Shown piece after piece: positions 1-35,045 of a DNA stretch of 35,045 nucleotides (within the stretch, counting starts at the first letter, position 1; each line of letters opens with the position of its first letter). The stretch is from the NCBI GenBank assembly GCA_017404665.1, contig JAFRBX010000029.1, forward strand, positions 1 to 35,045, in the 5' to 3' direction. Position numbers and translations under genes: made by a program. This DNA is from Ruminococcus sp. Lineage in GTDB: Bacteria > Bacillota > Clostridia > Oscillospirales > Acutalibacteraceae. Under the pieces are notes generated by a model. That model had not been told where the DNA came from. It did no database searches and saw only the letters and a program-made list of their open reading frames with translations.

Positions 1-37
1 ATCCCATATGCTTGTTTTTGTTTTTGCTATGTATCAT
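1..37 (-). CDS. Start of a divergent gene (partial, runs off the left edge)
   Basis: Reading leftwards, an ATG at 37-35 follows a strong AAGGAGG ribosome site with a 9-base spacer and opens a frame of 12 codons (MIHSKNKNKHMG) that leaves the window. Too little is visible to name the product. Its importance is positional: it makes the 38-279 region a divergent intergenic region, so the operator-like repeats there could control both directions. Confidence 0.5.
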   Translation of the reverse strand, partial: MIHSKNKNKHMG

Positions 38-92
38 TGTCCGGGACCTCCTTTTCCCAGACTAAATTCTACCGCATTTCCTTTCCCACATT

Positions 93-138
93 AAATTCCA
101 CTTCCAAATTCCACTGTGGAATTTACTTTGGGAATTTA
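93..138. promoter_or_regulatory. Operator-like array of AAATTCCAC repeats, direct and inverted
   Basis: AAATTCCAC occurs at 93-101 and again at 106-114. Its exact complement GTGGAATTT follows at 116-124, giving a perfect 9-bp dyad around T115. A degenerate outer copy GGGAATTT lies at 131-138. The array is centred about 60 bases upstream of the -35 element of the downstream gene. This looks like two nested binding sites for a dimeric regulator, which I cannot identify. Confidence 0.5.
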
Positions 139-175
139 CTGCCGAATGTTTTGGTGTTTTTCATCAAGTATTGTA

Positions 176-204
176 TTGACTTATCCTTAACATTCGTCTA
201 TAAT
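176..204 (+). promoter_or_regulatory. Sigma-A promoter of the scaffold/GGGtGRT operon
   Basis: TTGACT at 176-181 and TATAAT at 199-204 are separated by exactly 17 bases. Transcription would begin near 211, giving a leader of roughly 70 bases before the ATG at 280. Confidence 0.75.
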
Positions 205-279
205 GAACATAAGCATAGCCGTATTCATCGGACAGGTGGAATCGGCAACTTGTATCAAACTTCAAAGGAGGACAAGCTT

Positions 280-972
280 ATGTATTACACAGCAGAAGTA
301 TCGAATATGTGTCCTGTCGCTAAGGGCGCATATCACGGCCCCGCTCCCATCCCGGAGGAGGGTCAGTGGATACAGGCAAAGGAAATCAAGGACATTTCCG
401 GTTTCACACACGGCATCGGCTGGTGCGCTCCCCAGCAGGGCGCCTGCAAGCTTACGCTGAACGTTAAGGAGGGCGTCATCGAGGAGGCGCTGGTCGAGAC
501 CATCGGCTGCTCCGGCATGACCCATTCGGCGGCGATGGCTTCCGAGATCCTGATCGGCAAGACGCTCTTAGAGGCGCTGAACACCGACCTCGTCTGCGAC
601 GCGATCAACACCGCGATGCGCGAGCTGTTCCTGCAGATCGTTTACGGCCGTACCCAGAGCGCTTTCTCCGAGGGCGGTCTGCTCGTCGGCGCTTCTCTGG
701 AGGACCTCGGCAAGGGTCTGCGCTCTCAGGTAGGCACCATGTTCGCGACCCGCGAAAAGGGTCCCCGCTACCTCGAGATGACCGAGGGCTACTGCTCTCA
801 GGTCGCGCTGAACAAGGACAACGAGATCATCGGTTACGAATTCATCAGCTTCGGCAAGATGATGGACTTCATCAAGGCCGGTATGGACGCCAACGAGGCG
901 CTCGAGAAGGCCAAGGGCCACTACGGTCAGTGGGACAACGCGGCGAAGTATATCGACCCGCGTAAAGACTAA
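280..972 (+). CDS. Iron-sulfur cluster assembly scaffold-like protein (GGGtGRT partner)
   Basis: This 230-residue protein has a NifU/IscU-like core. Cys56 (GACKLTLNV), Cys77 (IGCSGM) and Cys106 (DLVCDAIN) are plausible cluster ligands, with further cysteines at 11 and 49. It is much longer than IscU and has its own C-terminal region ending in HYGQWDNAAKYID. Proteins of this kind are encoded next to GGGtGRT proteins in many anaerobic Firmicutes, as here (14 bases apart). The frame is open upstream to 37, but ATG 280 has AAAGGAGG at 265-272 and lies downstream of a clear promoter, so it is the start. Cluster assembly or carriage is inferred from family; the specific client is unknown. High codon bias toward C/G-ending codons suggests good expression. 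Confidence 0.85.
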   Translation: MYYTAEVSNMCPVAKGAYHGPAPIPEEGQWIQAKEIKDISGFTHGIGWCAPQQGACKLTLNVKEGVIEEALVETIGCSGMTHSAAMASEILIGKTLLEALNTDLVCDAINTAMRELFLQIVYGRTQSAFSEGGLLVGASLEDLGKGLRSQVGTMFATREKGPRYLEMTEGYCSQVALNKDNEIIGYEFISFGKMMDFIKAGMDANEALEKAKGHYGQWDNAAKYIDPRKD

Positions 973-986
973 GGGAGGTGCACAGT

Positions 987-1985
987 ATGGCTTTATTTGA
1001 AAACTACGACAGACGTATAGAGAAAATCAACGGCGTTCTGGCTGAGTACGGCATCGCCTCCGTTGAGGAAGCCCGCGAGATCTGCCAGGCTGCCGGCTTC
1101 GATCCCTATGAGATCGCCAAGGGCATCCAGCCCATCTGCTTCGAGAACGTATGCTGGGCTTACTGTGTAGGCGCCGCTATCGCTTTGAAGGCAGGCGCGA
1201 AGAACGCTGAGGAAGCCGCCCGCTACATCGGTATCGGTCTGCAGAGCTTCTGTATCGACGGCTCCGTAGCGGAGAACCGCAAGGTCGGTATCGGCCACGG
1301 CAACCTCGCCGCGATGCTGCTCTCTAACGAGACAAAGTGCTTCGCGTTCCTCGCGGGTCACGAGTCCTTCGCCGCCGCTGAAGGCGCGATCGGTATCGTC
1401 CGCAACGCGAACAAGGTGCGCGAGCAGCCGCTGCGCGTTATCCTCAACGGCTTGGGCAAGGACGCCGCTCAGATCATCTCCCGCATCAACGGCTTTACCT
1501 ATGTACAGACCCAGTTCGACTATTTCACCGGCGAGCTGAAGATCGTCAAGGAGATCGCTTACTCCGAGACCGAGCGCGCGAACGTGCGCTGCTACGGCGC
1601 TGATGACGTCCGCGAGGGCGTTGCCATCATGCACAGCGAGGGCGTTGACGTTTCCATCACCGGCAACTCCACCAACCCCACCCGCTTCCAGCATCCTGTT
1701 GCCGGCACCTATAAGAAGGAGTGCAACGAGCAGGGCAAGAAGTATTTCTCCGTCGCGTCCGGCGGCGGCACGGGCAGAACCCTGCATCCCGACAACATGG
1801 CTGCAGGTCCCGCCTCCTACGGCATGACCGACACCATGGGCCGTATGCACAGTGACGCTCAGTTCGCGGGTTCCTCTTCCGTTCCCGCTCACGTTGAGAT
1901 GATGGGTTTCTTAGGCATGGGCAACAACCCCATGGTCGGCGCTACCGTCGCGGTAGCTGTCGCGATCCAGAACAGCCTGAAGTAA
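987..1985 (+). CDS. GGGtGRT protein
   Basis: The 332-residue product contains the family-naming motif GGGTGRT at residues 259-265, followed by the conserved tail with MHSDAQFAGSSSVPAHVEMM. The family has no firmly established reaction. Its regular pairing with the Fe-S scaffold-like gene suggests that the two act together, possibly on a cluster-dependent process. ATG 987 is preferred over the in-frame GTG 978, because the GGGAGG ribosome site at 973-978 would overlap the GTG and is correctly spaced for the ATG. It is co-transcribed with the upstream gene, and a terminator follows at 2047-2074. Confidence 0.88.
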   Translation: MALFENYDRRIEKINGVLAEYGIASVEEAREICQAAGFDPYEIAKGIQPICFENVCWAYCVGAAIALKAGAKNAEEAARYIGIGLQSFCIDGSVAENRKVGIGHGNLAAMLLSNETKCFAFLAGHESFAAAEGAIGIVRNANKVREQPLRVILNGLGKDAAQIISRINGFTYVQTQFDYFTGELKIVKEIAYSETERANVRCYGADDVREGVAIMHSEGVDVSITGNSTNPTRFQHPVAGTYKKECNEQGKKYFSVASGGGTGRTLHPDNMAAGPASYGMTDTMGRMHSDAQFAGSSSVPAHVEMMGFLGMGNNPMVGATVAVAVAIQNSLK

Positions 1986-1994
1986 GCATATCAA

Positions 1995-2036
1995 TTGTCA
2001 TGGCGAAGCCCCGACGGGGCTGTGGCAATCTCAACC
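1995..2036. repeat. Dispersed palindromic intergenic repeat, copy 1
   Basis: The copy starts TTGTCATGGCGAAGCC, contains a perfect stem AGCCCC/GGGGCT at 2007-2021, and ends TGGCAATCTCAACC. The reverse complement of 26822-26870 has the same ends, and 15149-15198 is a diverged third relative with the GTCATTGC ends. The interiors differ while the ends are conserved, as expected for a small mobilised or REP-like element. Confidence 0.65.
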
Positions 2037-2046
2037 GAATTAATCA

Positions 2047-2074
2047 AGGCTCCGGCAGAAATGTCGGAGCTTTT
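2047..2074 (+). terminator. Rho-independent terminator of the GGGtGRT operon
   Basis: GCTCCG (2049-2054) pairs with CGGAGC (2065-2070) across a 10-base loop, and TTTT follows. It lies 60 bases after the GGGtGRT stop codon. Confidence 0.7.
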
Positions 2075-2078
2075 ATCA

Positions 2079-2107
2079 TTGACGGAACTCGTTCTATATT
2101 GTATGAT
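2079..2107 (+). promoter_or_regulatory. Promoter of the C-GCAxxG-C-C gene
   Basis: TTGACG at 2079-2084 and TATGAT at 2102-2107 have a 17-base spacer and sit just after the previous terminator and 40 bases before the ATG. Confidence 0.6.
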
Positions 2108-2146
2108 AGTGGCAGCGCTACTAAGCGAATGATCGGAGGCGGCAGT

Positions 2147-2587
2147 ATGATCGACCACGGAACGATAGCGGAACAGAATTTTTATCGGGGCTATAACTGC
2201 GCCCAAAGCGTGCTGATCGCGTTTTATGACGTGACCGGACTGGAGGAAGAAACGGCGGCGAAGCTGGCTTCCTCCTTCGGCGGGGGACTGGGCAGGATGC
2301 GCGAGGTGTGCGGCGCGGTATCGGGCGCGGCAATGGTGCTGGGACTGGTCAGGGGGTACAGCGATCCCGATGACAGAGAAGCGAAGAAGGCGCATTACGC
2401 GCGCGTGCAGGAGTTCGCGCGGCGCTTTCGGGAGCAAAACGGCTCTATCATCTGCCGCGAGCTGTTATCGGGTGTGAAGACTGTCGAAGGAAATGAACCC
2501 GAAGCGCGTACCGAGGAGTACTACAAAAAGCGCCCCTGCGCCGATCTGTGCCGCAGGGCGGCGGAGATACTGGAGAAAATGCTGTAG
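2147..2587 (+). CDS. C-GCAxxG-C-C family protein
   Basis: The 146-residue protein shows the family signature in order: Cys18 in YNCAQS, CGAVSGA at 55-61, Cys103, then Cys131 and Cys135 in CADLC. The spaced cysteines suggest metal, cluster or redox chemistry, and family members are often annotated as possible redox-active or Fe-S proteins without a proven reaction. ATG 2147 has GGAGG at 2135-2139; the earlier in-frame ATG at 2129 lacks a ribosome site. It stands alone, with its own promoter and a large hairpin downstream at 2601-2645. Confidence 0.82.
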   Translation: MIDHGTIAEQNFYRGYNCAQSVLIAFYDVTGLEEETAAKLASSFGGGLGRMREVCGAVSGAAMVLGLVRGYSDPDDREAKKAHYARVQEFARRFREQNGSIICRELLSGVKTVEGNEPEARTEEYYKKRPCADLCRRAAEILEKML

Positions 2588-2600
2588 TCTTGAAATACTA

Positions 2601-2645
2601 AACCCTGACAGAAAGCTGACGGGCGGTCAGTCTTCTGTCAGGGTT
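2601..2645 (+). terminator. Long hairpin after the C-GCAxxG-C-C gene
   Basis: AACCCTGACAGAA (2601-2613) pairs perfectly with TTCTGTCAGGGTT (2633-2645), and the intervening AGCTGAC/GTCAGT extends the stem almost to a GGGCG loop. No strong T-run follows, so it may act as a weak terminator or a 3' stabiliser. The rest of the 2588-2902 gap holds a short ATG-initiated stub (2663) and the promoter at 2835-2863. Confidence 0.55.
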
Positions 2646-2834
2646 CAGCATAGGAGTTTTACATGAAAAAAGTGAATCTATTTTTATGAGGAATTCTCGG
2701 AATAATCTTTTTCAGTCATTCGGTTTTATTCAGCCTCGGCTTTTCTCTTTGACTGTAACTGCAGTATAACAGGCAAATATGTCAAAAGTTTGATACCTGT
2801 GTGAATGTTATGTGAAATATTATCCTTTTGCTGA

Positions 2835-2863
2835 TTGAAACGACTCAAAAAGCATGGTAGAAT
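2835..2863 (+). promoter_or_regulatory. Promoter of the zinc-ribbon/TPM operon
   Basis: TTGAAA at 2835-2840 and TAGAAT at 2858-2863 with a 17-base spacer, 40 bases before the start codon. Confidence 0.6.
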
Positions 2864-2902
2864 AACATCGGTTATTGATGATATGAGAAATGGGGTTTGC
2901 TT

Positions 2903-4264
2903 ATGATACAATGTCCGGGCTGCGGCGGTGCTCTGCGCTTTGATATTCCGACACAGCTCATGCTGTGCGATCACTGCGGCGGCACCTATGATCCCGCATC
3001 CACCGCGACGATGAACAAGGACGCAAACGGCAGAAAGATGTTCGATACCTATGTGTTCACCTGCCCGTCGTGCGGCGGCGAGCTGCTGACCACCGATCAG
3101 ACCGACGCCGTGGGCTTTTGTCCGTTCTGCGGCGGCGCGTCGATGCTGTATGACAGGATCCATCGCCAGTGGGAGCCGGAGTATATCATTCCGTTCCAAA
3201 TCACCAAGGAGCAGTGCAAGGAGCTGTATGTCAAGGAGGCAAAGCGCTCGGTCTTTACCTCGCGCAAATACCGCGATCCGCAGCTGATCGAGAGCTTTCG
3301 CGGTATCTATATGCCGTACTGGGTTTATCAGGCGCTGCAGGTCGGCGAATTCAGTCTGGAGGGAGAGAAAAAAGGCGCTTTCACCGTCTCGTCCTACCGC
3401 GTCACGGGAAACATCGACGTACAGCTCGACGGCTACGGTCACGACGCGTCCAAGGAGTTCGACGACCGCATCAGCGAGCATATCGCTCCCTTTGACCCCC
3501 ACGGACACAAGCCCTTCGCGCCGGGCTATCTGAGCGGCTTTTACGCCGACGTCGGCGACGTTAACGCACACCAATACGACAAAAAAGCGATCGACGCGAT
3601 GAGCGAGGATACCGCGCGGCTGCTCTCGCAGCAGAACGCTGTCGTGCGTCCCGACGGCGGTCTGCGGAAGATCAGGATATTCCCGCAGAAGGCGCAGATC
3701 CCGACCTCCGTGACGTCCGCGCAGCGGACGCTGTATCCCGTGTGGTTCATGAGCTACCGCAACAAGGATAAGATCACCTACGCCGCCGTGAATGGTCAGA
3801 CGGGCAAGGTCAGCGCCGACCTGCCGGTGAGCCCGTGGAAGATTTTGCTCACCGTCCTGATCGTGGGCGCTGCGATCGCCGCGTCGCTGTTCTTCCTGCC
3901 GTCTGTCAAGGCGAACTGGACGCTGGCGGCGAGCGCGCTGCTGCTGGTGATCGGCTCGATCATCCTGCATGTCGCGTTTAACAGAGTGGTGAACGAGGAA
4001 ACGGGGCTAAATAAGACCGAAGAGGCTGTACGGTTCAAAAAGCGCGATATATGGCGGCGGATCCTCGTGATCGTCAGCGCGGTCATCGCCTTTGTCACAG
4101 CCTTCATCGATCCGGCGTACAATATCATCTCCTATGCCGGCTGTCTGCTGATGGCGGCTCAGCTGTTCTGGATCATGCTCAGTCATATCCGCTTTCAGGC
4201 TGAGATCGCCAAGCGGCGGCCGCCCCAGTTCAACAAGAAGGGAGCGGCGTATGATGAAGAATAG
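2903..4264 (+). CDS. Membrane protein with two N-terminal zinc ribbons (TFIIB-type)
   Basis: The 453-residue protein begins with two CxxC...CxxC zinc ribbons: Cys4, Cys7, Cys22, Cys25 and Cys54, Cys57, Cys73, Cys76. A soluble middle domain (about residues 90-310, with FRGIYMPYWVYQ) follows, then about four hydrophobic helices between roughly 313 and 430. This matches clostridial proteins annotated as TFIIB-type zinc ribbon-containing; function unknown. ATG 2903 is chosen although its ribosome site (TGGGG) is weak; a TTG two codons earlier is the only close alternative. The end overlaps the TPM gene by 14 bases, which implies translational coupling and a shared role at the membrane. Confidence 0.8.
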   Translation: MIQCPGCGGALRFDIPTQLMLCDHCGGTYDPASTATMNKDANGRKMFDTYVFTCPSCGGELLTTDQTDAVGFCPFCGGASMLYDRIHRQWEPEYIIPFQITKEQCKELYVKEAKRSVFTSRKYRDPQLIESFRGIYMPYWVYQALQVGEFSLEGEKKGAFTVSSYRVTGNIDVQLDGYGHDASKEFDDRISEHIAPFDPHGHKPFAPGYLSGFYADVGDVNAHQYDKKAIDAMSEDTARLLSQQNAVVRPDGGLRKIRIFPQKAQIPTSVTSAQRTLYPVWFMSYRNKDKITYAAVNGQTGKVSADLPVSPWKILLTVLIVGAAIAASLFFLPSVKANWTLAASALLLVIGSIILHVAFNRVVNEETGLNKTEEAVRFKKRDIWRRILVIVSAVIAFVTAFIDPAYNIISYAGCLLMAAQLFWIMLSHIRFQAEIAKRRPPQFNKKGAAYDEE

Positions 4265-5087
4265 ATTTTGCCGATGGGCTGTCTGTTTGATAATCATCGT
4301 GTGTATCCTGCCGCTGTGTCTGAGCGCTTCGGCAGCGCGGACAAATCTGAGCGGCGCGCAGTATACCAATCCCGAGACGGGGTATCAGGCGCTGATCCTC
4401 GATGAAAACGATCTGCTGACGGCGGACGAGGAGACCGCGCTGGTGCAGTCGATGATCCCCATCACCGATTACGGTCACATCGTTTTCTGGTCGACCGAAA
4501 GCTATACCTATGACGAGATCGAGCAGGCTAAGCAACAGCGATACAATCTCTACGGCTATGAAAGCTCGGGCATTTTCGCTATCAATATGAAGGTGCGCAA
4601 GGTCACCTTCCAATCCGACGGCGCGATCTACAGCATGGTGTCGAGTTCCTACGCGCGCTCGATCACCGATAACGTCAGCGGCTATGCCTCATCGGGCAAT
4701 TACTATCAATGTGCCGCCGAAGCATACCGGCAGATCCTGACGGTGCTGCAGGGCAACCGTATCGCCGAGCCGATGAAGTACATCAGCTTTGTCGTGATCG
4801 GACTGATGCTGTCCTTTGTGCTGGTCGTAGGAATCGTGTTCGGCAAGCGCTTCAATCCGCTGATCAAGATCAACAACGACAAGGCGCGGCTGATAGGTAC
4901 GGGCATGCTCGTGACAAGCAAACCCGTCGTCACACGCACGGGCACCTCGCAGCGCGTTTGGGTGACGATCCTGCTGATCCTGCTGAGAGCCGCGTTCAGC
5001 GGCGGCGGTTCATCCAGAGGGGGTCGTACATCCGGCGGGGGCGGCTCCTCCGGCGGAGGAGGAGGCGGCGGTTCATCCTCGTTCTGA
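4251..5087 (+). CDS. TPM domain membrane protein with a Gly/Ser-rich tail
   Basis: The 278-residue product has a signal sequence (residues 1-29), a TPM-like domain (about 35-165, with LLTADEETALVQSM near its start), a transmembrane helix near 178-197, a second hydrophobic stretch, and a tail almost entirely Gly and Ser ending in SSSF. TPM proteins of this shape place the domain outside the membrane. Some are phosphatases or photosystem-repair factors in other lineages, but the role in Firmicutes is not settled. The start has GGGAG at 4240-4244. It is coupled to the zinc-ribbon gene by a 14-base overlap. Confidence 0.8.
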   Translation: MMKNRFCRWAVCLIIIVCILPLCLSASAARTNLSGAQYTNPETGYQALILDENDLLTADEETALVQSMIPITDYGHIVFWSTESYTYDEIEQAKQQRYNLYGYESSGIFAINMKVRKVTFQSDGAIYSMVSSSYARSITDNVSGYASSGNYYQCAAEAYRQILTVLQGNRIAEPMKYISFVVIGLMLSFVLVVGIVFGKRFNPLIKINNDKARLIGTGMLVTSKPVVTRTGTSQRVWVTILLILLRAAFSGGGSSRGGRTSGGGGSSGGGGGGGSSSF

Positions 5088-5145
5088 GCGGGGAGAAACC
5101 TCCGCGATTGATGATAATACCGGTATAAAAGGGAGACAGGCTGAA

Positions 5146-5745
5146 ATGAAAACATTTTTTATATCCGATCTGCATTTCGGGCACCAAAACTGTCTGAAAT
5201 TCGACAGCCGTCCTTTTGATACAATCGAAGAGCATGACGAGGAGCTGATCCGCCGCTGGAACAGCGTCGTGACCGATGAGGACGAGGTGTGGGTCCTCGG
5301 CGACGTGAGCTGGATCAAGCCCGCCGATACCGCCGCGCTGCTGCATAGACTGTGCGGCAGGAAACGTCTGATCGTCGGCAACCACGATAAAAGGCTGCTG
5401 AAAAATGAAGCGTTCTGCCGCTGCTTTGAAGAGATCGTCCCTTATAAAGAGATCAAGATAGAAAAGGGCTTGGGCGTGGTGCTGTGTCACTACCCCGTCC
5501 CGTGCTTTAACCATCGCTTCAAGGGCTGGCTCCACCTGTACGGTCATGTCCATATGAGCGGCGAGTGGGACATGACGGAGGATATGAGAAAGCGGTTCGA
5601 AGCGAAAGGGCAGCGCTGTGAGATGATCAACGTCGGCTGTATGCTGCCGTATATGGATTATATGCCGCGCACCCTCGAAGAGATACGGGAGGGATATGAC
5701 GCATTTCGCCGTCAAAGCGAGCCCGCCGCGGATGCGGCTGTATAA
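5146..5745 (+). CDS. Calcineurin-like metallophosphoesterase
   Basis: All metallophosphoesterase motifs are visible in this 199-residue protein: DLHFGH (Asp8, His10), GDVSW, GNHDKR, CHYP and GHVHMSGEW. These bind the dinuclear metal centre. The compact size and the DLHFGH start resemble phage- and bacterium-encoded phosphodiesterases of unknown substrate. ATG 5146 follows GGGAGA. It lies 58 bases after the TPM gene, so it may be a third operon member. Confidence 0.88.
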   Translation: MKTFFISDLHFGHQNCLKFDSRPFDTIEEHDEELIRRWNSVVTDEDEVWVLGDVSWIKPADTAALLHRLCGRKRLIVGNHDKRLLKNEAFCRCFEEIVPYKEIKIEKGLGVVLCHYPVPCFNHRFKGWLHLYGHVHMSGEWDMTEDMRKRFEAKGQRCEMINVGCMLPYMDYMPRTLEEIREGYDAFRRQSEPAADAAV

Positions 5746-5793
5746 CGATGTCGCAGTATGTGGATAGAATCATAAAGGCAGAGGCGTGAAGCC

Positions 5794-6759
5794 ATGAAAA
5801 AGAAGAAAAATGTATTTGCCGTTATTGTCACACATGTACGGCATTTTCTGAAAAAGAGCTATCGCGATAATATATCCGCGCTGGCGGGACAGTCGACGTT
5901 TTTTCTCCTGCTGTCGGCGGTGCCGTGTATTTTGTTCGCCTTTTCGGTGTTCTCTATCCTGACGGGCAAGACCTTCGACAGCGTGTCGATCCCGACAGCC
6001 GATTTGCCGGAGAACTCGGCGCTGTATCCGTATTTTCGGGCGTTCTTCAGCTTTGTGAAAGAATCCGTTCAGCGCTCCGGCTCAGGTACGACGATCATCA
6101 CGGCGATCGTAATGCTGTGGTCGGCGGGAAAAGGGATGTACTGCATCACCGAGGGCATCTCGCGCGTATATCGCCTGCCGAACCGCCGCTTTTGGCTGTT
6201 CAAGCGCATCTACGCCATGGGATATACTGTGGTGATGATGCTGATCGTATTGCTGTGCGTTGTTGTGACGGCGGTTAACTTTTTCTTTGCAGGCACCGTT
6301 CTCAAGCTGTGGGAAGTGGTTCAGGTGCAATGGGCGATGCGGATTATCCTGTACATCATGCTGGCTCTGCTGCTCGCGCTGATGCTGACGCTGGCGCTGC
6401 GGTTCTATCTGCACGGTAAATTGAAGAACAAGCGCTATTGCTCCTTGCGTGCGCTGTTCCCGGGAATGCTCCTGACGGTCGTCGCGTGGAACGCTCTGAC
6501 CATCGGCGTCATGATCTATATCCGCTATTTCGCGACGTCGTCCGTTTACGGCAGCCTGAGCAGTGTGTTCATGCTGATGATATGGGCGTACTTTATGATG
6601 TATATCCTGCTGTACGGCGTTCAGCTCAACTATATCTACCGCAGACAGTTCAGCCGCAGGGGTTGGTTCAGGCGGAAGAAGAATGTGGAGAAGACGGATG
6701 AAGCTGACGGCAAAGAATTGAATGAAGCTCCTTCGGATATGCCCTCGGAACGACAATAG
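5794..6759 (+). CDS. YihY/BrkB family membrane protein
   Basis: The 321-residue protein has about six hydrophobic helices and the family pattern: an amphipathic N-terminus (RDNISALAGQSTFFLLLSA), WSAGKGMYCITEGISRVY in the first loop, and LMIWAYFMMYILLYGVQLNY near the end. The C-terminal 45 residues are charged and cytosolic. The old ribonuclease BN name for the family is generally considered mistaken, and the function is unknown. It is 48 bases after the phosphoesterase gene and ends before a bidirectional terminator. Confidence 0.88.
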   Translation: MKKKKNVFAVIVTHVRHFLKKSYRDNISALAGQSTFFLLLSAVPCILFAFSVFSILTGKTFDSVSIPTADLPENSALYPYFRAFFSFVKESVQRSGSGTTIITAIVMLWSAGKGMYCITEGISRVYRLPNRRFWLFKRIYAMGYTVVMMLIVLLCVVVTAVNFFFAGTVLKLWEVVQVQWAMRIILYIMLALLLALMLTLALRFYLHGKLKNKRYCSLRALFPGMLLTVVAWNALTIGVMIYIRYFATSSVYGSLSSVFMLMIWAYFMMYILLYGVQLNYIYRRQFSRRGWFRRKKNVEKTDEADGKELNEAPSDMPSERQ

Positions 6760-6841
6760 AAAAAGTTTTGCTGTTTGTTGAAAAGTATAGTTGGAAGCAT
6801 ACTGTTCCTTACTTAGCATGATATGTATTATACGACAAACT

Positions 6842-6869
6842 AAGAGGAAGCGGGGTTCGCTTCCTCTTT
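6842..6869. terminator. Bidirectional terminator between convergent genes
   Basis: AAGAGGAAGCG (6842-6852) and CGCTTCCTCTT (6858-6868) form a perfect 11-bp stem with a 5-base loop. It lies between the plus-strand YihY gene and the minus-strand nuclease gene and can serve both. Confidence 0.8.
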
Positions 6870-6879
6870 CCGTTTCATA

Positions 6880-8079
6880 CTACTGTTTCAATTTCTTTTC
6901 CAGCTCTTTTTCAAAGGTGAGGAGTTTCCCAAGCATGTCGTCTAAAAGTCCGTGAATGACAGGCTCGGACAGATCGTCCGGCAGTTCGTAGCTGTCTGTC
7001 CAGATCGGATGTCTGTAATTCCAATTCTTAATCTGTTTGGGCGAACGATGCAGCTTTTCTATTCGGTCGCTGATGCTTCTGATATCGTCGGGGATATCCC
7101 GAGAATTGATTGTGAGCTGCATCAACAGGTCGCTGCCGGTGACGTTGACGATCTCATAGTAATAGTAGCTGTGGGTGCCCCACGCGCTGTAGGCGTCGTC
7201 CGCGTCGGGCAGGATGCGGGACATGGTCTCGGTCCTGAATCGGATATAGCGCGTGTTATTGATATTCGGGACATGGGAATCAAAGATGATCGCGCCCTCC
7301 CGCGCTTTCTGTTCCGCCCAGCGGACAACGATATCCCTGACGATCAGCACTGTATCCGGCAGGTGTTCGATGATCAGGTCGATCGCTTTTTTGTGCTTTT
7401 GATAGATCTCCAGCACGAGCTTCGCGGTCTCATCGTTTCCCATGATATCCCTCCTGACGGTCGTCATATAGTTTTCGATGATCAGCTTCGCTTCATTGCT
7501 GATCTCGGTAACGGATAAGGCGTCCTGTATGACGTTCAGAACGTCCTCATAGCTCATGGAGAGCCATCTGTCCGTATCGCTCGATTCCCGCTTGTCCGGC
7601 GTAAGATAGACGAACAGCTTTCGATAGTCCCGATAGGTTTGGTCGATGCGGTTCGCGTAGAGCTTCAGCTGGTCGCCGTGCTCGTCCGCGTCGATCTTGT
7701 TTTCGATACACAGGACGCATTTCTCGCGTTGTGAGACGGCTAGAATATCGATATAACACCATTCGCGAAAGATCGTGAAGCTGTAAAAATCCGTTTGCGC
7801 GGCAAAGGACGGGTCATATGCGCTGTCATGCAGTTGCTTTTGACGGGCGGCGAGGGACAGAAAGCCTTTGAGCACCCGATCTCCCAAGCCGTGATTCTCG
7901 TTCGGATCGAGCAGCCACGCCAGCATATTGCTGTGGCGGATCTCCATGCGGGTGATCTTCAGAATGTCGAAGAAGTTTACCTGTGACGCCGCCGCTTCCA
8001 GCGGTTTGAGAATAGCGATATCCTCAAGAAAGGCGTTCAGCGCTTTGATGTTCTCTTGTTCGGAGCTTTTGCTTATCAT
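6880..8079 (-). CDS. PD-(D/E)XK nuclease family protein, divergent from the retron
   Basis: This 399-residue protein has a PD-(D/E)XK core: Glu47 (MEIRHSN), Asp111 in CYIDILAV, and Glu126-x-Lys128 in CIENKI. This is the pattern of the PDDEXK_4-type family (PD-(D/E)XK superfamily), which is frequent in phage-defence neighbourhoods. The C-terminal half is alpha-rich and uncharacterised. ATG 8079 has AAGGAGG upstream, and a divergent promoter lies at 8143-8171. Its 5' end faces the retron promoter across about 215 bases, so it could be a retron effector or an independent defence gene. Orphan status is suggested by the lack of any methyltransferase nearby. Confidence 0.78.
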   Translation of the reverse strand: MISKSSEQENIKALNAFLEDIAILKPLEAAASQVNFFDILKITRMEIRHSNMLAWLLDPNENHGLGDRVLKGFLSLAARQKQLHDSAYDPSFAAQTDFYSFTIFREWCYIDILAVSQREKCVLCIENKIDADEHGDQLKLYANRIDQTYRDYRKLFVYLTPDKRESSDTDRWLSMSYEDVLNVIQDALSVTEISNEAKLIIENYMTTVRRDIMGNDETAKLVLEIYQKHKKAIDLIIEHLPDTVLIVRDIVVRWAEQKAREGAIIFDSHVPNINNTRYIRFRTETMSRILPDADDAYSAWGTHSYYYYEIVNVTGSDLLMQLTINSRDIPDDIRSISDRIEKLHRSPKQIKNWNYRHPIWTDSYELPDDLSEPVIHGLLDDMLGKLLTFEKELEKKLKQ

Positions 8080-8142
8080 GCCGACCTCCTTGACGATCCC
8101 GCATTCACCTCCGCGTGATGAAAGCGCGGCACCGTGTGTATC

Positions 8143-8171
8143 ATTTTATCACACGAAAAAGAATGTGTCTA
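8143..8171 (-). promoter_or_regulatory. Promoter of the PD-(D/E)XK gene
   Basis: On the minus strand TAGACA (8171-8166) and TAAAAT (8148-8143) are 17 bases apart, about 65 bases upstream of the start codon. Confidence 0.5.
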
Positions 8172-8226
8172 CAGCATTTGGTATAGCTCACAATTTTACA
8201 GGATAAAATATAGTGAAAATGATGGG

Positions 8227-8256
8227 TTGTTTTCAGCTTATCTCATGTTGTATAAT
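8227..8256 (+). promoter_or_regulatory. Promoter of the retron ncRNA-RT transcript
   Basis: TTGTTT at 8227-8232 and a consensus TATAAT at 8251-8256 have an 18-base spacer. Transcription would begin near 8263, about 30 bases before the a1 repeat, which is where a retron RNA needs to begin. Confidence 0.6.
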
Positions 8257-8293
8257 AATAACACCATCGGAAAATGTATCAGTTTTCTGCGGT

Positions 8294-8448
8294 CAATAAG
8301 GCTTTTTGCGGCAGAGTACATCTTTGATTTGTTTCAGAGGACGGGCGGCGAGTCGCTGTCCGGGCATCACGAGAAACCGCGCATTCCGCTTGACGCGTAA
8401 TGCGACAACCGCCTGAGGCGGATAGTTAGTGCCGCAAAAGCCTTATTG
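8294..8448 (+). ncRNA. Retron msr-msd non-coding RNA
   Basis: The element is bounded by inverted repeats. a1 (8294-8313) begins CAATAAGGC and ends GCGGCA; a2 (8430-8448) begins TGCCGC and ends GCCTTATTG. They pair over 19 bp with a single extra T in a1. G8314 directly after a1 is in the position of the 2'-branching guanosine. Inside are a small hairpin with a U-rich loop, CTTTGA/TCAGAG around TTTGTT (8322-8339), and a second hairpin at 8338-8361 with CGGCG/CGCTG. Then comes a longer one, CGCATT-C-CGC/GCG-T-AATGCG (8380-8404), and CCGCC/GGCGG (8409-8421). The first two fit msr and the later ones msd. The RT gene starts 35 bases downstream of a2. Confidence 0.85.
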
Positions 8449-8482
8449 TTTCTTTCAGATCGTATTCGCGAGGTGAACGGCA

Positions 8483-9520
8483 GTGTATATCGATAAGGAT
8501 GAAGTGATCTTTGAATTCTTTGATGTGGAATATGTGACGAAGCACGGGCTGGAGCAGGCGATGGACGCGGCGGTCGCGTTTCATCAAAAGTGTCGCCTGC
8601 CGTTCTTGATGGATATCTCCCAGCTCGCGGCGTTTCTGTCTTTGGACAGGAGAGAGCTGTTTGGACTTGTCAAGCGGTGTGATACTATGTATCGCTCGTT
8701 TTTGCTGCCCAAGCGTACGGGCGGATACAGGCAGATCGATGCGCCGGCATATGAGCTGACGGCGTATCAGTATCGGATCCTGCACCGTATTCTCGGGAGA
8801 ATTCCGATTTCCCGCTATGCGACCGCGTATCACCGCGGCGCGGCGCTGACGAAGAACGCTTCGCCCCATACGGGAAAGCGATATCTGCTGAAGATCGATA
8901 TCAAAGACTTCTTCCACAGTGTCAGGCTTTCGGACGTTCACGCGAGGGTATTCGCGCCGTATTATCCCAAGCAGATCGGCTATCTGCTGTCGCTGCTGTG
9001 CTGTAAGGACGGCAGGCTCGCGCAGGGCGCGCCGACCTCTCCGGCGATCTCGAACATCGTGATGCGGTGTTTTGACGAGCCGTTCGGCGAGTGGTGTGAA
9101 AAGCGCGGTCTATCCTATACCCGCTACTGTGACGATATCACGATATCGGGCGATGTGCCGCTGTATCGCGCGCTGGAAAAGGCGAGCCTATGGCTGAATA
9201 ATATGGGCTTTACGGTCAATGAAAAGAAAACGCGGTTCATCACGAACGCCTCGCGCCAGACGGTGACGGGGCTGACCGTCAATGAGAAGGTGAACGTGCC
9301 GTCCGACTATAAGCGCAGGCTCAGGCAGGAGCTGTATTACGCGGCAAAATTCGGCGTCAGCAGCGCCGCAGATTACAAGGGACTGACCGATGCGGAGCAA
9401 TATTATCAGAGCCTGATGGGATGGCTGAATCATGTGCTGTCCGTCGAACCGGAGAACGAAAGCTTTCTCAAAGCGAAGCAGGCTTTGCGGGAGCGGTACG
9501 CTGCCGACAGAAGGATATGA
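8483..9520 (+). CDS. ret: Retron reverse transcriptase
   Basis: The 345-residue RT carries NASPH at 125-129 (the retron NAxxH motif), the catalytic Asp139 in KIDIKDFF, QGAPTSP at 181-187, YCDD at 215-218 with Asp217/Asp218, MGFTVNEKKT at 241-250, and VTG at 261-263. VTG is the retron X/Y-region signature tied to recognition of the cognate RNA. It should copy msd from the a1/a2-folded RNA to make msDNA. The start is GTG 8483, with GAGGTG at 8470-8475; no better codon exists in frame. About 70 residues precede the first RT motif, a modest N-terminal extension. It is followed 33 bases later by the WYL gene, so the ncRNA, RT and WYL genes probably share a transcript. Confidence 0.93.
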   Translation: MYIDKDEVIFEFFDVEYVTKHGLEQAMDAAVAFHQKCRLPFLMDISQLAAFLSLDRRELFGLVKRCDTMYRSFLLPKRTGGYRQIDAPAYELTAYQYRILHRILGRIPISRYATAYHRGAALTKNASPHTGKRYLLKIDIKDFFHSVRLSDVHARVFAPYYPKQIGYLLSLLCCKDGRLAQGAPTSPAISNIVMRCFDEPFGEWCEKRGLSYTRYCDDITISGDVPLYRALEKASLWLNNMGFTVNEKKTRFITNASRQTVTGLTVNEKVNVPSDYKRRLRQELYYAAKFGVSSAADYKGLTDAEQYYQSLMGWLNHVLSVEPENESFLKAKQALRERYAADRRI

Positions 9521-9552
9521 TTCGGCAGAGAATGACGGTTTAGGAGGCGCTG

Positions 9553-10617
9553 ATGTATACAAAACAACCCAAAAAGCTGGCGATCATGAATATACTGGAT
9601 ATCCTCAAGCGCTATACGGATGAAAACCACCGTCTCAGCCAAAGAGAGATACAGGATATTCTTCAGCGTGAATATGATATGAAGATCGACCGCAAGGCGG
9701 TCAAGCGCAACCTGATGAACCTGATCGAGTTCGGCTACGATATCAACTACAGCGAGTGCAGGAGAAAGTCGCGCGATAAAAACGGCTCTGAGCAGGAGAA
9801 TGTGATCCTCACCGGCTTTTATCTGGAGCGGGAGTTCACCGACAGCGAGCTGCGGCTGCTGATCGACAGCGTGCTGTTCTCCAACCACATCCCCTATCAG
9901 CAGGACAGGGAGCTGGTGGAGAAGCTGTCGGCGCTGTCGAACGTTTACTTCCGCTCGCGGGTGAAGCATATCACCCGTATGCCCGAGGACAAGACCGATA
10001 ACAAGCAGCTATTCTATAACGTGGAGCTGCTGGATGAGGCGATCGACGCCGGCCGCAAGGTGCGGTTCCGCTATCTCGAATACCGTTCGGATAAAAGACT
10101 GCATGAGCGCTGTCACCGCGACGGCAGCGTGCGCGATTATATCATCAATCCGTATCAGCTCGTCGCTAAGGAGGGCAAGTATTATCTGATCTGCAACAAC
10201 GACAAATACGACAACGTGAGCAACTACCGCGTCGACCGCATGGCGGACATGGAGATCCTGCCCGACCCTGTAAAGCCCTTCAAAGCGCTCAGGGGCTCGG
10301 ACGGCAAACCGCTCGACCTGAACGCGTATATGGAGAAGCACATCTATATGTTTTCGGGAGAGAACACCCGCGTGGTGTTCCGCGCACAGAAAAACGTGCT
10401 CAGCGATATCATCGACGTTTTCGGCAAGGATGTGAGGTTCAGCGACGAGACCGACACGCATATCACCGTCACGGCGGACGTGAACGAGCCAGCGATGGAG
10501 CAGTTCGCGAAGACCTATACGCCGTTTGTGGAGATCATCAAACCGGCTGCGCTCAGGGAAAAGATGATATATAATCTGAGTGTGGGACTGGAAAAATATC
10601 AGAATGAGGTGAATTGA
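9553..10617 (+). CDS. HTH-WYL domain transcriptional regulator in the retron operon
   Basis: This 354-residue protein has an N-terminal winged helix (about 8-60, with RLSQREIQDILQ), a WYL domain in the middle (about 155-240, with VRFRYLEYRSD and YYLICNNDKYDNVSNYRVDRM), and a C-terminal WCX-like extension. WYL domains sense nucleic acid or nucleotide ligands and often control phage-defence loci. TAGGAGG at 9541-9547 and a 33-base gap after the RT stop place it in the retron operon. WYL regulators are also common elsewhere in these genomes, so its link to the retron is an inference from position. Confidence 0.82.
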   Translation: MYTKQPKKLAIMNILDILKRYTDENHRLSQREIQDILQREYDMKIDRKAVKRNLMNLIEFGYDINYSECRRKSRDKNGSEQENVILTGFYLEREFTDSELRLLIDSVLFSNHIPYQQDRELVEKLSALSNVYFRSRVKHITRMPEDKTDNKQLFYNVELLDEAIDAGRKVRFRYLEYRSDKRLHERCHRDGSVRDYIINPYQLVAKEGKYYLICNNDKYDNVSNYRVDRMADMEILPDPVKPFKALRGSDGKPLDLNAYMEKHIYMFSGENTRVVFRAQKNVLSDIIDVFGKDVRFSDETDTHITVTADVNEPAMEQFAKTYTPFVEIIKPAALREKMIYNLSVGLEKYQNEVN

Positions 10618-10618
10618 C

Positions 10619-11377
10619 ATAAAGTTTTTTGACGAAAAAGGAAACCTCATAGACAAAGAAAGATTTATTGAACTTTACAGTAAAGATTATCTTTTGTCCG
10701 GAGACGGGCTTGTCCCCCGACTCAGACGCAGCAGTGGATATGTGGAAGATAGAATAGGCGATATCTTTAAGGGTGGAATTCAAAACCAAAGCGATGTTGC
10801 AAGAATACTCGCGTGGAAGATAGGGAAGATCAAGCACAGAGACAGTCAGGATGAACAGAAGTTCGTCTACGCGAAAAAGTGGGAGGATATTGAGCAGATT
10901 GATATTGTAAAGCTGTACAAGGACGATTTTCCAATCGGCGAAATATCATCCTACGTTGTAAGCGTCGCAAAACGTCAGAAGGACATGAAAGCACTTGCAC
11001 TGGGCGACAAGAATAAGGCTCAGAAATTCCTGAATGAAATGAAAGAAAAGGGCTTTAAGAGAATAGGCACGGTTTATATGATTACTCTGCTGTACTTCCT
11101 GTCTCGCGGCGCTTTCCCGATTTATGACAGATTCGCTATGATGGCACTGACTGCTATCTTCAAAGAAACATCGCCGATCTCCGGCAGTAAAGCGGGGATT
11201 GAAGTCAGATATAAAGAACTGCCTACGAGGGAATCAACAAGATTCTCAGGCGTCATAGATAATGAGATGGATCAATATATGGGGATGCTTAACCGCGCAT
11301 TTGGCGATGAATGGAAAACGAACAGAAAAATCGATCAAGCACTGTGGGTATATGGTCATCTGTTCAAAATGAAATAA
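10619..11377 (+). CDS. Unknown protein at the end of the retron operon, apparent ATA start
   Basis: The frame is open from 10613, directly after the TGA at 10610-10612 in the same frame. A credible N-terminus (MKFFDEKGNLIDKERF if initiated at 10619) is encoded before any standard start codon. The ribosome site GAGGTG (10605-10610) is 8 bases from ATA 10619, exactly where an ATG is expected. The first standard codon is TTG 10694, which has no ribosome site and would remove 25 residues. The product is about 252 residues. I do not recognise the family. The segment KRIGTVYMITLLYFLSRGAF followed by PIYDRFA loosely recalls helix-hairpin-helix glycosylase folds, at low confidence. It overlaps the WYL gene end region and is AT-richer than its neighbours. 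It is a candidate retron effector. Confidence 0.6.
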   Translation: MKFFDEKGNLIDKERFIELYSKDYLLSGDGLVPRLRRSSGYVEDRIGDIFKGGIQNQSDVARILAWKIGKIKHRDSQDEQKFVYAKKWEDIEQIDIVKLYKDDFPIGEISSYVVSVAKRQKDMKALALGDKNKAQKFLNEMKEKGFKRIGTVYMITLLYFLSRGAFPIYDRFAMMALTAIFKETSPISGSKAGIEVRYKELPTRESTRFSGVIDNEMDQYMGMLNRAFGDEWKTNRKIDQALWVYGHLFKMK

Positions 11378-11392
11378 TAAAGGAGAGATATC

Positions 11393-11699
11393 ATGAGCAA
11401 GGTAAAAGATTTTTTGGCGGCGACCGCTGTGGATATCGCCGTCATGGGCGAGGGCGAGAGCCTGCTGTAGCGCCATGAAGCTGTTCAAACATCACGGCGC
11501 CCGCCGTTTTGAGACCGCCTTCGATCCCGATAAGCAGGAGGCCGTCATCCGCGGCTCGATCTGCACGAGCGAGAAGGTCGCCGGCTTCAAGAATAAGGAC
11601 GACGGCACCTTCACCGAGGTCATGCTGATCCACTCGTACAAGGATATCGAACGGTTCAAGGAGAAATACGGCGTCGATGCGCTGAAAACCGAATACTGA
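11393..11699 (+). pseudogene. Small conserved-looking gene split by a +1 frameshift at a stop codon
   Basis: ATG 11393 (AGGAG 7 bases upstream) gives 25 codons ending GEGESLL, then TAG at 11468-11470. One base further, the +1 frame continues as SAMKLFKHHGARRFE to a TGA at 11697-11699. A single inserted T would account for the break, and removing it gives one protein of about 101 residues. The second half (VIRGSICTSEKVAGF, FTEVMLIHS) resembles a small clostridial protein of unknown function that I recall only loosely. It may be a true mutation, two separate ORFs (the second from ATG 11475), or recoding at CTG TAG C. A strong terminator follows. Confidence 0.55.
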
Positions 11700-11704
11700 A
11701 ATGT

Positions 11705-11738
11705 GGGATCGTGTTGCGCGATCCCTATTTCTTTTTTT
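11705..11738 (+). terminator. Rho-independent terminator ending the retron-side transcription
   Basis: GGGATCGTG (11705-11713) pairs with CGCGATCCC (11717-11725), with one G-U pair and a TTG loop, followed by a T-rich run to 11738. Confidence 0.8.
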
Positions 11739-11744
11739 AAACAG

Positions 11745-11777
11745 CCTATTGACATAGTAGGTAGATTGGGATATAAT
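11745..11777 (+). promoter_or_regulatory. Promoter with overlapping Rrf2-like operator, Fe-S operon
   Basis: TTGACA (11749-11754) and TATAAT (11772-11777) are consensus with a 17-base spacer. The dyad CCTA-N9-TAGG (11745-11761) covers the -35 hexamer, and the same 19-base stretch recurs before the sulfhydrylase gene. The arrangement predicts repression by a dimeric Rrf2-type regulator (IscR/CymR class) that senses Fe-S or cysteine status. No such regulator gene lies in the window. Confidence 0.8.
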
Positions 11778-11804
11778 AAAGCCGATTTTGAAAGGAGTTT
11801 TACG

Positions 11805-12995
11805 ATGCAGATATACGCAGATAACGCCGCGACGACGAAGATGAGCGACGCGGCGATCACAGCGATGACTGACTGTATGCAGAGCTTCTGGGGAAACCCG
11901 TCGAGCCTGTATACGATCGGGCAGGTCGCCAAGGAAAAGCTGGAAGAAGCGCGCGGGGAGATCGCGCGGATCATCAACGCAGAGCCCCGCGAGATCCTTT
12001 TCACCTCCGGCGGCAGCGAGGCGGATAATCAGGCTTTGCTCTCCGCCGCCATGATCGGGAAGAAAAAGGGCAGGACGCACATCATATCGAGCATGTTCGA
12101 GCATCATGCGATATTGCATACGCTGCAGAAGCTGGAGAAAAACGGCTTTACCATGACCTATCTGCCCGTGCATGAGAACGGTATCGTCCGGATCGAAGAG
12201 CTGGAGGACGCGATCACGGAGGACACCTGTCTCGTGACGATCATGACGGCGAACAACGAGATTGGCACCATCCAGCCGATCACTCAGATCGGCGAATTAT
12301 GCCGCAAGCGCGGGGTGATTTTCCACACCGACGCGGTACAGGCGGTCGGACATCTGCCGATCGACGTCAAGGCGCAGAGCATCGATATGCTGTCTGCGTC
12401 CGCGCACAAGTTCCACGGACCGAAAGGCGTCGGGTTCCTGTACGTCAAGAAGGGGATCGTCCTGAGCAGCCTGATCGAGGGCGGCGCACAGGAGCGCGGC
12501 AAGCGTGCCGGCACCGAAAATCTGCCGGGTATTCTGTCTATGACAGCCGCTCTGAAGGAAGCGGTCGCGGGCATGGAAGCGCATAACGTGCATCAAAAAC
12601 AGGTCAGGGACCATCTGATACAGGGTTTATCTGAGATTCCGCACAGCGCCCTCAACGGCGACGCGGTCAGCCGGCTGTCGGGCAACGTGAACTTCAGCTT
12701 TGAGGGGATCGAGGGCGAATCCCTGCTGATTTTGCTCGATCAGAAGGGCATTTCCGCTTCCTCCGGCAGCGCCTGTACCTCAGGAGCGCTCGACCCCAGC
12801 CATGTGCTGCTCGCGATCGGCCGTATCCACGACGTCGCCCACGGCTCGCTGCGGCTGAGCATCGGCGAAGAGATCACCATGGAAGAAGCGGATTATATCA
12901 TCGAGGCTGTCAAGGAGGTTGTGGCGTATTTGCGGAGCTTTTCGCCCGTCTGGCGCGATCTGATGGCAGGCAAAAAAGAATTCATCTTAAAATAG
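11805..12995 (+). CDS. iscS: Cysteine desulfurase (NifS/IscS class)
   Basis: The 396-residue PLP enzyme takes sulfur from cysteine and passes it as a persulfide to the scaffold gene next door. The PLP lysine is Lys202 in SASAHKFHGPKG, the PLP-stacking His is at EHHAIL (100-101), and the catalytic Cys324 sits in SSGSACTSGALDPSHVL, the long-loop class that serves Fe-S assembly. ATG 11805 has AAAGGAG at 11791-11797; an upstream in-frame extension to 11703 runs through the promoter and is not used. IscU follows 16 bases later in the same operon, under a promoter with the Rrf2-like operator. Confidence 0.93.
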   Translation: MQIYADNAATTKMSDAAITAMTDCMQSFWGNPSSLYTIGQVAKEKLEEARGEIARIINAEPREILFTSGGSEADNQALLSAAMIGKKKGRTHIISSMFEHHAILHTLQKLEKNGFTMTYLPVHENGIVRIEELEDAITEDTCLVTIMTANNEIGTIQPITQIGELCRKRGVIFHTDAVQAVGHLPIDVKAQSIDMLSASAHKFHGPKGVGFLYVKKGIVLSSLIEGGAQERGKRAGTENLPGILSMTAALKEAVAGMEAHNVHQKQVRDHLIQGLSEIPHSALNGDAVSRLSGNVNFSFEGIEGESLLILLDQKGISASSGSACTSGALDPSHVLLAIGRIHDVAHGSLRLSIGEEITMEEADYIIEAVKEVVAYLRSFSPVWRDLMAGKKEFILK

Positions 12996-13011
12996 GAATA
13001 GGAGAAGAATT

Positions 13012-13389
13012 ATGGCTCTATACAGCGAAACAGTAATGGATCATTTTCTGCATCCGCGGAACGTCGGCGTGATCGAGGACGCCGACGGCGTGGGTGAGGT
13101 CGGCAACGCGAAGTGCGGCGACATCATGAAGATGTACCTGAAGATAGAAAACGGGATCATCGTTGACGTCAAGTTCGAGACGTTCGGCTGCGCCAGTGCG
13201 ATCGCGTCGAGCTCGATGGCGACCGAGATGATCAAGGGCAAGCCCGTCGTAGAGGCGATGCTGCTGACCAACAAGGCGGTCGCAGAGGCGCTGGATGGTC
13301 TGCCCGCCCACAAAATGCACTGTTCCGTCCTCGCGGAAGAGGCGATCCAGGCGGCTTTGGAGGATTATGAAAGAAGAAAGGCGGAGTGA
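13012..13389 (+). CDS. iscU: Fe-S cluster scaffold protein IscU
   Basis: The 125-residue protein has the complete active site of IscU: Cys35 and Asp37 in NAKCGDIMK, Cys60 in FGCASAIASSS, and Cys104 in KMHCSVLAEEAI. It accepts sulfur from the cysteine desulfurase encoded 16 bases upstream and builds [2Fe-2S] clusters. It is short and lacks a C-terminal Nfu domain, which is typical of clostridial minimal isc operons without hscBA or fdx. AGGAGAAG precedes the ATG. The stop codon lies in the loop of the terminator hairpin. Confidence 0.95.
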   Translation: MALYSETVMDHFLHPRNVGVIEDADGVGEVGNAKCGDIMKMYLKIENGIIVDVKFETFGCASAIASSSMATEMIKGKPVVEAMLLTNKAVAEALDGLPAHKMHCSVLAEEAIQAALEDYERRKAE

Positions 13390-13407
13390 TCCGTCTTTTT
13401 CTTTTTG
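13377..13407 (+). terminator. Terminator of the iscS-iscU operon
   Basis: AAAGGCGGA (13377-13385) pairs with TCCGTCTTT (13390-13398) with one G-U pair and a GTGA loop that contains the iscU stop codon. A T-rich tract follows. Confidence 0.75.
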
Positions 13408-13420
13408 AAAAAATTTCTAT

Positions 13421-13456
13421 TTACCTATTGACATAGTAGGTAAGTAGTGTTATAAT
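13421..13456 (+). promoter_or_regulatory. Promoter with Rrf2-like operator, sulfhydrylase gene
   Basis: TTGACA (13428-13433), a 17-base spacer and TATAAT (13451-13456). The operator is a perfect TTACCTA-N9-TAGGTAA dyad (13421-13443) over the -35. It is the fuller version of the operator at 11745. Confidence 0.82.
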
Positions 13457-13503
13457 ACGGTTGTCGTTAAGACAAGAGCAATAACACGAAAGGAGAAACG
13501 AAG

Positions 13504-13605
13504 ATGTCAGCAGCTTTCGCACATGAGCCGTATGCAATGATGTGGTGTCGAATGTTGAACTCCCGGGCATGTCATATGGTGGGAGCGTGTGACGCTGCGC
13601 TCTGA
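13504..13605 (+). CDS. Met/Cys-rich leader peptide upstream of the sulfhydrylase gene
   Basis: A 33-residue ORF begins at ATG 13504 after AAAGGAG (13490-13496). It encodes four internal Met, including a Met-Met pair in YAMMWCRM, and three Cys (CRM, ACHM, GACD). Such enrichment in the amino acids made by the downstream enzyme suggests a ribosome-stalling leader. The ORF overlaps the 5' arm (13560-13569) of a long-range stem that competes with a terminator-like hairpin. I infer attenuation by Met or Cys supply; no known Firmicute riboswitch signature for sulfur (S-box or T-box) was seen. Confidence 0.55.
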   Translation: MSAAFAHEPYAMMWCRMLNSRACHMVGACDAAL

Positions 13606-13668
13606 AACGCTGACTTTTAGTTTGCTTGCCATGTTGCCCGGGAGCGGATCGAGCCCTCGGGCTATTTT
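13560..13668 (+). promoter_or_regulatory. Attenuator-like alternative stems after the leader peptide
   Basis: CTCCCGGGCA (13560-13569) pairs perfectly with TGCCCGGGAG (13635-13644). The second strand also belongs to a rival hairpin, GCCCGGGAGC (13636-13645) with GCCCTCGGGC (13653-13662), one mismatch and one wobble, followed by TATTTTA. The two folds are mutually exclusive. The first arm lies inside the leader ORF, so ribosome position could decide between them. In the fold with the long-range stem the terminator is prevented. Confidence 0.5.
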
Positions 13669-13710
13669 AGTGACCAGTGATCAGTGGTTAGTGGTCAGTA
13701 GTCAGTGACC
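13669..13710 (+). repeat. Tandem heptamer array (six units)
   Basis: Six in-phase 7-base units: AGTGACC, AGTGATC, AGTGGTT, AGTGGTC, AGTAGTC, AGTGACC. A related four-unit array occurs at 15987-16014. The role is unknown. It lies in the untranslated region just after the attenuator-like hairpin. The rest of this gap up to 13796 shows only an AT-rich leader and the ribosome site GAAAGGA. Confidence 0.75.
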
Positions 13711-13796
13711 GGCGTCAATTGATTATCTTGTTTCGTATTATTAGTCAAAAATGACTCGCAGTATTTAAAATTTATTGATTTGAAAGGAATATCACC

Positions 13797-15080
13797 ATGA
13801 GCAACTATAAATTTGAAACCTTACAATTACACGTAGGACAGGAAACCCCCGACCCCGCGACTGACTCCCGCGCGGTCCCGATCTACCAGACGACCTCTTA
13901 TGTTTTCCGCAATTCTCAGCATGCAGCCGACCGCTTCGGTCTTGCCGACGCGGGCAACATCTACGGCAGGCTGACCAACTCCACACAGGATGTGCTGGAG
14001 AAGCGCGTCGCCGCTCTGGAGGGCGGTTCCGCTGCGCTGGCGGTCGCTTCGGGCGCCGCGGCGATCACCTACACGATCGAGGCGCTCGCCGCGAACGGCG
14101 GTCACATCGTAGCCCAAAAGACCATCTACGGCGGCAGCTACAACCTGCTGGCGCACACCCTGCCCCAGTACGGCGTACAGACGACCTTTGTCGACGCGCA
14201 TGATCTCGCTGAGGTAGAGGGCGCAATCCAAGACAACACCCGCGCGATCTATCTCGAAACCCTCGGCAATCCGAACAGCGACATTCCCGATATCGATGCG
14301 ATCGCTGAGATTGCCCACCGTCACGGTCTGCCGGTCGTTGTGGACAACACCTTCGGTACGCCTTATCTGATTCGTCCGATTGAGCACGGCGCGGATATCG
14401 TCGTCCACTCGGCGACCAAGTTCCTCGGCGGCCACGGCACCACCCTCGGCGGCGTGATCGTGGAGTCCGGCAAATTCGACTGGTCTGCGAGCGGCAAATA
14501 TCCGAACATCGCCGCGCCCAACCCGAGCTACCACGGCGTGTCCTTCTATGACGTCGTCGGACCCGCGGCGTTCGTCACCTATATCCGCGCGATCCTCCTG
14601 CGCGATACCGGCGCGTCGATCTCTCCGTTCAACGCGTTCCTGCTCCTGCAGGGCATCGAGACTCTGTCCCTGAGGCTCGAACGCCATGCGGAGAACACCA
14701 AAAAGGTTGTGGAATACCTGAACAGCCATCCGCTGGTCGAAAAGGTCAACCATCCCTCGCTGCCCGAGCATCCCGATCATGCGCTGTATCAAAAATACTT
14801 CCCGAACGGCGGCGCGTCGATCTTCACCTTTGAGATCAAAGGCGGCAGGGAAGAGGCATGGAAATTCATCGATAATCTGCAGATTTTCTCGCTGCTCGCG
14901 AATGTTGCCGACGTCAAGAGCCTTGTCATCCATCCTGCCTCCACGACTCACTCTCAGCTGAGTACCGAGGAGTTGAACCAGCAGGGAATCTATGACAACA
15001 CCATCCGTCTGTCGATCGGCACGGAGCATATCGACGATATCATCGCCGATCTGGAGAACGGCTTTTCGGCGATCGGATGA
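13797..15080 (+). CDS. metY: O-acetylhomoserine aminocarboxypropyltransferase (sulfhydrylase)
   Basis: The 427-residue Cys/Met-metabolism PLP enzyme makes homocysteine from O-acetylhomoserine and sulfide. The PLP lysine is Lys208 in HSATKFLGGHGT; other family marks are YGRLTNSTQDVLEKR (57-71), ETLGNPNSDIPDI and VVDNTFGTPYL. The length fits MetY (about 425-430) rather than cystathionine gamma-synthase (about 380-400). ATG 13797 has GAAAGGA at 13782-13788. It has a 340-base leader carrying an operator-controlled promoter, a Met/Cys-rich leader peptide and an attenuator-like fold, so it appears doubly regulated by sulfur status. A strong terminator follows. Confidence 0.92.
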   Translation: MSNYKFETLQLHVGQETPDPATDSRAVPIYQTTSYVFRNSQHAADRFGLADAGNIYGRLTNSTQDVLEKRVAALEGGSAALAVASGAAAITYTIEALAANGGHIVAQKTIYGGSYNLLAHTLPQYGVQTTFVDAHDLAEVEGAIQDNTRAIYLETLGNPNSDIPDIDAIAEIAHRHGLPVVVDNTFGTPYLIRPIEHGADIVVHSATKFLGGHGTTLGGVIVESGKFDWSASGKYPNIAAPNPSYHGVSFYDVVGPAAFVTYIRAILLRDTGASISPFNAFLLLQGIETLSLRLERHAENTKKVVEYLNSHPLVEKVNHPSLPEHPDHALYQKYFPNGGASIFTFEIKGGREEAWKFIDNLQIFSLLANVADVKSLVIHPASTTHSQLSTEELNQQGIYDNTIRLSIGTEHIDDIIADLENGFSAIG

Positions 15081-15107
15081 TAAAAGCGGAATGACATAAC
15101 GATTTCA

Positions 15108-15141
15108 GGCACGGAGCATGATTCTGTTCCGTGCCGTTTTT
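15108..15141 (+). terminator. Rho-independent terminator of metY
   Basis: GGCACGGAGCA (15108-15118) pairs with TGTTCCGTGCC (15125-15135) with one wobble and a 6-base loop, followed by GTTTTT. Confidence 0.85.
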
Positions 15142-15148
15142 CAATTTT

Positions 15149-15198
15149 GTCATTGCAAGGGGCGGCCGCGTCGGAACAGTGTTCCTCCTCGCAATGAC
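15149..15198. repeat. Dispersed palindromic intergenic repeat, copy 2
   Basis: GTCATTGC (15149-15156) and GCAATGAC (15191-15198) are terminal inverted repeats around a GC-rich core. The ends match the copies at 1995-2036 and 26822-26870. It directly follows the metY terminator. Confidence 0.6.
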
Positions 15199-15290
15199 AA
15201 TCTGAATGCGCCCCGCGGCAAGCTCAACCGATAAATAAGGGTCAAACACCCCCGCTGCTTGTTTCTGTATGCTTTTTAATGAGATAGTAC

Positions 15291-15319
15291 TTGTAATTTC
15301 GGCGGTTTCATCATATACT
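15291..15319 (+). promoter_or_regulatory. Promoter of the thioredoxin gene
   Basis: TTGTAA (15291-15296) and TATACT (15314-15319) with a 17-base spacer, 30 bases before the start codon. Confidence 0.55.
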
Positions 15320-15348
15320 ATAGTTATTCTATTGAAAGGATGTTGAAT

Positions 15349-15657
15349 ATGAGCGAGATTATCATTACAACCGAAAATTTTGACGCCGAGGTACTGCAGT
15401 CCGAAAAAACCGTTCTGATCGACTTTTGGGCGACATGGTGCGGTCCGTGCCGCATGCAGGGACCGATCCTCTCAGAGTTTGCCGACGCGCATCCCGAGAT
15501 CAAGGTCGGCAAGGTAAATGTAGATGAACAGCCGGAGCTGGCGATGCGCTACCAGGTCATGAGCATCCCCACGCTCGCGGTCTTTAAGGGCGGCAAACCG
15601 GTCAGCGTCGAGGTCGGCGTGCAGTCTGCGGATGCGCTGGAAAAAATGACGAGATAA
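15349..15657 (+). CDS. trxA: Thioredoxin
   Basis: The 102-residue protein is a classical thioredoxin: active site WCGPC with Cys31 and Cys34, the buried Asp at LIDFW, and the cis-Pro at Pro74 in SIPT. It reduces protein disulfides in the cytosol. ATG 15349 is preferred over ATG 15340 because GAAAGGA (15334-15340) would overlap the earlier codon and is 8 bases from the later one. No thioredoxin reductase is adjacent. Confidence 0.95.
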   Translation: MSEIIITTENFDAEVLQSEKTVLIDFWATWCGPCRMQGPILSEFADAHPEIKVGKVNVDEQPELAMRYQVMSIPTLAVFKGGKPVSVEVGVQSADALEKMTR

Positions 15658-15697
15658 TTGTTCGTTATTTTTATTCCCTCTGTCAGGAGTGAGAGCT

Positions 15698-15988
15698 GTG
15701 TTCGGCAAACGACAATTGGTCAGAAAATATATCCGCTTCTACGGCTGGGTTCAGGCGGTAGGCTTTCGCTGGCGCGCGACACAGGCGGCTGAGCATTGCG
15801 GCGCGACGGGATGGGTGCGCAACGAGTACGATGATTCCGTCAGCATGGAGATACAAGGCACCGAAGGTCAGATCGACGACGTGATCGCCGCCCTGCAGCG
15901 CGGCAGCTATATCCGCATCGACCGCATGGAGGTCAAAACCCTTCCGGTCGATCCCGATGAACGCGGCTTTCGCGTCAGGTATTATTAG
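15698..15988 (+). CDS. acyP: Acylphosphatase
   Basis: The 96-residue protein hydrolyses carboxyl-phosphate bonds. The catalytic pair is visible: Arg24 in GWVQAVGFRWR (the phosphate loop) and Asn42 in GWVRNEYDDSV. The first loop reads GWVQAVGFR rather than the common GRVQGVGFR. The start is GTG 15698; the GTG at 15689 overlaps the AGGAG ribosome site (15685-15689). It is 40 bases after trxA with no terminator between, so the two may be co-transcribed. Confidence 0.9.
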   Translation: MFGKRQLVRKYIRFYGWVQAVGFRWRATQAAEHCGATGWVRNEYDDSVSMEIQGTEGQIDDVIAALQRGSYIRIDRMEVKTLPVDPDERGFRVRYY

Positions 15989-16014
15989 TGGATAGTTGTT
16001 AGTTGTCAGCAGTC
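15987..16014 (+). repeat. Tandem heptamer array (four units)
   Basis: AGTGGAT, AGTTGTT, AGTTGTC, AGCAGTC in phase with a 7-base period, starting within the acylphosphatase stop codon. It is the same family as the array at 13669-13710. Confidence 0.6.
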
Positions 16015-16037
16015 GGCGGACAGATAGGAGAAAGAGT

Positions 16038-16709
16038 ATGACCGCGAAATTGTTTTTACAGGCGATCGGCAAGTTTCTGGCGGGGCTGGTGCTGGTCGGC
16101 TTACTGTTGTTCCTGCCCGCCGGTACCTTTGCCTTTCCGCACGCATGGCTGTTTATCGGTATCCTGTTTGTGCCGATGTTCATCGCAGGGCTTGTGATGA
16201 TGGCGCGCAATCCCGAGCTGCTGAAAAAGCGCCTGAACGCCAAGGAGGACGAGCAGGAGCAGAAGGCGGTTGTCGCCCTGAGCGGCGTGATGTTTCTCTC
16301 AGCGTTTATCGTTGCGGGTCTGAACTTCCGCTTCTCGTGGATCGTCCTGCCGATGTGGGCGGCATATATCGGCGCCGGCGTGTTTTTGGCGGGCTACGTG
16401 ATGTACGCCGAGGTCCTGCGGGAGAATACATATCTGTCCCGAACGATAGAGGTACAGGAAAACCAGAAGGTCATCGACACGGGCTTGTACGGCGTGGTGC
16501 GTCACCCGATGTATTCCGCGACGCTGATCATGTTTTTGTCGATGGGCGTCGTGCTCGGCTCGCCGATCTCGTTCGCGATTACTCTGCTGTATATTCCCAT
16601 TATTGCAAAGCGGATGAAGAACGAGGAAAAGGTGCTCGAAGATGGACTTGACGGATACAGGGAATACCGCAAAAAGGTGAAATACAGGGTGATACCGTTC
16701 ATCTGGTAA
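16038..16709 (+). CDS. Isoprenylcysteine carboxyl methyltransferase (ICMT)-like membrane methyltransferase
   Basis: The 223-residue protein has about five hydrophobic helices and the C-terminal signature of ICMT/PEMT-type methyltransferases: GLYGVVRHPMYSATLIMFLSMG followed by RMKNEEKVLEDGLDGYREYRKKVKYRVIPFIW. The RHPMY and E..L segments form the SAM site in this fold. Bacterial substrates are mostly unknown (lipids, thiols or small molecules). ATG 16038 has AGGAG at 16026-16030. It lies downstream of trxA and acyP on the same strand, and a bidirectional terminator follows. Confidence 0.85.
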   Translation: MTAKLFLQAIGKFLAGLVLVGLLLFLPAGTFAFPHAWLFIGILFVPMFIAGLVMMARNPELLKKRLNAKEDEQEQKAVVALSGVMFLSAFIVAGLNFRFSWIVLPMWAAYIGAGVFLAGYVMYAEVLRENTYLSRTIEVQENQKVIDTGLYGVVRHPMYSATLIMFLSMGVVLGSPISFAITLLYIPIIAKRMKNEEKVLEDGLDGYREYRKKVKYRVIPFIW

Positions 16710-16734
16710 AAATTTAATAATACGTGCAAAAAGC

Positions 16735-16768
16735 AACGGAAGGCTCCCGCGGGAGCCTTCCGTTTTAT
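16735..16768. terminator. Bidirectional terminator between convergent genes
   Basis: AACGGAAGGCTCCCG (16735-16749) and its exact complement (16750-16764) form a long perfect stem with a T-run on the plus side and A-rich sequence on the other, suiting both converging transcripts. Confidence 0.85.
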
Positions 16769-16782
16769 GTTGCTTTATAGCA

Positions 16783-17157
16783 TTATTTCGACGCGAAAAG
16801 CGTCATGACGGCGCTGACGGCGACGCCTGCGAGAAACGAAGCGCCGTTGAGCAGTATCGAAAGCCTGAGCTTCCCGATGCGGTCAAATGACAGCAGCCGC
16901 CTGTAGATCAGAAACTCGATGAACACAGCCGCTGTCTCCAGCGCCGCGACGATCAGCACGGTATACACACTGCGCGTGCCGAAAAGATAAAAAGCCCAGT
17001 AAGAGCCGTAATTGACCGCGGGGTTGGTCAGAAGGTTCGCCAGCGCGATGATGAAAAGGTCTTTTCCGCTCCTGACCTTCAGCAGCAGCGCCAGTGTCAG
17101 TTCGACCGCGAGCGTCAGGATCAGGCTCAGACATAAAGAGAGCAAAATCTCTTTCAT
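16783..17157 (-). CDS. Small membrane protein, unknown function
   Basis: The 124-residue product has about four hydrophobic helices (residues 1-26, 33-60, 62-88 and 98-121). It contains IIALANLLTNPAVNYGSYW, a motif-like stretch seen in small clostridial membrane proteins of no known role. It begins directly after the stop of the upstream 142-residue gene (the stop and the ATG are adjacent), so it is the last gene of a four-gene minus-strand operon. Confidence 0.65.
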   Translation of the reverse strand: MKEILLSLCLSLILTLAVELTLALLLKVRSGKDLFIIALANLLTNPAVNYGSYWAFYLFGTRSVYTVLIVAALETAAVFIEFLIYRRLLSFDRIGKLRLSILLNGASFLAGVAVSAVMTLFASK

Positions 17158-17586
17158 TTATCTGCGGTAGGGATCGTTGGCGTTTTGTCTGCCGCTCGCG
17201 TCTTGATAGGGATTGTCAGCGGCGTTTCTACGCTTTTTCTGATCGGCGAAGAACAAGATAATCACCGTGATCAGCGCGACGAGCAGCACCGGCACGACGA
17301 CATACAGCACCTGTAGCATGGAGTCCTTTTGTGCGGGCGCGGCGACCGGTTCGGCAGTGACGGCGACAGTCTCGGCGTAGGTTTCCTCCTGCTCCGTTTT
17401 TTCCTCTGCCGCTTCAGTGGGAGGCGCTTCGGTTTCCTGCACAGGCGATTGTACAGCGATCGGTACCGGATCGGGATCGGGATCCGGTTCGGGTTCGGGC
17501 GTTTCTACGACCTCCTGCGCACTGCTTGACACGGGAGGCAGGACCGCGTCGGCGGGAAGGTGGATGAAATCATCATATAAGGTCAT
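17158..17586 (-). CDS. Acidic Pro-rich single-pass membrane protein with PADAVxPP motif
   Basis: The 142-residue protein has no signal peptide. It begins with a short sequence containing HLPADAVLPP (residues 9-18), then a Pro/Glu/Asp-rich region (19-85), one transmembrane helix (about 91-114) and a basic tail (KKRRN). The upstream 69-residue protein shares the N-terminal CPADAVMPP motif and one helix. With basic residues after the helix, the acidic region would face outside. GAAAGGAAAAAG precedes the start. Function unknown. Confidence 0.6.
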   Translation of the reverse strand: MTLYDDFIHLPADAVLPPVSSSAQEVVETPEPEPDPDPDPVPIAVQSPVQETEAPPTEAAEEKTEQEETYAETVAVTAEPVAAPAQKDSMLQVLYVVVPVLLVALITVIILFFADQKKRRNAADNPYQDASGRQNANDPYRR

Positions 17587-17621
17587 GGCTTTTTCCTTTC
17601 TGACAGTTTATTGTTTCGATA

Positions 17622-17831
17622 TCAGCGGTTTTGTTGATCGGCGGTTGATTCTCTGGGTTTGGCGGCGGCTCCGACGACGCTATTCTTTTTACGATGATGC
17701 CGCACGATGAAAACAGCGGCGACGATCAAACCTGCCAGCAGGGGTAAGGCAATCAGGATGATCGGCGCGTAAACGATCGTCGGGGGCATGACCGCGTCCG
17801 CGGGACAATGGGGGATGGGATGGATGTTCAT
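17622..17831 (-). CDS. Small single-pass membrane protein with PADAVxPP motif
   Basis: The 69-residue protein starts MNIHPIPHCPADAVMPP, followed by a strongly hydrophobic helix (about 19-43) and a basic tail (RHHRKKN). ATG 17831 overlaps the TGA of the upstream transporter gene (ATGA), with AAAGGAG upstream. A longer open frame to 17927 runs inside the transporter gene and is not used. The shared motif with the 142-residue protein indicates duplication or a common recognition signal. Confidence 0.65.
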   Translation of the reverse strand: MNIHPIPHCPADAVMPPTIVYAPIILIALPLLAGLIVAAVFIVRHHRKKNSVVGAAAKPRESTADQQNR

Positions 17832-18913
17832 GGTTGATCTCCTTTCTGTGCTTGAGGTTCGATATGATTTCGGTTCACTGCGGCGGAAGGCTTTTTCGCG
17901 CAGATCAGCCACAGGATAATAACGCACGGCACGGTCAGCGCCGTGATGATGATGCTGTTCGTCAGCACCGACTGGATGCGGAAGAAGAAAAACGGCAGCG
18001 TCCCGAGAAACAGCCCGACCGTCGTAAAGCCGAACGCAACGCCCGGATGACGCGGCAGACGCGACACGATCAGCGCCAGCGTGACCGCCATCGTCATGCT
18101 GAAGGAAGCGATGCCGATCAGGGATACCTCCATCACGTCACTGCCGAATATCATGAAGGGCAGCGCGCCGACCGTGCTGATCAGAGCGGTCAGGCGGATG
18201 CCGATTTTATCGGTCAGGATGCCGCCCAGCCCCTTGCCGACGCCCATACTGCAGTACAGCGCGACGGTTTGCAGCTCGGTCTTGTTCCACGAGGTCGGGA
18301 TGCCGTAGCCCATGTAGGCACGCACCGCCACCACGAAGGTCGCCAGCGCGATTACCGTGACCGCGTTCAGCTTTTCGTTAGAGAAATGATAGCTGTCGAG
18401 GTTTTCTTCCTCATTGTCCGTCTTGAGCCGTTCGGCAAGCAGAATGGGGACGAAGGTCAGCAGATTCAGCCCCAGTATCCACGGGACGGCGACGCCGTGG
18501 GAGGACAGCAGCTTGCCCGTGACGACGCCGAACGAGCCGCCGGATACGAATACGGCGCTCGGTGCGATCTTTCCCGCCGAGGAGCGCAGCGTCAGCTCAG
18601 CGCCGTGGATATGCACCAGACAGTTGCCCAGCGATACCGCGATCACTGTGATGAACGCGTTGACGTTGAAATTCAGCAGGACTAAGGACAGCGTGGTGAG
18701 CACCGTCCCCCAGAAAGCGAAGTTGACGCGGAGCCCCTTATCCCGCAGCCATCCGAAGAAGCCCTGCGGCACGAACGCCGCGAAATCGTACAGGAGAGAT
18801 AAGCCCCATACATAAGGGCTTTTGATATAGCAGGTGAGGACATAAAAGGAAGTGATCTCTACCAGAAAGTGGATGATAAAGTATAGTAAGCCGGTCAAAT
18901 TGCTCTTTTTCAA
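17828..18913 (-). CDS. MFS-like transporter
   Basis: The 361-residue protein has ten to twelve hydrophobic helices in two halves, separated by a charged cytosolic loop (RLKTDNEEENLDSYHFSNEK, about 165-184). Short glycine-rich and charged loops between helices (FGWLRDKGLRV, LGGILTDKIGIRL) are typical of the major facilitator superfamily. The substrate cannot be read from the sequence. The start is TTG 18913, with AAGGGGTG eight bases upstream; no ATG fits. It heads an operon with three small membrane proteins, coupled by an ATGA overlap. Confidence 0.75.
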   Translation of the reverse strand: MKKSNLTGLLYFIIHFLVEITSFYVLTCYIKSPYVWGLSLLYDFAAFVPQGFFGWLRDKGLRVNFAFWGTVLTTLSLVLLNFNVNAFITVIAVSLGNCLVHIHGAELTLRSSAGKIAPSAVFVSGGSFGVVTGKLLSSHGVAVPWILGLNLLTFVPILLAERLKTDNEEENLDSYHFSNEKLNAVTVIALATFVVAVRAYMGYGIPTSWNKTELQTVALYCSMGVGKGLGGILTDKIGIRLTALISTVGALPFMIFGSDVMEVSLIGIASFSMTMAVTLALIVSRLPRHPGVAFGFTTVGLFLGTLPFFFFRIQSVLTNSIIITALTVPCVIILWLICAKKPSAAVNRNHIEPQAQKGDQP

Positions 18914-18967
18914 TTCTTTTCACCCCTTTGTTCTTTGCATAACCGCAGATTCAATGATACCGAACCT

Positions 18968-18996
18968 ATTATACCGGAGACAAATACGGATTTCAA
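18968..18996 (-). promoter_or_regulatory. Promoter of the transporter operon
   Basis: On the minus strand TTGAAA (18996-18991) and TATAAT (18973-18968) with a 17-base spacer, 55 bases upstream of the TTG start. Confidence 0.7.
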
Positions 18997-19059
18997 GTGA
19001 TATTTGCGCGATCCGTGTGAGTATTCAATTTGTAGATTCTATTGTAACCCAAAAGAGGA

Positions 19060-19110
19060 ACAGTGCGTCTACTCGGCTCCCTCTGACGAGGGAGCTGTCA
19101 TCGGCAACGC
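19060..19110. repeat. GGCTCCCTC/GAGGGAGCT palindromic repeat
   Basis: GGCTCCCTC (19075-19083), TGAC loop, GAGGGAGCT (19088-19096), then GTCATCGGCAACGC. This is the hairpin element found in many intergenic regions of Ruminococcus- and Faecalibacterium-type genomes. The 18914-19421 gap otherwise holds the two divergent promoters and a hairpin CGATATCC/GGATATCG at 19297-19317; I see no gene in it. Confidence 0.55.
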
Positions 19111-19195
19111 TCTGCTTCCTTTAATGTATCACTTTGTAACCGAATTGGCGATTCTATGACTGAATTAGATTCACGTGCGCGTGATTCGCACACTG

Positions 19196-19224
19196 TTGTA
19201 TCTTTTATCTGTTTATGCTATGAT
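19196..19224 (+). promoter_or_regulatory. Promoter of the ECF sigma operon
   Basis: TTGTAT (19196-19201) and TATGAT (19219-19224), 17-base spacer. It leaves a leader of about 190 bases with a perfect 8-bp hairpin at 19297-19317. Confidence 0.45.
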
Positions 19225-19421
19225 GGTTGCGAAAAAAATCTTGAAACGTGCAACCAAACGCACCATTCGATTCGTTATAGGAACAGGAGGGTGCTTCGAT
19301 ATCCTTGTCGGATATCGGGCGCCTATGTGCGGGATCACAGCGCTGAAAACTGATATTTCATAAACAGATGCTACAGTTTTTGGAATACCGGTAAAAGACC
19401 CCGCGCGAAAGGAGTATGGAA

Positions 19422-19898
19422 GTGGGTCGCAAAATCGGTACCGAACAGGCTGAATCCGTCTTCCGGCAATACGCGGACTTGATCTACCGCGTCGCTCTGC
19501 ATAATCTCGATTATCCCGCCGACGCGGAGGACATCCTGCAGGAGGTCTGCCTGATTATCCTCACCAAGCCGATCCCCGCGGATGAAGAACACCTCAAGCG
19601 GTGGCTGATCCGCGTCACGATCAACAAATGCAGGGATCTGAGCCGCTCTTACCGGCGGCGTAAATGGGAAAGCATCGAGGATCATGAAAACCTCGAAGCA
19701 GAAAAGCCGCCCGAGATACTCGCGGAGCTGCAGGAATTGCCGGAAAACTACCAAAACATCGTATACCTGTACTACTATGAGGAGTATACGGTCAGCGAGA
19801 TCGCGCAGATCCTGCGCATGAACGTCAATACCGTGAAGTCGGGGCTGAAACGGGCACGGGAAAAGCTCAAACAGCTGCTGACCGAAGCGGAGGATTGA
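19422..19898 (+). CDS. ECF-type RNA polymerase sigma factor
   Basis: The 158-residue protein has only sigma regions 2 and 4. Region 2 includes YADLIYRVALHNLDYPADAEDILQEV in outline (DAEDILQEV is the core-binding helix), and region 4 ends with YTVSEIAQILRMNVNTVKSGLKRAREKL, the -35-binding helix-turn-helix. GTG 19422 is preferred over ATG 19416, because the GGAG (19411-19414) is one base from the ATG but seven from the GTG. It is followed by a membrane protein of anti-sigma shape and a secreted dockerin protein. Confidence 0.85.
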   Translation: MGRKIGTEQAESVFRQYADLIYRVALHNLDYPADAEDILQEVCLIILTKPIPADEEHLKRWLIRVTINKCRDLSRSYRRRKWESIEDHENLEAEKPPEILAELQELPENYQNIVYLYYYEEYTVSEIAQILRMNVNTVKSGLKRAREKLKQLLTEAED

Positions 19899-19987
19899 CG
19901 CGGAACATCCGAGAAAGCATACAATCCTTGTCGGCTGTATCCGGTGTTCATCAAGACAGAAAACCGATCACGAAAGGAGCCACATCC

Positions 19988-20788
19988 ATGAAAACCAACA
20001 GCTATACCATGGCGATCGACCGGATCCATGTATCCGAAAGCATGATCGAAGCGGCGCTGGCGGCTGCGAAGCTGCGCGCCGCCAAGACAGCCGCGGCACA
20101 GACCAAGGTCCGCTATGCCGCCGTTGCCGCGAGCGTGGTGCTGGCAGGCGCGGCAAGCGCCGCATACTTTTCCAATATCGCGGGCTTCAAACCTCCGGTG
20201 AGTCCCGCTCCCGCCGCGCCGACCGCCATCGCAACAGACGTTGAAGCGACCGAAGCCGCGACAACGCAGGGCAGCGTTCCCGCGACACAGGCGCATACAG
20301 AATCCACCGAGAAACAGCGGGGAACAGAGCATTCACAGGAGACTATCTATTATTCCGCGACACGACCCACACAGGAGGAAACAGCCGCGGGCAGCAGTCA
20401 GACAGCGACCGACGCTCCCAAAGCAACCGAAGCGCCGCGCCCCGCGCCGACTCACAGCGCGCCGACTGTCAGCGCGGCGACCGAACCGGCGACAGAACCG
20501 CAGGACGTGCCGCTCCCCGAGATCGACCGCTCGCTTTTGTGCGCGGACGGCAAGCTGTATATCACCGTTGCCGAAACGGGCTTGGAGTATATCGACGATC
20601 CCGCGGCGTTCTCGGACGATCATGTCTATTACATCGAAACAAAATTCGGCAGGTTTTATCAGATAAAGCCGTTTGAGATCAAGCATATCGACCTGTCGCT
20701 GAACAACGATAAGCCTAAATCGGATGAAATGGTTTATCTGTATAACGACGACGGCGAGATCGTCGGTCAGGCGCCCGTGTGGTGGTAA
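19988..20788 (+). CDS. Putative anti-sigma-like single-pass membrane protein
   Basis: The 266-residue protein has a cytosolic N-terminus (1-42, helical and Ala/Lys-rich), one transmembrane helix (about 43-61), a long Thr/Pro/Ala-rich linker (70-180) and a small folded extracellular domain (about 185-266) ending in APVWW. This is the usual layout of clostridial anti-sigma partners of ECF factors, although no zinc-binding motif is visible. ATG 19988 has AAAGGAG at 19974-19980. Its place after the sigma gene supports the role; direct evidence is lacking. Confidence 0.6.
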   Translation: MKTNSYTMAIDRIHVSESMIEAALAAAKLRAAKTAAAQTKVRYAAVAASVVLAGAASAAYFSNIAGFKPPVSPAPAAPTAIATDVEATEAATTQGSVPATQAHTESTEKQRGTEHSQETIYYSATRPTQEETAAGSSQTATDAPKATEAPRPAPTHSAPTVSAATEPATEPQDVPLPEIDRSLLCADGKLYITVAETGLEYIDDPAAFSDDHVYYIETKFGRFYQIKPFEIKHIDLSLNNDKPKSDEMVYLYNDDGEIVGQAPVWW

Positions 20789-20860
20789 AATGATGAAAAA
20801 ACCGGTAGCGTTTTGCCGCCGGAGATGCTATCTTAAATATAAACAAGAAATGAGGAAAAC

Positions 20861-23623
20861 ATGATGAAGAAATTGTTATCGATCCTGTCGGCGATCATGG
20901 CGCTGTGCATCCTGCTGTCCTGTACGGCGGTGACCGGTGTGACAGCCGCTGCGCCGGATCAGGAGCCTGTTCCCGGCTACAACTACTACTGCCAAGGCGT
21001 TGCCTCTTTAGCGACAACGCGAATGCCGAAAATTGTCAAAGCTCAGTTCGACTATGACCGCGACTTTATCGATATCGTGCCCGATTATCCGGGCTATGAG
21101 GACAAGGGCTTTATTTTCCCGCTCGCGACGGCGGCATACGGCAATATGTATGATGTGAGCTATACGGTGGACGATACCGTCATCACCTATACCTATACGC
21201 TGAAAAGCGGCTATACCTTCGACGATTACCTGAGTATGCTGGATGAGATACGGGCTGCGCAGGAAATGCCTCCCGAGTCCCGTGAGGAAGGCGCATTTCA
21301 TTCCGTTATCATGTTCGAAATCGCGATGAAAAAGAAAGTCGAAGTCATGGCGCAAATCTATGAAAGCAAGCTGTTGGACATAGTTCTCGACGACGGTACG
21401 GTGCTGTATCGAGACGGCGAGAAGCTGGGCGACGGCGGTTCTCAGTGTATTTTGTTTCCTTTGCGGGATCCCGACGTCCCTGTCGAAACGACGCCGGCAA
21501 AGGAGTACAAGTACAGATCGAAGCTTCTCAGTCAGTATCAGTTCTACGGTTCTCAGCTGATGGGTTACGATGAGCTCTACGAGCATAAGGATGCAAACGG
21601 CGAGGTAGATTGGGCGCTGGTGAAAGGCGCAAAGGAAGGGGTCGTTTCCGATTACTGGATCCATCCCGCGTATTATGAATTCGGCAACCGTGTGATGATC
21701 AACGAATATCCCAATGAGCCGTTCGCGTTTGGCATGGGCGTATACATTGCCAAGTACGACCGCTTTTTCGACGTCAACGCGCCGGAGCTGAGAGAGCTTG
21801 ACGGGCTGGATCGCGTGTGGACGCAGATGGGCGCGGGCAGGCTGATGGGCGACATGGACGGCAACGATTGTCTCGAGATCATCGACGCTGTGATGATTCA
21901 GCGCTGCGCTGCAAGGATATTAAACTATCCGGATGATGATGTGAATTCGCCCGGCAGCAGAGTCGTAAGCCCGATCGGTTATTTCTCCGACTTTGATCAG
22001 GACGGCAAGAGAAGCATCATGGATGCGTCCTGCATCCAGCGGTATCTGGCAAACCTGCAGTACCGGCCCGAAGGCTGGACGCCGTATCCGCACGATCCGC
22101 AAGCCTCAGATCCGACAGAAGACTTGCCGTTTGAGCCCGATCCGACGGAATGTGAGCCGACACAGCCTTCCCCGACACAGCCTTCCCCGACACAGCCTTC
22201 CCCGACCGAACCGGCGCCGACCGAATCGGACGATCCCATCCCGCGGATCACCGGCTTCCGCAGCATCGGCAAGGGCGTAGAGATACAGCTGAGCCGCGTA
22301 AAGGGCGCAGAGAAATACCGTGTGTACTATTGGAGCAAGGCAAAGAACGATTGGAAGAGCATGGGTGAGACTGCGACGAATGTCTTTGTCGACGACGACG
22401 TCGCGATCGGCTCGACCTACCTTTACACCGTTCGTTGTGTAAACGGCGCCGGAAAATATACCTCCGACTTCGATCACGACGGCTGGACATACACCTACGA
22501 CCCGCAATTGGATACGCCGCAGATCACGCGGATCGAAGCGACCGACAGCGGCGCAAAGATCACATGGGCTGAGGTCGACGGCGCGGATCTCTACCGCGTT
22601 TATCGACATGACGGCGACGAAGGCTGGACAAAGCTTACCGATACGCGCGATACGAGCTATACGGACGCAGGTGTCCGCCGGGGCGAATCGACAGGCTACA
22701 CCGTGCGCTGTCTCAGCTGCCGCGGCAAAGGGTTCGCGAGCAGCTATACCGGCGTGAGCTTCTTCTTCTTTGACAATCCTGTGATCGAAAATATGGAAAC
22801 ACATCTCGACGGCGTGAGCTTCACGGTAAAAACCGGAATCAAGTATCTGAACTATCCGATCGCCGTATACCGCAAAGAGGCAAGCGGCTGGAAGCGCATC
22901 GGAGTAACGACGCCGAACACACGCTTCACCGATACAGACGCAGAGCCCGAAAAAACCTATACCTATACGGCGCGCTGCCTGAATAAAGACGGCACCTGTT
23001 TTGCCAGCATGTACAACACGACCGGCTGGACGCGTAAATTCTCTTTGTATAACGTCGTCCCCGAACTGGAGTTCTTCATTTTCAGCGGTGATGATACCGT
23101 TTTGCTCCAGATCAAAGACGGCAATAAATTTGACGTCCCGCATTTTGTTCTCGAACTGTATAAATATCATGATGAATATGTAGGGTCGATCGTCTGGAGC
23201 GGAAATGATCCGGTCTATGTCCAAAGCGAGCTGTTCAAAGCAAACAGTTCATTCCAGGCGTATCTCTACCTGCTGGATGAGGATGAAAACGTGATCGCCT
23301 CCTGCGATGAAGAGATCCAGCTTATCCTGCTGCTTGCTCCCAAAGAGCTGAAAGCAAAAAGTCTCGGCGACCGCCGGTATCAATTCCATTGGACATCCGG
23401 CTATTCGATCGTTCCGTACGGCTATTACTTCAATCTTGTCGCCGAGGACGGAACGGTCATCGACTCCGGCTTGATTGAAGACGGTCACTCATGGTATACC
23501 GTTGACCTGAGCGAGTATCCCGAGGATATGCAGTGGACCTGTCTTGTATGGGCAACCAATTATTGGGAAACCAGTATGTCGGCGCCTTTGTCCATGGAAT
23601 TCAAAGAATCAGACTATCAATAA
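20861..23623 (+). CDS. Secreted protein with internal dockerin and fibronectin III-like modules
   Basis: The 920-residue protein has a signal sequence (1-30), an N-terminal unknown domain (about 35-320) and an internal type I dockerin (about 329-395). The dockerin has two calcium-binding repeats, GDMDGNDCLEIIDAVMIQR and FDQDGKRSIMDASCIQRY. A Pro/Thr linker with three exact TQPSP units follows, then about three FN3-like modules (roughly 460-720, each ending in YTYDP- or YTVRC-like strands) and a C-terminal unknown domain. Dockerins usually attach proteins to a cohesin scaffold, but their normal place is the C-terminus. No catalytic motif was recognised. It lies 72 bases after the anti-sigma-like gene. 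Confidence 0.78.
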   Translation: MMKKLLSILSAIMALCILLSCTAVTGVTAAAPDQEPVPGYNYYCQGVASLATTRMPKIVKAQFDYDRDFIDIVPDYPGYEDKGFIFPLATAAYGNMYDVSYTVDDTVITYTYTLKSGYTFDDYLSMLDEIRAAQEMPPESREEGAFHSVIMFEIAMKKKVEVMAQIYESKLLDIVLDDGTVLYRDGEKLGDGGSQCILFPLRDPDVPVETTPAKEYKYRSKLLSQYQFYGSQLMGYDELYEHKDANGEVDWALVKGAKEGVVSDYWIHPAYYEFGNRVMINEYPNEPFAFGMGVYIAKYDRFFDVNAPELRELDGLDRVWTQMGAGRLMGDMDGNDCLEIIDAVMIQRCAARILNYPDDDVNSPGSRVVSPIGYFSDFDQDGKRSIMDASCIQRYLANLQYRPEGWTPYPHDPQASDPTEDLPFEPDPTECEPTQPSPTQPSPTQPSPTEPAPTESDDPIPRITGFRSIGKGVEIQLSRVKGAEKYRVYYWSKAKNDWKSMGETATNVFVDDDVAIGSTYLYTVRCVNGAGKYTSDFDHDGWTYTYDPQLDTPQITRIEATDSGAKITWAEVDGADLYRVYRHDGDEGWTKLTDTRDTSYTDAGVRRGESTGYTVRCLSCRGKGFASSYTGVSFFFFDNPVIENMETHLDGVSFTVKTGIKYLNYPIAVYRKEASGWKRIGVTTPNTRFTDTDAEPEKTYTYTARCLNKDGTCFASMYNTTGWTRKFSLYNVVPELEFFIFSGDDTVLLQIKDGNKFDVPHFVLELYKYHDEYVGSIVWSGNDPVYVQSELFKANSSFQAYLYLLDEDENVIASCDEEIQLILLLAPKELKAKSLGDRRYQFHWTSGYSIVPYGYYFNLVAEDGTVIDSGLIEDGHSWYTVDLSEYPEDMQWTCLVWATNYWETSMSAPLSMEFKESDYQ
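22157..22201 (+). repeat. Three exact 15-base tandem repeats coding TQPSP
   Basis: The unit CCGACACAGCCTTCC is repeated three times without change inside the linker after the dockerin. Exact identity suggests recent slippage and likely length variation between strains. Confidence 0.85.
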
Positions 23624-23659
23624 TTTATTATCCATAATCCAAAATCCATGCTTACGGCG

Positions 23660-23701
23660 TCCGCCCCGGTATCCTGTTGGGTATCGGGGCGGATGCTTTT
23701 T
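23660..23701 (+). terminator. Strong terminator after the dockerin protein gene
   Basis: A 15-bp stem (23660-23674 with 23679-23693, two G-U pairs) around a TGTT loop, followed by TGCTTTTTG. Confidence 0.85.
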
Positions 23702-23735
23702 GCTGTCTTTGACGGTCATTTCTGCCGTTTTGCGG

Positions 23736-23764
23736 TAGACAGAAGCGCTTTGATGGTGTATAAT
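23736..23764 (+). promoter_or_regulatory. Promoter of the DUF2156-GNAT operon
   Basis: TAGACA (23736-23741) and TATAAT (23759-23764) with a 17-base spacer, 40 bases upstream of the ATG. Confidence 0.6.
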
Positions 23765-23803
23765 CAAGCTTGTTATGACCCTAAAGAAAGACAGGTTTCA
23801 TGT

Positions 23804-24688
23804 ATGCTGGATTTTCAACCGCTTGCGATCGACAAGATCCCGATCTACAAGCAGTATTACGATGATACAAACGCCGTCGGCTTAGAGTACAGCTTTGTCA
23901 GCGGCTATCTGTGGAGCAGAGAATATCTGCTGCGCATCGCGTTCTATGACGATACGCTCATCAAGGCGTACTTCCGCGACGACAACAAGATTTGGGGCTA
24001 CTGTCTGCCGTCGGGCAAAAACGTGCGCGGCGCGATCGAGGCGTGCTTGCGCGACGCCGACGACAGGGGACAGGAGCCGATGTTCGGCTATCTTTCAAAG
24101 AGCGAGAAAGAAAAGCTGGAGGAGCTGTATCCCTCGCGCTTTGTCTTTGAGCGATCCTGTGACACGCAGGACTACATCTATCTTTCCCATGATCTTGCCG
24201 AGCTGGAGGGCAAGCATTTTCACGCAAAGCGCAATCACATTTCGCGCTTTTACCGCGAATATCCCGACGCGTCGGTCGCCGAACTGAACGACCGCAATCG
24301 GAACGACGCGCTGCGGGTGATGGAGCTGTGGTGCGCAGAAAACGATATCGACCCGAAAAGCCACGGCGAGTACGCGGTGATCTGCGAGGCGCTGGAGAAC
24401 TTTCAAAAGCTGGGCATGCGCGGCATGGTGCTCTATGCCTTGGGCGAGCCCGTCGCCATGACGATGGGCAGCGAGATCTCGCGCCTGTGCTTTGACGTCT
24501 GCTTTGAAAAAGCCCTGCGCGGCTATCCCGGCAGCTATGCCGTGATCAACAACGAGTTTGCCAAGACGCTGACCGCTTACCAATATATCAACAGGGAAGA
24601 GGACCTCGGACTCGAGGGGCTGCGCAAAGCGAAGCTTTCCTACAGCCCCGTCATCATCTACGACAGATTTGAGGCGACGCTGAAATGA
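23804..24688 (+). CDS. DUF2156 / phosphatidylglycerol lysyltransferase C-terminal domain protein
   Basis: The 294-residue protein matches the soluble DUF2156 fold, a tandem GNAT-like domain related to the catalytic part of aminoacyl-phosphatidylglycerol synthases. Its marks are GKHFHAKRNHISRFYREYP near residues 140-158 and ALRGYPGSYAVINNEFAK late in the protein. It lacks membrane helices, so it may act on a soluble acceptor. ATG 23804 follows GACAGG. It overlaps the next acetyltransferase gene by ATGA, indicating joint translation. Confidence 0.8.
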   Translation: MLDFQPLAIDKIPIYKQYYDDTNAVGLEYSFVSGYLWSREYLLRIAFYDDTLIKAYFRDDNKIWGYCLPSGKNVRGAIEACLRDADDRGQEPMFGYLSKSEKEKLEELYPSRFVFERSCDTQDYIYLSHDLAELEGKHFHAKRNHISRFYREYPDASVAELNDRNRNDALRVMELWCAENDIDPKSHGEYAVICEALENFQKLGMRGMVLYALGEPVAMTMGSEISRLCFDVCFEKALRGYPGSYAVINNEFAKTLTAYQYINREEDLGLEGLRKAKLSYSPVIIYDRFEATLK

Positions 24689-25485
24689 CCGTTTACCGCG
24701 CGTGTGACGAGCGCGACCTGCCCGTGCTGAAAAGCATCTGGCTTTCGTGCTTTGAGGAGCGCGAGGACGCGGCTGAATTATTTTTTCAAAGGAACAAGGC
24801 GGTCTTTCACGCCTATGCCTGCGAGGCGGACGGTGAGCTTGTGTCCGCGCTGTATCTGCTAGACTGCTCTTTGGGCGGCAAAAGCGCCCACTACCTGTGC
24901 GGCGCGGCGACCCTGCCCGCGTACCGGGGACGGGGCTTGATGTCGGCGCTTATCCGCTTTGCGCTGCAGGACGCTGCCCGGCGCGGGGACCATTATTCGC
25001 TGCTGCTTCCGGCAAGCGAAACGCTGTACGGATTTTACGCGGGGTTCGGTTATCTGCCCTCCTGCGCGGTGAAAAGCGCGGTTTTCGATACCGATACGGA
25101 CAGACAGCCGTGTGGCGGCTCGCCCGATCTGACAGCGCTGCAGGCAGTGTGCTCCGGAGGCAAATCTTTGTTATGGGATAGCGATATGATCCGTTTTGCC
25201 GCAGATTACTACGGATGCTACGGCGCCGTAACGGTGCAGAGCGCGGACGCCTTCGCGATCTGTCAGCGCTACGGGCGCTTTACGGATGTGTATTACGCAG
25301 TGTTTCGGAAGCTCGACGATTTGAAAGCCCTGCTCAAAGCCGAAGGGATCGGCAGCTTTCATTTGACCGCGGCGAAGGACTGTCCGCTGTTTGACGGTGA
25401 GATCGTAACGCCCTGCGGCATGATTCTGCCGCTGCGCGGCGGCGGTGCGCCCGAGGATGTATATATCGGGATCACGCTTCAATAG
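24685..25485 (+). CDS. GNAT family N-acetyltransferase
   Basis: The 266-residue protein has an N-terminal GNAT domain: the acetyl-CoA loop is in LPAYRGRGLMSALIRFAL (motif A, R/Q-x-x-G-x-G/A as YRGRG), followed by LYGFYAGFGYLPS. The extra C-terminal part (about 150-266) resembles the two-domain Eis-like class. Substrate unknown. The ATGA overlap with the DUF2156 gene suggests that the two modify the same or related molecules. Confidence 0.82.
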   Translation: MTVYRACDERDLPVLKSIWLSCFEEREDAAELFFQRNKAVFHAYACEADGELVSALYLLDCSLGGKSAHYLCGAATLPAYRGRGLMSALIRFALQDAARRGDHYSLLLPASETLYGFYAGFGYLPSCAVKSAVFDTDTDRQPCGGSPDLTALQAVCSGGKSLLWDSDMIRFAADYYGCYGAVTVQSADAFAICQRYGRFTDVYYAVFRKLDDLKALLKAEGIGSFHLTAAKDCPLFDGEIVTPCGMILPLRGGGAPEDVYIGITLQ

Positions 25486-25510
25486 ACAACTATATTGTAT
25501 AGACAAAACG

Positions 25511-25553
25511 AACCGCATGGAGAGACAGATACTGTCTTGACCATGCGGTTTTG
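25511..25553. terminator. Terminator between convergent genes
   Basis: AACCGCATGG (25511-25520) pairs with CCATGCGGTT (25541-25550), with an inner AGACAG/CTGTCT stem, then TTTTG. It serves the GNAT gene and probably the opposing membrane protein gene. Confidence 0.75.
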
Positions 25554-25593
25554 ATGATTGCAGATATTCTTGCCCGTTCAGACCGTCCGGTGC

Positions 25594-26076
25594 TCAGGCG
25601 GGCAGCGTAGCTTGTACGGCTTGCGCTGCTTCCGCGGCAGCCTTTGCGGCTTGTTCGGGGCGTTTGATCGTGATCATTAAGACTGCTATGACAACGTAGC
25701 CGATCGCGAACGCCAGCGGCAGGATCCGTTCGATCTTTGTGCCTTCCAGGTATCTTTTCGTTTTGCCTAGGATCTCCCACTCGTCCTTCATGGGAGTGAT
25801 CCCGAGCTTTTCTTCTAAGTCAATGATTACCTGATACTTGGCGGCATTCAGCCGCTTGAAATTGTTGATATACAGGATCCATACCGTGCAGATGATCATG
25901 CCCGCCGCACAGAGGAAAATGGTTTTGGTATCCCACAGCCATGAGATCGCGGCGAGGATCGCTAAGTTGAGCGTGACAAAAAGGTTGTTCATCGTGTCGC
26001 GGCGCTGGCTTGCAGAATGCGCCATCTGAACGCATGTTTGCCATACAGCCTTAAGATCTTTTTCTTGGTTTTCCAT
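25594..26076 (-). CDS. RipA-like octameric membrane protein family
   Basis: The 160-residue protein has a helical N-terminus (AHSASQRRDTMNNLFVTLNLA), two membrane helices (about 34-50 and 54-72), a cytosolic block with LNAAKYQVIIDLEEKLGI and PMKDEWEILGKTKRYLEGTKIERILP, and a third helix (about 121-139). This fits the RipA family of small integral membrane proteins, some members of which lie in stress or defence contexts; function unproven. ATG 26076 is preferred over ATG 26082, because the AGAGAGGA site abuts the earlier one. An Ala-rich C-terminus (AAKAAAEAAQAVQA) is unusual. Confidence 0.6.
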   Translation of the reverse strand: MENQEKDLKAVWQTCVQMAHSASQRRDTMNNLFVTLNLAILAAISWLWDTKTIFLCAAGMIICTVWILYINNFKRLNAAKYQVIIDLEEKLGITPMKDEWEILGKTKRYLEGTKIERILPLAFAIGYVVIAVLMITIKRPEQAAKAAAEAAQAVQATLPA

Positions 26077-26108
26077 AGTCATTCCTCTCTTTACCGTTTT
26101 CTGAAAAC

Positions 26109-26123
26109 GAGGGCTCCGCCCTC
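26109..26123 (-). promoter_or_regulatory. Terminator-like hairpin in the leader of the RipA-like gene
   Basis: On the minus strand GAGGGC-GGA-GCCCTC is followed by GTTTTCAG, 33 bases before the start codon and downstream of the promoter at 26238-26210. It could attenuate the gene or be part of a repeat element. A second hairpin GACCC/GGGTC lies at 26155-26166. Confidence 0.35.
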
Positions 26124-26209
26124 TCTTTTGCTGACAATTGACCGGTACCCCATGACCCTTTTGGGTCGATTTACATCATTCTGTGTCTGTTTCGGTCGAC
26201 GCTATGCTT

Positions 26210-26238
26210 ATTATGCCAAATAAACCGAACAATTTCAA
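26210..26238 (-). promoter_or_regulatory. Promoter of the RipA-like gene
   Basis: On the minus strand TTGAAA (26238-26233) and CATAAT (26215-26210) with a 17-base spacer. The remaining part of the 26077-26440 gap holds short palindromes (ATGATCC/GGATCAT with a T-run at 26309-26330; CCCGCC/GGCGGG at 26331-26345) and the dyad at 26393-26424. Confidence 0.5.
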
Positions 26239-26392
26239 TACTAAAACGGGGATTTTTGAAAAAATGCGGCGCCCCCTGACAGAAGTTGCTGCTGCGCCCT
26301 TGCTGATCATGATCCGGCGGATCATTTTTACCCGCCTTTGGCGGGCACACTCGCCTTCGAGTCTCTGATGACGATTTCTAAGTCAGGGCTAA

Positions 26393-26424
26393 AATAAATT
26401 TAGAACATAAGTTCTAAATTTATT
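26393..26424. promoter_or_regulatory. 14-bp perfect dyad containing a LexA/DinR-like core
   Basis: AATAAATTTAGAAC (26393-26406), ATAA, GTTCTAAATTTATT (26411-26424). The centre GAAC-N4-GTTC fits the core of the Firmicute SOS box. It sits just upstream of the DUF4417 fragment's TTG start. It could instead be a hairpin element. Confidence 0.45.
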
Positions 26425-26440
26425 GAGAAGGGATGTTTAT

Positions 26441-26819
26441 TTGACAAACTTAGAATACAGAAAAGACCCTATGCTTTTACGAAACCATTTTATGGGCGAA
26501 GGCACATTTGAAATGCCGAAAATCAGGAAGGAAGATATCGACCTTGAAAAAATTGAGCTTATAGGTTATGATAAATTAGGCGGGAGCAGCGCTGATCAGA
26601 TAGTTCACTTTTTTCTTGATGATTATAAGTTTGAGGTGATTTGGAAAGATCATCGAGGATTTCCGCAGCGGCGTGCGCGACAGTGTGCCGGTATGGATGG
26701 ACAAGGGCGGCAAGTGCTTCCTCGTCACCTATATAGCGGTACGCGACAAAGACAAGAACTATCTCGGCACCGTCGAGGTCGTGCAGAATATGGAATTTGC
26801 AAAAGATCATTTTGCATAA
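26441..26819 (+). pseudogene. Chimeric remnant: DUF4417 N-terminus joined out of frame to a DUF438/PAS C-terminus
   Basis: From TTG 26441 (AAGGGAT upstream) the frame encodes about 67 residues that look like the N-terminus of a DUF4417 protein (MPKIRKEDIDLEKIELIGY, VHFFLDDYKFEVIW). At about 26640 similarity switches. In another frame, 26643-26819 encodes IIEDFRSGVRDSVPVWMDKG and KNYLGTVEVVQNMEF, the end of a PAS domain like that in DUF438 proteins. The base composition changes from AT-rich to GC-rich at the junction. This is best read as a deletion or insertion scar joining two unrelated genes. The continuous frame to 26827 through the junction is a shadow. Confidence 0.65.
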
Positions 26820-26821
26820 TC

Positions 26822-26870
26822 GGTTGAGATTGCCACGGGCTGACACGCGTGTCGAGCCTTCGCAATGACT
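26822..26870. repeat. Dispersed palindromic intergenic repeat, copy 3 (inverted)
   Basis: GGTTGAGATTGCC ... GCAATGACTA, the reverse complement of the ends of the 1995-2036 copy, with an inner palindrome ACACGCGTGT. It lies directly after the chimeric remnant. Confidence 0.65.
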
Positions 26871-26893
26871 AATTTGAGTAACGGAAGGACAGC

Positions 26894-27562
26894 TCACATC
26901 GGGCTGTCCTTTAACAGTTTAAATTCATTTTTATGATATTGTATCAGCCCGTCCTTCTGCATTTTTGACAGCTCGTTCGAGAGCGCGCTGCGCTCCACGC
27001 CGAGATAGTCGGCGAGTTGCTGACGCGAAAACGGAACGGTAAATGATGCACTGCCGTTTTCGATCGCAAGCTGAGAGAAATAGGACAGCAGCCGCACACG
27101 CGTGGATTTTGACGCGGTATGCATCATTCTTGACGAAAGATTCAGGTTCTTCATCGCAGAGATACGCAGGAGATTATGGATCAGCCGCTGATGAAAGGAA
27201 CAGCCGCTTTGGCATACGGTGAGCAGCTTGTCCATATTCAAAAACAGGATCGCACAGTCCTCGGCGGCGACAACATCGACCAACAGTTCCTTTCCCGGCA
27301 CAGCGGCGTAGGTCTCGGCGAAGATCTGTCCCGGTTCGATATGCCCGAAGATGTTACTATTGCCCCAATAGAAATTGACGACGATATTAACGCTGCCCAT
27401 CTCAACCAGACCGATCTCGCTCACACTGTCGCCGGCGCGATAGATGATCTCGTCCTTTTGAAACTTCCTCTCATACGCGTTCAGGCAGGACAGTACCGTC
27501 CTGATCTCCTCCTCCTTGATCCCGCGAAAGAGATTAGTGTTAGAAAGAAATGAAAAATTCAT
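26894..27562 (-). CDS. Crp/Fnr family transcriptional regulator
   Basis: The 222-residue protein has a cyclic-nucleotide-binding-like beta roll (about 15-130, with FQKDEIIYRAGD and EPGQIFAETYAA) and a Crp-type helix-turn-helix (SRQQLADYLGVERSALSNEL, about 174-193). There is no N-terminal Cys cluster, so it is not an oxygen-sensing Fnr with an Fe-S centre; the effector is unknown. Many anaerobe members respond to nitrosative or thiol stress. GAGGATT precedes the ATG. It is divergent from a bicupin gene, and a TGTTGTT-GA-AACAACA operator lies between them. Confidence 0.88.
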   Translation of the reverse strand: MNFSFLSNTNLFRGIKEEEIRTVLSCLNAYERKFQKDEIIYRAGDSVSEIGLVEMGSVNIVVNFYWGNSNIFGHIEPGQIFAETYAAVPGKELLVDVVAAEDCAILFLNMDKLLTVCQSGCSFHQRLIHNLLRISAMKNLNLSSRMMHTASKSTRVRLLSYFSQLAIENGSASFTVPFSRQQLADYLGVERSALSNELSKMQKDGLIQYHKNEFKLLKDSPM

Positions 27563-27576
27563 AAATAATCCTCTTT

Positions 27577-27592
27577 TGTTGTTGAAACAACA
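27577..27592. promoter_or_regulatory. Crp/Fnr-type operator between divergent genes
   Basis: TGTTGTT-GA-AACAACA is a perfect 7-bp dyad, centred at 27584.5. It lies 15 bases upstream of the regulator's start codon and 41.5 bases upstream of the predicted transcription start of the bicupin gene. Confidence 0.7.
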
Positions 27593-27613
27593 TACTTGTT
27601 GACTTGATTATAG

Positions 27614-27619
27614 TATAAT
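27614..27619 (+). promoter_or_regulatory. -10 element of the bicupin promoter, no -35
   Basis: TATAAT at 27614-27619 has no recognisable -35 at 16-18 bases. The Crp/Fnr operator occupies the class II activator position instead. Confidence 0.55.
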
Positions 27620-27650
27620 ACAGTCACAAAATCAAGAAGGAGTGTTATAT

Positions 27651-28310
27651 ATGGCAACGATCAACGAGAAAACAGGCGCAGTATTCCGTATCGCAGAGGA
27701 TAATCAGCCGATAGCAGGCTGTACCATATCGAAAGCTGTCTATGACAACGGCGAGGACTGTATCTTCTATTTCTCACTCGCCGAAAACACCGACATCAGC
27801 GCGGAGATCTACGGTTACCACAAGCTGCTCCTGCTCCACGAGGGCAGCATGGAGGTCTATACCGACAAGGATGCTTGGACGCTCCGTGAAGGCGATTGTA
27901 TCCTTGCACCAACCGACACTCCCGTCGGAATGAGAACCGATACAAAAGCAATCTACACAGAAATTTCTATCAGGAGGAACACCATGAATAACGCAGTAAA
28001 AGCAGGCGAGATATTCAAGCTCGCGGAATTATTGCCCTATCAGGACGGCAAAATCATCAATATGGACGTCGCCCATAATGAGAAGATGAAGTTCGTCATC
28101 ATGAGCTTTGACGAAGGCACAGGACTCTCAGAGCACGCCGCTCCCGGCGAAGCGCTGATCTTCGCTCTCGAGGGCAAGGGCATTATCGGCTATGAGGGTA
28201 AGGAACACCCCATTAAGGCAGGCGAAAACTTCAAGTTCGCCGAAGGCGGCAAGCATTGGGTCAAAGCTGACGGCAGATTTAAAATGGCGCTGCTGATGAC
28301 ATTGGAATAA
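27651..28310 (+). CDS. Two-domain cupin protein
   Basis: The 219-residue product consists of two small cupin barrels. The first (about 25-108) includes LLLLHEGSMEVYTDKDAW and GDCILAPTDTPVGM; the second (about 110-219) includes HAAPGEALIFALEGKGIIGYE with LSEHAAP and a GGKHWVKA late histidine. In the second, His and Glu are placed as in metal-binding cupins; the first lacks most of them. The internal Met at NTMNNAVKAG marks the start of what is often a free-standing cupin, so this is probably a fusion. ATG 27651 has AGAAGGAG eight bases upstream. It is likely activated by the divergent Crp/Fnr regulator. Confidence 0.82.
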   Translation: MATINEKTGAVFRIAEDNQPIAGCTISKAVYDNGEDCIFYFSLAENTDISAEIYGYHKLLLLHEGSMEVYTDKDAWTLREGDCILAPTDTPVGMRTDTKAIYTEISIRRNTMNNAVKAGEIFKLAELLPYQDGKIINMDVAHNEKMKFVIMSFDEGTGLSEHAAPGEALIFALEGKGIIGYEGKEHPIKAGENFKFAEGGKHWVKADGRFKMALLMTLE

Positions 28311-28320
28311 AGCAATAAAG

Positions 28321-28353
28321 ACTCCGGACGGCAGATCGCTGTTCGGAGTTTTG
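28321..28353 (+). terminator. Terminator of the bicupin gene
   Basis: ACTCCGGACGGC (28321-28332) pairs with GCTGTTCGGAGT (28338-28349) with G-U pairs, followed by TTTTG. Confidence 0.75.
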
Positions 28354-28356
28354 TGA

Positions 28357-28385
28357 TGGACAAGACGAAATTTGTTTGTTATAAT
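28357..28385 (+). promoter_or_regulatory. Promoter of the truncated HD gene
   Basis: TGGACA (28357-28362) and TATAAT (28380-28385), 17-base spacer. Confidence 0.55.
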
Positions 28386-28421
28386 CTTAGTAAGAGAAAT
28401 CGGTATTAAAGTGTGAGTGCG

Positions 28422-28712
28422 ATGAATGAAAAAATAATTGAAAACGCCATTAAGTACATAGAAGAACTATTTCAGGATAACACAGACGGTCACGACGCCA
28501 ACCATTCATTACGCGTATATAACAATGCAATGAATATTGCAGCTGAGTATTCAAATTGTGATATTACGATTGTAGCTTTGGCGGCTTTATTGCATGATGT
28601 GGATGACCACAAATTATTCCATACACAGAATAATAAAAATGCGCGTTATTTTCTGAGTAGCCAAGATATTGAACAAGAAAAAATAGATATAATCTGTAAT
28701 CTGATTATGTGA
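28422..28712 (+). pseudogene. Truncated HD-domain phosphohydrolase
   Basis: The 96 residues match the first half of a bacterial HD protein: HDANHSLRVYNNA supplies the first His, and ALLHDVDDHK contains the HD pair. Free-standing relatives are about 200 residues and carry a later Asp-bearing helix (QDADRLDA-like) that is absent here. The frame stops at TGA directly after IICNLIM, 15 bases before the SfsA-like gene. The AT-rich sequence and weak ribosome site mark a decayed, horizontally acquired fragment. Metal binding would be incomplete. Confidence 0.65.
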
Positions 28713-28727
28713 GTAAGTTGATATATG

Positions 28728-29474
28728 ATGGAATATACATTTGATCAAGAATTGCAGGAGGCAAGGATCGTCAAACGCAATTCGCAGTTTACAATGAACG
28801 TGGAATTTGACGGCGAGGTTGTCAAGGCGCATTGTCCCGCAACAACGCGGATCGGCGATGTTGACCTTGCAGGAGTAGCCTGCCTTTTATCAAAGAGCGA
28901 TGATCCGAAGCGTAAGCTGAAATATACCGTCGAGGCGGTGTCGTTTGATAACCCTGACGCTGTGAACAAGAACTGGGTAGGCATCAACCTGATCATCAGC
29001 AACCGTATCGCGGAATTTCTGCTGAATACACACCAACTGGATGAAATGGTGTCCGACTATGACGATGTGAAGCGAGAGGTATTCCTCGGCGTGTCAAAGC
29101 TCGATTTTCTCGTTGGCAATACCTATCTGGAGGTCAAGACGCCGCTGACGACCGTCAATGTAAAGTACGGCGATCAAATTAAGACGAAGAAGGTCACGCC
29201 GTTCTCGTCGACTGACAGGATGGTCAGGCATGTCAAAGAGCTTGCGTCCTCACTGAAAGAACACGAGCGCGCAATTCTTCTGACCGTTCAGCAATATGAG
29301 GAAACAGAGGTCAAGCCCCATCTGCACAGCACGCACTATGAGGAAGTCAAAGCGGCTATGACAGAAGCTATAGAAAAGGGTGTAGAGAGCTGGAACATCA
29401 GCCTGAGATTCACCCCGAAAGGTGTGTCTCTTCTGAAACTGACGAACACAACGCAGGATTTGCTCTCGTATTAG
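28728..29474 (+). CDS. sfsA: SfsA family DNA/RNA nuclease-like protein
   Basis: The 248-residue protein shows the SfsA pattern: VKRNSQFTMNVEFDGEVVKA (OB-like N-terminus), HCPATTRIGD, WVGINLIISNRI, and the PD-(D/E)XK-like core KLDFLVGNTYLEVKT (Asp, then Glu-x-Lys) followed by RHVKELASSL. The family was named for sugar-fermentation stimulation in E. coli and is now usually annotated as a nuclease. ATG 28728 or the adjacent ATG 28725 could start it; the ribosome site is weak. It follows the HD remnant and may use that gene's promoter. Confidence 0.75.
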   Translation: MEYTFDQELQEARIVKRNSQFTMNVEFDGEVVKAHCPATTRIGDVDLAGVACLLSKSDDPKRKLKYTVEAVSFDNPDAVNKNWVGINLIISNRIAEFLLNTHQLDEMVSDYDDVKREVFLGVSKLDFLVGNTYLEVKTPLTTVNVKYGDQIKTKKVTPFSSTDRMVRHVKELASSLKEHERAILLTVQQYEETEVKPHLHSTHYEEVKAAMTEAIEKGVESWNISLRFTPKGVSLLKLTNTTQDLLSY

Positions 29475-29519
29475 ATTGCTTGATTATGAAACTGACTCTT
29501 TGATTTGAGGAATGAAGAT

Positions 29520-30068
29520 ATGAAACGGAAAACAGCGAAAGAAATTCTTGCCGAGTCTTTCAGAGAGTTGGCGGAGAAAAAGAACATCGACAAGATCACT
29601 GTCAAGGATATCATCGAAAACTGCGGCTATTCCTCGGCGACCTTTTACCGTCATTTTAAGGATAAATACGACCTGATCGTATGGGATCAAACCCGACAGG
29701 TCGCCGCGGTGATGAAGCAGATCGGACAAAATGGCTATCCATGGAGGCAGACGCTGCTCGACGGTGCGAGAGGGTTTCAGAAGAATAAAGATTATCTCAA
29801 TAATCTGCTCAGGCATACAAGCGGTCAGGACTCTTTCATCCGTAACATGACCGAGATCAATTATACCGCGCTGAAGGAGCAGGTCGTGCGGTCGGATAGG
29901 ATCGGCGAGCTTGACGAAAAAACGGATATGTACATCCGACTCTACTGTCAGGGAACTGTCGCTTTGACCTGTGACTGGATACTCGGCAGATACAACGCGA
30001 CTCCTGAGGAGCTTGCCGAGGTATATGAGAAGTCGCTGCCGGAACCGCTCAAAGAATTTCTGTATTGA
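29520..30068 (+). CDS. TetR/AcrR family transcriptional regulator
   Basis: The 182-residue protein has a TetR DNA-binding domain: AKEILAESFRELAEKKNID, ITVKDIIENCGYSSATFYRHFKDK (helix-turn-helix, about 24-47), then KYDLIVWDQTRQV. The C-terminal ligand domain is of the short class found in clostridial YbiH/DhaS-like regulators. ATG 29520 has GAGG ten bases upstream. A perfect TTTCTCAT-A-ATGAGAAA dyad 23 bases after its stop codon is a candidate operator for itself or for the downstream ferritin operon. Confidence 0.88.
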   Translation: MKRKTAKEILAESFRELAEKKNIDKITVKDIIENCGYSSATFYRHFKDKYDLIVWDQTRQVAAVMKQIGQNGYPWRQTLLDGARGFQKNKDYLNNLLRHTSGQDSFIRNMTEINYTALKEQVVRSDRIGELDEKTDMYIRLYCQGTVALTCDWILGRYNATPEELAEVYEKSLPEPLKEFLY

Positions 30069-30090
30069 CTATGAGAGAATCGATATAAAT

Positions 30091-30107
30091 TTTCTCATAA
30101 TGAGAAA
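30091..30107. promoter_or_regulatory. TetR-type operator candidate
   Basis: TTTCTCAT-A-ATGAGAAA is a perfect 8-bp dyad, with an extra half-site ATGAGA at 30071-30076. It lies just upstream of the ferritin promoter. Confidence 0.55.
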
Positions 30108-30125
30108 TAAATCAAATATTGTGAA

Positions 30126-30189
30126 TTGAAAAACCTTCGTTTATCGGTACAATGATAATTGTAATTGCGCACAATAACAATGCGCACAA
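30126..30189 (+). promoter_or_regulatory. Ferritin operon promoter with paired TGCGCA sites
   Basis: TTGAAA (30126-30131) and TACAAT (30149-30154), 17-base spacer. Downstream of the predicted start come TTGCGCACAA (30165-30174) and TGCGCACAA (30181-30189). Each contains the self-complementary hexamer TGCGCA, 9 bases apart. A regulator bound there would block early elongation. Confidence 0.5.
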
Positions 30190-30218
30190 CATTGTATTAA
30201 AATACGGAGGTTTTTATT

Positions 30219-30668
30219 ATGACAAAAATTGAACTGTTAAAGGCATTTGCAAAGGGCTGGTTCGGTAACTCACAGCAGCATTCTATCCACGCACAGCTTC
30301 TGAAGGCTCGTGGACTGAATAAGCTGGGCGACAAGATCATGGCTGAATCTGACGAGGAATGGGAAGAGGCTAAAAAGGTAAACGCAAGATTGATTGAGCT
30401 TGGGGAAACACCTGTTGTTGAGATCGAGCCTTATCCTGTCATCACCGATATCAAGGAAATGCTCGAGTATGATTGCAAGGACGCTGCCGAGGCTCTGCCG
30501 ATGATGTCAAAATCTCTTGCAATGTTTGATGACGACTATGTTACGAAACACATGCTCGAAGAATTTATTCTTGACGAGCAGGAGCACTATAACTGGGTGA
30601 AAGGTCATCTCTGCCTGATTGAGCAGATCGGTATGGAGAATTATATGATCGAAATGCTGGGTGACTGA
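30219..30668 (+). CDS. Ferritin-like (bacterioferritin/Dps-type) protein
   Basis: The 149-residue four-helix protein resembles bacterioferritin-like proteins. Candidate metal ligands are His and Glu in QQHSIHAQLLKARG and ESDEEWEEAKKVNARLIELG (first pair of helices) and in LEEFILDEQEHYNWVKGHL (the E-x-x-H-type ligand helix). It probably stores or oxidises iron or reduces peroxide. GGAGG precedes the start after a regulated promoter. A wHTH gene follows after two bases. Confidence 0.75.
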   Translation: MTKIELLKAFAKGWFGNSQQHSIHAQLLKARGLNKLGDKIMAESDEEWEEAKKVNARLIELGETPVVEIEPYPVITDIKEMLEYDCKDAAEALPMMSKSLAMFDDDYVTKHMLEEFILDEQEHYNWVKGHLCLIEQIGMENYMIEMLGD

Positions 30669-30670
30669 TT

Positions 30671-30853
30671 ATGAGCGACAGAGAACAGATTCTTGAAGCG
30701 ATGAGAAAGGCAGGCGAGCCGCTCAACGCGGGCAAGGTCGCCGAGCTGACAGGTCTTGACCGCAAGATTGTTGACAAAGCCTTTGCCGCGATGAAGAAGG
30801 ACGGCACAATCGTATCTCCTGTTAGATGCAAATGGGAGCCTGCAGATAAATAA
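30671..30853 (+). CDS. Small winged-helix protein
   Basis: The 60-residue product is a minimal winged helix: EQILEAMRKAGEPLNAGKVAE, LTGLDRKIVDKAFAAMKKDG and a wing TIVSPVRCKWEPA. Its stretch NAGKVAELTGL is a helix-turn-helix. Two bases separate it from the ferritin-like gene, so it is translated with it and could regulate it. The terminator follows directly. Confidence 0.7.
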   Translation: MSDREQILEAMRKAGEPLNAGKVAELTGLDRKIVDKAFAAMKKDGTIVSPVRCKWEPADK

Positions 30854-30863
30854 ATCTATGAGT

Positions 30864-30892
30864 AAGGCTGCCGATTTCGACAGCCTTATTTT
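30864..30892 (+). terminator. Terminator of the ferritin-wHTH operon
   Basis: AAGGCTG-C-CGA (30864-30874) pairs with TCG-A-CAGCCTT (30877-30887) with one mismatch, followed by ATTTTG. Confidence 0.75.
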
Positions 30893-30903
30893 GAAGCCAT
30901 GAG

Positions 30904-31344
30904 GTGATTATTATCAATAATTATGATAACATCAAACTCGATAATCAACTCTGCTTTCCGCTGTATGCCTGCGCGAAAGAGGTTGTCAGACAGTATCGCA
31001 AGCCTCTTGCGTCTCTGAACCTGACCTATACGCAGTACATCGTGATGATGGTGCTGTGGGAGTTCGGCGGTATGACCGAGGGCGAGCTGGGTAAAAAGGT
31101 GCGCCTCGATTCCGGTACGCTCGCACCGCTGTTAAAGCGGCTCGAAAAGCAGGGTTATATCGACCGCACCCGCCCCGCATATAACGAAAACAAGCTGATG
31201 ATCTCGCTCACCGAGCAGGGCGAAGCGTTGAAGGAACAGGCGGTATCCGTACCGCAAATGATGGACGGATGCATTCCGCTTTCAAGCGAAGAATTATCCG
31301 TGCTAAAAAAACTGCTGGACAAAGCACTTGTCAATATGGCATAA
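30904..31344 (+). CDS. MarR family transcriptional regulator
   Basis: The protein (up to 146 residues) has the MarR winged helix: [43 protein letters not shown] (recognition helix) and YIDRTRP with the wing. The Cys in [15 protein letters not shown] is in the position of the redox-sensing cysteine of the OhrR class. The start is uncertain: GTG 30904 overlaps the GAGGTG site (30901-30906), whereas the site would best serve ATT 30910 or ATC 30913. It lies 31 bases before the MBL-rubredoxin gene and may control it. Confidence 0.85.
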
Positions 31345-31375
31345 TAGGCGTAACAGGATAAAAGGAGGCTTTGCT

Positions 31376-32317
31376 ATGATTATTAAAGCAGTAAAATTCA
31401 GAAAAGACGGATTCTATTCCCAGCCCTTCGCATTTGGCGGCGAAGAAGGCGTGGAGAAATTTGATAAGGATATCCGCTACCGCGGCAGCCTGCAAAATTA
31501 CCTGATCGATACAGGCGATGAGGTTATTTTGGTTGACACAGGCTTGCCTGCGGGTACGCCCGAAGAAGTACCCGATGAAAACAGTATACTGTACACGGGT
31601 AAGGATATTTGCTCATATATGGAAGCACTCGCAAACCTTGGCTATAAGCCTGATCAGGTAACGAAGATTTTGCTCACACACAAGCACAACGACCATTCAG
31701 GCGAGCTGAAATCTTTCCCGAACGCAAAGATATATGTAAATGAAGATGAATTGAACGCGGCTGAATTGCAGGGAATCCCGAATATTGTTCCCGTAAAGTT
31801 CACCGACGGCGCGTACTATAATTTCCCCGAGAGCCAAAAGATCATCGACGGCGTGTATCTCATCAAAGCAAAAGGTCACACCAACGGCAATAGCCTTGTT
31901 GTCGCCGAAAAAGACGGTCTGTTCTATATGTTTGAGGCTGACATTACCTATGTTGACGAAGCGCTGTATGAGAACAAGCTATCGGTCGTATTTGACGACC
32001 TTCCCGCTGCGCGTGAAACACTCGACCGTGTGCGTGAGTTTGTCAGCAAGAACCCGACCGTGTACTGCGGTACTCATACGCCGCAGGGCTATGAAAACCT
32101 CGAAGCCAATCGCGTAATGGATCTGGACAACCCTGTGAAAACGATCTTTGAAGAATATGACTTTACCGCACAGGAATCCACCGGGATCTATGTCTGCTCC
32201 ATCTGCGGATATGTCTACGATCCCGCCGAACATGACGGAGTTGCCTTTGAGGATTTACCCGACGACTGGCGCTGCCCGCGCTGCAAACAGCCAAAGGAAA
32301 AGTTTAATAAGGCATAA
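31376..32317 (+). CDS. Metallo-beta-lactamase fold hydrolase fused to rubredoxin
   Basis: The 313-residue protein has an MBL domain (1-255) with THKHNDH (His102, His104, Asp106, His107) and later metal-ligand candidates at AKGHTNG and YCGTHTP. A C-terminal rubredoxin (269-313) follows, with Cys274, Cys277, Cys300 and Cys303 in CSICGY and CPRCKQ. The fused rubredoxin argues for electron transfer, as in flavodiiron-related systems, but the flavodoxin domain of a true flavodiiron protein is absent; a flavodoxin-like gene lies 72 bases downstream. AAAGGAGG precedes ATG 31376. It probably takes part in oxygen, peroxide or NO defence. Confidence 0.85.
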
Positions 32318-32389
32318 GGAAGATATAATAATTCGAAAACGATGCTGAATAAATGATGAAAATAAATGAATCAAACACAGGTAAAGAAT

Positions 32390-32929
32390 ATGAGTAAAAA
32401 AGTTTTGATTTTATCCGGCAGCCCGCGTAAGGGCGGCAACTCCGACATCCTCTGCGACGAGTTCATGCGCGGAGCAGTTGAATCAGGAAACGAGGTCGAG
32501 AAGATCCGTGTAGCAAAGAAGAAGATCGGCTATTGCAGCGGATGCTATTACTGTCAAAAATCCGGCGGCGTCTGCGCTAAGAAGGACGATATGCCTGAGC
32601 TGCTGCAGAAGATGATTGACGCTGATGTGATCGTGCTTGCAAGCCCCGTCTACTTCTATTCCATCGACGCGCAGCTCAAGGCAGTCATCGACCGCACTGT
32701 CGCCCGTTGGACAGAGGTCAGGGACAAGGAGTTCTACTACATCGTCACCTGCGCCGACGAGGAGCGTGAGTCTCAGGAGCGCACGATCGAGTGCTTCCGC
32801 GGTTATGCCGACTGCGTGGAGGGTGCAAAGGAGATGGGAATTATCTACGGCACCGGCGTTTATCAAAAGGGCGAGATCGAAAGCACCCCCGCCTTCGCCG
32901 AGGCGTATGAAATGGGGAAATCGGTTTAA
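32390..32929 (+). CDS. Flavodoxin-like NAD(P)H-dependent oxidoreductase
   Basis: The 179-residue FMN protein has the phosphate-binding loop GSPRKGGNSD (residues 11-20), the cysteine pair of the iron-sulfur flavoprotein-like class (YCSGCYYCQKSGGVCAKKDDM) and the FMN loop ASPVYFYSIDAQLKAVIDR. ATG 32390 is preferred over ATG 32366. It lies after the MBL-rubredoxin gene and could supply electrons to that rubredoxin. Cys spacing CxxCxxC...C may bind a cluster or form a redox disulfide. Confidence 0.85.
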   Translation: MSKKVLILSGSPRKGGNSDILCDEFMRGAVESGNEVEKIRVAKKKIGYCSGCYYCQKSGGVCAKKDDMPELLQKMIDADVIVLASPVYFYSIDAQLKAVIDRTVARWTEVRDKEFYYIVTCADEERESQERTIECFRGYADCVEGAKEMGIIYGTGVYQKGEIESTPAFAEAYEMGKSV

Positions 32930-33193
32930 CGAGACAGACTGTAACGAATCACCCGAAGAGCTGGCAAGAATAATCGCGCGGTGTGTGATACCGGATGAAA
33001 CCGATAAACTTTATGACAAATAAGGCAAAACAACCAATAGCAATTATCGATAAAGTAAATCGATTATTATCGAGCCCTTTATACTGTTGTAACCATTCGA
33101 AAACCATATAGAACGAGAAAACATGACAAAACACCGGATGAATTAACAGCACTGTTATCCAACGGCAACGTCACAATCACGATCACGTACTGA
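32930..33193 (+). pseudogene. Coding-like fragments of unrecognised gene(s)
   Basis: The 32930-33217 gap is not neutral. 32932-33023 in one frame reads NETDCNESPEELARIIARCV..., ending at TAA. 33059-33193 in another frame reads IDYYRALYTVVTIRKPYRTR and then PDELTALLSNGNVTITITY before TGA. Neither has a start codon or ribosome site. Both look like C-terminal ends of decayed genes, the second vaguely like the end of a recombinase. Identity not known. Confidence 0.3.
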
Positions 33194-33217
33194 TATTAAA
33201 ATGGAGGTAAAAGACAT

Positions 33218-34201
33218 ATGAAAAAAGAAATTCTCACATTAACTCAGGAATGGGACAAGACCTTCCCGAAAAGTGATATTGTCAATCACAGCAAGATCAC
33301 TTTTGTTAACCATTTCGGGATCACGCTTGCGGCGGATATGTATGTTCCAAAGGATGCAGAGGGCAAGCTGCCGGCGATCGCTGTTTGCGGACCATTCGGC
33401 GCCTGCAAGGAGCAGGCATCGGGACTGTATGCTCAGACGATGGCGGAGCGCGGCTTTCTGACCATCGCGTTCGATCCCTCCTTTACCGGAGAAAGCGGCG
33501 GTTACCCCAGAGCGATGCACTCGCCCGATATTGATGTAGAGGATTATCAGGCGGCGGTGGATTATCTCTCCTGCCGTGATGATGTCGATCCCGACCGTAT
33601 CGGTATCATCGGTATCTGCGGCTGGGGCGGTATGGCGTTACAGACCGCCTGTATTGATACGAGGATCAAGGCGACCGTGACCTCCACCATGTACGATATG
33701 TCCCGTGTCGCAGGCAACGGCTATTTTGATGCGAACGACAGCAAGGCGGAGCGCAAAGCTATGAGAGAAGCCGTCAACAAACAGCGCACAGAGGATTACA
33801 GAAACGGCACTTATGCCCGCGCCGGCGGCGTAGTTGATCCGCTCCCCGAGGATGCGCCGTTCTTTGTCAAGGATTACTATGACTACTATAAGACCGAGCG
33901 CGGTTATCATCCCCGTTCTCTCAACTCCAACGATGGATGGACTGTCAACACTCAGACCTCGCTGATGAACACCCGACTGTTCACCTATGCCGGTGAGATC
34001 GACAGCGCGGTGCTGATGATCCACGGCGAGAAAGCGCATTCCTGCTATCTCAGCGAGGATACCTTCAAACTCCTAAAGGGTGATAACAAGGAGCTGTACA
34101 TCATCCCCGACGCGGTACACACCGACCTCTATGACGGCGGCGGTAAGAACGCGATCCCGTTCGATAAGCTCGAAGCCTTCTTCAATGAATATTTAAAATA
34201 A
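33218..34201 (+). CDS. Alpha/beta hydrolase family protein
   Basis: The 327-residue protein has the alpha/beta hydrolase layout: AVCGPFGACKEQASGLYAQT (oxyanion region), FDPSFTGESGG, DRIGIIGICGWGGMALQTAC (nucleophile elbow), a lid region, and late Asp (EIDSAVLMIHGEKAHSCY) and His (PDAVHTDLYD). At the elbow the residue in the usual serine place (CxSxG) is Trp136, and Cys134 is nearby, so a classical Ser triad is not visible. GGAGG at 33202-33206 precedes the ATG. It ends 3 bases from a convergent dockerin fragment. Confidence 0.78.
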   Translation: MKKEILTLTQEWDKTFPKSDIVNHSKITFVNHFGITLAADMYVPKDAEGKLPAIAVCGPFGACKEQASGLYAQTMAERGFLTIAFDPSFTGESGGYPRAMHSPDIDVEDYQAAVDYLSCRDDVDPDRIGIIGICGWGGMALQTACIDTRIKATVTSTMYDMSRVAGNGYFDANDSKAERKAMREAVNKQRTEDYRNGTYARAGGVVDPLPEDAPFFVKDYYDYYKTERGYHPRSLNSNDGWTVNTQTSLMNTRLFTYAGEIDSAVLMIHGEKAHSCYLSEDTFKLLKGDNKELYIIPDAVHTDLYDGGGKNAIPFDKLEAFFNEYLK

Positions 34202-34204
34202 TAA

Positions 34205-34402
34205 TCAACAGTGAAAAGCATCATCAATCTCAATTATCTGTGCCACATCGCGCTGGATTCTTGTTGCGTCGGTGATACAGACCTCTCCGTCTCCGTCAGC
34301 ATCACCGAGTATCATGGATGATGCCATGATCGGGACTACAAAGACAGATGACGCGATCGCAATCATTAAAACAAATACAAATAACAGTTTAACCGCTTTC
34401 AT
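34205..34402 (-). CDS. Short secreted protein with a single dockerin repeat (possibly truncated)
   Basis: The 65-residue product has a signal sequence (1-28) followed by one dockerin repeat, GDADGDGEVCITDATRIQRDVAQI. Full dockerins need two. It ends EIDDAFHC just before the second repeat would start, where the stop lies 3 bases from the hydrolase gene end. This suggests truncation by the event that placed the 33-34 kb segment here. AAAGGAG precedes the start. The upstream 34403-34596 gap shows no gene. Confidence 0.6.
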   Translation of the reverse strand: MKAVKLLFVFVLMIAIASSVFVVPIMASSMILGDADGDGEVCITDATRIQRDVAQIIEIDDAFHC

Positions 34403-34596
34403 AATAGGTTATCTCCTTTACCGGTTTGGTGTATATTAACTTAGGTTAGAGGGCATCGCAAGTAGAAATATCGACTCAGAAACTGTGTATTATGGTGGGG
34501 TAAAAACTACCGCGCATTAACAAAGACTACAGTTTTCCGAGAAAGGATATGAACAAGAAATGTCGATTTTATTGTAACTTTTAGAAGCGCTGCCTT

Positions 34597-34809
34597 ATGG
34601 CAGTAAACCGTAAAGTAATAAACAAAGCAGACCTGATGGGATTACCGCCATCCCCGGAAACCAAAAGCGGAGTTCCCAAATATGAGCTTGAAGCTTTAGC
34701 CAGAGCCTTCCTGCCGGATATCATAGCCTTCTATGAAAGTGAAGAGGGACAGAGAAAGTTCCGGGAATGGAAACAGGAAGAAGAACGGGATAAAGCAGGA
34801 AAGCAATAA
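34597..34809 (+). CDS. Small hypothetical protein
   Basis: The 70-residue product is highly charged: LMGLPPSPETKSGVPKYELE, LARAFLPDIIAFYESEEGQ and a helical, Lys/Glu-rich end. Coding character looks plausible, but there is no good ribosome site before ATG 34597. I do not recognise it. It adjoins an IS630-like transposase end and may be an associated or passenger ORF. Confidence 0.45.
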   Translation: MAVNRKVINKADLMGLPPSPETKSGVPKYELEALARAFLPDIIAFYESEEGQRKFREWKQEEERDKAGKQ

Positions 34810-34824
34810 ATAGAGAAAAGAAAA

Positions 34825-34857
34825 TAGGCAGGGAGCAAATATGAAGCTCCCTGCCTA
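34825..34857 (-). terminator. Terminator of the right-edge transposase
   Basis: TAGGCAGGGAGC (34825-34836) and GCTCCCTGCCTA (34846-34857) form a perfect 12-bp stem. On the minus strand it is followed by TTTTCTTTTC, so it fits the transcript entering from the right edge. Confidence 0.7.
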
Positions 34858-34916
34858 TAAAACTATGTAGACTTGTAAAAAGCAACAAACCCGAAACAAT
34901 CACCTAATACTAAGTA

Positions 34917-35045
34917 TCAATTAAATGCTTTAACAATCCAGTCTCTTGCAGTAATGCTCTTAATGGTTTCAGGGGAAATAATGCGGATGGTATCACACAA
35001 GCGATCAACGACTTTGTTGAGAGTCTGAAAGATCTCGTTTCTGAA
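34917..35045 (-). mobile_element. C-terminal end of an IS630-like transposase (partial)
   Basis: On the minus strand 42 codons run from the window edge to TGA at 34919-34917. The text reads FRNEIFQTLNKVVDRLC, then SPETIKSITARDWIVKAFN. The closing SITARDWI pattern after a helix with VVDRLCDTI matches the end of IS630-family DDE transposases. The catalytic residues and the far end of the element lie outside the window. The nearer IS end should lie just beyond the terminator, but no inverted repeat can be confirmed with only one side visible. Confidence 0.6.

Follow-up and report, generated by a model that had tools for sequence, protein, structure and literature searches.

An Ec107-like retron beside a probably separate WYL-led gene pair in a Ruminococcus sp. 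contig

The 35,045-nucleotide stretch of Ruminococcus sp. DNA analysed here (contig JAFRBX010000029.1), referred to as the window, contains a retron RNA and its reverse transcriptase (RT), followed on the same strand by a WYL-domain regulator and a protein without recognised family, and preceded by a divergent nuclease gene. The features are as follows.

6880..8079, minus strand: PD-(D/E)XK nuclease, PADLOC candidate system PDC-S26, from PDDEXK_4 and the PDC-S26 profile
8251..8256, plus strand: possible retron -10 box TATAAT, a perfect match to consensus read from the sequence
8294..8448, plus strand: retron ncRNA (msr-msd), 155 nt, from a covariance model built without the window sequence
8294..8313, plus strand: a1 arm, pairing with 8430-8448 with one bulge
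8314, plus strand: candidate branching guanosine G8314, directly 3′ of a1, an invariant alignment column
8430..8448, plus strand: a2 arm, pairing with a1
8483..9520, plus strand: retron RT, Ec107-like, 345 aa, from RVT_1, PADLOC RT_Ec107-like and motifs
9553..10617, plus strand: WYL-domain regulator, 354 aa, PF13280
10619..11377, plus strand: glycosylase-like (HhH-GPD model) protein of a WYL-led family, from predicted structure and family alignment
11705..11725, plus strand: terminator-like hairpin, a pattern match alone, which may close the unit before iscS

The RT begins with GTG, has GAGGTG ahead of the start, and is open along its full length with the catalytic motifs NASPH (NAxxH), YCDD and VTG that the preliminary description had read in it. 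It matches RVT_1 in Pfam (7e-23) and, in PADLOC, RT_Ec107-like (1.1e-104; 348 bits versus 295 for the next profile), which is also the top profile in all ten relatives scanned. This is a retron RT, and a type, which had been thought impossible to assign with certainty, can be named: judged by its RT profile, the retron is Ec107-like. Retron-Eco5 (Ec107) shares the YCDD core and, in the part of PMC6868368 drawn on here, takes the place of an intergenic segment, without mobile elements in the vicinity. The window retron, with its ncRNA upstream of the RT, differs in coming from Clostridia and in an RT N-terminus about 40 residues longer, an extension common to its close relatives; the likeness to Ec107 is judged by the RT. 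Placement in an RT phylogeny, which had been proposed as a check, puts the protein among these close relatives in a tree of 37 RTs whose resolution is low. The second-best PADLOC profiles, about 53 bits below, are those of type III-A retrons, which in the passages of PMC12548924 that describe them combine an RT with a PRTase and a winged helix protein. The scanned neighbours of the window RT gave no PRTase match, and the WYL protein gave none to the III-A partner profiles. The WYL protein may carry a winged helix.

The ncRNA is a real retron RNA template. Its a1 and a2 arms pair over 19 nt with a single bulged T, and nowhere else in the window do 13 consecutive pairs occur at this spacing, the maximum in three single-base shuffles being 11. 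The fold of 8250-8482 has a z of -4.6, equalled by none of 200 shuffles. A covariance model that excluded the window finds the ncRNA at 65.9 bits (E 4.3e-18), the runner-up in the window reaching 7.2 bits, and matches 13 of 13 additional RT loci at E 1e-4 or better. Covariation lies above that of 500 of 500 shuffles and of all six slid versions. The arm-bounded ncRNA first noted by eye is thus borne out by pairing, fold, model match and covariation, and together with the RT it strongly supports the claim that 8294-9520 is a retron. The promoter also noted there fares less well and remains weakly evidenced: TATAAT is perfect, but the -35 candidate TTGTTT (8227-8232) is poor, fitting three of six consensus places. 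A scan of 8080-11800 found 14 promoter sites versus 4.2 in shuffles; these include an overlapping pair at 8230-8259 (9/12), and the pairing of TTGTTT at 8227 with TATAAT at 8251-8256 is absent from them.

Compared with 11 excised relatives of 176-215 nt, the window ncRNA is short, and in helix 4 its alignment row is gapped, without letters, where the other 11 rows are paired throughout. The RT end branch is 1.1 in length versus 0.02-0.89 in close relatives, L045 (1.17) excepted. Both features would fit a retron in decay, with a shrunken msd arm and an RT whose end branch is among the two longest of its close relatives. We regard this as unlikely: the RT is open and catalytically intact by motif, the a1/a2 pairing is almost perfect, and in another locus, L186, the ncRNA match is just as short (147 nt) and the RT is open.

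The preliminary description had proposed that the protein at 10619-11377 or the nuclease was the retron effector. Neither proposal is supported. In a wider-flank survey of 30 other RT loci, a subset of the RT hits in which some flanks stop at contig ends (L038, L043 and L045 span under 9 kb in all), both families were found in none, by tblastn and by profile, and relatives of the 10619-11377 protein follow a relative of the window WYL gene without an RT. An all-against-all comparison of 130 neighbours from 16 RT relatives and the window showed no family in more than two loci and five shared neighbour pairs, two of which were iscS and nifU. The Ec107-like relatives are accordingly without recurring protein partners in the loci examined, and no effector gene recurs beside the RT among the 16 relatives or, for the window genes, in the 30 loci. 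The search for conserved neighbours, whose failure had been named as evidence against a multi-gene retron, largely ended that way, a loose association with WYL genes excepted. Since the relatives have no fixed partner in these loci, an effector, if any, would be encoded elsewhere in the genome or be a host protein.

The WYL gene after the RT was correctly recognised (PF13280, 5.7e-14). Its relatives occur near a retron in 3 of the 30 other loci, versus a chance expectation of 0.012-0.015: adjoining a broken retron in L127, at 3.4 kb in L184 and at 1.1 kb in L186. L127 received its wider flanks on account of a WYL match, so the stricter count is 2 of 29. WYL relatives also adjoin many other gene kinds, and the family is not retron-specific. 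On the RT tree the label of a nearby WYL gene (four rows) requires four changes, no better than in shuffles, and the rows are scattered. One reading of this pattern is that WYL, though not itself a component of the retron's structure, acts as an island-level switch over both the retron and the gene downstream of WYL. The scatter over the tree and the 3 of 30 loci favour it, as does the existence of WYL regulators of defence islands such as BrxR (in the part of PMC9122601 drawn on here), which likewise have varied neighbours, defence genes among them. The likeness is one of WYL domain and does not imply membership of the BrxR family, and no operator was found here. An operator common to the WYL promoters and the retron promoter was sought and rejected: dyad and k-mer counts over 37 WYL upstream regions gave -10-like words alone as enriched over shuffles. 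With that result and the variety of other neighbours weighing against it, the switch is possible rather than probable, and it is compatible with the explanation preferred below. The earlier view of WYL as the controller thus stays plausible, with proximity in its favour and the missing common operator against it.

The arrangement of the genes invites a further reading, in which ncRNA, RT, WYL and the glycosylase-like protein make up a tripartite retron whose effector is new, the RT-msDNA restraining that protein until phage attack. RT, WYL and 10619-11377 share a strand, are separated by 32 bases and 1 base, and have the terminator-like hairpin after them; with no terminator listed in the 32-base gap, RT and WYL may share one transcript. 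In L127 an Ec107-like ncRNA match (6625-6801) comes immediately after the stop codon of WYL (6622), and a broken RT follows the match. Capture of a new neighbouring system by a retron has been proposed for Retron-Sda1 (PMC12548924, as far as the text used here extends), in which RT and ncRNA lack the effector normally seen and a separate defence system adjoins them. By the same account the adjoining HipA/DUF3037 system defended without RT or ncRNA, which speaks against the tripartite reading; that neighbour was assayed, whereas the window's WYL and glycosylase-like protein are known from genes alone. The absence of the 10619-type gene from all 30 RT loci counts against it too, as does the converse search: tblastn found no RT in 59 loci (653,743 bases) centred on a 10619-type gene or WYL, a set that left out L127, which has WYL and RTs. 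We consider a tripartite retron rather improbable.

The WYL gene and 10619-11377 form a unit that occurs without the retron. The 10619-11377 family recurs in 46 loci, and a WYL gene lies upstream on the same strand in 19 of 39 loci that leave 1.5 kb or more for it, within 60 bases in 11 of those 19. The window gene has no standard start codon at its head (10619 ATA, 10613 ATT; first ATG, GTG or TTG at 10694). It was rightly called unrecognised: no Pfam or NCBIfam match passes a curated cut-off, and PADLOC has none. A first structure model (7 rows, pLDDT 78) had no clear counterpart in Foldseek; the predicted structure gives a candidate match to the HhH-GPD glycosylase fold along almost the whole model, with a putative likeness to Ogg2/MutY-type enzymes. 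Asp170, invariant in 42 of 42 family members, follows a GIG turn and precedes helix 171-181; it is a candidate for the catalytic Asp that comes after the hairpin in such enzymes. Bifunctional HhH-GPD glycosylases have a lysine in the hairpin, and here, unlike in them, the hairpin is without one. A link to glycosylases by sequence was sought and rejected: phmmer and hmmsearch against the PDB gave no match, HhH-GPD was absent among the Pfam families listed for the 42 members (best 25 of 30), and hhalign against five Nth-like proteins gave a probability of 0.2%. PF22175 matches in 5 of 60 genomes were set aside as Nth-like by eye. The model had no match in BFVD, and single-protein queries found no relatives in phages, plasmids or IMG/VR.

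A defence protein that removes bases has a parallel in Brig1, a DNA glycosylase of the uracil DNA glycosylase superfamily (in the portion of PMC11078745 drawn on here); the idea would be common to both, and the fold differs from HhH-GPD. WYL and 10619-11377 might be a two-gene unit for defence or DNA damage, so far undescribed and found mostly in Clostridia, whose protein has a highly divergent HhH-GPD glycosylase fold. In this genome the solitary Ec107-like retron might have fallen under the control of that unit or have captured it, which would make a retron with a base-removing effector. This remains a long shot. Among the matches listed in a literature search on retron, WYL, glycosylase and HhH defence, Clostridia retron ncRNA and orphan retrons, the gene set is undescribed by title.

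The divergent nuclease was correctly identified (PDDEXK_4, 2e-37; PADLOC PDC-S26, 4.9e-111, full length over residues 7-395). By profile its family is found in 3 of 13 WYL loci, in none of 46 10619-type loci and in none of 30 RT loci; tblastn at E 1e-5 lacked the sensitivity to pick it up (0 of 59 loci). The three loci (L134, L135, L136) agree by Pfam, PADLOC and profile, and in two the nuclease is directly behind WYL. The PDC-S26 family thus turns up with WYL and not with the RT. Terminator-like sites number 7 by pattern versus 3.4 in shuffles. In three of three same-genus genomes a gene of 145-147 aa (iscR by eye) lies ahead of iscS and the island genes are absent there, with no clean empty site seen in the three.

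The explanation we find most convincing, and hold to be likely, is a two-part Ec107-like retron with no fixed partner, co-resident in an island with WYL and the glycosylase-like protein as a separate unit. The ncRNA would fold through its a1/a2 arms and be bound by the RT, which would prime from the guanosine beside a1, probably G8314 (column G21, kept in 12 of 12 aligned ncRNAs), and reverse-transcribe the part preceding a2, giving a short branched msDNA; the msd arm is shorter here than in most relatives. WYL would probably regulate the gene or genes behind it, and the PDC-S26 nuclease would be of the kind that gathers around this WYL family. Retron, WYL unit and nuclease would lie together as a small island ahead of iscS-nifU, and the genes beside the retron are probably a different unit and not its toxin partners. 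A role of the retron in defence is presumed.

A retron is generally presented as a system of three parts. The Ec107-like group, whose RNA is well conserved and which has no fixed partner in the loci seen, raises the question of what msDNA does when no effector is linked to it. As with Retron-Sda1, in what PMC12548924 provides here, position beside a retron does not by itself make an effector. The WYL-led family matches nothing in the searched Pfam, PADLOC and NCBIfam libraries and recurs in 46 loci, and is therefore a fair candidate for defence assays.

The locus is a genuine retron that adds a new member to the Ec107-like group. It lies within a small island led by a gene for a WYL-domain regulator. 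Every part named in the preliminary description is present in the sequence:

6880-8079, minus strand: PD-(D/E)XK nuclease
8294-8448, plus strand: retron ncRNA (msr-msd)
8483-9520, plus strand: retron reverse transcriptase (RT)
9553-10617, plus strand: WYL-domain regulator
10619-11377, plus strand: protein with a glycosylase-like model

The RT (345 aa) matches RVT_1 in Pfam at 7e-23 and contains NASPH, YCDD and VTG. Its best PADLOC profile is RT_Ec107-like (1.1e-104, 348 bits), followed by RT_III-A (295 bits). YCDD is shared with the RT of Ec107 itself, which PMC6868368 places at an intergenic site with no mobile element nearby. Pairing between the a1 (8294-8313) and a2 (8430-8448) arms of the ncRNA spans 19 nt with a single bulge, and the arms hold the longest unbroken inverted repeat of the window at such spacing (13 pairs versus 10-11 in three shuffles); the fold has a z of -4.6. 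Upstream regions were taken from 16 RT relatives in other genomes, and the ncRNAs cut from the 11 closest measure 176-215 nt, compared with 155 in the window. A covariance model built from the relatives' ncRNAs, with the window left out, recovers the window ncRNA at 65.9 bits (E 4.3e-18; next-best 7.2 bits). In a whole-genome search, which scored 150 of the 326 initial candidates, it is the sole match at E ≤0.001.

In the 12-sequence ncRNA alignment, made by sequence without structure fitting and itself the source of the structure, 93.9% of cells pair and 32 of 41 pairs show changes on both sides. None of 500 shuffles reaches these values, and pairing drops to 40-48% in slid versions of the structure. 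The model matches all 13 further RT loci at E 1e-4 or better. An earlier search covered 58 loci. At E <1e-4 it matched L127, an RT locus with a WYL gene, and 11 of the 18 RT loci that were partial or more distant; none of the four viral-contig RT loci matched. Given the matches across further RT loci, the ncRNA is a conserved RNA family belonging to these RTs. One of two phage records is positive (L161, 135.8 bits; L162, none); L161:3436-3629 lies in a phage-labelled human-gut record (MT838960.1) with a close RT. A weak match (17.6 bits, E 0.006) occurs at L074:4007-4097, a locus of the glycosylase-like gene with no RT by tblastn. The window msd departs from the family in that helix 4, paired throughout in the other 11 rows, is absent and helix 5 is different. 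The retron at L186:7877-8023 also has a short msd arm (match of 147 nt), and a WYL gene lies 1.1 kb from it.

The genes around these RTs vary. Among 130 neighbours (five per side, at least 80 aa) of the window RT and its 16 relatives, five pairs match between different loci and none is common to more than two. Two of the five, iscS and nifU, join L055 to the window. In L055:7140-11313 (G080) a different Ec107-like retron is followed by genes for a Cys_Met_Meta_PP enzyme, iscS and nifU, and the same gene kinds lie downstream of the window's island. By eye, the neighbours of close relatives resemble sugar hydrolases, NadA, MnmA and part of a transketolase, among others. The glycosylase-like gene and the divergent nuclease had each been proposed as the retron effector. 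Neither proposal is supported, as relatives of both are absent by tblastn and by profile from 30 other RT loci examined with longer flanks (381,328 bases); 29 RT loci with 1.5 kb flanks, overlapping the 30, contain neither gene and no WYL gene. WYL relatives, in contrast, are present by tblastn in three of the 30 loci (L127, L184 and L186).

The chance expectation for WYL near an RT is 0.012-0.015, calculated from 16 WYL occurrences among 199 genomes of the family; L127 was fetched wide on account of its WYL match, and the count without it is 2/29. This excess counts against a wholly independent retron and favours islands or control held in common. In L127:5570-7757 (G021), an Ec107-like ncRNA match starts 3 bases past the WYL stop, with a broken RT after it; about 4 kb further on there is another RT, which is open and has 532 aa. 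In L184 the WYL gene is on the strand of the retron, with AAA and DUF2201 genes in between, and a cluster led by WYL may end with the retron. The full order on that strand (L184:6456-12049, G377) is WYL, AAA ATPase, DUF2201 protein, two small genes and retron. The WYL gene of L186 is divergent from its retron. Rows with WYL nearby do not group in the RT tree.

The WYL protein matches PF13280 at 5.7e-14. The glycosylase-like protein has no PADLOC match, and its Pfam and NCBIfam scans gave no match that passes the cut-off. The start given in the preliminary description needs correcting: ATG, GTG and TTG are absent from the frame before 10694. The codon at 10619 is ATA where several relatives have ATG in line or nearly so, and the start is therefore unusual or lost. 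One scan of a species-genome collection, with an alignment of this protein as query, gave 46 loci, by title mostly Clostridia and other Bacillota (outliers: two Eggerthellaceae, one Synergistaceae, one Phycisphaerales). An open frame of at least 60 aa was recovered in 45, and three loci hold two copies. Room of 1.5 kb or more is available in 39 loci; 19 of these have a same-strand relative of the window's WYL gene upstream, within 60 bases in 11 of the 19. Beyond the gene, a 74-aa open frame without a Pfam match occupies 11475-11699, and a perfect sigma-70 consensus (12/12, spacer 17) at 11749-11777 precedes iscS, which probably begins at the ATG near 11806 and not at 11703, where a GTG start is listed.

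A search that started from WYL gave 17 WYL places in 16 of 200 genomes, with the glycosylase-like gene behind WYL only in the window and G188 (in L138 no WYL frame was called). Cargo of the pooled WYL loci was grouped by single linkage. A DUF2779 protein recurs in 13 loci (one member checked; two short members are perhaps chance joins), and an AAA protein in 10 (one member checked). Six loci share a family marked by the words AQKWVNM and PIDS, which, by eye, may be a second glycosylase-like cargo; the three members scanned with Pfam (L130, L129 and L103) gave no match. The window nuclease matches PDDEXK_4 (Pfam, 2e-37) and, over its full length, PADLOC PDC-S26 (4.9e-111). This family occurs in 3/13 WYL loci versus 0/46 loci of the glycosylase-like gene and 0/30 RT loci. 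In L134 and L135 its gene comes immediately after WYL, and the nuclease may be WYL cargo.

Cargo family members in WYL loci
L134:5956-7131, PDDEXK_4/PDC-S26 type
L135:5930-7117, PDDEXK_4/PDC-S26 type
L136:2770-3876, PDDEXK_4/PDC-S26 type
L130:3294-4103, AQKWVNM/PIDS family
L129:4820-5608, AQKWVNM/PIDS family
L103:4414-5085, AQKWVNM/PIDS family

By tblastn, 59 WYL or glycosylase-like-gene loci contain no RT, the RT-holding L127 being outside the set. As WYL stands beside varied cargo and no RT occurs in these loci, WYL appears to regulate islands in general, and the glycosylase-like gene and nuclease appear to keep its usual company rather than the retron's. The unfamiliar gene set is mostly a unit separate from the retron.

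In the best-supported mechanism, the ncRNA would be transcribed from a promoter near 8227-8256, of which the -10 box alone is good, and the RT would copy it from a guanosine adjoining a1, giving a short msDNA-RT complex. As the loci examined share no linked effector, sensing or toxicity would have to rely on a partner that is unlinked or belongs to the host; otherwise the retron would have another role. WYL probably controls the gene behind it, as a repressor or an activator. The gap between retron and WYL is 32 bases with no terminator listed by the scan, and read-through could couple both in this genome. A tested precedent for a retron adjoining a system that works without it is Retron-Sda1 (PMC12548924). 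The WYL-led family is without an entry in the libraries searched (Pfam, NCBIfam and PADLOC).
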